From: Candidatus Gallimonas faecavium
Lineage (GTDB): Bacteria; Bacillota; Clostridia; Christensenellales; Borkfalkiaceae
Direction of reading: 5' to 3'
Assembly (NCBI GenBank): GCA_904391375.1
Contig: CAJFMF010000017.1
Span: 1-42,312, forward strand
Length of the DNA: 42,312 nucleotides
This document shows positions 1-42,312 of this stretch, piece by piece. A model generated the notes under the pieces. That model saw only the letters and a list, made by a program, of their open reading frames with translations, was not told the origin of the DNA and searched no databases. The first letter of the stretch is position 1, and each line of letters starts with the position of its first letter. The position numbers were made by a program, and so were the translations under genes.

Positions 1-1116
1 GCAGACCAGGCAACCCGTCAGTACGGCTGGCTGGAAGCGGGCGAGACCAAGACGGTCACGCTCACCAATTCTGCGGCATATACGGTCATCAACTTCTTCC
101 TTGACTGCTGCTACCAGGGCGACTTTACGACCGACAAAGAGACGCTGAGCGGCGATATCGACATCGTCTCGCTGAACTTCGTCGGCGAGCCCGAACCGAC
201 GCCCGCGGACGGCCTTGTCTGGACGACGACCTCGGCGAACCTCTCCCTGAACGGAAAGGTCATCACGCTCAACAACCTCATGGACGGCGCATGGCAGAAC
301 GTGAGCGCTTCGCTCACGCTGACGTCGGGCGGCAAGATCTCCGTCCCCGTCACGAACAACACGAATGCGATCGCCAAGTTCAAACTGAGCGTCATGTACG
401 ACAACGATCAGGGCAGCTGGTCCGATCTCGAGGGCAACGGCACCACGGTCTGCTGGCTGGAGATCCCGCAGGGCGAGACCTGGAACATGGAACTTGCCGT
501 TTCGGCGGCGGATGCTTCGCGCGTTGCGCACATCATGCTCATGGTCGCATGCTGGGATAAGGACGGCGTTCAGGCTGACGGCACCACGCCTCGTCCCGAG
601 CCTCCTTACACGGGTACGGTGACGATCGGCAACATGACCTTCACGCCCGACGAAACGCAGCCTTCCGAACCGCAGGGAACGGTCGTCGCCGCAACCTGGG
701 GCACGGATGCCGCAAATCTCTCCGTGAGCGACAAGACCGTGACGCTCAACAATCTTCCCATCGACGCATGGCAGAACGTGAATGCCAATCTTACGCTCTC
801 CGGAGCATGCAAGCTCACGCTCTCCATCACCAACAATACGGGTGCGGTTGCCAAGTTTAAGCTCCAGCTGATGGACAGCGCCTGGAAGCAGATCGGCGCG
901 GACAGCGATCCGTGCGTGTGCTGGATGGAGATCGCAGCCGGCGAAACGATGGAGCTGACGCTGACCGTGACGGCCGAACAGGCGGCACAGGTTGCGCACA
1001 TCATGCTCATGGTCGACTGCTGGGCGACCAACGACGTCGTAACGGGGACGGGTGCGCCCTGTCCCGCAGGCCCTTACACGGGGACCATCGTGCTGGGTGA
1101 CGTCAAAATCTTTTGA
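1..1116 (+). CDS. C-terminal part of a protein with tandem beta-sandwich (CBM-like) modules; 5' end outside window
   Basis: The frame is open from base 1 to the TGA at 1114-1116, so the start lies upstream. What is visible is the end of one module and two complete copies of a roughly 135-residue repeat. Both full copies share a W-T-T/W-G-T start, N-L-S, I/V-T-L-N-N-L, A-W-Q-N-V, the shared V-A-H-I-M-L-M-V near the end, and a closing P-Y-T-G-T-(V/I). The alternating hydrophobic/polar pattern and many Thr, Asn and Ser fit extracellular beta-sandwich domains. I infer carbohydrate-binding modules at the C-terminus of a secreted enzyme or surface protein, mainly because a GH1 glucosidase follows after 9 bases. 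I cannot assign a CBM family. The stop codon overlaps the ribosome-binding site of the next gene, so the two are probably co-transcribed. Confidence 0.8.
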   Translation, partial: ADQATRQYGWLEAGETKTVTLTNSAAYTVINFFLDCCYQGDFTTDKETLSGDIDIVSLNFVGEPEPTPADGLVWTTTSANLSLNGKVITLNNLMDGAWQNVSASLTLTSGGKISVPVTNNTNAIAKFKLSVMYDNDQGSWSDLEGNGTTVCWLEIPQGETWNMELAVSAADASRVAHIMLMVACWDKDGVQADGTTPRPEPPYTGTVTIGNMTFTPDETQPSEPQGTVVAATWGTDAANLSVSDKTVTLNNLPIDAWQNVNANLTLSGACKLTLSITNNTGAVAKFKLQLMDSAWKQIGADSDPCVCWMEIAAGETMELTLTVTAEQAAQVAHIMLMVDCWATNDVVTGTGAPCPAGPYTGTIVLGDVKIF

Positions 1117-1125
1117 GGTGAAAAA

Positions 1126-2469
1126 ATGAGTTTCAGGAAAGATTTCGTCTGGGGGGCGGCGACAGCCGCCTACCAGGTCGAAGGTGCCGCCTATGAGGGC
1201 GGAAAGGGGTTGTCCATCTGGGACACCGCCTGTGAAAACGGACATTTTGTGTTCAACGGCCATACGGCAAAAGTAGGGTGCGATCACTATCATCGTTTCC
1301 GCGAGGATGTGGCGCTCATGAAAAAGATGGGGCTGAAGGCGTACCGTTTCTCGGTGAGCTGGCCGCGTCTCATGCCGCACGGCACGGGGGAACTCAACCC
1401 CGAAGGCGTCCGTTTCTACAACGACCTCATCGACGCACTGCTGGAGGCGGGAATCGAGCCCTATATGACGCTCTTCCATTGGGACTATCCCTATGAGCTG
1501 TTCTTGAAGGGCGGCTGGCTCAATCCCGAATCCCCCAAGTGGTTTGAGGCCTATGCGGTCAACATCGCAAAGCTGTTCTCCGACCGCGTGAAGCATTTCA
1601 TTACCGTCAACGAGCCGCAGTGTTTTATCGGCTGTGGACTCTACCAGGCCGTTCATGCGCCTTTCCTCTCCTGTCCCCCCGAAGAGGCGCTCCTCGCCTG
1701 GCACAACACCCTGAAGGCAAACGGCCTGGCAACGCGCGCTCTCCGCGCCAATGCCAAGGGAAGCGTTCAGGTGGGGCTGACGGTCGCGACCGACGTCCTC
1801 ATGCCCGCGACGGAAGCGGACAAGGCGACCATCGTCAAGGAAAACTTCACGCTGCGCGGCGACAACTTCTTCAGCAATGCTCTCTTCACCGATCCTGCCG
1901 TGCTGGGCAAATATCCCGAGAACCTCGCTTCGGCCTTCCGTGCCAATTTCACCTATGATGAAAAGGACATGGAGATCATCAAGTGCGATCCCGATTTCCT
2001 CGGACTGAACATCTATCACGGCAAATACATTACCTCGGACGGCAAGGGCGGCATTCGCGATGTCGTTCCCGACATGAACGTCCCGTTTACCGATATGCGT
2101 TGGCCGGTCACGCCCGAAAGCCTCTACTACGGCCCCAAGACCTACTGGGAACGCTATCATCTTCCCGTCTATATCACGGAAAACGGCGTCGCGGTCAGCG
2201 AGTGGCTCTCGGCAGACAAAAAACTGCATGACCCCGCGCGCATCGAATATATCCGCAGCTATCTGGAACAGCTTCGGCGTGCCGCCTCGGAAGGCGTGGA
2301 CGTCCGCGGGTACTTCTATTGGTCGCTCATGGATAACTTCGAGTGGAAAGAGGGCTTCTCCAAGCGGTTCGGCCTCGTCTATGTGGACTACAACACGCAG
2401 GAACGCACTCCGAAAGACAGCGCGGCGTACTATGCCGGCATCATCCGTGAAAACGGAGAAAATCTTTGA
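1126..2469 (+). CDS. GH1 family beta-glucosidase / 6-phospho-beta-glucosidase-like
   Basis: A 447-residue single-domain protein, the usual GH1 length. It begins with the family pattern F-x-W-G-A-A-T-A-A-Y-Q-V-E-G (residues 7-20). The acid/base glutamate is E163 in TVNEP and the nucleophile is E352 in YITENG; the late S-L-M-D-N-F-E-W block that lines the sugar site is present. There is no signal peptide, so it should act in the cytoplasm on imported cello-oligosaccharides or other beta-glucosides. The loop after HWD (118-120) reads Y-P-Y-E-L in place of the commoner L-P-Q-x-L, which may alter subsite preference. The ATG at 1126 is preceded by GAGGTG (1115-1120). The upstream binding-module protein suggests a role in polysaccharide use. 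GH1 membership is secure; whether it prefers free or phosphorylated glucosides is not. Confidence 0.95.
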   Translation: MSFRKDFVWGAATAAYQVEGAAYEGGKGLSIWDTACENGHFVFNGHTAKVGCDHYHRFREDVALMKKMGLKAYRFSVSWPRLMPHGTGELNPEGVRFYNDLIDALLEAGIEPYMTLFHWDYPYELFLKGGWLNPESPKWFEAYAVNIAKLFSDRVKHFITVNEPQCFIGCGLYQAVHAPFLSCPPEEALLAWHNTLKANGLATRALRANAKGSVQVGLTVATDVLMPATEADKATIVKENFTLRGDNFFSNALFTDPAVLGKYPENLASAFRANFTYDEKDMEIIKCDPDFLGLNIYHGKYITSDGKGGIRDVVPDMNVPFTDMRWPVTPESLYYGPKTYWERYHLPVYITENGVAVSEWLSADKKLHDPARIEYIRSYLEQLRRAASEGVDVRGYFYWSLMDNFEWKEGFSKRFGLVYVDYNTQERTPKDSAAYYAGIIRENGENL

Positions 2470-2528
2470 CCATCCTTTTTGATTTCCGGTCTGTCCTCCC
2501 CCCAATTTTCAGATCGGAAGGAATGGTA

Positions 2529-2565
2529 TAAGGGTTTCGCCTTTTGGCGAAACCCTTATTTTTTT
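2529..2565 (+). terminator. Intrinsic terminator after the GH1 gene
   Basis: A perfect 13-bp stem (2529-2541 with 2546-2558) closed by a TTTT loop and followed by seven T. It ends the glucosidase transcript 60 bases after the stop codon. Confidence 0.93.
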
Positions 2566-2762
2566 GCCCGCCTGCCCGTGCCGACCGTTTCTTTCGCTGT
2601 ATTTTTGACGTTGCAGTCTGCTCCGATGCAAAGCCTTTTTTCCATTGCAAAACGGCTTCGCAAACCGCATGTCGTGAGGATTTATGGAGAGGAATGAAGC
2701 GGCGAACGTGACGTCCGATTGCAGCAATCGGAAATTTCAATCAATGAATCTGGCGGCGGAGA

Positions 2763-2791
2763 TTGACAGAACGGGGAGAATCGGATATAAT
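2763..2791 (+). promoter_or_regulatory. Perfect sigma-A consensus promoter for the T-box/trpB2 transcript
   Basis: TTGACA at 2763-2768 and TATAAT at 2786-2791 are separated by exactly 17 bases. Transcription should start near 2798. A promoter with both consensus hexamers fits control by attenuation downstream rather than at initiation. Confidence 0.93.
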
Positions 2792-2797
2792 GAGAAA

Positions 2798-3045
2798 AAC
2801 CACAGATGTGAAGGAGTAGCGCGCCACAACCGGTTTACAGAGAGTTCCCGACGGTGGAATGGGGACAATCGGCGGCATGTGAATGGATCACGGAGGGCGG
2901 GCGTGAATGCAGAAGTAGCGTCCGACGGGGCTTTCCCGTTACAGAAAGAGAGCATAATGGTGCTTAAAAAGAGGCAGCGTTCGGCTGTAAAATTGGGTGG
3001 CAACACGGAGCGATTCGTCCCATACGGATTCTTCCGTGTTTTTTT
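2798..3045 (+). promoter_or_regulatory. T-box leader, probably tRNA-Trp responsive
   Basis: The T-box element TTGGGTGGCAACACGG lies at 2993-3008. It is followed by a TTCGTCCC block (3014-3021) and a terminator whose arms AACACGGA (3002-3009) and TCCGTGTT (3033-3040) precede a run of T. The first arm lies inside the T-box, as expected for mutually exclusive antiterminator and terminator. Upstream are stem-I-like signatures: GGAGTAGC near 2813-2820 and ACAGAGAG near 2838. A candidate specifier TGG sits at 2884-2886 in the context GTGAA-TGG-A. The T-box bulge is TGGC; its C would pair with a G discriminator base, as in bacterial tRNA-Trp. The gene controlled is a tryptophan synthase beta chain, which agrees. 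The T-box assignment is strong; the exact specifier is inferred. Confidence 0.88.
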
Positions 3046-3081
3046 GTCGTTTTTCCGAGCGTGCGGGAAAACCTCTTTGCG

Positions 3082-3160
3082 CGGAGGCATACGCAGTAGG
3101 CATACACGGAGGTTTATGCAGAAGGCATACACGGAGGCTTACGCAGAAGGCGTAAAAAGG
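3082..3160 (+). repeat. 25-bp tandem repeat between T-box and trpB2
   Basis: Two 25-base units at 3099-3123 and 3124-3148 differ at two positions only. A partial copy (17 bases) precedes them and another partial copy follows. The block sits in the 5' untranslated RNA, after the T-box terminator and before the ribosome-binding site. I see no coding potential; its role is unknown. Confidence 0.85.
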
Positions 3161-3229
3161 TTCGGCGGCCCGCCGTATCGGAGGCACCTGCCCGTGGACG
3201 GGCGAAAAAGAAAAAGAGGAGGGATTTCT

Positions 3230-4621
3230 ATGACCGCAAAGCACATTCCGTACAAAATTTATCTTTCGGAAGAGGAGATGCCAAAGGCATGGTACAACGT
3301 CAAAGCGCACATGAAGACGCAGCATCCTCCGTTTCTGAATCCCGCGACGCAGAAGCCGTGTACGCGCGACGATCTTGCGGCGGTCTTCTGCGATGCGTGC
3401 ATCGAGCAGGAGCTCAATGAGACGGACGAGCGCATTGCCATTCCGCAGGGGATTCTCGATTTTTATCGGATGTTCCGTCCGTCTCCGCTCGTCCGCGCCT
3501 ATTATCTGGAACAGCTTCTCGACACGCCTGCGGAGATCTATTACAAGTTTGAGGGCAACAATACGTCCGGCTCGCATAAGCTCAATTCGGCCGCGGCGCA
3601 GGCGTTTTACGCCAAAGAACAGGGGCTTACGTCCATCACGACGGAGACGGGAGCGGGGCAGTGGGGGACGGCGCTCGCCATGGCGGCGGCCTTTTACGGA
3701 CTGCACCTCGACGTATATATGGTCAAGGTATCGGCAGAGCAGAAGCCGTACCGCCGCGAAGTCATCCGCACATACGGGGCGAACGTCATCCCCTCGCCCT
3801 CCGATACGACGGCCGCAGGCAGGAAGATCCTGCGCGAATTTCCGGGAACGGGCGGGTCGCTCGGGTGCGCCATTTCGGAGGCGGTGGAAAAGGCCGTCTC
3901 CACGCCCGGCTGCCGCTATGTGCTCGGCTCCGTGCTCGATCATGTCCTTCTGCATCAGTCGGTCATCGGGCTGGAGAGCAAGGCGGCCCTTGAAAAGCAC
4001 GGATTAAGACCCGATATCGTCATCGGCTGTATGGGCGGCGGATCCAACTTCGGCGGGCTCATTGCGCCCTTCATGGGGGAGAAACTGGACGGGAAAAACG
4101 AGATCGATTTTATCGGGGTCGAGCCGGCGAGCTGTCCTTCGCTGACGCGCGGAAAGTATGTCTATGACTTCTGCGACTCGGCGAAGATCACGCCCCTTGC
4201 CAAGATGTACACGCTCGGCTGCGGATTTATGCCCTCGGCCAGCCACGCGGGCGGACTGCGCTATCACGGCATGAGCCCCGTCATTTCGCAGCTCTACCAC
4301 GACGGCTTCCTGCGTGCCGTTGCGCTCGAGCAGACCAGGGTGTTTGACGCGGCGGTAAAGTTTGCAAAGTGCGAGGGCATTCTTCCCGCGCCCGAGAGCG
4401 CGCATGCCATTTGCGCCGCCATGGACGAGGCCCTTCGCTGTAAGCGCGAGGGGAAGAAAAAGGTCATCCTCTTCGGCCTTACGGGAACGGGCTACTTCGA
4501 CCTTGCCGCCTACAAACAATACAATGACCACACCATGACGGACACGATCCCCACCGACGCCGATCTCGAAAAGGGGTTTGCCTCCATTCCGGATTTTCCC
4601 GTCAATCAGGGACTTTTGTAA
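3230..4621 (+). CDS. trpB: Orphan tryptophan synthase beta chain, TrpB2 type
   Basis: A 463-residue PLP enzyme that should make L-tryptophan from indole and serine. The PLP lysine is in N-N-T-S-G-S-H-K-L-N-S, followed by T-E-T-G-A-G-Q-W-G and the phosphate-binding C-M-G-G-G-S-N-F-G loop. The insert around P-S-A-S-H-A-G-G-L-R-Y-H-G and the overall length are characteristic of TrpB2 rather than the 400-residue TrpB1. The ATG at 3230 is chosen because GAGGAGGG (3216-3223) precedes it and because residues encoded upstream overlap the leader RNA. No trpA or other trp gene is adjacent, so it may salvage indole (TrpB2 is known to work without TrpA) or be fed by a distant pathway. The Trp T-box leader supports the assignment. 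A serine-deaminase-like side role cannot be excluded. Confidence 0.93.
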   Translation: MTAKHIPYKIYLSEEEMPKAWYNVKAHMKTQHPPFLNPATQKPCTRDDLAAVFCDACIEQELNETDERIAIPQGILDFYRMFRPSPLVRAYYLEQLLDTPAEIYYKFEGNNTSGSHKLNSAAAQAFYAKEQGLTSITTETGAGQWGTALAMAAAFYGLHLDVYMVKVSAEQKPYRREVIRTYGANVIPSPSDTTAAGRKILREFPGTGGSLGCAISEAVEKAVSTPGCRYVLGSVLDHVLLHQSVIGLESKAALEKHGLRPDIVIGCMGGGSNFGGLIAPFMGEKLDGKNEIDFIGVEPASCPSLTRGKYVYDFCDSAKITPLAKMYTLGCGFMPSASHAGGLRYHGMSPVISQLYHDGFLRAVALEQTRVFDAAVKFAKCEGILPAPESAHAICAAMDEALRCKREGKKKVILFGLTGTGYFDLAAYKQYNDHTMTDTIPTDADLEKGFASIPDFPVNQGLL

Positions 4622-4718
4622 CGTTTGGAGCCAAGCGTTATCGCGAAAATGGGTACAGCCTCCTGAAAAAACTCTGATGTTCGCGAAAGAAATTCATAGC
4701 GAAAAAAAGTTCATCTGC

Positions 4719-4757
4719 GCGCCCCGCCGTCCTCGGACGGCGGGGCGCACATATTTT
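4719..4757 (+). terminator. Intrinsic terminator after trpB2
   Basis: A perfect, very GC-rich 14-bp stem (4719-4732 with 4735-4748) is followed by a short T-rich tail (4753-4757). It is about 100 bases past the stop codon. Confidence 0.85.
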
Positions 4758-4976
4758 TATGCCTTCCGCAAACTGCTCGCGGTAGTCGTTGTTGAACTCG
4801 AACCGATCGTCCCCACAGGCGCAAACAGAGTCAGACATCTGATATTTTCTCCATTTTTTGCCAAACTGGAGATATAGGATGTCCCGCTCTGTCCGATTTT
4901 GCATTCGGCACAGGCTGCATACGGTGGGGGTCGCCGATGGGGCGGGCGGTTTTGTCGGTAGGAGGAACGGCGTGCG
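4758..4976. other. Intergenic stretch with one doubtful minus-strand small ORF
   Basis: There is no plus-strand gene between the trpB2 terminator and the ATPase. On the minus strand a 66-codon frame starts at 4838 behind a TGGAG motif and runs to 4638. Its first 29 residues look protein-like (CAC motif, acidic/aromatic), but the rest is encoded by the terminator hairpin and beyond. It may be a remnant or chance. I see no convincing promoter for the ATPase gene here. Confidence 0.4.
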
Positions 4977-7631
4977 ATGAAAAACAACTATGAGCTCCCG
5001 ATCGGGGAAATTTTGTCCGAACAGCAGGTCTCGCCCGAATGCGGGCTTGCGGAGGATGAGGCAGCGCTTCGCCTTGCGAGGTTCGGAAAGAATGTCTTTG
5101 AAAAGCAGAAAAAGCAATCGCTGATCGTTCACATTCTTGCGCAATTCAAGGACGTCTCCGTGCTCATTTTGCTTGCCGCGGCGCTGTTGAGCCTTGCGCT
5201 TGCGATCGCAGAGGGGACGGGATTTCTCGAGCCGATCGTCGTGTTTGCGGTGATCATTATGAATACGGCGCTCGCCGTCACGCAAGAGAAGAGCGCCGAA
5301 AATGCGCTCGAAGCGCTCTCGACGCTCTCCGCCCCCGTCTGCCGCGTTCTGCGGGATGGGAACGTGCGGGAGATCTCTCCCGAAGCGGTCGTGCCCGGGG
5401 ATATTCTCGTGCTGAAAACGGGGGACTTCGTGCCGGCCGATGCGCGTCTTGTGCGGACGGAGCGCTTTGCGGTAGACGAATCCTCTCTGACGGGAGAGAG
5501 CCTGCCTGCGGAAAAGGACGCACAGGCGCTTTTATCAGGGGATATTCCGCTCGGCGACCGCGTGAACATGGTATTTTCGGGATGTCTCGTCACGGCGGGG
5601 AACGCCGTCGCCGTCGTCACGGAGACGGGAATGCAGACGCAGATTGGCAAGATCGCCCGCTTTCTCACGCAGACGCGCGCCAAGAAGACCACGCTCCAGA
5701 CGCGCCTTGACAAGGTGGGAAGGGCGGTCAGCGGGATTGCGCTCATATCGGCGGCGGCCTTGCTTGTCACGGGGCTGTTGCAGGGGCATGACGTGTGGGA
5801 GATGATCATGATTGCCGTCACGCTCGCCGTTGCGGCCGTTCCCGAGACGCTTTCGCTCATCGTCACGCTCATCCTGACACACGGCGCCGCAAAGATGGCG
5901 GCAAAGAATGCGCTCGTCCGACAGATGCAGGCGGTCGAGACGCTCGGTTCGACGTCCGTCATCTGTTCGGACAAGACGGGGACGCTTACCATGAACCGCA
6001 TGGCGCTCAGGCGGATATGGGTGCGAGGCGCGCAGGCGGTCTCCGATGAGGAGGCCTGGACGCCGACGCAGGAGGCATTTTTACAGCGGCTTTGCCTTGC
6101 CTGTACGGCGACGGTCGGAAGGGACGAGACGGGCGCAGAGAAGATCTACGGCGATCCGACGGAGACGGCGATCGTCACGCTCGCCCGTGCGAGGGGCATG
6201 GACTATGCCGCAACGCGCGCCCGCTTTGCGTGCGCTATGGAAATTCCCTTTTCCTCGGCGCGGAAGAGGATGACGCGGGTCATGCGTCTGCCCGAAGGGG
6301 GGTATCTGGTGCTCACGAAGGGCGCATTCGACCGACTGTCGCTCGATCGCTCGGACAGGCAGGCGCTTGAAGAGGCGGAGCGCGTCCATGACGCCTTTGC
6401 GGGGGATGCCTTGCGCGTTATAGCACTTGCTTCCAAGCGCATCGATCGGCTTCCCGAATCGACGGAGGAGCTTGAAACGGGACTGACGCTCGAGGGATTT
6501 GCGGGCATCATCGACCCGCCGCGGCCCGAGGCAAAGGCGGCGATCGCGCGTGCGGGCGCGGCGGGGATCCGAACGGTGATGATCACGGGCGATCATGCGG
6601 CGACGGCGGGCGCCATCGCGCGGGAGCTCGGCATCGTCACCGCCAACGAGGGGATTGTCACGGGACAGGAACTCGCGGCGCTCTCCGACGAACAGCTGGA
6701 GAATGTCGTCGCATTCTATTCGGTGTATGCGCGCGTTTCGCCCGAGGACAAGATCCGCATCGTGCGGGCGTGGCAGGCGCGCGGCGAGGTCGTCGCCATG
6801 ACGGGGGACGGCGTCAACGATGCGCCCGCGCTCAAAGCGGCGGATGTCGGGATCGCGATGGGAAAGAACGGAACGGAAGTCGCCAAGAGCGCCGCAAAGA
6901 TGGTCTTGACGGACGATCGGTTTTCCACGATCGTCGAGGCGGTCGCCGAAGGGCGGAACATCTTCTCCAACATCCGCAAACTCGTCTATTTCCTGCTCGT
7001 GTGCAATCTTTCCGAGATCGTGGTCATGCTCTTTGCGCAGTTTATGGGATGGGGCCTTCCGCTCACGCCGCTCATGCTGCTCATCATCAACGTCTTAGGG
7101 GACGGCATTCCGGGCATGGCGCTCGCCGTGGAGCAGTCGGACGGGCGCATCATGAACCGCAGGCCGATTGCGCGGACGGAGAGTTTTTTCGGGGGCGGGC
7201 TCATGGAGGTGATCATCCGCCAGACGTTCATCATGGCGGCCGTGTCGTTGGCGGCGTTTTGCCTGGGGCGCTATGCCGCGATCGGCGCGGCGTCGGAGGC
7301 GGCGGGACGGACAATGGCATTTCTCGTCACGGGCTGGACGTCCGCCCTGCACGTTCTGACGGCGCGCAGCCGCAAAAACATCGTGCGCTATCGCTGGAGA
7401 GAAAATCCGCGCCTGTATGTCAGTTGTCTCGGAATGCTCTTCCTACTGGGCGGAATTGCGGGCCTTGCCGCGCTGCCTTCGGTCGGTTCGGCGCTCGGAA
7501 TGTGCGCACTCGGAGCAAAGCAGTGGCTTGTGGCGCTCGCGCTGACGGTCGTTCCGACGCTGGTCGCCGAATACGGAAAACTCTGGGACGAAGTGCGTTT
7601 GCGCACGGCGGAAAAGACGGCCGTGCGGTAG
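4977..7631 (+). CDS. P-type cation-translocating ATPase (P2A, Ca2+-ATPase-like)
   Basis: An 884-residue membrane pump with the full P2-type order: an N-terminal cation-ATPase domain, an actuator with T-G-E-S (S-S-L-T-G-E-S), an M4 segment, the phosphorylation site D332 in DKTGTLT, then M-I-T-G-D-H and M-T-G-D-G-V-N-D-A-P-A-L, and six C-terminal helices. The M5 N-L-S-E and M6 N-V-L-G-D-G retain the Glu, Asn and Asp used for Ca2+ in SERCA-like pumps, but the Thr next to the M6 Asp is Gly. The M4 motif is P-E-T-L-S where P-E-G-L-P is usual. Export of Ca2+ is the likeliest role; Mn2+ or another cation is possible. The ATG follows TAGGAGG (4962-4968). It appears monocistronic. Confidence 0.92.
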   Translation: MKNNYELPIGEILSEQQVSPECGLAEDEAALRLARFGKNVFEKQKKQSLIVHILAQFKDVSVLILLAAALLSLALAIAEGTGFLEPIVVFAVIIMNTALAVTQEKSAENALEALSTLSAPVCRVLRDGNVREISPEAVVPGDILVLKTGDFVPADARLVRTERFAVDESSLTGESLPAEKDAQALLSGDIPLGDRVNMVFSGCLVTAGNAVAVVTETGMQTQIGKIARFLTQTRAKKTTLQTRLDKVGRAVSGIALISAAALLVTGLLQGHDVWEMIMIAVTLAVAAVPETLSLIVTLILTHGAAKMAAKNALVRQMQAVETLGSTSVICSDKTGTLTMNRMALRRIWVRGAQAVSDEEAWTPTQEAFLQRLCLACTATVGRDETGAEKIYGDPTETAIVTLARARGMDYAATRARFACAMEIPFSSARKRMTRVMRLPEGGYLVLTKGAFDRLSLDRSDRQALEEAERVHDAFAGDALRVIALASKRIDRLPESTEELETGLTLEGFAGIIDPPRPEAKAAIARAGAAGIRTVMITGDHAATAGAIARELGIVTANEGIVTGQELAALSDEQLENVVAFYSVYARVSPEDKIRIVRAWQARGEVVAMTGDGVNDAPALKAADVGIAMGKNGTEVAKSAAKMVLTDDRFSTIVEAVAEGRNIFSNIRKLVYFLLVCNLSEIVVMLFAQFMGWGLPLTPLMLLIINVLGDGIPGMALAVEQSDGRIMNRRPIARTESFFGGGLMEVIIRQTFIMAAVSLAAFCLGRYAAIGAASEAAGRTMAFLVTGWTSALHVLTARSRKNIVRYRWRENPRLYVSCLGMLFLLGGIAGLAALPSVGSALGMCALGAKQWLVALALTVVPTLVAEYGKLWDEVRLRTAEKTAVR

Positions 7632-7645
7632 CACGCAAAGACGGA

Positions 7646-7681
7646 CGCCGCGCGCGGTCTCAAATGAGGCCGCGCGCGGCG
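7646..7681 (+). terminator. Strong GC-rich hairpin after the ATPase gene
   Basis: A 17-bp stem with one G-U pair (7646-7662 with 7665-7681) lies just after the stop codon. It lacks a T tract on either strand, so it may stabilise or mark the mRNA 3' end rather than terminate alone. Confidence 0.5.
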
Positions 7682-7709
7682 AATTCTGTAAAAATCCGAT
7701 AAAAAACGC

Positions 7710-7738
7710 TTGCAAAACGGTGTGCCGTTTGTTATAAT
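7710..7738 (+). promoter_or_regulatory. Promoter of tRNA-Pro
   Basis: TTGCAA (7710-7715) and TATAAT (7733-7738) are 17 bases apart, and the tRNA begins 11 bases after the -10 box. Confidence 0.88.
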
Positions 7739-7749
7739 AGAAAAGCTGT

Positions 7750-7826
7750 CGAGGCGTAGCGCAGTTTGGTAGCGCGCTTGGTTCGGGACCAAGAGGTCGT
7801 GGGTTCAAATCCCGTCGCCTCGACCA
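7750..7826 (+). tRNA. tRNA-Pro (anticodon CGG)
   Basis: A 77-base cloverleaf. The acceptor arms are CGAGGCG (7750-7756) and CGCCTCG (7816-7822), and the D stem is GCGC/GCGC. The anticodon stem CTTGG/CCAAG encloses the loop TTCGGGA, giving anticodon CGG for codon CCG. The T loop is TTCAAAT, the discriminator is A, and CCA is encoded. Reading CCG directly fits the GC-rich codon use of the window. Confidence 0.97.
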
Positions 7827-7829
7827 GTG

Positions 7830-7859
7830 GACGAGCAGACGTTTGTCTGCTCGTCTTTT
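7830..7859 (+). terminator. Terminator of tRNA-Pro
   Basis: An 11-bp perfect stem (7830-7840 with 7845-7855), GTTT loop, then TTTT. It starts four bases after the tRNA CCA. Confidence 0.9.
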
Positions 7860-8041
7860 GATATGAACACCTGAAATTTGTCCGAAATTTCCCTGTGGCG
7901 TTTCCGCGTTTGATTCGGAGCGCGCGCCTTGCGTCTGGGTGCTGTCTTTGCGCGGCATTTCGTCCGTGTGCATTCCTTGAAAAACGCGGAGCGGACGCTG
8001 TTCGGCGCGCGGGGAATATTTTCAGACGGGAAAGGCATACA

Positions 8042-8923
8042 ATGAAGGGAATCCCAAAAAGGAAGTATCGCCGTCAAATGATCGTGCTCATCGTCATAGC
8101 GTCCGTTCTCGTCGTCCTTGCGGGCATCTGCCTGTGGGGCGCATGGGAGAACACCGCCGTACAACTGCATCGCGTCCGCGTGCGGGAGCAAGCGCTTCCC
8201 GCGGCGTTTGACGGTTTTACGATCGCGCATGTCTCCGATTTGCACAATGCCTCGTTCGGAGAAGGGCAGGCGCGGCTTGCGGAACTGCTCAAAGAGGCGG
8301 CGCCCGACATCATCGCCGTGACGGGGGACGTCATCGACAAGCGCCGCCCCGGGATGCAGAACGCGATCGATTTCTTCGCCGCGGCCGTCAGAACGGCGCC
8401 CGTTTACTATGTTCCGGGCAATCACGAGGCAGTCTCGTCGGAATATCCCGCCCTGCGCGAGGCGATCCTTGCGCTGGGAGTGACCGTTTTGGAGGACGAA
8501 GCCGTTTTCCTCGAACGGGGAGGGGAACAGATCTTGCTCGCAGGGGTGCGCGACCCGATCTTCTCGACATCGGACGCCGAGCAAAATACTTCGCTCATGC
8601 GCGAAAAACTCGACAGCGTTCTTCCCGAAATCCGTCCTTATACCGTTCTTCTCACGCATCGGCCCGAGCTGTTTGCGACCTATCGGGAGGCGGGGGTAAA
8701 TCTCACGCTCGCAGGACATGCGCACGGCGGACAGTTTCGGCTGCCGTGGGGACAGGGGATCATCGCTCCCAACCAGGGGCTGTTCCCCAAGTACACGCAG
8801 GGGCTTTACGAGGAAGAAGGCGGCAAGATGGTCGTCAGCCGCGGCCTCGGGAACAGTTCTGTTCCCATTCGTCTTCATAACCGTCCCGAAGTGGTCGCCG
8901 TGACCTTGGAACGTGCCAGATAA
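8042..8923 (+). CDS. Membrane-anchored metallophosphoesterase (YaeI/YkuE/LpxG-like)
   Basis: A 293-residue protein with a basic N-terminus and one hydrophobic helix (about residues 13-34), which probably anchors the enzyme outside the membrane. The calcineurin-like motifs follow in order: V-S-D-L-H, T-G-D-V-I-D, G-N-H-E, L-L-T-H-R-P-E and G-H-A-H-G-G-Q. Together they bind the two metal ions. The last motif with its following Q-F-R-L-P is typical of the YaeI/YkuE group, whose members hydrolyse lipid pyrophosphates or other phosphodiesters; the substrate here is unknown. The ATG at 8042 has only a weak upstream GGGAAAGG, but it precedes the anchor correctly. It is separate from the tRNA upstream (terminator) and from the XRE gene downstream. 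Confidence 0.9.
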   Translation: MKGIPKRKYRRQMIVLIVIASVLVVLAGICLWGAWENTAVQLHRVRVREQALPAAFDGFTIAHVSDLHNASFGEGQARLAELLKEAAPDIIAVTGDVIDKRRPGMQNAIDFFAAAVRTAPVYYVPGNHEAVSSEYPALREAILALGVTVLEDEAVFLERGGEQILLAGVRDPIFSTSDAEQNTSLMREKLDSVLPEIRPYTVLLTHRPELFATYREAGVNLTLAGHAHGGQFRLPWGQGIIAPNQGLFPKYTQGLYEEEGGKMVVSRGLGNSSVPIRLHNRPEVVAVTLERAR

Positions 8924-9035
8924 AAATGAAACAGGCGCGGGCGAATGCCCGGCGGCTTTGCGGAGGGCGTTCGGAGAGTCGGAACAGGACGTCCGCGGAA
9001 ACGGGCGCCCGATCGCAATGCTTGCGGGAGGCTGG

Positions 9036-9075
9036 CGGAAAACGGACGGAAACGGACGAAAACGGACGGAAACGG
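9036..9075 (+). repeat. Short tandem repeat, about 4 x 10 bp
   Basis: Four degenerate copies of CGGAAACGGA follow one another directly before the terminator at 9075. Units are 10 or 11 bases and there are no spacers. Confidence 0.75.
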
Positions 9076-9098
9076 CACGGGGCAACCCGTGCTTTTTT
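9075..9098 (+). terminator. Intrinsic terminator after the phosphoesterase gene
   Basis: GCACGGG (9075-9081) pairs with CCCGTGC (9086-9092) around a GCAA tetraloop; six T follow. Confidence 0.92.
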
Positions 9099-9117
9099 CG
9101 TCGAAACGAATAGTCGC

Positions 9118-9146
9118 GTGACAAAACGGCGGCGATGTGGTACAAT
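9118..9146 (+). promoter_or_regulatory. Promoter of the XRE regulator gene
   Basis: GTGACA (9118-9123) and TACAAT (9141-9146) with a 17-base spacer, 35 bases before the start codon. Confidence 0.8.
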
Positions 9147-9181
9147 GCGGGGCAAAAGACGAGAAAAGAGGAGGCACAGAT

Positions 9182-9661
9182 ATGACATTCGGAGAAAAAC
9201 TCAGGGAATACCGCGCGGCGGAGGGGCTGACGCAGGAACAGCTCGCCGACAGACTGTATGTCACGCGCGCGGCCGTTTCCAAATGGGAGCGCGATCAGGG
9301 ATACCCGGGGATCGACAGTCTGAAGTGCATTGCAAAACTCATGAACTGCACGCTGGACGAGCTTCTCTCGGACGACGACGCCGTCAACGAACGACGGCTT
9401 GAAGAGCGGCATGCAAAAAAAATGTATGCCTGCGCGGTCGTGTGTTTCGCAATCGCCGTCTTGTTTGCGCTTCTGACCTATTTCTTGCAGATTCCGCTCC
9501 TGCTCATCGGCGCGGGATGCGGCGTTGCGGCCTATCTCGTCTTTGCCTTCTTTTCGCGGCCGCGCTTCAAGCGGATGAAGGGCAACCTCGTCTATCGCAT
9601 CGTCGTCTTTGCCGCGCTGTTTCTGCTCGTCATAGCCATTACCCTTGCCGGCGTCCTCTGA
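9182..9661 (+). CDS. XRE-family HTH regulator with C-terminal membrane segments
   Basis: A 159-residue protein. Residues 1-60 are a Cro/CI-type helix-turn-helix: G-L-T-Q-E-Q-L-A-D, then V-T-R-A-A-V-S-K-W-E as recognition helix, then L-x-x-I-A-K-L-M-N-C-T-L-D-E-L-L. After a charged linker, three hydrophobic stretches (about 80-100, 102-121 and 137-158) should span the membrane. This architecture is common in Clostridia and suggests a membrane-tethered repressor that senses envelope or small-molecule signals. The ligand and targets are unknown. The start follows GAGGAGG (9168-9174). It is a single gene with its own promoter and a UUCG-type terminator. Confidence 0.92.
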   Translation: MTFGEKLREYRAAEGLTQEQLADRLYVTRAAVSKWERDQGYPGIDSLKCIAKLMNCTLDELLSDDDAVNERRLEERHAKKMYACAVVCFAIAVLFALLTYFLQIPLLLIGAGCGVAAYLVFAFFSRPRFKRMKGNLVYRIVVFAALFLLVIAITLAGVL

Positions 9662-9681
9662 TCTCTCGCTTCCGGATTTCT

Positions 9682-9706
9682 GACTTCCCTTCGGGGAAGT
9701 CTTTTT
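9682..9706 (+). terminator. UUCG-tetraloop terminator after the XRE gene
   Basis: GACTTCCC (9682-9689) and GGGAAGTC (9694-9701) enclose TTCG; five T follow. Confidence 0.94.
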
Positions 9707-10083
9707 CATACTTTCTGCAGAGCCGCACAAACTGCCGATAAGCCGTCTTTCAATATTATAATAGAGAGAACCGCGGCGGGAAGCATGGAGAGAGGGTGGG
9801 GAGAATCATCGAAGCACAGCGGGAGGCGCGGCGTCAAGATCATCGAAGCACAGCGGGCAGTGTGCAAGGCACAGCGGGGGTGCGGAAAAGTGCGGCGCAC
9901 TGTCGGAGACGGCAGAGCAGAACGGGAGCGGGGCGGAGTTGTGGTGCGTCGTCAAGGTTGGCAAAACGCATTGTCGGCGAAGCGAGGAGCGTCGGGTTAG
10001 GAGAAGATGATTGCGAGCGCGTCTTTCGGCGTGAGGAGGCCTGCGGGACAGAGGAAAAGGCGATGGGAAAGGGCAATCGAAGT
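9707..10083. other. Gene-free stretch before the pst block
   Basis: No convincing gene is present. A TATAAT at 9757-9762 has no good -35 partner. Open frames here are Arg-rich, lack homology I recognise and look like GC-rich filler. The main structured element is the direct repeat at 9805-9857. Confidence 0.6.
9805..9857 (+). repeat. 19-bp direct repeat with 34-bp period
   Basis: The same 19 bases (ATCATCGAAGCACAGCGGG) occur at 9805-9823 and 9839-9857. A shorter copy (GGCACAGCGGG) follows near 9868. A diverged version with ATCATAGAGGCACA lies at the pstS promoter near 10165. Confidence 0.85.
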
Positions 10084-10169
10084 TGTAAAAATTTTTTTAC
10101 AAATGGCAAAAAAGATTTACAAGTTCATGACAAATTTGTGCGGGGATATTTACAACCGAGTGTTATCAT
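10084..10169 (+). promoter_or_regulatory. Pho-box-like repeats and -10 element upstream of pstS
   Basis: TTTACA occurs at 10096, 10116 and 10149, and ATGACA at 10127. The last three lie in an 11-base phase (11 and 22 bases apart). That is the spacing of PhoP boxes in Gram-positive bacteria (TTnACA, five-base spacers). An inverted TGTAAA occurs at 10084. A TATCAT (10164-10169) could be the -10 box; no -35 hexamer stands 17 bases before it, as expected of an activator-dependent promoter. A PhoB-type regulator is encoded 6.5 kb downstream. Confidence 0.6.
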
Positions 10170-10220
10170 AGAGGCACAATCAGAAAAGTGAAAAGGAATG
10201 AAAAAAGGAGTAACAAAACC

Positions 10221-11138
10221 ATGAAGAAGAAGATTTTTGCGATCGGGTTGGCAACTGCGATGACGGTTTCGGCCGTGGGGCTGATGGCAGGCTGCGGCGG
10301 ACGCGGAGCGGACGGAGCGGCGGACGGTTCGTCCGTTATGACAGCGGTTGCGCGTGAGCCTTCCTCCGGTACGCGTGAAGTTTTTGAGGAGAAGGTCGTA
10401 AAGGACGGCGTTTCGATTGCCGACTGGCTGGACGAGGGCAACACGATGCCCGGCGAGATCTCCGAGCAGAGCAGCACGGCTGCCGTGATTACGCAGGTTT
10501 CGCAGAGCTTTGACAGACTCGGCTATGTGTCGCTCGGTTCCTATATGGAGAACACAGACAAAGTTCAGGCGGTCACCGTTGACGGCGTCGAGGCGACCAA
10601 GGAGAACGTCCAGAGCGGAGAATACAGCATCTGGAGAAACTTCAATATCATCTATCAGCCGGGTGCGCTGGAGAGCAACGACCTGCTTGCGAACTTCGTG
10701 CTCTTCATGGAGAGCGAAGAGGGCCAGGAGATCATGATGAAGGATTACATCCAGCTTCCCGGTCTGGAAGTCAAGGAGTACACTCCTTACGCGGGGACCA
10801 CCAAGACGACGCTCAATTGCTCGGGTTCCACGTCGGTCGCGCCGCTTATGCGTGAGCTTGCCGCAGCATTCAGCAAGGCAAACGACGGAAAGGTCACCGT
10901 CAACGTGCAGGAAGGCGGCTCGGGCGTCGGGATCCAGCAGGCAACGGAGGGAACGGTCGACTTCGGCATGAGCTCCCGTGAACTGAAGGCGGAAGAGGAT
11001 GCGGCGGTCGATGCAATGCACATCTGCCTTGACGGCGTCGCCGTCATCGTCAAGAAGGGCAGCAAGTGCACCGCTGTCACGCTTGCCCAGCTGTTCGATC
11101 TTTACACCGCGCTCACGCCCATCGTGACAGAAGCGTAA
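10221..11138 (+). CDS. pstS: Circularly permuted PstS-type phosphate-binding lipoprotein
   Basis: A 305-residue lipoprotein: basic start, hydrophobic core and lipobox M-A-G-C with Cys25. It should capture phosphate outside the membrane for the downstream permease. All PstS landmarks are present but in swapped order. Residues 45-52 (R-E-P-S-S-G-T-R), the G-Y-V-S-L-G segment and the W-R-N-F-N-I block up to about 185 match the C-terminal half of ordinary PstS. Residues 202-290 (G-S-T-S-V-A-P-L-M, E-G-G-S-G-V-G, M-S-S-R-E-L, D-G-V-A-V-I-V) match the N-terminal half. The three phosphate-contact regions (GSTS, GGSG, SGT) are therefore all kept. ATG 10221 has AAGGAG upstream. It is the first gene of the pst block and probably Pho-regulated. 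I believe similarly ordered proteins exist in other Clostridia but could not check. Confidence 0.9.
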   Translation: MKKKIFAIGLATAMTVSAVGLMAGCGGRGADGAADGSSVMTAVAREPSSGTREVFEEKVVKDGVSIADWLDEGNTMPGEISEQSSTAAVITQVSQSFDRLGYVSLGSYMENTDKVQAVTVDGVEATKENVQSGEYSIWRNFNIIYQPGALESNDLLANFVLFMESEEGQEIMMKDYIQLPGLEVKEYTPYAGTTKTTLNCSGSTSVAPLMRELAAAFSKANDGKVTVNVQEGGSGVGIQQATEGTVDFGMSSRELKAEEDAAVDAMHICLDGVAVIVKKGSKCTAVTLAQLFDLYTALTPIVTEA

Positions 11139-11161
11139 CAATTCTTTCCCATTTGACAGAG

Positions 11162-11189
11162 ATTGACGGCTCAGAGATGTGCCGTCAAT
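11162..11189 (+). promoter_or_regulatory. Intercistronic stem-loop between pstS and pstC-pstA
   Basis: ATTGACGGC (11162-11170) pairs with GCCGTCAAT (11181-11189) around a 10-base loop, without a T tract. Such hairpins after binding-protein genes commonly protect the upstream mRNA and give more binding protein than permease; that role here is inferred. Confidence 0.65.
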
Positions 11190-11208
11190 TTCCGGTAGGT
11201 GGATTTTT

Positions 11209-13056
11209 ATGGAAAATACGGTTACTCAACGAAAACAGCGGGAACACATCCCTGCGGACAAGGTCAAAAACGGGATCGCCAAATATATCTTCATCGTCTG
11301 CGCCTGCATGTCTATCATTGCGGTCGTCGGGATCATCGGATATATTCTCTACGGCTCCATTCCCGCATTCCGCCAGGTCGGGTTCTTCAAATTCGTGTTC
11401 GGCACGACGTGGTACCCCGACGGGAAGAAGTTCGGGATCCTGCCCATGCTGGTCAATTCGCTCATTGTCACCGCGTTCTCGGTGGCGCTGGGCGGAACGA
11501 TCGGCGTCTTTACGGCGATTTTCCTCGTGTTCTGGTGTCCCGACAAGCTGCATTTGAAGTACAAGGGTCAAAACAAGTTTCTCGCAAAACTTGTCGCATG
11601 GCTGAACAAGCTCAACCTGCGCACCGTCTTTGATCAGGTCATCAAACTGCTCGCCGGCATCCCGTCCATCGTCTACGGTCTTGTCGGCCTGCAGCTGCTT
11701 GTCCCCATCCTTTCCTACCTCGATACGACGCCGCCCTATCAGGGAGAGGGCATCCTCGCTTCTTCCATTCTGCTTGCGATCATGGTCATCCCGACCATCA
11801 CCTCGCTCTCCAAGAATGCGCTCGAGGCCGTGCCGGAACAGTATTTTGAAGGCGCGCTCGCCATGGGCAATACCAAGGCGCAGGCGGTCTTTCGGGTCGT
11901 GGTCCCCGCGGCGCGTTCGGGGATCATCTCCGCGCTCATCCTCGGAACGGGCAGGGCGATCGGCGAGGCCATGGCGGTCATCTGGGTGTCCGGAAACCGC
12001 GCGCTCTTCCCGACGGGACTGTTCTCCAACATTCGGACGCTGACCGTCAACATCGTCATGGAGATGGGCTATGCGGAACTCACCCTGCACCGTCCCGCCC
12101 TTATCGCGACGGGCTTCGTCCTGCTCATCTTCGTCTTCATCATCACGCTGTCTTTGAATCTCGTCCCCAAGAACTTCAAGGGGAAGAGGGGAACGATGAC
12201 GCTGAACGGCGACAGCACGGCGGCGGTGACCTATGTAAAAAAGGGACTCCTTGCAGAGATATTAAAGGTCATTGCGATCGTCTGCGCGGTGCTCGTCCTT
12301 GCCATTCTCGCGGTCATCATCGTCTATCTCACGATCATGGGACTGAGCAACCTGACGGCAAGTTTCTTCGGCCCTTCGTCCGCCGACGTGCCGACGCTCT
12401 TCCCCGCGCTGGGGGCCACGCTCGAGCTCATCGCCATTACGCTCGTCATTGCGCTGCCGATCGGCATCGGCGCGGCGATCTTCCTCGTCGAGTATGCAAA
12501 GCCGGGCAGCAAGTTCGTCAAGATCGTCCGTACCTTCATCGATACGCTCGCAGGCGTGCCTTCCATCGTCTTCGGTCTGTTCGGCATGATCTTTTTCAGC
12601 GGGGTGCTCGGACTGAGCTATTCCGTCATGGCGGGTGCGCTGACCATGGTGCTTGTCGTCCTGCCGACCATCATCCGTTCGACGGAAGAGGCCCTCATCG
12701 CCGTTCCCGTCTCCTTCCGCGAGGCGAGCTACGGGCTGGGCGCCAGCAAGGTGCGCACCATCTTCAGGATCGTGCTTCCCTCGGCGTTCCCCGGCATTGC
12801 GACGGCGTCCATTCTTGCGATCGGCCGTATCATCGGCGAGTCGGCGGCGCTCATCTTCACGATGGGGGCCCTGTACACCTTTACGGGAAATCCGCTCGAC
12901 TCCTCCTGTTCGCTCGCCGTACTTCTCTACAGCTGTGCGAACGAAGGCTACCACATGAGTGAGGCATATGCGCTTGCGTTCATTCTCATCCTTCTCACCT
13001 TCGTGCTCAACCTCATCGTGTACTTTATCCAAAGACAAGTCAAGAAAAAGAGATAG
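11209..13056 (+). CDS. pstCA: Fused phosphate ABC permease PstC-PstA
   Basis: A 615-residue membrane protein joining both permease subunits. Residues 1-310 are PstC-like (G-I-L-P-M-L-V-N-S-L, L-A-G-I-P-S-I-V-Y-G, then G-T-G-R-A-I-G-E-A-M). Residues 345-615 are PstA-like (L-A-G-V-P-S-I-V-F-G, then A-I-G-R-I-I-G-E-S-A-A). Each half carries its own cytoplasmic EAA-type loop (A-L-A-M-G and A-S-Y-G-L-G-A) that contacts PstB. A Lys-rich linker around residues 322-343 joins them. The PstC half has an insert of about 40 basic residues between the second helix and the L-A-G-I-P-S motif. The ATG at 11209 is preceded by GTAGGTGG. Translation of both halves as one chain would fix 1:1 stoichiometry. Confidence 0.93.
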   Translation: MENTVTQRKQREHIPADKVKNGIAKYIFIVCACMSIIAVVGIIGYILYGSIPAFRQVGFFKFVFGTTWYPDGKKFGILPMLVNSLIVTAFSVALGGTIGVFTAIFLVFWCPDKLHLKYKGQNKFLAKLVAWLNKLNLRTVFDQVIKLLAGIPSIVYGLVGLQLLVPILSYLDTTPPYQGEGILASSILLAIMVIPTITSLSKNALEAVPEQYFEGALAMGNTKAQAVFRVVVPAARSGIISALILGTGRAIGEAMAVIWVSGNRALFPTGLFSNIRTLTVNIVMEMGYAELTLHRPALIATGFVLLIFVFIITLSLNLVPKNFKGKRGTMTLNGDSTAAVTYVKKGLLAEILKVIAIVCAVLVLAILAVIIVYLTIMGLSNLTASFFGPSSADVPTLFPALGATLELIAITLVIALPIGIGAAIFLVEYAKPGSKFVKIVRTFIDTLAGVPSIVFGLFGMIFFSGVLGLSYSVMAGALTMVLVVLPTIIRSTEEALIAVPVSFREASYGLGASKVRTIFRIVLPSAFPGIATASILAIGRIIGESAALIFTMGALYTFTGNPLDSSCSLAVLLYSCANEGYHMSEAYALAFILILLTFVLNLIVYFIQRQVKKKR

Positions 13057-13065
13057 GGAAAACTT

Positions 13066-13920
13066 ATGCGTTTATTCAATCAGAAAGAGACGTCCGACCT
13101 TCGGAAAGCGTCCGAAAAAGAAGCTCAGAAGCCCGGCCATTCGCTGGAGATCTTTGATTTCTCGGGCGAGAACGCCATCACGGTCAAGGACGTCGATCTG
13201 TATTACGGAACCTTCCAGGCGCTCAAAAAGATCAACATGGAGATGCCCAAGTACAAGATCACGGCGATGATCGGGCCTTCGGGCTGCGGCAAATCCACGC
13301 TTCTGAAGTCGCTCAACCGTATGAACGACCTCGTCGAGGGCTGCCGCGTCGAGGGTGAGATCACCATCGGGAACGTCAACGTCTACGAAAAGGGCATCGA
13401 CCTGTCGGCGCTGCGCAAGAACGTGGGCATGGTGTTCCAGAAGCCCAATCCCTTCCCCATGAGCGTGTACGACAACATCGCCTACGGTCCGCGCACCTTC
13501 GGCATCAAGAAGAAGGGCGTCCTCGACGAGATCGTCGAACGCTCCTTAAAGCAGGCGGCCATGTGGGAGGAACTCAAAGACCGTCTCAACAAGTCGGCGC
13601 TCGGGCTTTCGGGCGGACAGCAGCAGCGCCTTTGCATTGCGCGCGCGCTTGCCGTCGGCCCGCAGATCCTGCTCATGGACGAGCCGACTTCCGCGCTCGA
13701 CCCCATCTCCACGGGAAAGATCGAGGACCTCTGCGAGGAGCTCAAAAACGATGTCACCATCGTCATGGTCACGCACAACATGCAGCAGGCGGCGCGTATT
13801 TCGGACAAGACGGCGTTTTTCCTGCTCGGCGAGATGATCGAGATGGGGGACACCGAACAGATCTTCTCGGCGCCCGTACATCCCGAGACGGAGCGCTACA
13901 TCACGGGAAGATTCGGTTGA
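13066..13920 (+). CDS. pstB: Phosphate ABC transporter ATP-binding protein
   Basis: A 284-residue ATPase that powers phosphate import through PstC-PstA. Walker A is G-P-S-G-C-G-K-S-T (70-78), the Q-loop is in V-F-Q-K-P-N-P-F-P, the signature is L-S-G-G-Q-Q-Q-R, and Walker B is [12 protein letters not shown], followed by the switch His in T-H-N-M-Q-Q-A. The Q-K-P-N-P-F-P and D-P-I-S-T motifs are PstB-specific. It has about 35 extra charged residues at the N-terminus compared with the usual 250-260-residue PstB. The start is nine bases after pstCA, so the genes are translated together. Confidence 0.96.
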
Positions 13921-14028
13921 TGCGGCGTTTTTCGGCGCGGGAAAGACCGCGGCCGCACGACGCTTTTATGCAAAATGACGGGAACGTCATCTTGAAAATC
14001 TTACATTGTTTTCATTCAGGAGTAATTT

Positions 14029-14685
14029 ATGGCACCCAGAAAGTATTTTGACGAAGAACTCGCCGACCTGCACGAATCGCTCGGGAGAATGTGCAATCTC
14101 ACCGAGCGCATGATCAACGAAGCCGTTGCCTCCCTGAAGACGCTGGACCGCAAACTCGGCGCGTCCGTCTCCGAGACGGACCGCGAGGTGGACGATCTGG
14201 AGATCGCGATCGAAAAGAAGTGCATGCGGATTCTTCTGAAACAGCAGCCCGTCGCAAAGGATCTGGTCAAGGTCACGACGGCGCTCAAAGTCATCACCGA
14301 CGTCGAGCGCATCGGCGATCAGGCGGCGGATATCGGCGAGATCGTGCGTTCCTTCCCGGACGACAAACTGTTCAAGGAGCCCGAGCACATTGCGCGCATG
14401 GGGGATCTGGCGGTCGCCATGATCCATCAGAGCGTGGAGGCGTTCCTCAACGAGAGCGTGGGCGGCGCGGACATGGTCATCCATGCCGACGACGAAATGG
14501 ACGCGCTCTTCAACGCGGCGAAACAGGAGCTGGTCGACCGCATTGCCGCGGACGCCACCGTCGCCGATCAGGCGGTGGAACTGCTCATGATCACCAAATA
14601 TCTGGAAAAGATCGGCGACTACGCGGTCAACGTCAGCGAATGGACAAAGTACCTCGTGACGGGCGTTCACAAGGAATATCAGTAA
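14029..14685 (+). CDS. phoU: Phosphate transport regulator PhoU
   Basis: A 218-residue all-helical protein with two three-helix PhoU repeats. Each carries the metal-binding type motif: E-x-x-x-D near residues 60-70 with V-T-T-A-L-K-V-I-T-D-V-E-R-I-G-D-Q-A (about 82-99), and L-L-M-I-T-K-Y-L-E-K-I-G-D-Y-A-V-N near the end. PhoU links Pst transporter activity to the PhoR kinase and shuts the Pho response off when phosphate is ample. AGGAG lies seven bases before ATG. It is the last gene before a terminator, 108 bases after pstB. Confidence 0.95.
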   Translation: MAPRKYFDEELADLHESLGRMCNLTERMINEAVASLKTLDRKLGASVSETDREVDDLEIAIEKKCMRILLKQQPVAKDLVKVTTALKVITDVERIGDQAADIGEIVRSFPDDKLFKEPEHIARMGDLAVAMIHQSVEAFLNESVGGADMVIHADDEMDALFNAAKQELVDRIAADATVADQAVELLMITKYLEKIGDYAVNVSEWTKYLVTGVHKEYQ

Positions 14686-14791
14686 ACAAAGACGTCCGTC
14701 AATAAAATGGAAGCGTCTGCAACGAGGCGGAGGCGTCCGGAACAGGCGTCGGCAAGGCATAGTCCGCAGACGGAAAAAAGAGATCGTGAAA

Positions 14792-14824
14792 CCGGGGGCG
14801 ATTGCCGTCCCCGATTTTTCTTTT
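14792..14824 (+). terminator. Terminator after phoU
   Basis: A G-run (14794-14798), a GATT loop and a C-run (14809-14812) form a short GC-rich stem. It is followed by TTTTTCTTTT. Confidence 0.75.
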
Positions 14825-14854
14825 CAAAAGTTTTTTCAAATTAGTGAAAATCAG

Positions 14855-14883
14855 GTGACAAAACGGCCGCTTCTCTGTATAAT
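14855..14883 (+). promoter_or_regulatory. Promoter of the Na/Pi cotransporter-phoB-phoR unit
   Basis: GTGACA (14855-14860) and TATAAT (14878-14883) are 17 bases apart. The near-consensus form suggests basal expression independent of the pstS promoter. Confidence 0.88.
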
Positions 14884-14888
14884 GAATT

Positions 14889-14904
14889 TATCTGTACACA
14901 GATA
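14889..14904 (+). promoter_or_regulatory. Palindrome at the transcription start (possible operator)
   Basis: TATCTGT and ACAGATA flank two bases right after the -10 box, covering the expected start site. The position suits a repressor site; the protein that would bind is unknown. Confidence 0.5.
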
Positions 14905-14926
14905 TTATACGTTGGGAAGAGGATCT

Positions 14927-16600
14927 ATGGAATACTTATATCTCGTGCTCGAACTGTGCGGGGGGCTTGGCGCGTTCCTCATCGGCATGAACATGATGTC
15001 GGACAGCATGTCGCGCCTGGCGCACGGCAGGCTCAAGTCCATGCTCAACAAGACGGCAAACAACCGCATTGCGGGCGTCGGGATCGGCGCGGCCGTCACG
15101 ATGATCATTCAGAGCTCCTCTGCAACGACGGTCATGGTCGTCGGACTCGTCAATGCCGGGATTATGACCCTCTTCCAGGCGACCGCGGTCATCATGGGCG
15201 CCAACATCGGAACGACCATCACGGCGTGGATCGCCTCGCTCGGCAGTCTGGACGTCTCGGCATTCCTTCTGGTGCTCGCCGTCGTCGGCGTGTTCATGAC
15301 GATGTTCTCCAAGTCGGAGAAAGTCAAAGTCATCGGCAACGTACTTGCCGGTCTCGGTCTCATCTTTGTCGGCCTCGGCGTGATGTCCAATTCCATGGAT
15401 CCCGAACTTCACCCCGAAATCATGGACGTCATCCGCAACGCGCTGTCCGTCGTCAAAAATCCCTTCCTGCTGCTGCTCATCGGAATTGTCGCGACGGGGA
15501 TCGTCCAGTCCTCTTCGGCCGTCACGAGCATCGTCGTCGTTCTGGCCACGAGCAACGTGCTCATCGGCGGAACGGGGGACGGCGTCTATTACGTCATCAT
15601 CGGCTCCAACATCGGCACCTGCGTCACGGCAATACTCTCGTCCATCGGCGCCATGCCCAACGCCCGCCGCGCGGCCGTCATTCATCTGCTCTTCAACTGC
15701 ATGGGTGCGATTCTCTTCACGGTATTCCTCCTGTGCTGGCAGCCCTTCGGGACCTCTTTTTCCGAGACCGTTCTCGACAAAATCTTCCCTCCGATCGGCG
15801 GAAAGACCAACTATCAGTTCCAGATCGCATTTTTCCATACGCTGTTCAACGTCACCTGCACCTGCATTTTCCTGCCCTTTGCGAAGGGGTTCGTCAAACT
15901 TGCGAACCTGCTCGTGCGGGAGAAGAAAGAGGAGGCCGCGGCGGCGCCCGGCATTCTCGGAGATCTGGACGAGCGTCTCCTGCGCCAGCCTTCCGTCGCG
16001 CTCGGGCATCTCTATCAGGAGATCGGCAAGATGATCACCTACTCCATGGGAACGCTGACCGAGGCGTTCGAGGCCTTCCAGAAGAAGGACACCTCCGTCA
16101 AGGAGGACGTACAGGACCGCAACACGAAGCTCTCGGAGGCCAACCGTGCGGCGGTGGAATACCTGGTCAGGCTCTCGGCGTCCTCGCTCGTCATGGAGGA
16201 CGAAAAGACCATCTCCAATATGCACTATGTCCTCAATGACATCGTACGTATCGGGGAACTTGCGGACAACGTCACCAAATACACCGACCACTATCAGAAC
16301 GACAAACTCATCTTCTCCTCGGAATTTCTCAACATGACGCAGGAGATGTTCGACAAGATCAAGAAACTGTACACGGCGTCGCTCGCCGCCTTTTCCGAGC
16401 GGGATTTCTCGGAGCTCAAGGACGTGGACGCCATCGAGGACGAGATCGACAACTATCGGCGCGCGCTTGTCAATCGGCACATCAAGCGCCTCAACGAGGG
16501 GCTCTGTCAGCCGCAGAGCGCGAGCGTGTTCATCAATCTCGTGGGGAATCTGGAGCGTGCGGCCGACCATCTGACGTACATCGCGCACTCCATCGAATAA
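14927..16600 (+). CDS. Na/Pi cotransporter family protein with PhoU-like tail
   Basis: A 557-residue protein. The first 330 residues are a membrane domain with the two inverted Q-S-S-S motifs of the Na/Pi (PF02690, NptA/YjbB) family: Q-S-S-S-A-T-T (62-68) and Q-S-S-S-A-V-T-S (194-201). G-A-N-I-G-T and G-S-N-I-G-T follow them respectively. Residues about 375-557 are helical and PhoU-like, including a closing N-L-V-G-N-L-E-R-A-A-D-H. It probably moves phosphate with sodium, in or out, gated by its tail. The ATG at 14927 follows GGGAAGAGG. Upstream in-frame codons overlap the promoter and are rejected. It heads the transcript that continues into the two-component genes. Confidence 0.93.
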   Translation: MEYLYLVLELCGGLGAFLIGMNMMSDSMSRLAHGRLKSMLNKTANNRIAGVGIGAAVTMIIQSSSATTVMVVGLVNAGIMTLFQATAVIMGANIGTTITAWIASLGSLDVSAFLLVLAVVGVFMTMFSKSEKVKVIGNVLAGLGLIFVGLGVMSNSMDPELHPEIMDVIRNALSVVKNPFLLLLIGIVATGIVQSSSAVTSIVVVLATSNVLIGGTGDGVYYVIIGSNIGTCVTAILSSIGAMPNARRAAVIHLLFNCMGAILFTVFLLCWQPFGTSFSETVLDKIFPPIGGKTNYQFQIAFFHTLFNVTCTCIFLPFAKGFVKLANLLVREKKEEAAAAPGILGDLDERLLRQPSVALGHLYQEIGKMITYSMGTLTEAFEAFQKKDTSVKEDVQDRNTKLSEANRAAVEYLVRLSASSLVMEDEKTISNMHYVLNDIVRIGELADNVTKYTDHYQNDKLIFSSEFLNMTQEMFDKIKKLYTASLAAFSERDFSELKDVDAIEDEIDNYRRALVNRHIKRLNEGLCQPQSASVFINLVGNLERAADHLTYIAHSIE

Positions 16601-16616
16601 TTCGCGGATCCATATT

Positions 16617-17267
16617 ATGAACGAACAGGTCTATTTGTTGGAAGACGACGAGAGCATCTGCGACCTCGTCCAATGCACGCTGGACATGCACAGCATTTCC
16701 TGCCGTACGTTCACGACGATCAAGGCGTTTTCGGCGGCCGTCGAGGAGCATCTTCCCGACGTCGTGCTGCTCGACATCATGCTCGCGGACGGAAACGGAC
16801 TGGACGTCCTTGCCCGACTGAAGGCGCGGTTTCCCTCCGTGTGCGTCATCATGCTCTCGGCGCTCGGAAAGGAGACGGACAAGGTGAAGGGGCTCAACGC
16901 GGGGGCGGATGACTACATCGCCAAGCCGTTCGGCGTGCTGGAGCTCATCGCGCGCGTCAATGCGGCGCTGCGGCGCATTCACAAGACGAACCGCCTGCTC
17001 TGCGGAAGCCTCGTCATGGACACCGAAAACATGACGGTGACCTATCGCGGGCAGCCGCTCGATCTGAGCAACAAGGAATTTCAGCTCCTGCGCTATTTCA
17101 TCGTCAACGAGGGGAAGGTGCTCCCGCGCGAGACCATTCTCTCCGACGTATGGGGCTACGACGGCGGCGAAACACGCACGCTGGACAACCATGTGGCGCG
17201 CCTTCGGAAGCTGGGGCTCAACTTTGAAACGGTATTCGGCGTCGGATATAAATTCATTGCGGACTGA
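16617..17267 (+). CDS. phoB: OmpR/PhoB-type response regulator
   Basis: A 216-residue regulator. The receiver domain has D10-D11, the phosphorylation site D53 (L-L-D-I-M), a conserved switch Ser (L-S-A) and the K-P-F motif. The C-terminal winged helix includes L-S-N-K-E-F-Q-L-L-R-Y-F and the recognition segment T-L-D-N-H-V-A-R-L-R-K-L-G, ending in G-V-G-Y-K-F. The gene lies 16 bases after the Na/Pi cotransporter and directly before a sensor kinase. The neighbourhood makes a PhoB/PhoP role in phosphate starvation likely, with the repeats at 10084-10169 and 34305-34343 as candidate sites. Function as PhoB is inferred from context; the family is certain. Confidence 0.9.
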   Translation: MNEQVYLLEDDESICDLVQCTLDMHSISCRTFTTIKAFSAAVEEHLPDVVLLDIMLADGNGLDVLARLKARFPSVCVIMLSALGKETDKVKGLNAGADDYIAKPFGVLELIARVNAALRRIHKTNRLLCGSLVMDTENMTVTYRGQPLDLSNKEFQLLRYFIVNEGKVLPRETILSDVWGYDGGETRTLDNHVARLRKLGLNFETVFGVGYKFIAD

Positions 17268-17288
17268 AAGGGGGCGCCTGCCCCCTTT
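17267..17288 (+). promoter_or_regulatory. Hairpin between phoB and phoR
   Basis: AAAGGGGGC and GCCCCCTTT form a perfect 9-bp stem around GCCT. It begins at the last base of the phoB stop codon. The G-run could be a ribosome-binding site that folding hides. It has no T tract beyond the arm. Confidence 0.7.
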
Positions 17289-17354
17289 GCTTCATTTGCG
17301 ATCGCGCTCATTGTCTTCTCTGTCATTTCTGCCGAGATCTATTACGACAACGAC

Positions 17355-18653
17355 GTGGCATATTCCCATCGCTATCTGCGCGCCTATATGGCGGCGTTCG
17401 ACGATACCCGTACCGAGGACCAGCTCGACGCGGCATACGCGAAGGAGCTCTCCGACGCATTGGGCGGGGCGCGCGTCACGTTCCTGACGGCGGAGGGGGA
17501 ATTTCTCGCCGACTCCGAGGATGAGGACGACGCCTCCCGCTCTCTGCGCCCCGAGGTGCAGGACGCCATCCGCAGCGGCGAAGGATTCAGCGCGCGCGTT
17601 TCCGAGACGCTGGGCGATACGTTCATGTACTACTGCAAGCGCTTTGACGGCTATCTCGTGCGCATCGCCGACCGCACGCAGTCCATGGGGAGCATCTACC
17701 TCGATTCTCTGCCCGCCGTCGGCATCTTTCTGCTCGCCGACGCCCTTGTCTGCCTGCTTTTGTCCTATCTCTCCACGGGCTATATCCTCAAACCGCTGGA
17801 ACAGCTCGCGCGCGACGCGGCGTGCAAAAAGCGCGTCGAGGCGCCCGTTCCCGAACTGCGCTCCTTCGCCAAGATCATCAACCGCATGAACGAGGACGCG
17901 GAGCAGCGCGTACAGGAGATCGCCGAAGAACACGGGCAGGTCGTCCGCGCACAGCAGTCCAAGGACGAATTTATCGCCAACGTCACGCACGAAATGAATA
18001 CACCGCTCACGTCCATCCGCGGATTTGCCGAGCTGCTTGCCGCGGGCGGGCTGGAGGGCGACCGCGCCGCCCGTGCCGCCAAGACCATTCTCACGCAGAG
18101 CGAGCGCCTGCAGAGCCTCGTCGCCTCGATCATCAATTACAGCGAGATCGACAGCGAAGACCTGCCCGTCTACGAAGTGGACGCCTCGCGCATCGCCCGC
18201 GACATCCTTGCCGCGCTCACGCCCGAATTCCGCGAAAAGAAGGTGGTGCTCCTCTCCGAGATCAAGGACGGTGTTCTGCTCATGAGCCGCCAGGAGCGCG
18301 TGACGGAGATCTTCGGGAACATCATCCGTAACGCCATCCGCTATAATCGCGAGGGCGGGAGCGTCTCCGTGCTCCTCACACAGGAGGAGTTCTCCGTTTC
18401 GGACACGGGCATCGGCATCTCGGAGGAAAATCTTCCGCGCATTTTCGACCGCTTCTTTACCATCGACAAATCCCACAACGGCAAGAACGGCGGGTTCGGG
18501 CTCGGCCTTTCCGTCGTCAAGAAACTCTGCAAAAAACAGGGCTGGACCCTCACCGTGGAGAGCAAAGAGGGCGTCGGAAGCACCTTCCGCATCGGCTTCC
18601 CCGCGGCGGAGCCGCCGCAGAATGCGGATCCCGCAAGCGCCGACCGCAAATGA
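17355..18653 (+). CDS. phoR: Sensor histidine kinase, PhoR-like; true 5' end unclear
   Basis: From the first canonical in-frame start (GTG 17355) it has 432 residues. An extracytoplasmic region (to about 115) is followed by a membrane helix, a linker, and the kinase core. The phospho-acceptor is H212 in V-T-H-E-M-N-T-P-L. The core continues with the N box I-I-R-N-A-I-R-Y-N, D-T-G-I-G-I and G-F-G-L-G-L-S. The first membrane helix is clearly encoded in the same frame upstream (F-A-S-F-A-I-A-L-I-V-F), starting only about 25 bases after the phoB stop, yet no ATG, GTG or TTG precedes it in frame. Either a rare start (ATC 17301 or ATT 17310) is used, or the 5' end is altered. It should phosphorylate the adjacent PhoB. 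Confidence 0.88.
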   Translation: MAYSHRYLRAYMAAFDDTRTEDQLDAAYAKELSDALGGARVTFLTAEGEFLADSEDEDDASRSLRPEVQDAIRSGEGFSARVSETLGDTFMYYCKRFDGYLVRIADRTQSMGSIYLDSLPAVGIFLLADALVCLLLSYLSTGYILKPLEQLARDAACKKRVEAPVPELRSFAKIINRMNEDAEQRVQEIAEEHGQVVRAQQSKDEFIANVTHEMNTPLTSIRGFAELLAAGGLEGDRAARAAKTILTQSERLQSLVASIINYSEIDSEDLPVYEVDASRIARDILAALTPEFREKKVVLLSEIKDGVLLMSRQERVTEIFGNIIRNAIRYNREGGSVSVLLTQEEFSVSDTGIGISEENLPRIFDRFFTIDKSHNGKNGGFGLGLSVVKKLCKKQGWTLTVESKEGVGSTFRIGFPAAEPPQNADPASADRK

Positions 18654-18727
18654 CGGGGACGGCGGCCTGAACGCGTGCAATTTTTCCGATCGTTTTTCAT
18701 TTTGTTTGTTATTTTTTCCAAAAACGA

Positions 18728-18755
18728 TTGCGCAGAAAAAAAATTATGCTATAAT
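18728..18755 (+). promoter_or_regulatory. Promoter of the GH51 gene
   Basis: TTGCGC (18728-18733) and TATAAT (18750-18755) with a 16-base spacer, about 47 bases before the start codon. Confidence 0.72.
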
Positions 18756-18801
18756 GAACCGCGAAGACACCCTCTCGGAGAGAGGAAGGAGAGATAAAAC
18801 G

Positions 18802-20730
18802 ATGAAGATCACGATGACGAAAGAGGGGAGCGTTCCCGTCTGCGGGCAGAGCACGGGCATCTTTTTTGAAGATCTCAACTATGCGCTGGACGGCGGACTG
18901 TATGCCGAGCTTCTGGAGAACCGCAATTTTGAGGCGAAGGACGCGCACGGCAAGATCGGCGACTTTACGGCGAAGAACGACGGCAGTTATGCGTGGAGCG
19001 TCTTTCCCGCGGGGAGCGACGTGGCGCTCAAAGTCAAGGACGATCGTCCGCTCTTTGTGGAGAACCCGCACTATCTGCGCATTGTCGCGCGCACCCCGGG
19101 GAGCGGCGTCGCGAACAAGGCATACGACGGCATCTTCCTCAAAAAGGGGGACGCACTGCATCTGACCCTGTATATGCGTTCGTACGATTACCGCGGCACG
19201 GTCACGGCGGGCGTGCGCGAAGGGGAGACGGCCGTGTTCTCCGTGCGCTGCAAGGCGCGTCCCGACGGACAGTGGCATAAGTACTCGTTCCGCGTCAAGG
19301 CGAAGGCGGACTGCAAGGGCGCGCCCTTCTTCTTCACGCTCGACCGTCCGGGCAGCGTGCATCTGGATAGCGTCTCGCTCATGCCGGAGGACGCCGTGCT
19401 CGGTGTATTCCGCCGCGATCTGGTGCGTTTGCTCAAAGAACTCCGTCCCGGGTTCGTGCGTTTCCCGGGCGGGTGCATCGTGGAGGGGAACAACCTCGCC
19501 AACCGCTACCGCTGGAAGCTCTCCGTCGGACAGAAGGAGCGCCGCCGCCAGAACTGGAGCCGCTGGGCCGTTCACGGTGCGGGGGATACGGGGGATTTCC
19601 GTTCGCCGTTCTCGCATTACGGACAGACGCTGGGCATCGGGTTCTATGAGTACTTCTGCCTGTGCGAATATCTCTCTGCCAAGCCGCTTCCCGTCGTGAG
19701 CCTGGGGATCGCCTGCCAATATATGTCCAAAGAGGCGGTCGCGATCGACGATCCCGAGCTGGAGACGTACATTCAGGACGCGCTGGATGTGGTGGAATTT
19801 GCCAACGGCGGACGGGATACCGTCTGGGGCAGAGTGCGTGCGGAGATGGGGCATCCCGAGCCGTTCGGCCTGGAATATCTCGGGCTCGGCAACGAGCAGT
19901 GGGAGACGCCCGAGAGCGACTTTTACCGCCGTTTTGAGATCTTCTCCGCGCGTGTGCACGAAAAATATCCCGACATCAAGATCATCGGGACGGTCGGTCC
20001 CGACGTGGAGACGCCCCGTCACAAGGAGGCGTGGGAATGGACGCGTGCCAATCTTGCGCGCGATCCGAAGTTTGTCTATGCGGCGGATGAGCACTTCTAT
20101 GTGCCGCCGCAGTGGCTGTATGACCATGTGACGATGTACGACGGCTATCCCCGCACGGGAAAGGTGTATGCGGGCGAGTATGCCTGCCATGTTCCCGGCG
20201 TGGCGGCGAGCTGCACGCCGCAGGCGAACGTCTGGGAGGCCGCGCTGGCCGAGGCGGCGTTCATGACGGGCATGGAGCGCAATGCGGACATCGTCGTCAT
20301 GAAGTCGTACGCGCCGCTCTTTGCGCGCATCGGCTATGCGCAGTGGAGCCCCGACCTCATCTGGTTTGACGCCGAAAAGGCGTTCGGATCGGCAAGCTAC
20401 TATGTGCAGAAGATGTATTCGCTCCTGACGGGCGAGGTCTCCTATCGGACGACGTCGGACGAGAAGGGCGTGTACGCTTCGGCGACTTCGTCGGGCGATC
20501 TCACCTATGTCAAGGCGGTCAACGCCACCGATGAGCCGTTCACGGCGGAGATCGGCGCCGACTTCGACTTCGGCGAACTGCTTCGCATCGTGCAGATGCG
20601 CGGAGAACTCACCGACTACAATTCATTGGCACAGCCGGAAAAGCTTGTCCCCGTGGAGGTCGCGCCCACGTCCGCGCGCACGGTACAGCTTCCGCCCCGC
20701 AGCTTTTCGGTGCTCGTGTTCCGCAAATAA
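18802..20730 (+). CDS. GH51 alpha-L-arabinofuranosidase-like
   Basis: A 642-residue enzyme without signal peptide. The N-terminal part (Q-S-T-G-I-F-F-E-D-L-N-Y-A-L-D-G-G) and the following beta-rich region to about 190 match the longer GH51 type with an inserted CBM-like domain. The TIM barrel follows with R-F-P-G-G. The acid/base is E365 in G-L-G-N-E-Q-W and the nucleophile E459 in V-Y-A-G-E-Y-A. A C-terminal beta-sandwich ends with P-P-R-S-F-S-V-L. It removes arabinofuranosyl side chains from arabinoxylan or arabinan oligomers, presumably in the cytoplasm. ATG 18802 follows GGAAGGAGAG. It stands alone with its own promoter and terminator. Confidence 0.92.
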   Translation: MKITMTKEGSVPVCGQSTGIFFEDLNYALDGGLYAELLENRNFEAKDAHGKIGDFTAKNDGSYAWSVFPAGSDVALKVKDDRPLFVENPHYLRIVARTPGSGVANKAYDGIFLKKGDALHLTLYMRSYDYRGTVTAGVREGETAVFSVRCKARPDGQWHKYSFRVKAKADCKGAPFFFTLDRPGSVHLDSVSLMPEDAVLGVFRRDLVRLLKELRPGFVRFPGGCIVEGNNLANRYRWKLSVGQKERRRQNWSRWAVHGAGDTGDFRSPFSHYGQTLGIGFYEYFCLCEYLSAKPLPVVSLGIACQYMSKEAVAIDDPELETYIQDALDVVEFANGGRDTVWGRVRAEMGHPEPFGLEYLGLGNEQWETPESDFYRRFEIFSARVHEKYPDIKIIGTVGPDVETPRHKEAWEWTRANLARDPKFVYAADEHFYVPPQWLYDHVTMYDGYPRTGKVYAGEYACHVPGVAASCTPQANVWEAALAEAAFMTGMERNADIVVMKSYAPLFARIGYAQWSPDLIWFDAEKAFGSASYYVQKMYSLLTGEVSYRTTSDEKGVYASATSSGDLTYVKAVNATDEPFTAEIGADFDFGELLRIVQMRGELTDYNSLAQPEKLVPVEVAPTSARTVQLPPRSFSVLVFRK

Positions 20731-20764
20731 GCGCACATTTCGCACCCGTCTCTGAAAACAGGAG

Positions 20765-20811
20765 AAAACCGTCGCTTCCGAATGCAAAATTTGTCGGGAA
20801 CGGCGGTTTTT
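20765..20811 (+). terminator. Terminator after the GH51 gene
   Basis: AAAACCGTCG (20765-20774) pairs with CGGCGGTTTT (20801-20810), including one G-U pair. A second inner stem (TTCCGA/TCGGGAA) lies within the loop. Confidence 0.8.
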
Positions 20812-20813
20812 CC

Positions 20814-20842
20814 TTTACAAAATCCGCTTTTTTTACTATAAT
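20814..20842 (+). promoter_or_regulatory. Promoter giving a leaderless methyltransferase mRNA
   Basis: TTTACA (20814-20819) and TATAAT (20837-20842) are 17 bases apart. The next ATG begins at 20849, seven bases after the -10 box, so transcription should begin at or within a base of the start codon. Confidence 0.85.
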
Positions 20843-20848
20843 ATCCCT

Positions 20849-21718
20849 ATGCTTTGCATTGCAGACGGATGGAAGGATTACGCCGTGCTCGCCACGGGCG
20901 ACGGCTACAAATTGGAACGATGGGGAAAGTATCTCCTGCTGCGCCCCGACCCGCAGGTCATCTGGAACGCCCGATGCGACCTGTTCTCCTGGCCGGGCCT
21001 GGACGCCGTCTATCGCCGCTCCGAAAAGGGCGGCGGCGCATGGGAATACAGAAAACCGCTTCCCGCGTCGTGGAACATCTCCTATAAGGATCTCACCTTC
21101 AAGGTGATGCCCATGGGCTTCAAGCACACGGGGCTCTTTCCCGAACAGGCGACCAACTGGGAGCGGACGGGGGCCATTGTCCGTCAGGCCGTCGCGGGCG
21201 GACGCAAAGTCAGGGTGCTCAATCTGTTCGCCTATACGGGCGGGGCGAGCGTCGCGCTTGCCAAGGCGGGCGCGGAGGTCACCCATGTGGACGCCGCCAA
21301 GGGCATGGTGGAACGTGCGGGCGAAAACGCGCGCCTTTCCGGCATCGACCGCGGCATCCGCTACATCGTGGACGACTGCAAAAAATTTGTAGCGCGCGAG
21401 TTGCGCCGCGGCAACCGCTATGACGCCGTTGTCATGGATCCGCCCTCCTACGGACGGGGGCCGAACGGCGAAATGTGGAAGATCGAAACGGAACTCTTTC
21501 CCTTTGTGCGGCTGTGCGCGCAGCTTCTGACCGACGACGCGCTCTTCTTCCTCATCAACAGCTATACGACGGGGTTACAGCCCACCGTGCTTTCCAACAT
21601 CCTCACGCTCGCCCTCGACGGGTGCAAGGGAAAGGTGGAGGCGTACGAGGTGGGACTTCCGACCGAAGAGGGGATCCCGCTTCCCTGCGGGGCAGGAGGA
21701 CTTTACATCCATGCTTGA
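20849..21718 (+). CDS. Class I SAM-dependent RNA methyltransferase (RlmI/RlmK-like)
   Basis: A 289-residue protein. A small N-terminal beta domain (D-G-W-K-D-Y, L-E-R-W-G-K, R-P-D-P-Q-x-I-W) precedes a Rossmann methyltransferase. Motif I is L-N-L-F-A-Y-T-G-G-A-S, then the acidic V-D-A-A-K loop and the catalytic-type D-P-P-S-Y-G-R-G. This arrangement resembles rRNA cytosine-C5 methyltransferases of the RlmI group, but the target is unproven. The N-terminal D-G-W-K-D-Y-x-L is what I know of the family start, so the ATG at 20849 is right even though it has no ribosome-binding site; the mRNA seems leaderless. It overlaps the next gene by eight bases, pairing two RNA-modifying enzymes. Confidence 0.88.
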   Translation: MLCIADGWKDYAVLATGDGYKLERWGKYLLLRPDPQVIWNARCDLFSWPGLDAVYRRSEKGGGAWEYRKPLPASWNISYKDLTFKVMPMGFKHTGLFPEQATNWERTGAIVRQAVAGGRKVRVLNLFAYTGGASVALAKAGAEVTHVDAAKGMVERAGENARLSGIDRGIRYIVDDCKKFVARELRRGNRYDAVVMDPPSYGRGPNGEMWKIETELFPFVRLCAQLLTDDALFFLINSYTTGLQPTVLSNILTLALDGCKGKVEAYEVGLPTEEGIPLPCGAGGLYIHA

Positions 21719-22418
21719 AAACTATCAACCGACCATTCTCTTTGAGGACAATCACATCCTCGTCGTGCTCAAGGAGCAGAACCTCGCCTCCTGTCCCGAC
21801 GAGACGGGCAACGAGAACCTGCTCGACTTGCTCAAGGAATACATCCGCCGCACCTATAACAAGCCGGGCAACGTCTATTTGGGACTTGTCCATCGTCTGG
21901 ATCGGCCGACGGGCGGCGTCATGGTGTTTGCCAAGACGAGCAAGGCGGCGGCGCGTCTCACCGAACAGATGCGCACGGGCGATTTTGAAAAGCGCTATCT
22001 CGCGGTGCTGGGCGGCACGCTCGAGCCGGAGAGCGGCAAGCTGGAAGGCTGGCTGAAAAAGAACACCATCAACAACATGGTGTACCTCTGCACGGAGGGA
22101 ACGGACGGCGCGAAGTACGCCGCGCTCGACTACCGCGTTCTGGAAAAGCGGGGCGGGCTGTCCCTGACCGACATCAAACTCCACACGGGACGCAGCCATC
22201 AGATCCGCGTGCAGTTTGCGGGGATCGCGCATCCCGTCTACGGCGATATGCGCTACGGCGGCGAATATGCCGTCAAGGGAAAGCTCGCGCTGTGGGCGTA
22301 TTCTCTTGCGTTCACCCATCCTGTCACCAAGGAGCGGATGCGCTTCCTGTCCGGACCTCCGGAGGACGTCACCCCGTGGAAGTACTTCCATATCGCCGAG
22401 GCAGTCAATCCCGCATAA
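21711..22418 (+). CDS. RluA-family RNA pseudouridine synthase without S4 domain
   Basis: A 235-residue enzyme consisting of the catalytic domain only. The catalytic aspartate is D64 in H-R-L-D-R-P-T-G-G. The family blocks F-x-K-R-Y-L-A-V-L-G-G and L-x-T-G-R-S-H-Q-I-R-V-Q follow. It isomerises uridine to pseudouridine in rRNA or tRNA; lack of an S4 domain resembles RluA/YjbO-type members. AGGAGG lies about 11 bases before ATG, inside the methyltransferase gene. Confidence 0.92.
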   Translation: MLENYQPTILFEDNHILVVLKEQNLASCPDETGNENLLDLLKEYIRRTYNKPGNVYLGLVHRLDRPTGGVMVFAKTSKAAARLTEQMRTGDFEKRYLAVLGGTLEPESGKLEGWLKKNTINNMVYLCTEGTDGAKYAALDYRVLEKRGGLSLTDIKLHTGRSHQIRVQFAGIAHPVYGDMRYGGEYAVKGKLALWAYSLAFTHPVTKERMRFLSGPPEDVTPWKYFHIAEAVNPA

Positions 22419-22454
22419 CACACAGAAATGGAAGTGCGTCAACGGTCGTGCGGG

Positions 22455-22488
22455 GCGCCTGATTTACGGTCAGTTCCGTATAAGGCGC
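22455..22488 (+). terminator. Hairpin after the RluA gene
   Basis: GCGCC/GGCGC arms with an inner TTACGG/CCGTAT(A) stem, but no T tract. Possible weak or factor-dependent terminator. Confidence 0.4.
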
Positions 22489-22539
22489 GTGGAAAGCGGA
22501 TGAAATTTGCATTTTCTTGTTCGGAGCGGGCAATCCCGC

Positions 22540-22568
22540 TTGACGAACGGAGAAATTTTGTGTAGAAT
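22540..22568 (+). promoter_or_regulatory. Promoter of the large surface protein gene
   Basis: TTGACG (22540-22545) and TAGAAT (22563-22568) with a 17-base spacer; the start codon is 60 bases downstream. Confidence 0.82.
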
Positions 22569-22627
22569 ATATAAGATATTCAAAAAATACGTTCGCGGAT
22601 GCATTGGTCCGCGATTCGGAGTATTTC

Positions 22628-25027
22628 ATGAACAGAGTCAAAGTACGTTTTATTACCATTCTGTCCCTGTGTGCGGCGCTCCTTGCGACGCTCGTATGCG
22701 GCGCATGGGCGGCGCTTGCTTCCCGTGTGGGCGCACAGGCGGAGATCACCGGTACGAACTACGCGCCCACCGCGGTGTTTGCATCGGGGACGGGCGGCGC
22801 GGTCGGTGCGTCCGAGGGGGAGGACAGCTATGTGCAGTTCACCTTCAAAGACGGCGGGAGAACGTATTTCCGTCGCGACCTCGCCTATAAGTGGTTCTCT
22901 GCCGCTCCCGAGGGAACGCAGAGCACGCTTGCCAAGCCGGCCGTAGCCAACTACTTCTCGATGGAGTTCTCCTTTACCTCTGCCGACTTCGAGCTCTACA
23001 GCATTTCGTTCGAGAGCACGGAGGAAAACATCAGCAAAGAGGGGAAGGCGGTCAATTCCGTTCTCTTCCGTCCCACGGAGGAAGGCGGACTCGAGGCTGC
23101 CATCCGCGACGCTTCGCAGCAGGATGAGGACTTCGACATCGAAACGCTCACCTGGACGGCGGTCGCCGCGATCGCCGAGGACGTGACGGACACCATCCGC
23201 ATTGCGTTCTCCGCGTCCGGGAACGGCGTCGGCAACTTTGCCGTCACGGTCTATGCCGATGACGCCGAAAAGCTGACGGGCGAGTTCACCAACGTCGGCG
23301 GCAACTATGCCGAGTACCGTTCGTCCTCGTCCTCCACGCCCAACACGCCCATTATCTTCAACATGGATCTTCCCGAAGGGGCGCAGGACGTCAAGGTTCT
23401 CATGAAGAGCCTCAACGGACAGAGCTTCCTGCTCGACGGCGGAAACGTGGTCGATACCGTCGCGCCCGTGCTTGCGGTCAACGAGGACGTGTATGCCTTC
23501 CGTCTCGGCCAGCGCTACAACTTCACGGCGTACGAGGCGATCGACGTCTGCGACGATTCCGTGAGCGTGACGCGCGGCTATTACATGGCAAAGAACAACG
23601 GGGACGGCACCTATGAGATCCCCGACGAGAGCGCCACGGGCGACGATTCGCTCTATAAGTCGCTCACGACGTCCACCTTCTTTATGCCCACGTCCTCTTC
23701 GACGGGCGAGCTGACGGACGAGTATGTCTCCATCCGCTTCAACCTGGACGACGGCCGTACCCGCGACGACGAAGACCGCGTTTCGGAGTATGTCTATCTC
23801 GCATGGTACGCGGCGGACACGACGGAGGCGGGCGGAATTGTGCGCACGCTCTCGTCGCAGGCAGGCGAGGACAGCACCGTGCAGAGCATGGACTTCATCG
23901 TTGTCACGCCCGACGAACAGGAAGGCCCTTACTACACGGGAGTGACGGCAGACGAGAGCACCGGCACGAATGTGACGGACGACACCTACACGGCCGCCGT
24001 TGAGGAATATCAGCAGGCCGTCACCGAGGCAGCGGAGAACACCAATGCCGGTACGGGTGCCTATCTCTATCTCCCTTCGCTGCGCGGGCTCATCGAGAGC
24101 AGCTTTGCCGATTACCGTGACCTTTCGTTCACGATTTACTACTGGCACGAGTCGCAGGAAGTGGGGAGCGATCCTTCTTCCGAGACGTCTTTAAGCTACA
24201 ACAACCTTCGCTTTGAGGTCGACCGCGAGGGAACGTACACCTTCCGCATTGTCGCCGAGGACTCTGCCGGCAACGAGATGATGATGTACGACAACGAACG
24301 CAACCTTGTCGCGCTCTCCTCCTCCACGGTCGGGTATGACTCGGACGGCGAGAACTTCCAGATCCCCGAGATCCCCACGTTCACCGCGACCATCGACTAC
24401 AACGGCGCAAGCATCGAGAAGCCGGGTTCGCAGGACTACGGGTATCGCGATCGTTCGTACTCGGTGGAGGACTTCGAGATCATCGCGCTCGAGGGCTACG
24501 CTTCCGACTATTCGCTCTATTTCCTCGATGCGAGCGGCCTTCCCGAAGGACAGTCTCTCCCGAGCTACAGTGACTGCGTCGAAAACGCGCAGGAGCTCTT
24601 CTTCGCGGAGAACGCGCCCTATCGTGACTGCCTGCGCATGATCAACGTCTACAACGACGACGTGACCGAGGACGACGAGGCTTGGGCAGATACGGACAAC
24701 GCCTATGCCTGGGATCCCGAATCCTCGCTCTCCTTCACGCCGCAGGAATCGGGCATCTATATCGTCGGCCTGACCGTCACCGAACAGACGGGTGCAACCG
24801 TGACGTCCTATATGTCCATCGAGGTGCGCAACCCCGTCGACATCATCCCCGGCGTCTCGCAGTGGCTGCAGAACAACACCGTTTCCGTCGTCTTGTTTGC
24901 GATCTCCGGTGTGCTCGCCGTCATCATCATTGTTCTGTTCGTTGTCAAGCCTTCGGACAAGACGGTGGAAGAAGTCGACCTTGAAAAGCTCAAGGGCAGA
25001 AAGGTCAACAAGACCAACAAGAAATAA
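22628..25027 (+). CDS. Large surface protein of unknown function, type I membrane topology
   Basis: A 799-residue protein I do not recognise. Residues 1-37 form a signal peptide (basic start, hydrophobic core, probable cut after A-Q-A). The ectodomain is rich in Asp, Glu, Ser, Thr and Tyr and poor in Lys, as in secreted proteins. Ig-like strands are suggested by E-G-T-Y-T-F-R-I-V-A-E-D-S-A-G-N (around 540-555) and S-G-I-Y-I-V-G-L-T-V near the end. A single helix at about 749-773 is followed by a Lys-rich cytoplasmic tail, so it is anchored by a helix and not by sortase. ATG 22628 follows CGGAG. It is monocistronic, with promoter and terminator. A scaffold, adhesin or sensor role is possible; I cannot choose. 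Confidence 0.85.
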   Translation: MNRVKVRFITILSLCAALLATLVCGAWAALASRVGAQAEITGTNYAPTAVFASGTGGAVGASEGEDSYVQFTFKDGGRTYFRRDLAYKWFSAAPEGTQSTLAKPAVANYFSMEFSFTSADFELYSISFESTEENISKEGKAVNSVLFRPTEEGGLEAAIRDASQQDEDFDIETLTWTAVAAIAEDVTDTIRIAFSASGNGVGNFAVTVYADDAEKLTGEFTNVGGNYAEYRSSSSSTPNTPIIFNMDLPEGAQDVKVLMKSLNGQSFLLDGGNVVDTVAPVLAVNEDVYAFRLGQRYNFTAYEAIDVCDDSVSVTRGYYMAKNNGDGTYEIPDESATGDDSLYKSLTTSTFFMPTSSSTGELTDEYVSIRFNLDDGRTRDDEDRVSEYVYLAWYAADTTEAGGIVRTLSSQAGEDSTVQSMDFIVVTPDEQEGPYYTGVTADESTGTNVTDDTYTAAVEEYQQAVTEAAENTNAGTGAYLYLPSLRGLIESSFADYRDLSFTIYYWHESQEVGSDPSSETSLSYNNLRFEVDREGTYTFRIVAEDSAGNEMMMYDNERNLVALSSSTVGYDSDGENFQIPEIPTFTATIDYNGASIEKPGSQDYGYRDRSYSVEDFEIIALEGYASDYSLYFLDASGLPEGQSLPSYSDCVENAQELFFAENAPYRDCLRMINVYNDDVTEDDEAWADTDNAYAWDPESSLSFTPQESGIYIVGLTVTEQTGATVTSYMSIEVRNPVDIIPGVSQWLQNNTVSVVLFAISGVLAVIIIVLFVVKPSDKTVEEVDLEKLKGRKVNKTNKK

Positions 25028-25090
25028 GGCGCGCCGCCGCAACGGAAGATCTCCGAAACGGCATCCTCGCGCAATCTCATAGCCCTTACG

Positions 25091-25120
25091 GCTCCCCGCA
25101 TAACCGCGGGGAGCTTTTTT
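25091..25120 (+). terminator. Terminator after the surface protein gene
   Basis: GCTCCCCGC (25091-25099) and GCGGGGAGC (25106-25114) around six bases, then six T. Confidence 0.95.
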
Positions 25121-25241
25121 CTGCCACTTGCGCGGAGAGGATGGGGTGAAGAAGACGGTCGGAGGGGCAAAAGCGGGCGGGGAAGTTTTTTTGTATGAAA
25201 GTACTTTCTGCGGCACATACTTTTGGCAAGGAGGAACGAAT

Positions 25242-25487
25242 ATGGTTTTTTTCAACTTGCTGTCCTACATTCTCGTACTGCTCGGCGCGTTGAACTGGGG
25301 GATGTTCGGCATCTTCAACTTCAACCTTGTGTCGGCGATCTTCGGGGGGCCGCGTTCGGTCGGTTCCATCATCGTCTACTGCGTCATTGCGGCGGCGGCG
25401 ATCTGGCTGATCATTTCGCCCATCATCACGAACGGAATGCTGAAGTTGCAGGGTGACCGTGAGGCGCGTGTCGTCAAGGAACACTGA
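25242..25487 (+). CDS. DUF378-like small membrane protein
   Basis: An 81-residue protein with two membrane helices. The first has the family motif L-x-x-L-G-A-L-N-W-G, the second starts after S-V-G-S-I-I-V-Y. The N-F-N-L-V segment between them is also typical of DUF378 (YuzA-like). Its function is unknown. A strong AAGGAGG lies seven bases before ATG. The C-terminal tail is charged and cytoplasmic. It has its own terminator. Confidence 0.88.
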   Translation: MVFFNLLSYILVLLGALNWGMFGIFNFNLVSAIFGGPRSVGSIIVYCVIAAAAIWLIISPIITNGMLKLQGDREARVVKEH

Positions 25488-25503
25488 GCGTATGCAGGAA
25501 ATT

Positions 25504-25544
25504 ATGCGGAAAGGGGCATGAATTGCGCCCTTTCCGCATTTTTT
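25504..25544 (+). terminator. Terminator or attenuator between the DUF378 gene and feoA
   Basis: ATGCGGAAAGGG (25504-25515) pairs with CCCTTTCCGCAT (25528-25539) and is followed by T. It ends five bases before the feoA start codon, so feoA transcription must read through it or start inside it. Confidence 0.88.
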
Positions 25545-25549
25545 ATAGA

Positions 25550-25777
25550 GTGGAAAAGACGATCAGAGAGCTTGCGCGCGGGGCGCGCGTACAAATTGTT
25601 TCGCTGGGGACAGAGGGGACGCTCGCCGAACGTCTGCGGGCGCTGGGACTGGGCGAAGGAGCGCGTATCGTGCTTCTGCAGGTTTCTGCACGCAAGCGGG
25701 TGTACTATGTCCGCACGGGCAGCGCGGTGGTGGCGCTCGGGGCGGAGACGGCGGGCATGATCGGGGTGCGGGCATGA
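25550..25777 (+). CDS. feoA: FeoA-domain ferrous iron transport protein
   Basis: A 75-residue SH3-like protein with the FeoA pattern: T-I-R-E-L-A-R-G-A-R-V-Q-I-V-S-L at the start, L-A-E-R-L-R-A-L-G-L-G-E-G-A-R-I in the middle. It is a small cytoplasmic partner of FeoB. The GTG at 25550 gives the usual N-terminus, but there is no ribosome-binding site before it; the intrinsic terminator stands there. The stop overlaps the feoB start (ATGA). Confidence 0.85.
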   Translation: MEKTIRELARGARVQIVSLGTEGTLAERLRALGLGEGARIVLLQVSARKRVYYVRTGSAVVALGAETAGMIGVRA

Positions 25778-27543
25778 AGATCTATCTTGTCGGAAATCCC
25801 AACGCGGGCAAGACGACGCTCTTTAATGCGCTCACGCATGCGCACGCAAAGGTGGGCAACTGGCACGGCGTGACGGTGGGGGCATCGGAGCGGGAAGGCG
25901 CTTTCGGCGCGGACAAGGCGGTGTACGTCGACCTGCCCGGCATTTATACGGCGCAGGGGCGGAGCATGGAGGAAAAGGTGACGGCGCAGACCCTGCAAGA
26001 CGATCCGCAGGCGCCCGTACTCTTTGTCGCCGAATGCACGGCACTCGCGCGGGCGCTGCCGCTCTTTTTTGCGCTCTGCCGCGGGAGACGTGCGGCGATC
26101 GTCCTCACCAAGCGCAGGCAATTCCTGCGGCGGGGCGGCCGAGCGGACGTCAGGACAATTTCGGAGAGCCTCTCCGTTCCCGTACTCGATGCGGAGGCAT
26201 TGCGCGGGCGTGCGCTTGCACAGGCGGTCACCTGTCTGAAAACGGCATCGTCCGTGCGGGGGGAACTTCCGATGCGGGGATATGTCCCCGCGCGGGAGGA
26301 GTGTACGCGGGGCGAGCGGCTGCTCATGAATGGCTATTTTGCGCTTCCGTTCTTTTTTCTGCTCCTTGCGGCGGCATTTTTTCTGACGTTTGCCCCGTAT
26401 GCGCCCGGCGATCTCATGAAACACGGCGTGGAGACACTCTTTTCCGACGTGCTCGCGGGAGCGGCGCAGAAAATTCCCTCGCCCGTGGCGCGCAGCCTCG
26501 TCGCGGATGCACTTCTTCCGGGACTGGGAACGGTGCTCGGCTTTCTCCCGCAGATTCTCATGCTGTTCGCCTTTCTCTATCTGCTCGAGGAAAGCGGCCT
26601 TCTTTCCCGCCTCGCCGCACTTACGGACGGCGTCTTTGCCCGCGTGGGACTCAACGGCCGCGCCGTGTTTTCGCTCGTGATGGGGTTCGGCTGTACGGCC
26701 GCCGCCATTCTCACCACCCGCGGCCTGGACGACGCGCGCGTACAGCGGCGCACCATCCTCTGCCTTCCGTACATCTCGTGCAGTGCAAAACTGCCCGTCT
26801 ATCTGACGCTCTCCGCCTCCTTCTTTGACCATCCCTTCGCAGCGGTCTGCTTTTTATACCTGCTCGGCGTTGCGATCGCCTTCGCCATCGCCCTCGTGAC
26901 CGACCGCTCTCCGCGCGCGCCCTTCGTCATGGAACTCGCGCCGCTTCAGCGCCCGTCGCCGCTTTTCCTTGCGAAATCCTTGCTCTTTCAGGCAAAACAG
27001 TTTATAATAAAAGTGGCGACCGTCATCCTCGCCTTCCTGCTCGCAAGCTGGCTGTTCTCGTCCTTTGACTGGCACTTCCGTCTGTGTGCCATGGAGGAGA
27101 GCATGCTTGCCGACGTCTGCCGTCGGCTGGGCTGGCTGTTTGCCCCCGCGGGAATGAACGACTGGCGCATCGCCTATGCCGCGCTCTCGGGACTCGTCGC
27201 CAAGGAAAACGTCGCAAGCACGCTTGCCATGCTCTGCGGAGAATTTCCGTACGGCGGAGCTTCCGCCTTTGCGCTCTCTGTATTCGTGCTGACCTGCTCT
27301 CCCTGTGTCTCGGCGATTGCCGCCACGGCGCGGGAGCTCGGCAAGGGCAGGGCATTCGCATACGCCGCCCTGCAGGCGGCAAGCGCGCTCCTTTTTTCGT
27401 ATGCGGCTTATTATTTGTGGAAGGGCGGTGCGCTCTATCTCCTGCCCGCCGTTCTGCCCGTTTTATTGTTCTTGCTCCTGAGGAAACGCCATGAAGGAAT
27501 ACACCGTTCACGAAAACACCACACTCGCCGCGTTCACGGATAA
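25774..27543 (+). CDS. feoB: Compact FeoB-type ferrous iron transporter
   Basis: A 589-residue protein, shorter than the usual 650-770. The N-terminal GTPase has G1 G-N-P-N-A-G-K-T-T, a G2 Thr in G-V-T-V and G3 D-L-P-G-I-Y. The G4 motif, normally N-x-x-D, reads V-L-T-K-R-R, so guanine recognition is doubtful. The membrane part keeps the two gate-type motifs G-F-G-C-T-A-A-A-I (normally G-C-N-V-P-A) and Y-I-S-C-S-A-K-L-P-V-Y, plus a third Cys motif T-C-S-P-C near the end. Fe2+ import is the expected role; degeneracy of G4 and the N-V-P to T-A-A change may mean altered regulation or selectivity. Its end overlaps the next gene by 53 bases. Confidence 0.9.
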   Translation: MKIYLVGNPNAGKTTLFNALTHAHAKVGNWHGVTVGASEREGAFGADKAVYVDLPGIYTAQGRSMEEKVTAQTLQDDPQAPVLFVAECTALARALPLFFALCRGRRAAIVLTKRRQFLRRGGRADVRTISESLSVPVLDAEALRGRALAQAVTCLKTASSVRGELPMRGYVPAREECTRGERLLMNGYFALPFFFLLLAAAFFLTFAPYAPGDLMKHGVETLFSDVLAGAAQKIPSPVARSLVADALLPGLGTVLGFLPQILMLFAFLYLLEESGLLSRLAALTDGVFARVGLNGRAVFSLVMGFGCTAAAILTTRGLDDARVQRRTILCLPYISCSAKLPVYLTLSASFFDHPFAAVCFLYLLGVAIAFAIALVTDRSPRAPFVMELAPLQRPSPLFLAKSLLFQAKQFIIKVATVILAFLLASWLFSSFDWHFRLCAMEESMLADVCRRLGWLFAPAGMNDWRIAYAALSGLVAKENVASTLAMLCGEFPYGGASAFALSVFVLTCSPCVSAIAATARELGKGRAFAYAALQAASALLFSYAAYYLWKGGALYLLPAVLPVLLFLLLRKRHEGIHRSRKHHTRRVHG

Positions 27544-28315
27544 CACCTGTGCGCAGGCGTCCTTTTGCCTGCGGACGCTGCTCAAAGGGCGGGACGTGCG
27601 CGTCAACGGCGTCCGCGTCGGAACGGATGTCCCGCTGCGGCAGGGGGACGTCGTCCGCTATTACATGACGAAGGCGCAGGAGGAAAAACCTGCCTTTTCC
27701 GTCCTCTATCGGGACGCGAACGTCATCGTGACGGACAAGGCGAGCGGCGTCAATTCCGAGGCGGTGTTCTCCGCCCTGCAGGAGGGGCAGGAGTGTTATT
27801 TCATACACCGTCTCGACCGCAATACGGCGGGCCTTATGATCTTTGCGCGCAACCGCGCCGCAGAGACGGAACTGCTCTCCGCCTTTCGGGAGCGCCGCGT
27901 CGAAAAGGTGTATCTCGCACGCGTCATCGGCACGCCTTCGCCCGCCCATGCCGTGAAAGAGGCGTACCTCGTCAAGGACGCCGCCGCTTCGCAGGTCCGC
28001 GTATCGGCAAAGCCCGTCGGCGAGAAGATCGTCACCGAGTACGACGTTCTCGAAGCGGGCGAGACGTCCCTCGTCCGCATCCGTCTCCATACGGGAAAGA
28101 CGCACCAGATCCGCGCCCATTTTGCCTTTCTCGGGCATCCCGTCGTGGGGGACGGCAAGTACGGCGACGCGGCGTTCAACCGCGCGCACCATGCCGCCCG
28201 CCAGCGCCTTGTCGCAAAAGAACTGACCCTTCACTGCGGCGGAGTGCTGTCCGCTCTTTCCGATCGCACCTTCGTATCCCGCTTTTCGCCCGACGACGGC
28301 GCCGAATGCCATTGA
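27491..28315 (+). CDS. RluA-family pseudouridine synthase with N-terminal S4-like domain
   Basis: A 274-residue enzyme. Residues 1-60 resemble an S4 RNA-binding domain (L-L-K-G-R-D-V-R-V-N-G-V-R-V). The catalytic domain has H-R-L-D-R-N-T-A-G-L with the active Asp, V-E-K-V-Y-L-A-R-V, and L-H-T-G-K-T-H-Q-I-R-A-H. It modifies uridine in rRNA or tRNA; the site is unknown. The start follows TGAGGA and lies within the end of feoB, so the two are transcribed and probably translated together despite unrelated roles. Confidence 0.92.
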   Translation: MKEYTVHENTTLAAFTDNTCAQASFCLRTLLKGRDVRVNGVRVGTDVPLRQGDVVRYYMTKAQEEKPAFSVLYRDANVIVTDKASGVNSEAVFSALQEGQECYFIHRLDRNTAGLMIFARNRAAETELLSAFRERRVEKVYLARVIGTPSPAHAVKEAYLVKDAAASQVRVSAKPVGEKIVTEYDVLEAGETSLVRIRLHTGKTHQIRAHFAFLGHPVVGDGKYGDAAFNRAHHAARQRLVAKELTLHCGGVLSALSDRTFVSRFSPDDGAECH

Positions 28316-28482
28316 CGTATTGCCGATTTTTTGTCCGACACGCTTTCAGGCCCGTTGCCGCATACCGCATGGCGATCTGCTGAATGCTGCGAAATTTTCG
28401 CGCATGAATGCCTTTTGTCCGAATACGCGCCGTTTGCGGCGGGAGGGCGTTTTCTGCGCCTGCGGGGAATGCTTTTTTCGGG

Positions 28483-28507
28483 GAACGCTTGACGGCGTTC
28501 TTTTTTT
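28483..28507 (+). terminator. Terminator after the S4-RluA gene
   Basis: GAACGC (28483-28488) and GCGTTC (28495-28500) around TTGACG, then seven T. The loop itself is the -35 box of the next promoter. Confidence 0.85.
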
Positions 28508-28517
28508 GTGCTATATT
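28489..28517 (+). promoter_or_regulatory. Promoter of the Zn/Cd ATPase gene
   Basis: TTGACG (28489-28494) and TATATT (28512-28517) with a 17-base spacer, nested in the preceding terminator. Confidence 0.82.
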
Positions 28518-28529
28518 ATTCGGGTAAAT

Positions 28530-28549
28530 ATATGAACATATATTCATAT
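28530..28549 (+). promoter_or_regulatory. ArsR/SmtB (CzrA/CadC-like) operator
   Basis: ATATGAA and TTCATAT flank CATATA, giving the pattern TGAACA-N2-T-N-TTCA known for SmtB/CzrA-type metal repressors. It covers the expected transcription start, so repressor binding would block initiation. No ArsR gene is in the window. Confidence 0.72.
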
Positions 28550-28575
28550 GGTGAGAGAGGGAATACACAAATCGT

Positions 28576-30633
28576 ATGAAAAAGGTGATCCGGATCCGCA
28601 ATCTTCACTGCGCGGCATGTGCGGCGGAGTTGCAGGAAGAGCTTGCGGCATTGGAGGGGATCGGCGAGGTCGCGGTGGATTTTGTCGGACAGCGCGTCAC
28701 GCTGGAGCATGAGAGTGACGAGGCGCTGCGGCGGGCGATCAAACACATTGCCGCGTTCGAGCAGGTGGAGATCGTCGACGGCAACGCGCCGATCAGGCGC
28801 GAGCGGCATCTCAAGGAGCTGATCTCGATCGCGGCGGGGGCGGTGTTTTTCCTGCCTGCGCTCGTACTGCATCTCATGGGACGTGCGGAGTGGGTGGCAT
28901 TCGGGCTCTTTCTCGCGGCCTTTGCGGCGGCGGGGTGGAGCGTCGTCGTCAACGTCGTGCGCAACGTGCCGCGGGCGTTTCGCGACGGATTTCATCCGAG
29001 CGCGCTGCTGGACGAAAACCTGCTCATGCTGTTGGCCGCGGCGGGGGCGTTTGCCATCCGACAGGACATGGAGGGCGCCGTCGTCATGCTGCTCTATCAG
29101 ATCGGGGAATATCTGCAGGGACTTGCAGTCGGGTCTTCGCGCGGGGCGATCACGCGGCTGATGGCGCTGAAATCCGATCATGCGATCCGCATCGCGGACG
29201 GCGTACAGCAGGAGGTCGATCCCGAGGAGCTTGTCGCGGGCGACGTCATACTTCTGCGCAAGGGGGACAAAGTCCCCGCAGACTGCCGCCTTCTCGACGA
29301 CATGGCCGCGCTGGACACCAAGTCCATGACGGGCGAGAGCGACTGGAAGGAGGTACGCCGCGGCCAGGAAATGCTCTCCGGCTGTGTCAATGCGGGAAAT
29401 GCCGTGCGCGCCGAGGTGGTGCGCCCCGTCTCGGAGAGCGCCGTCGCAAAGATCCTTGAACTCGTTGAAAATTCCGCCGCGCGGAAGGCAAAGCCCGAGA
29501 AGTTCATCTCCCGCTTTGCGCGTTGGTACACGCCGATCGTCGTGCTGCTCGCCGTTCTGGTGGCCGTCATTCCGCCGCTCTTTGATTCCTATCGCTTTGA
29601 TGCCTGGATCGTGCCTGCGCTCAACTTTCTCGTCATATCCTGTCCGTGCGCGCTCATCATCTCCGTCCCGCTCACCTATTTTTCGGGCGTCGGGACGCTG
29701 GCGCGCTACGGGGTGCTCGCCAAGGGCGCCGTCTGTCTTGACGGACTGGCGTCCGTAAAGGTCGCCGCCTTCGACAAGACGGGAACGCTCACCGAGGGCA
29801 AATTCTCCGTCGGAAATGTCTTTGGTTCCGAACGGGCGCTCGCGCTCGCCGCGGCGCTCGAACAGGCTTCGGCGCACCCACTCGCACGCGCGTTTGAAGG
29901 GATTCGGGCGCCTGCCGCGGAGCAGGTGGAAGAGTTCGCGGGGCGCGGCCTTGCGGGACGGGTGGACGGAAAAGAGGTGCTGGCGGGAAGCGCGCGCTTT
30001 TTGCGGGAACGCGGCATTGCATGCGACGAACGCACGGACGCGGCGCTCGTCGTGTATGTGGCGGAGGACGGCGTTTTGCTGGGCGGCGCGGAGATCGAAG
30101 ATCGGCTGCGTCCCGAGGCAAAGGGGGCGCTCACGGAACTTAAAAAGACGGGCGTCGAGCGCATTGCGGTTCTGACGGGCGACACGCCTGCGCGCGCCCG
30201 CGCGGCACTCTCCGCGCTTCCCGTGGACGAGATCTGTTCCGGGCTTCTGCCGCAGGAAAAGCCCGAACGTGCGCGGGCGCTCAAGGCATACGGCAAGCTC
30301 ATGTATGTGGGAGACGGAGTCAACGATACGCCCGTCATGGCGGAGAGCGACGTCTCCGTGGCGATGGGCGGACTGGGGAGCGATGCGGCGATCGAAGCGA
30401 GCGATTTCGTGCTCGCGACGGATAACCTGAACGCGCTGCCCAAGGCGGTCAAAGGGGCACGGAAGACGCGCAGGATCGTCCTTGAGAACATCGTCTTTTC
30501 CATTGCCGTGAAGGTCGCGTTCATGGTGCTCTCGCTGATGGGCGTCCTTCCGCTCTGGATCGCGGTGTTCGGGGATACGGGCGTCATGCTCCTTGCCGTG
30601 CTCAATTCCATGCGGATGCGCGCAAAGATCTGA
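28576..30633 (+). CDS. zntA: Zn2+/Cd2+/Pb2+-exporting P1B-2 ATPase
   Basis: A 685-residue metal pump. An N-terminal HMA domain has the metal ligands C12 and C15 (H-C-A-A-C). The membrane motif is C356-P-C358, and the phosphorylation site D400 is in DKTGTLT. The S-x-H-P-L-A motif binds ATP, and the hinge is G-D-G-V-N-D-T-P. The last helices contain N-I-V-F-S-I-A-V-K and G-D-T-G-V-M-L-L-A-V-L-N, the Lys and Asp signature of the zinc/cadmium/lead group rather than copper. It exports toxic divalent metals. Spacing from GAGAGAGG to ATG is long (about 17), so translation may be moderate. The metal-repressor type operator upstream supports the assignment. Confidence 0.94.
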   Translation: MKKVIRIRNLHCAACAAELQEELAALEGIGEVAVDFVGQRVTLEHESDEALRRAIKHIAAFEQVEIVDGNAPIRRERHLKELISIAAGAVFFLPALVLHLMGRAEWVAFGLFLAAFAAAGWSVVVNVVRNVPRAFRDGFHPSALLDENLLMLLAAAGAFAIRQDMEGAVVMLLYQIGEYLQGLAVGSSRGAITRLMALKSDHAIRIADGVQQEVDPEELVAGDVILLRKGDKVPADCRLLDDMAALDTKSMTGESDWKEVRRGQEMLSGCVNAGNAVRAEVVRPVSESAVAKILELVENSAARKAKPEKFISRFARWYTPIVVLLAVLVAVIPPLFDSYRFDAWIVPALNFLVISCPCALIISVPLTYFSGVGTLARYGVLAKGAVCLDGLASVKVAAFDKTGTLTEGKFSVGNVFGSERALALAAALEQASAHPLARAFEGIRAPAAEQVEEFAGRGLAGRVDGKEVLAGSARFLRERGIACDERTDAALVVYVAEDGVLLGGAEIEDRLRPEAKGALTELKKTGVERIAVLTGDTPARARAALSALPVDEICSGLLPQEKPERARALKAYGKLMYVGDGVNDTPVMAESDVSVAMGGLGSDAAIEASDFVLATDNLNALPKAVKGARKTRRIVLENIVFSIAVKVAFMVLSLMGVLPLWIAVFGDTGVMLLAVLNSMRMRAKI

Positions 30634-30652
30634 TCGCATGCGGAAACCCTGA

Positions 30653-30689
30653 AAAGCGGCTTGCAAAACAGGCCGCTTTCTGCTATACT
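30653..30689 (+). promoter_or_regulatory. Hairpin plus promoter before ade
   Basis: AAAGCGGC (30653-30660) pairs with GCCGCTTT (30672-30679). Its loop starts with TTGCAA (30661-30666), which is the -35 box; TATACT (30684-30689) is the -10 box, 17 bases on. This repeats the nested layout seen at 28483. The start codon is only 9 bases after the -10 box. Confidence 0.75.
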
Positions 30690-30698
30690 GGAGAGGCT

Positions 30699-32441
30699 AT
30701 GAAAGAATCGGAACTCAGACAAATGATCGATTGTGCCATGAAGCGCGAGCCGTGTGACCTTGTGCTCACGAACGCGCGCATCTTCAACGTATTTACGGGG
30801 GAGACGGAGGAAGGCGACATCGCCGTCAAGGACGGCGTCATCGTCGGCATCGGAACGGGGTATTCCGCCCGAACGTATCGCGACGTGGCGGGCAGGATCA
30901 TCCTGCCGGGTTTTATGGATGCCCATATCCATGTGGAGAGCACCATGCTCACGCCCGAGGAGTTCGCGCGGCTCACCGTTCCGCATGGGACGAGTCTCAT
31001 TGTCGCCGACCCGCACGAGCTCGTCAACGTGTGCGGGATTGCGGGGGCGGAGTATGTCGCCGAGGCCTTTGCTCGCCTGCAGCGGGAGGGCGTGAGCCCG
31101 CTCGAAGTGCTTTTGCAGCTTCCCTCCTGTGTTCCCGCCACGCCCTTTGAGACGAGCGGCGCCCGTCTCGATGGCCACGCCACGGCGGAGGAATTGGAAA
31201 AGCCGACCTTTTTCGGACTGGGCGAGATGATGAACTATGTCGGCGTCATTGCGGGCGATGCGGAGACGCTGGAAAAGCTGGAGGCGGCTAAGCGCCTCAA
31301 AAAGGTTGTGGATGGCCATGCGCCGGGCGTCGTCGGCGATGCCCTGAATGCCTATCTCTGCGCGGGCGTGACGACCGATCACGAGAGCCTGTCGGCGCAG
31401 GAGATCGCCGAAAAGATCGCGCGCGGAATGTACGTTCAGGTACGGTGCGGCTCTTCTGCCAACAATGCGGCGGTCTGCGCACCCCTTATCACGGAAGAGA
31501 ACAACGGCAGATTTTTGCTCTGTTCGGACGACAAGCACGCGCCCGACCTCATGCAAAAAGGACACCTGGACGACGCGCTCTCCCGTCTGGTGGCGCTTGG
31601 CGTGCGTCCGCTCTGGGCGGTGCGCATGGCGACGCTCAACGTGGCGCAGTGCTACGGCCTGCGCGGACACGGCGCCGTTGCACCCGGGTATGCCGCGGAC
31701 ATGGTCGCCGTGGACGATCTGCAGCATTTCCGCGTGCATGCCGTCTGGAAGGGGGGCGAACTGGTCGCCGAAGAGGGCAGGCCGCTCTTCTCGGTCGCGC
31801 GTTATCTTCCCGAAGCGGTGCGCGATACGGTGCATGTCGCACCTGTCACGGCGGATAGTTTCCGCATGGACATCCGCTCGGAACGGGCGCGTGCCATGTA
31901 TGTCCTGCCCAACGAGCTCATCACGCAGGAGGTCATTCTCCCCGTCAGGACAAAGGACGGCGACGTGGTGCTCGGCGACGACCTCAATAAACTTGCCGTC
32001 GTGGAACGGCACTTTGCAAGCGGAAACACGGGCCTTGCGCTCGTCAAGGGATACGGGTTGCACGGCGGAGCGATCGGCATTTCCGTTGCGCATGACTCGC
32101 ACAATCTTGTCGTGCTCGGCGATGACAACGCCGCCATGGCGCGTGTCGTAGAGCTTCTGCGCACGGCGGGCGGGGGCATGGCGCTCGTGTGCGGGGAGAC
32201 GGAGGAAGTCTTTCCCCTCGACGTGGCGGGTCTGATGAGCAGCGCCTCCTGCGAAGAGGTCGCGCAAAAGACGGCGCACATTGCCGCACGCGCGCGCCGC
32301 ATGGGGGTGAAAGAGGGATACGATCCCTTCATGACGCTCGCCTTTCTGGCATTGCCCGTCATTCCCCATCTCAAGCTCACCGATCGGGGGCTGTTCGACG
32401 TGGACGCCTTCCGCTTTACGACGACCGAGGCAGAGGAATGA
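30699..32441 (+). CDS. ade: Adenine deaminase
   Basis: A 580-residue amidohydrolase of the usual length. Metal-binding motifs are in order: M-D-A-H-I-H-V-E (near 76), A-D-P-H-E, G-H-A-P-G, T-D-H-E and the late C-S-D-D-K-H, followed by L-A-L-V-K-G-Y-G-L-H-G-G in the C-terminal domain. It converts adenine to hypoxanthine and ammonia, with iron or manganese. GGAGAGG lies just before ATG, but the promoter places the 5' end within it, so the mRNA leader may be only a few bases. The stop overlaps the next start (ATGA), making an operon with nucleotide-cleaning enzymes; rdgB removes inosine triphosphate, which fits a hypoxanthine-producing neighbour. Confidence 0.95.
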   Translation: MKESELRQMIDCAMKREPCDLVLTNARIFNVFTGETEEGDIAVKDGVIVGIGTGYSARTYRDVAGRIILPGFMDAHIHVESTMLTPEEFARLTVPHGTSLIVADPHELVNVCGIAGAEYVAEAFARLQREGVSPLEVLLQLPSCVPATPFETSGARLDGHATAEELEKPTFFGLGEMMNYVGVIAGDAETLEKLEAAKRLKKVVDGHAPGVVGDALNAYLCAGVTTDHESLSAQEIAEKIARGMYVQVRCGSSANNAAVCAPLITEENNGRFLLCSDDKHAPDLMQKGHLDDALSRLVALGVRPLWAVRMATLNVAQCYGLRGHGAVAPGYAADMVAVDDLQHFRVHAVWKGGELVAEEGRPLFSVARYLPEAVRDTVHVAPVTADSFRMDIRSERARAMYVLPNELITQEVILPVRTKDGDVVLGDDLNKLAVVERHFASGNTGLALVKGYGLHGGAIGISVAHDSHNLVVLGDDNAAMARVVELLRTAGGGMALVCGETEEVFPLDVAGLMSSASCEEVAQKTAHIAARARRMGVKEGYDPFMTLAFLALPVIPHLKLTDRGLFDVDAFRFTTTEAEE

Positions 32442-33529
32442 GGACGGAACTCGCGCGTTACGACGATCTGCCCGCCGTCGACGCCCTGCTCTCGGCAGGA
32501 CGGGCCTATCTGCGCGAACAGGGACTGGATCAGTGGCAGAACCATCCGCCCGCTCCGCAGGAGACGCGCGCCCATTTTGAACGGAAGGAGCTCTTTGTCG
32601 TGCGCGAAGGGGGCGCGGTGATCGGCACCTTTGTGCTGGTGCATCACGAACCCGCATACGATCGGATAGACGGCGCATGGCAGCAAAACGGCGCATACGT
32701 TGCCGTTCATCGCGTCGCCGTGGCACCCGAATTTCGCCGTCACGGGGTTGCGACTGCCATCTTTGCGGCGGCGTGTGCCGTTGCGCGGGAAAGCAGAGCA
32801 AGGGCGGTGCGCATCGACACGCATCGGGACAATCGTCCCATGCGCACGGCGTTGGAGCGCAACGGCTTTGTCCTGTGCGGGATGGTCGTCCTCTCCACGG
32901 GCGAGACGCGCGTCGCATATGAGAAATGTATCAAAGGAGAACAATCGGCCATGAAACATACGGCAATGAAAGTGGTGGCGGCAACGGGAAACGCGCATAA
33001 ACTCAGGGAGTTCCGCGAGATCTTCCCCGATTGGGAGATCATCTCGGAGAAAGAAGCGGGATTTTCGGAGGACGTCGCGGAGACGGGAACGACGTTTGCG
33101 GAGAACGCACTCATCAAGGCGCGTGCCGTATGCCGAGCGACGGGGCTTGCCGCCCTTGCAGACGACAGCGGGATCTCGGTGGACGCCTTAAACGGCGCGC
33201 CCGGCGTGTACAGCGCCCGCTATTCGGGCGGGGACGATGCGGACAACCGCGCGCTGCTTCTGAAAAATCTGACGGGCGTGACCGACCGCCGCGCACACTT
33301 TACGAGTGCCGTCGCGCTGGTCTGTCCCGACGGGCGCGAGGTGACGGCAGAGGGCAGGACGTACGGCTCCATTCTGTACGAGGAACGCGGCAATGGCGGG
33401 TTCGGATATGATTGTCTCTTTTACAGCGACGATCTGGGCAAGTCCTTCGGCGAGGCGACGGAAGAGGAGAAAAATTCCGTTTCGCACCGCGGACGTGCGC
33501 TGTCGGCACTCCTGGAGAAGCTGGCATGA
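32438..33529 (+). CDS. rdgB: GNAT acetyltransferase fused in frame to RdgB (dITP/XTP pyrophosphatase)
   Basis: One open frame of 363 residues with no stop between two domains. Residues 1-165 are a GNAT N-acetyltransferase (V-A-V-H-R-V-A-V-A-P-E-F-R-R-H-G-V-A with the acetyl-CoA loop, then E-R-N-G-F). Residues 172-363 are a complete RdgB/HAM1 protein: T-G-N-A-H-K-L-R-E-F, A-D-D-S-G-I-S-V-D-A-L, G-x-Y-S-A-R-Y and S-H-R-G-R-A-L. RdgB removes ITP, dITP and XTP. An AAAGGAG (about 32933-32939) stands before ATG 32951, with a second ATG at 32966, so RdgB may also be made alone. The acetylated substrate is unknown. Start overlaps ade by ATGA; the stop overlaps the next gene likewise. Confidence 0.9.
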   Translation: MRTELARYDDLPAVDALLSAGRAYLREQGLDQWQNHPPAPQETRAHFERKELFVVREGGAVIGTFVLVHHEPAYDRIDGAWQQNGAYVAVHRVAVAPEFRRHGVATAIFAAACAVARESRARAVRIDTHRDNRPMRTALERNGFVLCGMVVLSTGETRVAYEKCIKGEQSAMKHTAMKVVAATGNAHKLREFREIFPDWEIISEKEAGFSEDVAETGTTFAENALIKARAVCRATGLAALADDSGISVDALNGAPGVYSARYSGGDDADNRALLLKNLTGVTDRRAHFTSAVALVCPDGREVTAEGRTYGSILYEERGNGGFGYDCLFYSDDLGKSFGEATEEEKNSVSHRGRALSALLEKLA

Positions 33530-33993
33530 AGACCTTCGTCATCCTCTCGGATTCGCACGGGCGGAAGCGCAATCTCGAAAAGATCATGCCCCTGCTTGCG
33601 GAGAACGATTTTGTCATTCACCTGGGGGACGGCTCGGCCGATCTGCGCGATTTCATGCGCGAAAATCCCGAAAAAGTCTATATCCTCAAGGGGAATTGTG
33701 ACTTTTCCTACGGCGCGGAGGAACTGACGATCGACGTGGAAAAGGTGCGCATTCTCTGCTGTCACGGCCATAAATACGGCGTAAAGTCGGGACTTTCCCG
33801 CCTCGCCGCCCGTGCCGCAGAGCTCGGCTGCGACGTCGCGCTCTACGGGCATACCCACCGCGCGGATATCTCCACCGTCGACGGCGTGCTCTGTATCAAT
33901 CCCGGCTCGGCGGGAGACTACGCCGCGCCGTCCTATTGCTATCTTGTCGTCCACGGCGACAAAGTGACGCCGACCATCGTTCCCATCCGGTGA
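33526..33993 (+). CDS. YfcE/MJ0936-type metallophosphodiesterase
   Basis: A 155-residue calcineurin-like enzyme. Motifs are L-S-D-S-H-G, H-L-G-D-G, G-N-C-D, C-C-H-G-H and Y-G-H-T-H-R, which bind the two metals. Members cleave phosphodiesters such as bis-p-nitrophenyl phosphate in vitro; the natural substrate is not known. It often lies next to rdgB in Bacillota, as here. ATGA overlap with rdgB and a GGAG upstream of ATG indicate coupling. Last gene of the ade operon. Confidence 0.93.
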   Translation: MKTFVILSDSHGRKRNLEKIMPLLAENDFVIHLGDGSADLRDFMRENPEKVYILKGNCDFSYGAEELTIDVEKVRILCCHGHKYGVKSGLSRLAARAAELGCDVALYGHTHRADISTVDGVLCINPGSAGDYAAPSYCYLVVHGDKVTPTIVPIR

Positions 33994-34085
33994 TCGGACA
34001 AATCCCCAAAAAAGGACGCAACCGCACGGCCGCCCCGAGTCTATGCGGGTATGGGAAATATCGAAAAGTTTCATCGTCATGCGTG

Positions 34086-34116
34086 CGGCGCCCGGGCAAA
34101 TTTTGCCCGGGTGCCG
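34086..34116 (+). terminator. Long hairpin after the ade operon
   Basis: A 15-bp stem with one G-U pair (34086-34100 with 34102-34116), effectively closed by an AAATTTT loop. No T tract follows. Possible mRNA end. Confidence 0.5.
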
Positions 34117-34146
34117 CTCTGTCTGCGGGCGCCGCTCTGTCTGCGG
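34113..34146 (+). repeat. 18-bp tandem duplication
   Basis: GCCGCTCTGTCTGCGG occurs at 34113-34128 and 34131-34146, period 18. Noncoding. Confidence 0.85.
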
Positions 34147-34202
34147 ACGTCGGGAAAAGGGGTTTGACCGATCGCATTTTTGAGCATACTTTCAAGTGCG
34201 GC

Positions 34203-34266
34203 AAGGCCGTATCGGCGAGGAGAAAGTAATTGCACAAAGGCCGTATCGGCGGGGAAAAAGCAATTT
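34203..34266 (+). repeat. 34-bp imperfect tandem duplication
   Basis: AAGGCCGTATCGGCG occurs at 34203 and 34237, each followed by a similar A-rich segment ending in AATT. Together with the previous repeat it fills the space before the Pho-box array. No gene is present in 33994-34454. Confidence 0.75.
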
Positions 34267-34304
34267 CATGGCGCAGAGGGAAGAAAAAAGCGGCGGGCGG
34301 AGGG

Positions 34305-34343
34305 TTGTAATGCAGATGTAACACAGTTGTAAAAAAAGTGTAA
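34305..34343 (+). promoter_or_regulatory. Four-copy 11-bp-spaced Pho-box-like array upstream of pfkA-ppx-ppk
   Basis: TTGTAA (34305), ATGTAA (34316), TTGTAA (34327) and GTGTAA (34338) are exactly 11 bases apart. Read on the minus strand they are TTACA hexamers with five-base spacers, the form of PhoP boxes in Bacillus-type Pho regulons. The same TTTACA core occurs before pstS. An OmpR/PhoB-family dimer array is the natural reading. The array ends 36 bases before the -35 box of the only clear promoter, so it could activate or repress; which is not visible. Confidence 0.7.
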
Positions 34344-34379
34344 AATCTTGGTAAGGGCGGCAAATTGCGGTGCCGCACC

Positions 34380-34408
34380 TTGACAATTTCCGAAAAAATG
34401 AGTAAAAT
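34380..34408 (+). promoter_or_regulatory. Promoter of pfkA-ppx-ppk
   Basis: TTGACA (34380-34385) and TAAAAT (34403-34408) with a 17-base spacer. A GCGGC/GCCGC hairpin lies just upstream (around 34353-34375). Confidence 0.87.
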
Positions 34409-34454
34409 GAAAAACGGGTAAAATGGTTTGGAAACATTTGGGAGGAAGAACGCA

Positions 34455-35528
34455 ATGAAATTCGGTATTCTGACGAGCGGAGGGGATTGTGCGGGGCTCA
34501 ATGCGGTCATCCGCTCCATCGGGCTTTTTCTTTTGCGCAATGTGAAGAATGCGGAGATCGTCGGCATTCCCGACGGATACGGCGGGCTCATCCGCGGGGA
34601 GAGCTTTCCGTTAAAGGAAGAGGACTTTGAGGACATTCTCGCGCTTGGCGGGACCATTCTGCGCACGTCGCGTCAGCCGTTCAAGAAGATGACCGTCTCG
34701 GAGGAGGGCGGTACAAAGCTCTCGAAAATGATCGCCAACTATAAGAAAATGGGTCTGGACTGCCTGTTCGCGCTGGGCGGTGCGGGAACGCACAAGACGG
34801 CGGCATTGCTCTCCATGGAGGGGTGCAATGTCATCGGCGTCCCCAAGACGATCGACAACGACATCTTCGGCACGGACGTCACCTTCGGATTCCGTACGGC
34901 GGTGGAAGTGGTGACGGACGCCTTTGACCGCATTTCGACCACGGCGGCCAGCCACAGCCGCATTATGCTGGTGGAGGTCATGGGAAACAAGGCGGGCTGG
35001 CTCACACTTCATTCGGGCATTGCCGCGGGTGCGTCCATGATCCTCATTCCCGAAATTCCCTTCAACCTCGATGCGGTGTGCGACGTGCTCTCCGCGCGGC
35101 TTGCGGCGGGAGAGCGTTCGACGATGGTCGCCGTCGCCGAGGGAGCTGTCCTCGACACCGAGGTGAAGTTCAAAAAAGAACAGCGCGCCTTTGTGCGCAT
35201 GGCCATGGGCGAGACGACGGTGACCCGTCATCTTGCCGAGGTGATCGGCGAGCGCACGGGTGCGGAGACGCGTTACAGCGTGCTCGGATATCTGCAACGC
35301 GGCGGCACGCCCTGTGCCTATGACAGATTGCTCTGCTCCCGTCTGGGCGGATATGCCGCACGGCTCGCGTCGGAGGGGAAGTTCGGCGTCACGGTGGCCG
35401 TCTCGGGCGGAGCGATCACGTTTAATGCACTCGCCGACATTGCGGGAAAATATAAATTCGTCGATCCGCAGGGGGACGATGTGCAGTTTGCGCGCAGCAT
35501 CGGCATTTCCTTCGGCGATCGTGCGTAA
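34455..35528 (+). CDS. pfkA: 6-phosphofructokinase, variant active-site clade
   Basis: A 357-residue kinase that makes fructose 1,6-bisphosphate. It has L-T-S-G-G-D-C-A-G-L-N-A at the start and the catalytic P-K-T-I-D-N-D (K131, D134), then M-G-x-K-A-G-W. The donor motif, usually G-G-D-G-T, is G108-G-A110-G-T, so the Asp that helps bind Mg-ATP is Ala. The Gly that marks ATP-dependent enzymes is kept, but the Lys before T-I-D-N-D is the residue typical of PPi enzymes. I recall a clostridial clade with G-G-(Q/N/A)-G-T-x-K-T that is treated as ATP-dependent; donor use here is open. The start follows GGAGGA. It precedes ppx and ppk with no clear terminator between. Confidence 0.92.
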   Translation: MKFGILTSGGDCAGLNAVIRSIGLFLLRNVKNAEIVGIPDGYGGLIRGESFPLKEEDFEDILALGGTILRTSRQPFKKMTVSEEGGTKLSKMIANYKKMGLDCLFALGGAGTHKTAALLSMEGCNVIGVPKTIDNDIFGTDVTFGFRTAVEVVTDAFDRISTTAASHSRIMLVEVMGNKAGWLTLHSGIAAGASMILIPEIPFNLDAVCDVLSARLAAGERSTMVAVAEGAVLDTEVKFKKEQRAFVRMAMGETTVTRHLAEVIGERTGAETRYSVLGYLQRGGTPCAYDRLLCSRLGGYAARLASEGKFGVTVAVSGGAITFNALADIAGKYKFVDPQGDDVQFARSIGISFGDRA

Positions 35529-35590
35529 AATACAAAACCATCGTTTTTTTGGCGCGCGGGAAAGCCGCCGTCTGAGATAAGGAGATTTTC

Positions 35591-36829
35591 ATGAAATATG
35601 CAGTCATCGACATCAGCTCCAGCAGTATCTCCATGATCGTCGCCGCCCGCGAGGGCGAAAAGACGGAAGTGGTGTTCAAGGAGCGCGCATCGCTTTCGCT
35701 CGTGCATTATCTGGAAGAGGAGGGCCTCTCCGCGCGCGGGAAGGAAAAACTCATCGAAATGCTCGTCCGTTTCAAGGAGACGGCGGCGGAGCTGGGCGTG
35801 GAGCGGTGCTACCTCATCGCCACGGCGGCGCTTCGTCATGTCAAGAATTTCGGCGAGATCGCCGCTTCTGTCTTTGAAGGGACGGGACTCACCGTCAACC
35901 TCATCGACGGCGCGACGGAGGCCTACTGCGACTATGTCGCCAACCTCTATTATAAGACGTGCGAACGTCCCGTCCTCATCGATCTCGGCGGCAAGAGCAT
36001 TGAGATCTGCGACCTCGCCAAGTCCGACAAGCAGGACATGATGTGCTTCTCCTTCGGACTTCTCGATCTGTATCGCAAGTTTGTCTCCAACATCTATCCC
36101 GACGAAAAGGAGGCGAAGGAGATCAAACGCTACGTCCGCGAGAAATTCGATCGCGCCGGCCTGCCCGGAGAGGGGGTATTCTCCACCGCGGTCATGGTGG
36201 GCGCGTCCAATGCGGCGATCTATGACATCTACGCCGAGTTTTCCGACGAGAGCGAGACCAACGGCGTCCGCACCATCCGCCGCAAGAAATTCAAGAAACT
36301 TGTCCGCCATCTTCTGACGGGAGAAGACCGCTCCCGCCTCGTGCTCAACAACGCGCCCGAAAAGCTCTATCTCATCGGCTCCGCCGCGATCGTCCTCAAA
36401 TACCTGTTCAAACGCTTCGGCGTCGAGCACATCGTCGTCAGCGAGCGCGGCGTCAAAGAGGGCTACTTGCAGCTCGTCCTCTCCGGCGAGGAGTCGGGGG
36501 CTTATTATGATTTCGTGCGCGGCAGTGCGGACGGAGAGGCGCGCAAGCTCCCGGAAAAAACCGCCGCCCGCAAGACGGAAAAGAGCGCAAAACGCGGCCG
36601 TCCCAAAAAGAAGGCGGAGGCAGTTCCCGTGCCCGCCGACGGAAAGAGCGCAAAACGCGGCCGTCCCAAAAAGAAGGCGGAAGCGGCTCCCGCGCCCGCC
36701 GACGGAAAGAGCGTAAAGCGCGGGCGTCCCAAAATGAAGGGGACGTCTGGGGCAAATACGGACACTGCCGCATCTTCCGACGTCGGGACCGTGCAAGAGA
36801 CGCCCGAATCGCAGACAAAAACCGAGTAA
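35591..36829 (+). CDS. ppx: Ppx/GppA-like exopolyphosphatase with AT-hook-like repeat tail
   Basis: A 412-residue protein. Residues 1-310 are an actin-fold Ppx/GppA domain: A-V-I-D-I-S-S-S-S-I-S (the phosphate-1 loop, usually G-S-N-S), G-A-T-E-A with the probable catalytic Glu, and D-L-G-G-K-S-I-E-I (usually G-G-G-S). It should remove phosphate from polyphosphate or pppGpp, though both loops vary. From residue 331 a 21-residue unit repeats three times, each with K-R-G-R-P-K (RGRP at 335, 356 and 377), the core of the AT-hook. The spacers are Ala/Pro-rich and likely disordered. The tail may bind AT-rich DNA, RNA or polyphosphate itself. ATAAGGAG precedes ATG. Next to ppk, it belongs to a polyphosphate operon. 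Confidence 0.88.
   Translation: MKYAVIDISSSSISMIVAAREGEKTEVVFKERASLSLVHYLEEEGLSARGKEKLIEMLVRFKETAAELGVERCYLIATAALRHVKNFGEIAASVFEGTGLTVNLIDGATEAYCDYVANLYYKTCERPVLIDLGGKSIEICDLAKSDKQDMMCFSFGLLDLYRKFVSNIYPDEKEAKEIKRYVREKFDRAGLPGEGVFSTAVMVGASNAAIYDIYAEFSDESETNGVRTIRRKKFKKLVRHLLTGEDRSRLVLNNAPEKLYLIGSAAIVLKYLFKRFGVEHIVVSERGVKEGYLQLVLSGEESGAYYDFVRGSADGEARKLPEKTAARKTEKSAKRGRPKKKAEAVPVPADGKSAKRGRPKKKAEAAPAPADGKSVKRGRPKMKGTSGANTDTAASSDVGTVQETPESQTKTE
36581..36769 (+). repeat. 63-bp in-frame tandem repeat coding the KRGRPKK tail
   Basis: Three units (36581, 36644, 36707) of 63 bases encode 21 residues each. Units one and two are almost identical in DNA, which suggests a recent duplication; unit three has diverged in its second half. 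Confidence 0.95.
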
Positions 36830-36874
36830 TCGTCTGTTCGACCGTACGGGAGAAGAGACTTAGAGGGAAAAATC

Positions 36875-38959
36875 ATGATCAAAGAATTTACCGTTCCGCA
36901 AAAAGTCAAGAAGAAGTTCATCCGGGACATCTACGTCAACCGCGAGTTCAGCTGGCTGCTCTTCAACAAGCGCGTGCTGGATCAGTCGGTCGATCTGACC
37001 AATCCGCTCCTGGAGCGCTGCAAGTTTTTGTCCATCTTCACGTCCAACCTCGACGAGTTTTTCATGGTGCGCGTGGGGAGTCTGGTCAATGAAAATCTGA
37101 CCGAACCGACGGAGACGGAGAACAAGACGCAGCTCACGGCGGCCAAGCAGCTGGACGGCATTGCCGAAGTGGCGCGTCGGCTGTATGAGGCCCGCGCGGT
37201 CTGCTACAATGCCCTGCGCAAGGAGCTTTCGTCGAACGGCGTCAAGATCCTGCGCGCATCCGATCTGACGCCCCGCCAGACGGAGGAATGCAAGGAGATC
37301 TTCCTGCATCACGTCCTTCCGCTTCTGTCCATCATGGTGCTGGATGCCAAGCATCCGCTCATGCAGTTCGAGAACAAGCGTTCCTATGTCGTGTGCCAGC
37401 TGGAAAAGGACGGACGGCGCATGATCGGCGTCGTCGCGGTCAATCCCTCGCTCGATCGGCTGTACCGCCTGAGCGGAGACAAAAAGGTGCGCCTGATTCC
37501 GCTCGAAGAGCTGGTGCGGCTCTTTACGAAGTTTGCGTTCACGGGCTATACCGTGAGCGACCAGATGATGCTGCGCGTCACGCGCAACGCCGACTTCGAT
37601 ACCGCCATCGACGATACCGACCTCGAACGCGACTTCACCGAGATCATGAAGCAGCGCGTCGAATCGCGCGCCCGCATGGGCATCGTCCGCCTGGAAGTCG
37701 ATCGCGAGGAGAGCAAACTCCGCGATTTCGTGCTCAAGCTCTTAAAGCTCAATCCCAAGTTCTGCTTTACGGACGAGCGCTTCTTCGACTACAAATTCCT
37801 CTTCTCGGTCGGCAACTATCTTCCCCGCGACGTGGCGGCGAAGCTCAAATATCCGCCGTTTAAGGGTGCGATCCCCGCGGAGATCGCCGCGGCGCCCTCG
37901 CTCATCGACCTCATTTCGGCAAAGGACGTCTTTTTGTCCTATCCCTACGACAGCATGGACCCCGTCGTCGACCTTCTGGAAGAGTGCGCGAAAGACGAGC
38001 GCGTCAGCTCCATCATGATCACCATTTACCGCCTCGCGCACCATTCGCGCATTGCGGAACTGCTCTGCCGTGCCGCCGAAAACGGAAAACAGGTGACCGT
38101 CGTCATCGAGCTGTGCGCCCGCTTCGACGAGGAGAACAACCTCTATTTCGCCAACAAGCTGCAGGAGTCGGGCTGCACCATCATCTACGGCATGGAGAAC
38201 TACAAGGTGCACTCCAAGATCATCTCCATCGTCCTGAAGGACGGCGAGGAACTGCGTTATATCACGCACCTCGGCACGGGCAATTACAACGAATCCACCT
38301 CCCGCCAGTACACCGACCTCAACATCCTCACGGCGGATAAGGCGATCGGAGAGGACGCCGTCGCCTTCTTCCGCAATGTCGCCATCTGCAATACCGATTT
38401 TACCTATGAGCGCCTGCTCGTCGCGCCCAAGACGTTGAAGAGCGGCCTCATCCGCTATATTGACCGCGAAATCGAAAAGGCAAAGGCGGGCAAAGACGGA
38501 TACATCCTCGCCAAGATGAATTCTCTGACCGACAAGGAGATCATCGACAAGCTGGTCGCCGCCGGCGAAGCGGGGGTCAAGATCCGGCTCATCGTCCGCG
38601 GCATCTGCTGTCTGCTCCCCGGCGTCCCCGGAAAGACGGACAACATCCGCGTCATCAGCATCGTCGGACGCTTTTTGGAGCATTCGCGCGTCTATTCGTT
38701 CGGGGACGGCGAAGATCGGGTCATGTACATCTCCAGCGCCGACCTCATGACGCGCAATACCGACAAGCGCGTCGAGATCGCCACGCCCGTCCTCGACCGC
38801 CGCATCGCCGAGCGCATCGACGCGATCCTGCAGACCATGCTCTCCGACAACGTCAAGGCGCGCAAGCTGTGTGCGGACGGCGAGTATCGCAGCGTGGAGA
38901 TGCTGGGCGAGCCGCTCGACGCACAGGAGTCGTTCCTCGTGCAGGCGGCGGAACAATAA
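36875..38959 (+). CDS. ppk: Polyphosphate kinase 1
   Basis: A 694-residue enzyme of standard length that builds polyphosphate from ATP, reversibly. The N domain has N-R-E-F-S-W-L-x-F-N-x-R-V-L and F-L-S-I-F-T-S-N-L-D-E-F-F-M-V-R-V. The catalytic core has two phospholipase-D-like halves: Y-K-V-H-S-K with the phosphorylated His and H-L-G-T-G-N-Y-N-E-S-T, then R-G-I-C-C-L-L-P-G and F-L-E-H-S-R. The start is 45 bases after ppx and follows AGAGGG. Coupling to ppx allows joint control of polyphosphate synthesis and breakdown. Confidence 0.97.
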   Translation: MIKEFTVPQKVKKKFIRDIYVNREFSWLLFNKRVLDQSVDLTNPLLERCKFLSIFTSNLDEFFMVRVGSLVNENLTEPTETENKTQLTAAKQLDGIAEVARRLYEARAVCYNALRKELSSNGVKILRASDLTPRQTEECKEIFLHHVLPLLSIMVLDAKHPLMQFENKRSYVVCQLEKDGRRMIGVVAVNPSLDRLYRLSGDKKVRLIPLEELVRLFTKFAFTGYTVSDQMMLRVTRNADFDTAIDDTDLERDFTEIMKQRVESRARMGIVRLEVDREESKLRDFVLKLLKLNPKFCFTDERFFDYKFLFSVGNYLPRDVAAKLKYPPFKGAIPAEIAAAPSLIDLISAKDVFLSYPYDSMDPVVDLLEECAKDERVSSIMITIYRLAHHSRIAELLCRAAENGKQVTVVIELCARFDEENNLYFANKLQESGCTIIYGMENYKVHSKIISIVLKDGEELRYITHLGTGNYNESTSRQYTDLNILTADKAIGEDAVAFFRNVAICNTDFTYERLLVAPKTLKSGLIRYIDREIEKAKAGKDGYILAKMNSLTDKEIIDKLVAAGEAGVKIRLIVRGICCLLPGVPGKTDNIRVISIVGRFLEHSRVYSFGDGEDRVMYISSADLMTRNTDKRVEIATPVLDRRIAERIDAILQTMLSDNVKARKLCADGEYRSVEMLGEPLDAQESFLVQAAEQ

Positions 38960-39017
38960 CCCCGCTTTCATGCGATCGCGCTTTCCGCGCGGAGATTCGG
39001 AAAATCTCAAGCATTGA

Positions 39018-39051
39018 AAAAAGGACTGCTCTTGCGGGAGCAGTCCTTTTT
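39018..39051. terminator. Bidirectional terminator between ppk and the minus-strand membrane protein
   Basis: A 14-bp stem (39018-39031 with 39038-39051) with A/T ends: T tract after the stem on plus and T tract on minus. It serves convergent genes. Confidence 0.93.
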
Positions 39052-39165
39052 CGTGTTCAGAGATTTAGGTCGCGGCGTTAAGGGGCGGCGCGGATTTATG
39101 GTACAGATTTATGCAGAATCAGTGCGCGTTTTGAAGGTGCAAGCAAGACGCGGAATTATGCAGGA

Positions 39166-40155
39166 TCAAGGCGCAAGCAAGGCGGGAAGAAGGGAGGCGT
39201 GTTTTTCCTCTGCGGGGGAGTGAAAACAGAGATACGCACACCCGACGTAGACGGCGGTGGCGCACAGGACTTGCAGGGGATAGGAGGCGAGGGCAGGGGC
39301 GGGGAGGAGCATGGCGAGAACGGCGAGGGCTGCGGCGGGCGGAAGGAAGAGCTTTTGCGCAGTGACGAGCAGGAGGAGCGCGATGCTCGCAAGGGCGGCG
39401 GCTGCGGTGAGCGGCCAGGAGAGAAGCACGCACAAGAGGGCGCGGGAGATCGTTCCGATCGCGGCGGCGGCGCAGAGCAGGGCAGTCGCGCGCAGGGGCG
39501 TGCGCATGGCGGCGTTGTTCGGGCGGGTAAATTCCGTGAATGCCACCAGGATGGGCGGGCAGACGAGGTACAAAAGGGAGGTGCGCACGGCGATCAGGCA
39601 CATGGCGGCGGTGAGGAGGGAGCGAAGGCACAGGGCGATGCCGTCATGTCTGTCGGGCGGGGGGAGCGGCGAAAAGGGGACGGCCGCGCGGATGCCCGTC
39701 TTTTCGAGCATGATGCGCAGGATCAGCAGGAGTGCTGTGAGGAGGATCGCCGCGGCGGGGTAGACGAGGGAGCGCGTCCCGAGCAGAACGGGAAGGACTA
39801 CGGCGGAGATGAGAGGAGCAAAGGAGATGCGTGACGCGAGCAGGACGAGCTGACCGACGAGATAGGCAAACGCGAGCTGCCAGGCGAGGGGCAGGGGCAG
39901 GACGCGCACGATGAGAATGCCCGAGAAGGCGCAGAGCGCGATGGAGAGCAGCAGTGCGGGATAGCTTGTTCTCCAGGCGAGGCGGGGAGCGACGAGCGCG
40001 CCGAGGGCGATGGCCGCCGCCTCGGGGAAGAGGATTTCCCGTTCGGCGAGGAGTTCGGAGGCACCCACCATTCCCGTCACGGCGAGACAAAAGAGGACGC
40101 AGGGAAAAAGGCGGGCGAAAGTCCGTCGGAAAGTTGTCCTGCGTTTGTAGGTCAT
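39166..40155 (-). CDS. Multi-pass membrane protein, HPP-like, unknown function
   Basis: A 329-residue protein with about ten hydrophobic segments in two similar halves separated by a short hydrophilic loop (P-P-P-D-R-H-D near the middle). The segment L-F-P-E-A-A-A-I-A-L-G-A resembles HPP-family membrane proteins, and T-R-P-N-N-A-A recurs at the matching place in the second half. No transport motif is clear to me. The ATG at 40155 follows GGAG with a seven-base gap; longer in-frame starts would overlap the 6S RNA gene and are rejected. A perfect 14-bp hairpin sits directly before the ribosome-binding site. Confidence 0.75.
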   Translation of the reverse strand: MTYKRRTTFRRTFARLFPCVLFCLAVTGMVGASELLAEREILFPEAAAIALGALVAPRLAWRTSYPALLLSIALCAFSGILIVRVLPLPLAWQLAFAYLVGQLVLLASRISFAPLISAVVLPVLLGTRSLVYPAAAILLTALLLILRIMLEKTGIRAAVPFSPLPPPDRHDGIALCLRSLLTAAMCLIAVRTSLLYLVCPPILVAFTEFTRPNNAAMRTPLRATALLCAAAAIGTISRALLCVLLSWPLTAAAALASIALLLLVTAQKLFLPPAAALAVLAMLLPAPALASYPLQVLCATAVYVGCAYLCFHSPAEEKHASLLPALLAP

Positions 40156-40170
40156 ATGGCGCTCCGAAAA

Positions 40171-40201
40171 GCGCCCCGAATGCTTCCAGCATTCGGGGCG
40201 C
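40171..40201 (-). terminator. Perfect hairpin between 6S RNA and the membrane protein start
   Basis: A 14-bp perfect stem (40171-40184 with 40188-40201), three-base loop, then CTTTTC on the minus strand and GGAG immediately after. It may be a second terminator for the 6S RNA or an attenuator of the membrane protein gene. Confidence 0.65.
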
Positions 40202-40212
40202 GAGAATTTCCA

Positions 40213-40395
40213 AAAAAAGACATCCGCCTGTGCCGCAGCGCAAAGAATGGTGAACCCGCTTCTCGCAGGTGGGTACAAGGCGGCCGCGCATCAGACTTTC
40301 CGTCAAAGACAGACCTTGCCTAGCGCCGCCGACCGATGTTCCCGTAACATCTTTGTGGATTCCGCTTAATTTACGCTCCGAACACCGCAGGTGTC
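40213..40395 (-). ncRNA. ssrS: 6S RNA
   Basis: About 183 nt, the usual size of 6S RNA. The 5' end reads GACACCTGCGGTGTTCGG and the 3' end GCTGCGGCACAGGCGGATGTC-like, forming a closing stem followed by seven T (40218-40212). The T-G-C-G-G-T-G-T-T-C-G start and the near-3' GTACCCACCTGCGAGAAGCG then GGGTTCA arm are hallmarks of 6S RNA. Between them a large central bubble would mimic an open promoter and bind the sigma-70/A holoenzyme, slowing transcription when growth stops. Coordinates are from the promoter and the T run. I compared with remembered sequences only. Confidence 0.85.
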
Positions 40396-40401
40396 ATATA
40401 C

Positions 40402-40430
40402 AGTATAGCACGAAGCGGGAAAAAATGCAA
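40402..40430 (-). promoter_or_regulatory. Promoter of 6S RNA
   Basis: On the minus strand TTGCAT (40430-40425) and TATACT (40407-40402) are 17 bases apart; the RNA should start near 40395. Confidence 0.88.
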
Positions 40431-40459
40431 CTGCTCGGGACAGGGAAGGTGCGGAAAAA

Positions 40460-40957
40460 CTATACTTTATAGATCAGGGCGAACAGACGCTTCCCCGCCG
40501 CCGTGCGGACGATGTTCTTGCAAAAATGCGCAAGGCTCTCGCGCGGGACGTCCTCTTCGTAGGCGTTCACCAGCATATCCGCTTCCACCAGAATGCGCAG
40601 GAGAAGATCGTCGCCGATCTTGGAATAGCTGTGGTGCAGGGAGATCATGCGGCAGATGCGCTCGGTCGTATCCGCGTCTGTCCCGAGCGCAGAGAGAAGT
40701 TCGCGCGCCACGGGGACGCCTTCGATCTGCTGATAGCGTCCGTCCGCACAGCCGTATTTTTTCTCGCTGTTCGGAATGCCGATGTCGTGCAGGCATGCCG
40801 CCATCAAAAGGACTTCCTCCTCCGCGGCGGGAAGGCCTTCCTCCTCGGCGATGAGGGCGGAAAGCTGCAATACCTTGAGAAAGTGTTGAATGCGTTTTGC
40901 GTCGCCGTCAAAATAGGTCATCGCCGCACGGCAGACGGCGTGTACGCGCGCGGTCAA
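40460..40957 (-). CDS. HD-domain phosphohydrolase-like protein
   Basis: A 165-residue helical protein. The HD motif is in M-A-A-C-L-H-D-I-G-I-P, an upstream His lies in I-Q-H-F-L-K-V, and H-H-S-Y-S-K-I plus E-A-D-M-L-V-N-A-Y complete the metal site. Such small HD proteins cleave phosphate esters of nucleotides or related compounds; the substrate is unknown. The start is TTG at 40957: GGGAGG stands seven bases before it and the codon overlaps the kinase stop (TTGA). The gene is therefore coupled to the vitamin B6 kinase. Confidence 0.88.
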   Translation of the reverse strand: MTARVHAVCRAAMTYFDGDAKRIQHFLKVLQLSALIAEEEGLPAAEEEVLLMAACLHDIGIPNSEKKYGCADGRYQQIEGVPVARELLSALGTDADTTERICRMISLHHSYSKIGDDLLLRILVEADMLVNAYEEDVPRESLAHFCKNIVRTAAGKRLFALIYKV

Positions 40958-41760
40958 TTTTTTGCCTCCCGTTCCAGCTCGGTGAGGAAGGGGTAGATCT
41001 CTCGCTCGTAGTTGAGCCCGTATTTGCGGTCGGTCACTTCGCGCCTGGTGCGCAGGATGGCATTGTAACAGAACTTCGCCGTGACGGCAAGGGCGCGCTC
41101 CTGCGAGAGTCCGCGCATCAGACACCCGCAGAACGCCGAGGCAAACACGTCGCCCGCGCCGTGGAAGGAGCCTTCCACGCAGGGAATGGGCATGCGCTTT
41201 TCGCCGCCGTCGTAATAGCAGATCTCATATTTGTCTTGCGTCTTTGCGCCCGTGATCACGGGGTGCGGACAGACGTCGTGCAGTGCGCGGAGGGCGGCGG
41301 AAAAGTCGCGCGTCCCCGTCAGGAGAAAGCTCTCCGTCTCGTTGGGCAGAATGTAGTCCGCTTCGGCGCACAGGGAGAGCATTTCGCGCGCAAAGGCGTC
41401 GTCGAACCCCTTGTAAAAGGTGAAGTTGTCCCCGAGAACGGGATCGACCGCAAAGATGCCGCCCTGTCTGAGGAAGCGCCGCTTGATGTCCTTGACGAAG
41501 GCGATCTGTGCGCGGCTGCCCAGATACCCGCTGTAGATGAGGTCATATTTCAGTCCGAGCGTCTCCCAGTGGTCGGCGATCTTCTTCATCTCGTCGTCGA
41601 GGGGAAGAAAGGTATATCCGACAAAGCCGCCCGTATGGGTGGAGAGCAGCGCGGTGGGCAGGATGTCGCAGGTGAGGCCGCACGCCGTGAGAACGGGCAG
41701 GGCGACGGTCAGAGAGCATTTTCCCACGCAGGAAATGTCGTTGATTGCAAGAACGCGCAT
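40954..41760 (-). CDS. pdxY: Pyridoxal/pyridoxamine kinase (PdxK/PdxY family)
   Basis: A 268-residue ribokinase-fold enzyme that phosphorylates vitamin B6. It begins with N-D-I-S-C-V-G-K-C-S-L-T-V-A-L-P-V-L and L-P-T-A-L-L-S-T-H-T-G-G-F, both characteristic of the pyridoxine-kinase group. D-P-V-L-G-D-N and L-P-N-E-T-E follow, and the anion-hole motif G-A-G-D holds the catalytic Asp. GAGGTG precedes ATG. It supplies PLP for enzymes such as TrpB. The promoter on the minus strand is full consensus. Confidence 0.92.
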   Translation of the reverse strand: MRVLAINDISCVGKCSLTVALPVLTACGLTCDILPTALLSTHTGGFVGYTFLPLDDEMKKIADHWETLGLKYDLIYSGYLGSRAQIAFVKDIKRRFLRQGGIFAVDPVLGDNFTFYKGFDDAFAREMLSLCAEADYILPNETESFLLTGTRDFSAALRALHDVCPHPVITGAKTQDKYEICYYDGGEKRMPIPCVEGSFHGAGDVFASAFCGCLMRGLSQERALAVTAKFCYNAILRTRREVTDRKYGLNYEREIYPFLTELEREAKN

Positions 41761-41789
41761 ACAAGCACCTCGTTGAAAAGCTGGTTTGC

Positions 41790-41818
41790 ATTATACGCCC
41801 TTGCGCCGGGTTTGTCAA
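41790..41818 (-). promoter_or_regulatory. Consensus promoter of the pdxY-HD operon
   Basis: On the minus strand TTGACA (41818-41813) and TATAAT (41795-41790) are separated by 17 bases. Confidence 0.93.
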
Positions 41819-41867
41819 GAAATCGGGCATGTGCGCGGGAAAAGTCGGGGAAATTCTCCCAAAGACC

Positions 41868-41895
41868 TTGCATTCGGAGCGGAACGTGATATAAT
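41868..41895 (+). promoter_or_regulatory. Promoter of the HMA protein gene
   Basis: TTGCAT (41868-41873) and TATAAT (41890-41895) with a 16-base spacer, about 33 bases before the start. Confidence 0.8.
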
Positions 41896-41927
41896 GAGTA
41901 CGGTACAAAGAGGGGGATGCAAGGACG

Positions 41928-42152
41928 ATGAAACGGGTGATCGAAGCGGACGGAATGTGCTGCAAACGCTGCGCCGAACGCGCGGAGCGCAAACTGCTGC
42001 TTTTGGACGGCGTCACGGGGGCGAAGGCGAACTTCAAAAAGGGGATCATCTTCGTGGAGACCGTTCTGCCCGACGACGCGCTTGCCGCCTGTGTCAACGA
42101 GGCGGGATTCAAGGTGACGCGGATCCGCGACCGCCGCGGGCTCTTTGACTGA
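41928..42152 (+). CDS. Small HMA-domain (metal chaperone-like) protein
   Basis: A 74-residue ferredoxin-like HMA domain with the ligand motif G-M-C-C-K-R-C (Cys12/Cys15 probable). The strand pattern G-V-T-G-A-K-A-N-F and L-A-A-C-V-N-E-A-G-F matches copper-chaperone type domains, though the extra Cys before CKRC is less usual. It could deliver copper or zinc, or sense it. A full gene stands alone here with its own promoter; the next gene starts 24 bases later. Confidence 0.85.
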   Translation: MKRVIEADGMCCKRCAERAERKLLLLDGVTGAKANFKKGIIFVETVLPDDALAACVNEAGFKVTRIRDRRGLFD

Positions 42153-42176
42153 GATGATTGCGTTCGGGGAGACACG

Positions 42177-42312
42177 ATGAACAACAATGTACTGACGCAG
42201 ATGATCTTCCGCATCGTGCTGTGCTGTGCTTCGGCGCTGGCGGTGCTGTTTACCTTCAACCTTGTCTATGTGGGCCAGGGGCCGTTTGAACCTACCTGGG
42301 AGACCTTCAAAT
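42177..42312 (+). CDS. Start of a membrane protein, cut by the window end
   Basis: ATG 42177 follows GGGGAGA. The 45 visible codons encode a short polar N-terminus (M-N-N-N-V-L-T-Q-M), one hydrophobic helix (about residues 10-31) and V-G-Q-G-P-F-E-P-T-W-E. It probably shares a transcript with the HMA gene. The family cannot be named from this fragment. Confidence 0.65.
   Translation, partial: MNNNVLTQMIFRIVLCCASALAVLFTFNLVYVGQGPFEPTWETFK

Follow-up and report, generated by a model that had tools for sequence, protein, structure and literature searches.

The Gram-positive PhoP box consists of TTWACA-N5 repeats, and Pho boxes at activated promoters usually overlap or replace the -35 element. 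In class I activation by CRP, sites lie upstream of the promoter core by roughly whole helical turns. Plants under short phosphate induce a pyrophosphate-using glycolytic bypass. The Pho box of Escherichia coli PhoB is described in section 4 of PMC4415409 as CTGTCAT in two or more 11-base direct repeats, and the consensus TGTWAH-N5-TGTWAH appears in PMC4168254 for WalR/YycF. For phosphofructokinases of the PFK-A family, section 6 of PMC11609450 and section 12 of PMC10339645 give donor signatures of G104 with G108 for ATP, G104 with I108 for ADP, and D104 for pyrophosphate.

Here, a stretch of 42,312 nucleotides from Candidatus Gallimonas faecavium (the window) was analyzed, in which a tandem array of TGTAA units precedes a pfkA-ppx-ppk operon. 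This array is probably a Pho-box operator of the operon, read by PhoB. Pho operators are well known, and phosphofructokinase would be a new target and the upstream layout an unusual one; in the open-access literature no paper joining "PhoP box" with phosphofructokinase was found and, among the matches listed, there was no Pho-controlled pfkA-ppx-ppk operon.

The array before pfkA-ppx-ppk

The four-unit operator TGTAAT-N5-TGTAAC-N5-TGTAAA-N5-TGTAAA occupies 34306..34344 on the forward strand, on which also lie the promoter elements and genes of this operon, the pstS and nptA operators, and nptA, phoB, and phoR. Its units start at 34306, 34317, 34328, and 34339, so that the TGTAA cores (34306-34310, 34317-34321, 34328-34332, and 34339-34343) follow one another at exact 11-base steps. 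A previous sequence-only reading had reported this step correctly, but with each unit start one base too low; its distance of 36 bases between the array and the -35 element holds, with TTGACA at 34380..34385. All four hexamers match TGTWAH with 5-base spacers, and a weak fifth unit with one mismatch, GGTAA (34350..34354), stands in the same register. The -10 element, TAAAAT, lies 17 bp after the -35 element (34403..34408) and is followed by pfkA (34455..35528), which encodes a PFK-A family phosphofructokinase with the motifs GGAGTHKT and PKTIDND, by ppx (35591..36829), which encodes an exopolyphosphatase of the Ppx-GppA family with KRGRPKK repeats in its C-terminal tail, and by ppk (36875..38959), which encodes polyphosphate kinase 1. 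The three genes would be carried on one transcript. A divergent target gene was rejected, as the best upstream open reading frame lies on the pfkA strand both in the window, where it is a phosphodiesterase gene, and at ten of ten named loci compared. As a separate observation, the Ppx C-terminus carries two or three of the AT-hook-like KRGRPKK repeats, such repeats being present in eight of eight tails compared (including its own); one might guess that this tail binds DNA or polyphosphate.

No in-phase TGTAA run longer than 1 arose when the window was dinucleotide-shuffled 200 times, and in 5000 shuffles of the intergenic region 33994-34454 a run of 2 arose in two shuffles and was never exceeded. 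Across the source genome (G000; 1.64 Mb, 120 contigs, 88% complete), the mismatch-free three-unit pattern occurs only at this array, as two overlapping matches, and the pattern read backwards gives none. A chance origin of the array was rejected on the basis of the shuffle runs and of this uniqueness.

The comparison set comprised 103 genomes of the genus; the close named relatives are gut Clostridia MAGs, one of them Candidatus Gallimonas merdae from chicken. Searches with Ppx found a close pfkA-ppx-ppk operon in 21 genomes, the source genome included (ppx 55-90% besides the query), and a diverged one in six (ppx 39-40%); G040 is counted among the operon genomes though its contig ends before ppk. 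The sequence-only reading had named loss of the repeats in close relatives as evidence against it, and this test has now been run: at least two in-phase units at step 11 are kept in 21/21 close promoters (four units in 11, three in 3, and two in 7), compared with 0/21 at the wrong steps 8, 9, 12, and 13 and 1/21 at each of steps 10 and 14. Across relatives, both TGTAAN and TGTCAY occur as units. On the coding strand, 17 of the 21 promoters read TGTAAN, three read TTTACA/ATTACA (G013, G017, and G103, with two units each), and one, G022, has two TGTTACA units, which read both ways. Among seven of the eight own-clade genomes, pairwise identity is 0.71, 0.94, 1.0, and 1.0 over the four units, against 0.30 over the 30 bases upstream and 0.43 over the 25 bases downstream; G004, in which the last step is 10 bases, was left out of the flank figure.

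Beyond the close set, at least two units are found in 1/6 diverged operons and 3/18 further ppk/ppx-linked loci (L156, L161, and L162), the array being absent from the other 5/6 and 15/18, and in 0/51 unlinked pfkA loci; the controls there gave 1/18 linked loci at step 13 and, among unlinked loci, 1/51 at step 10 and 2/51 at step 14. The array is therefore not general outside the 21 close promoters. Within them, by this pattern of conservation, it is a real, conserved operator.

The same motif at phosphate genes

The window also contains a cluster in the order pstS-pstCA-pstB-phoU-nptA-phoB-phoR. The sequence-only reading had mentioned related TTTACA repeats at pstS, and these are real: TTTACA at 10116 and 10149 share one 11-base register with ATGACA at 10127 and a degenerate GTGCGG at 10138 (operator at 10116..10154), and the last TTTACA unit stands 9 bp before TATCAT. 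A second operator, TTTCAAATTAGTGAAAATCAGGTGACA (14834..14860), precedes nptA-phoB-phoR, with its last unit in the -35 place, 17 bp before TATAAT; nptA (14927..16600, the ATG at 14927 being the chosen start) encodes a Na/Pi cotransporter with a PhoU domain. Two features of the cluster may be recorded in passing. The pstS product (10221-11138) has a circularly permuted look, residues 52-186 matching the end of the PstS model and residues 210-273 its start, an order also seen in G081 (L273) and G038 (L272), with the ordinary order in G095 (L279); and PstC and PstA are apparently fused in one 618-residue permease frame (11200-13056).

A matrix was built from pfkA arrays alone, namely 11 of 12 four-unit arrays (G004, with its 10-base last step, was unused), and scanned over 27 pst-pho regions, nptA regions with fewer than 150 bases upstream being dropped. 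The best three-unit match lay before nptA-phoB-phoR in 22/27 regions at step 11, compared with 8, 11, 10, 8, 11, and 5 of 27 at the wrong steps 8, 9, 10, 12, 13, and 14, so that base composition explains part of the result, not most of it; the mean top score was 19.9 at step 11, and at none of the wrong steps did it exceed 11.2. Three of the five regions missed have their top match 4.4-4.7 kb upstream, and in two of these (L264 and L268) it is the pstS promoter. Before pstS, two-unit scores of at least 14 bits were obtained in 12/17 cases at step 11, 1/17 at step 8, and 0/17 at the other steps. The complementary tests separate little: the three-unit score at pstS does not distinguish step 11 from step 10 (means of 3.50 at step 11 and 3.47 at step 10), and the two-unit test at nptA gave 8/28 at step 11 against 7/28 at step 10.

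Similar arrays in relatives stand before a PHO4-family Pi permease with a DUF47 protein (G038), a GDSL-like/ABC-transporter/GDPD cluster (G029), a secreted metallophosphoesterase (G015), lipoproteins beside pgk (G013 and G091), and a secreted-protein open reading frame (G081). A one-mismatch pattern search of 61 genomes gave 70 sites, against 32 in the backwards control, so that about half of the single sites are noise and any one of them may be due to chance; the weak lone sites include those before a tRNA methyltransferase-like gene (L105) and an ABC gene (L104), together with several to which no gene was assigned. Two-mismatch sites in the source genome fall on contigs C11, C13, and C42, and only C42, where an ABC exporter gene follows at a distance of about 110-160 bases, keeps three TGTAA units in register (860-905, L097), one of the steps being in reverse orientation (TTACA). 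Denser arrays of the TGTTACATG/TGTAAAG type were also observed at L090 and L091 (G092), before small lipoprotein genes, and at L110 (G086), where they are palindromic; these genomes lack PhoB, and the motif system is apparently a different one.

Taken together, the pfkA array has four direct 11-base repeats in the window, where a Pho box has at least two; its TGTAAN/TGTCAY units resemble CTGTCAT and TTWACA; and its motif is shared with the pst/pho genes of the same organisms (22/27 for nptA-phoB and 12/17 for pstS). Overlap with, or replacement of, the -35 element is seen at pstS and nptA and not at pfkA, where an intact TTGACA lies 36 bases downstream. Since such overlap is usual, not universal, membership of the pfkA array among Pho boxes is claimed only as probable. 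The Pho-box-like nature first proposed for the repeats is thus borne out by the comparison, through conservation in 21/21 promoters and the motif shared with pst and nptA-phoB.

Probable regulator and proposed mode of action

The proposed binder is the OmpR/PhoB-type response regulator encoded by phoB (16617..17267), which adjoins pst, phoU, nptA, and a sensor kinase gene, phoR (17355..18653). The best NCBIfam model for the regulator is PhoB, at 171.6 bits against an equivalog cut-off of 296.2, and the best models for the kinase are PnpS and PhoR, both below their cut-offs; the case for PhoB therefore rests on gene context and shared operators. A search with PF00486 found three OmpR-type regulators in the source genome, namely PhoB in the window, a second one (RR2) on contig C5, and a split one on C92/C102; comparison of their DNA-contact residues by eye gave no discrimination. 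PhoB (E <= 1e-70) is present in 34/103 genomes of the genus, among them 20/21 with the close operon and 6/6 with the diverged one; at the same threshold it was not found in G011, an array genome that is 74% complete. The operon occurs in 26/34 PhoB genomes versus 1/69 others (Fisher p 2.6e-16, kinship ignored). The earlier suggestion that the product of the gene at 16617 binds the array stands to the extent that PhoB, by shared motif and co-occurrence, is the best candidate; that it binds the array, and does so in a phosphate-dependent manner, is what we infer from these patterns. RR2 (C5 45480-46151, L093) was found (E <= 1e-40) in 21/103 genomes; a similar 11-base array precedes its own gene in eight genomes, several of which have another array at a distance of 3-5 kb, and autoregulation of RR2 through the array at its own gene is likely.

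Spacing was counted between the first bases of the last unit and of the -35 element. Seven own-clade genomes have 41-42, G104 has 31, and G101, G100, G018, G091, G011, G083, and G028 have 21-22; the three-unit run of G004 gives 51, one more unit standing ten bases closer at 41, and the two units of G081 give 43, another unit being in register at 21. For the reversed arrays the spacing is 35, and for G022 it is 37. The forward spacings thus correspond to about two, three, and four helical turns. Because 31 and 41-42 look like separate changes on the PFK tree, about two independent shifts would have kept the helical face, which as a sign of function is suggestive, not strong. At pstS and nptA the coding-strand reading of the arrays is TTNACA, the last unit stands in or near the -35 place, and the orientation is opposite to that of the pfkA array.

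Several other readings of the array deserve weighing. That RR2, and not PhoB, reads the operator might be suggested by the arrays at the RR2 promoters of those eight genomes, such as TGCAAA-N5-TGTTAA-N5-TGTAAA, which lie 60-125 bases before the gene and occur in some genomes without PhoB. However, RR2 is missing from 9/21 array genomes (G029, G102, G101, G011, G081, G083, G028, G013, and G017; completeness 70-95%), including G102 with its full four-unit array, and was rejected as sole binder for this reason; moreover, six genomes with RR2 and without PhoB (G094, G019, G023, G110, G030, and G121) have no operon, and RR2 sites favor TGTTAA/TGCWAA over TGTCAY/TGTAAC, which leaves this reading very improbable. 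A WalR-type operator read by the third regulator, which would tie the operon to envelope state, is very improbable: all four units do match the consensus printed in PMC4168254 exactly, and the kinase on C102 is the genome's best WalK match (168 bits), but no protein of this 88%-complete genome passes the YycF or WalK cut-offs, only partial relatives being present, so that WalR proper was rejected. In addition, regulators of the third type (40-44% to the query) occur in most genomes of the genus with or without the operon, whereas the arrays go with phosphate genes. The runs of A that end the units, one helical turn apart, would lead one to think of phased A/T-rich blocks acting through DNA bending or as an upstream promoter element, with no specific protein. 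In relatives, however, TGTCAC/TGTCAT replace TGTAAN at the same register, so that base identity is kept and not just A-tracts; bending alone was rejected on this ground, and the same motif before phosphate genes also argues against it, making this account very improbable. Finally, the source genome is a fragmented MAG, but the shuffles and the in-phase units in 20 other genomes already refute chance or an assembly artefact, the probability of which is negligible.

The main rival concerns the sign of regulation and not the binder. PhoB might bind and repress, its site beside the upstream element blocking a strong constitutive promoter at short phosphate; the near-consensus core (TTGACA, 17 bp, TAAAAT) and the reversal of the pfkA array relative to those of pstS and nptA would suit such a role, and in Amycolatopsis balhimycina, according to PMC3004843, ppk is downregulated at low phosphate. 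Nevertheless, a site clear of the -35 element, with spacing that varies by about whole turns, suits contact with polymerase better than plain blocking, and section 4 of the review PMC4415409 states that most bacteria induce ppk for storage, so that repression is rather unlikely. Whole-turn spacing upstream of an intact -35 element points instead to activation from upstream, which, given binding, is the rather likely effect of PhoB.

In the preferred reading, low phosphate would lead the sensor kinase encoded beside phoB to phosphorylate PhoB (16617), which would bind as head-to-tail protomers, one on each 11-base unit and all on one helix face, upstream of the intact -35/-10 elements. Bound PhoB would most likely help RNA polymerase from upstream, thereby bringing polyphosphate synthesis by Ppk, its breakdown by Ppx, and an atypical phosphofructokinase of accessory role into the Pho regulon. 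If this is right, one operator links both polyphosphate turnover and a sugar-phosphate kinase to the sensing of phosphate in an uncultured lineage of gut Clostridia, and the helical-turn spacing across species offers a handle on how a tandem PhoB array acts upstream of an intact -35 element.

The linked phosphofructokinase and comparison with known systems

The idea that phosphate state would set glycolytic entry through this operon is not supported. The genome has a second, canonical phosphofructokinase on contig C48, with the motifs GGDGSFRGA and PGTIDND, and the phosphofructokinase of the window is atypical and linked to ppk/ppx; the regulated unit is therefore more aptly described as a polyphosphate module that includes an accessory phosphofructokinase. 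At all 56 loci with the GGAGT motif (34455-35528 in the window and L145-L224), ppk and/or ppx lies in the fetched stretch, these loci representing 45 distinct genomes, as 11 named loci (L145-L154 and L159) duplicate genomes of the G-numbered set. Near pfkA genes of the GGNGT type, ppk/ppx was found at 0/51 loci within at most 5 kb on either side, the stretch being shorter at some loci. In a tree of 63 rows, for which 17 of the 51 unlinked loci were sampled, the linked enzymes, Spirochaetota MAGs included, group as a single clade (support 100/100), and the association thus reflects one stable inheritance and not many events.

This clade keeps the catalytic TIDND and has at its donor site A103, the pyrophosphate-like K124, and T108, which a few members replace by S or N. 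G104 is present at all 56 loci, and position 108 is T in 49, S in 6, and N in 1. The enzymes accordingly lack the G108 of the ATP signature and the isoleucine 108 of the ADP signature, and, although they have K124, their G104 (56/56) departs from the D104 of the pyrophosphate signature. A tentative and on balance unlikely proposal is that the phosphofructokinase of the window takes phosphate from polyphosphate, or from another non-ATP donor, supplied by the neighboring Ppk, with the array controlling the module; polyphosphate as the donor is a guess from the neighboring genes. Were it true, phosphate starvation would switch on an ATP-sparing phosphofructokinase, and the ppk/ppx-linked A103/G104/T108/K124 clade of Clostridia and Spirochaetota MAGs would constitute a new PFK-A donor class.

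Compared with the PFK-A families that carry the ATP, ADP, and pyrophosphate signatures, the window enzyme shares the fold family, the TIDND motif, and G104, whereas the combination of A103, T108, and K124 matches none of these signatures. An ATP-sparing phosphofructokinase, if that proposal were true, would be a bacterial parallel to the pyrophosphate-using bypass of plants.

As for the operator, the pfkA array shares with the WalR/YycF site an exact match of all four units and differs from it in that the neighbors and co-occurrence of the array are phosphate genes and in that no WalR/WalK lies over the cut-off. It resembles CRP class I geometry in standing at about whole turns upstream of the core; the regulator and the tandem arrangement are different, and the promoter core here is a predicted one. 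With the Gram-positive PhoP box it has in common an 11-base period and units, TGTWAA, that are the reverse complement of TTWACA; the TTWACA reading of the PhoP box itself is found at pstS, at nptA, and at one outside locus, L161 (TTAACA, TTAACA, and TTTACA before pfkA), unlike the pfkA units, which are mostly TGTAAN on the coding strand (17/21). Relative to the Pho box of E. coli, the pfkA array, a putative PhoB site, differs in having four perfect units 36 bases upstream of an intact -35 element. It has the same head-to-tail units of 11 bases with a TGTCA/TGTAA core, and, as in the E. coli Pho system, a PhoB-type regulator is encoded with the pst genes.
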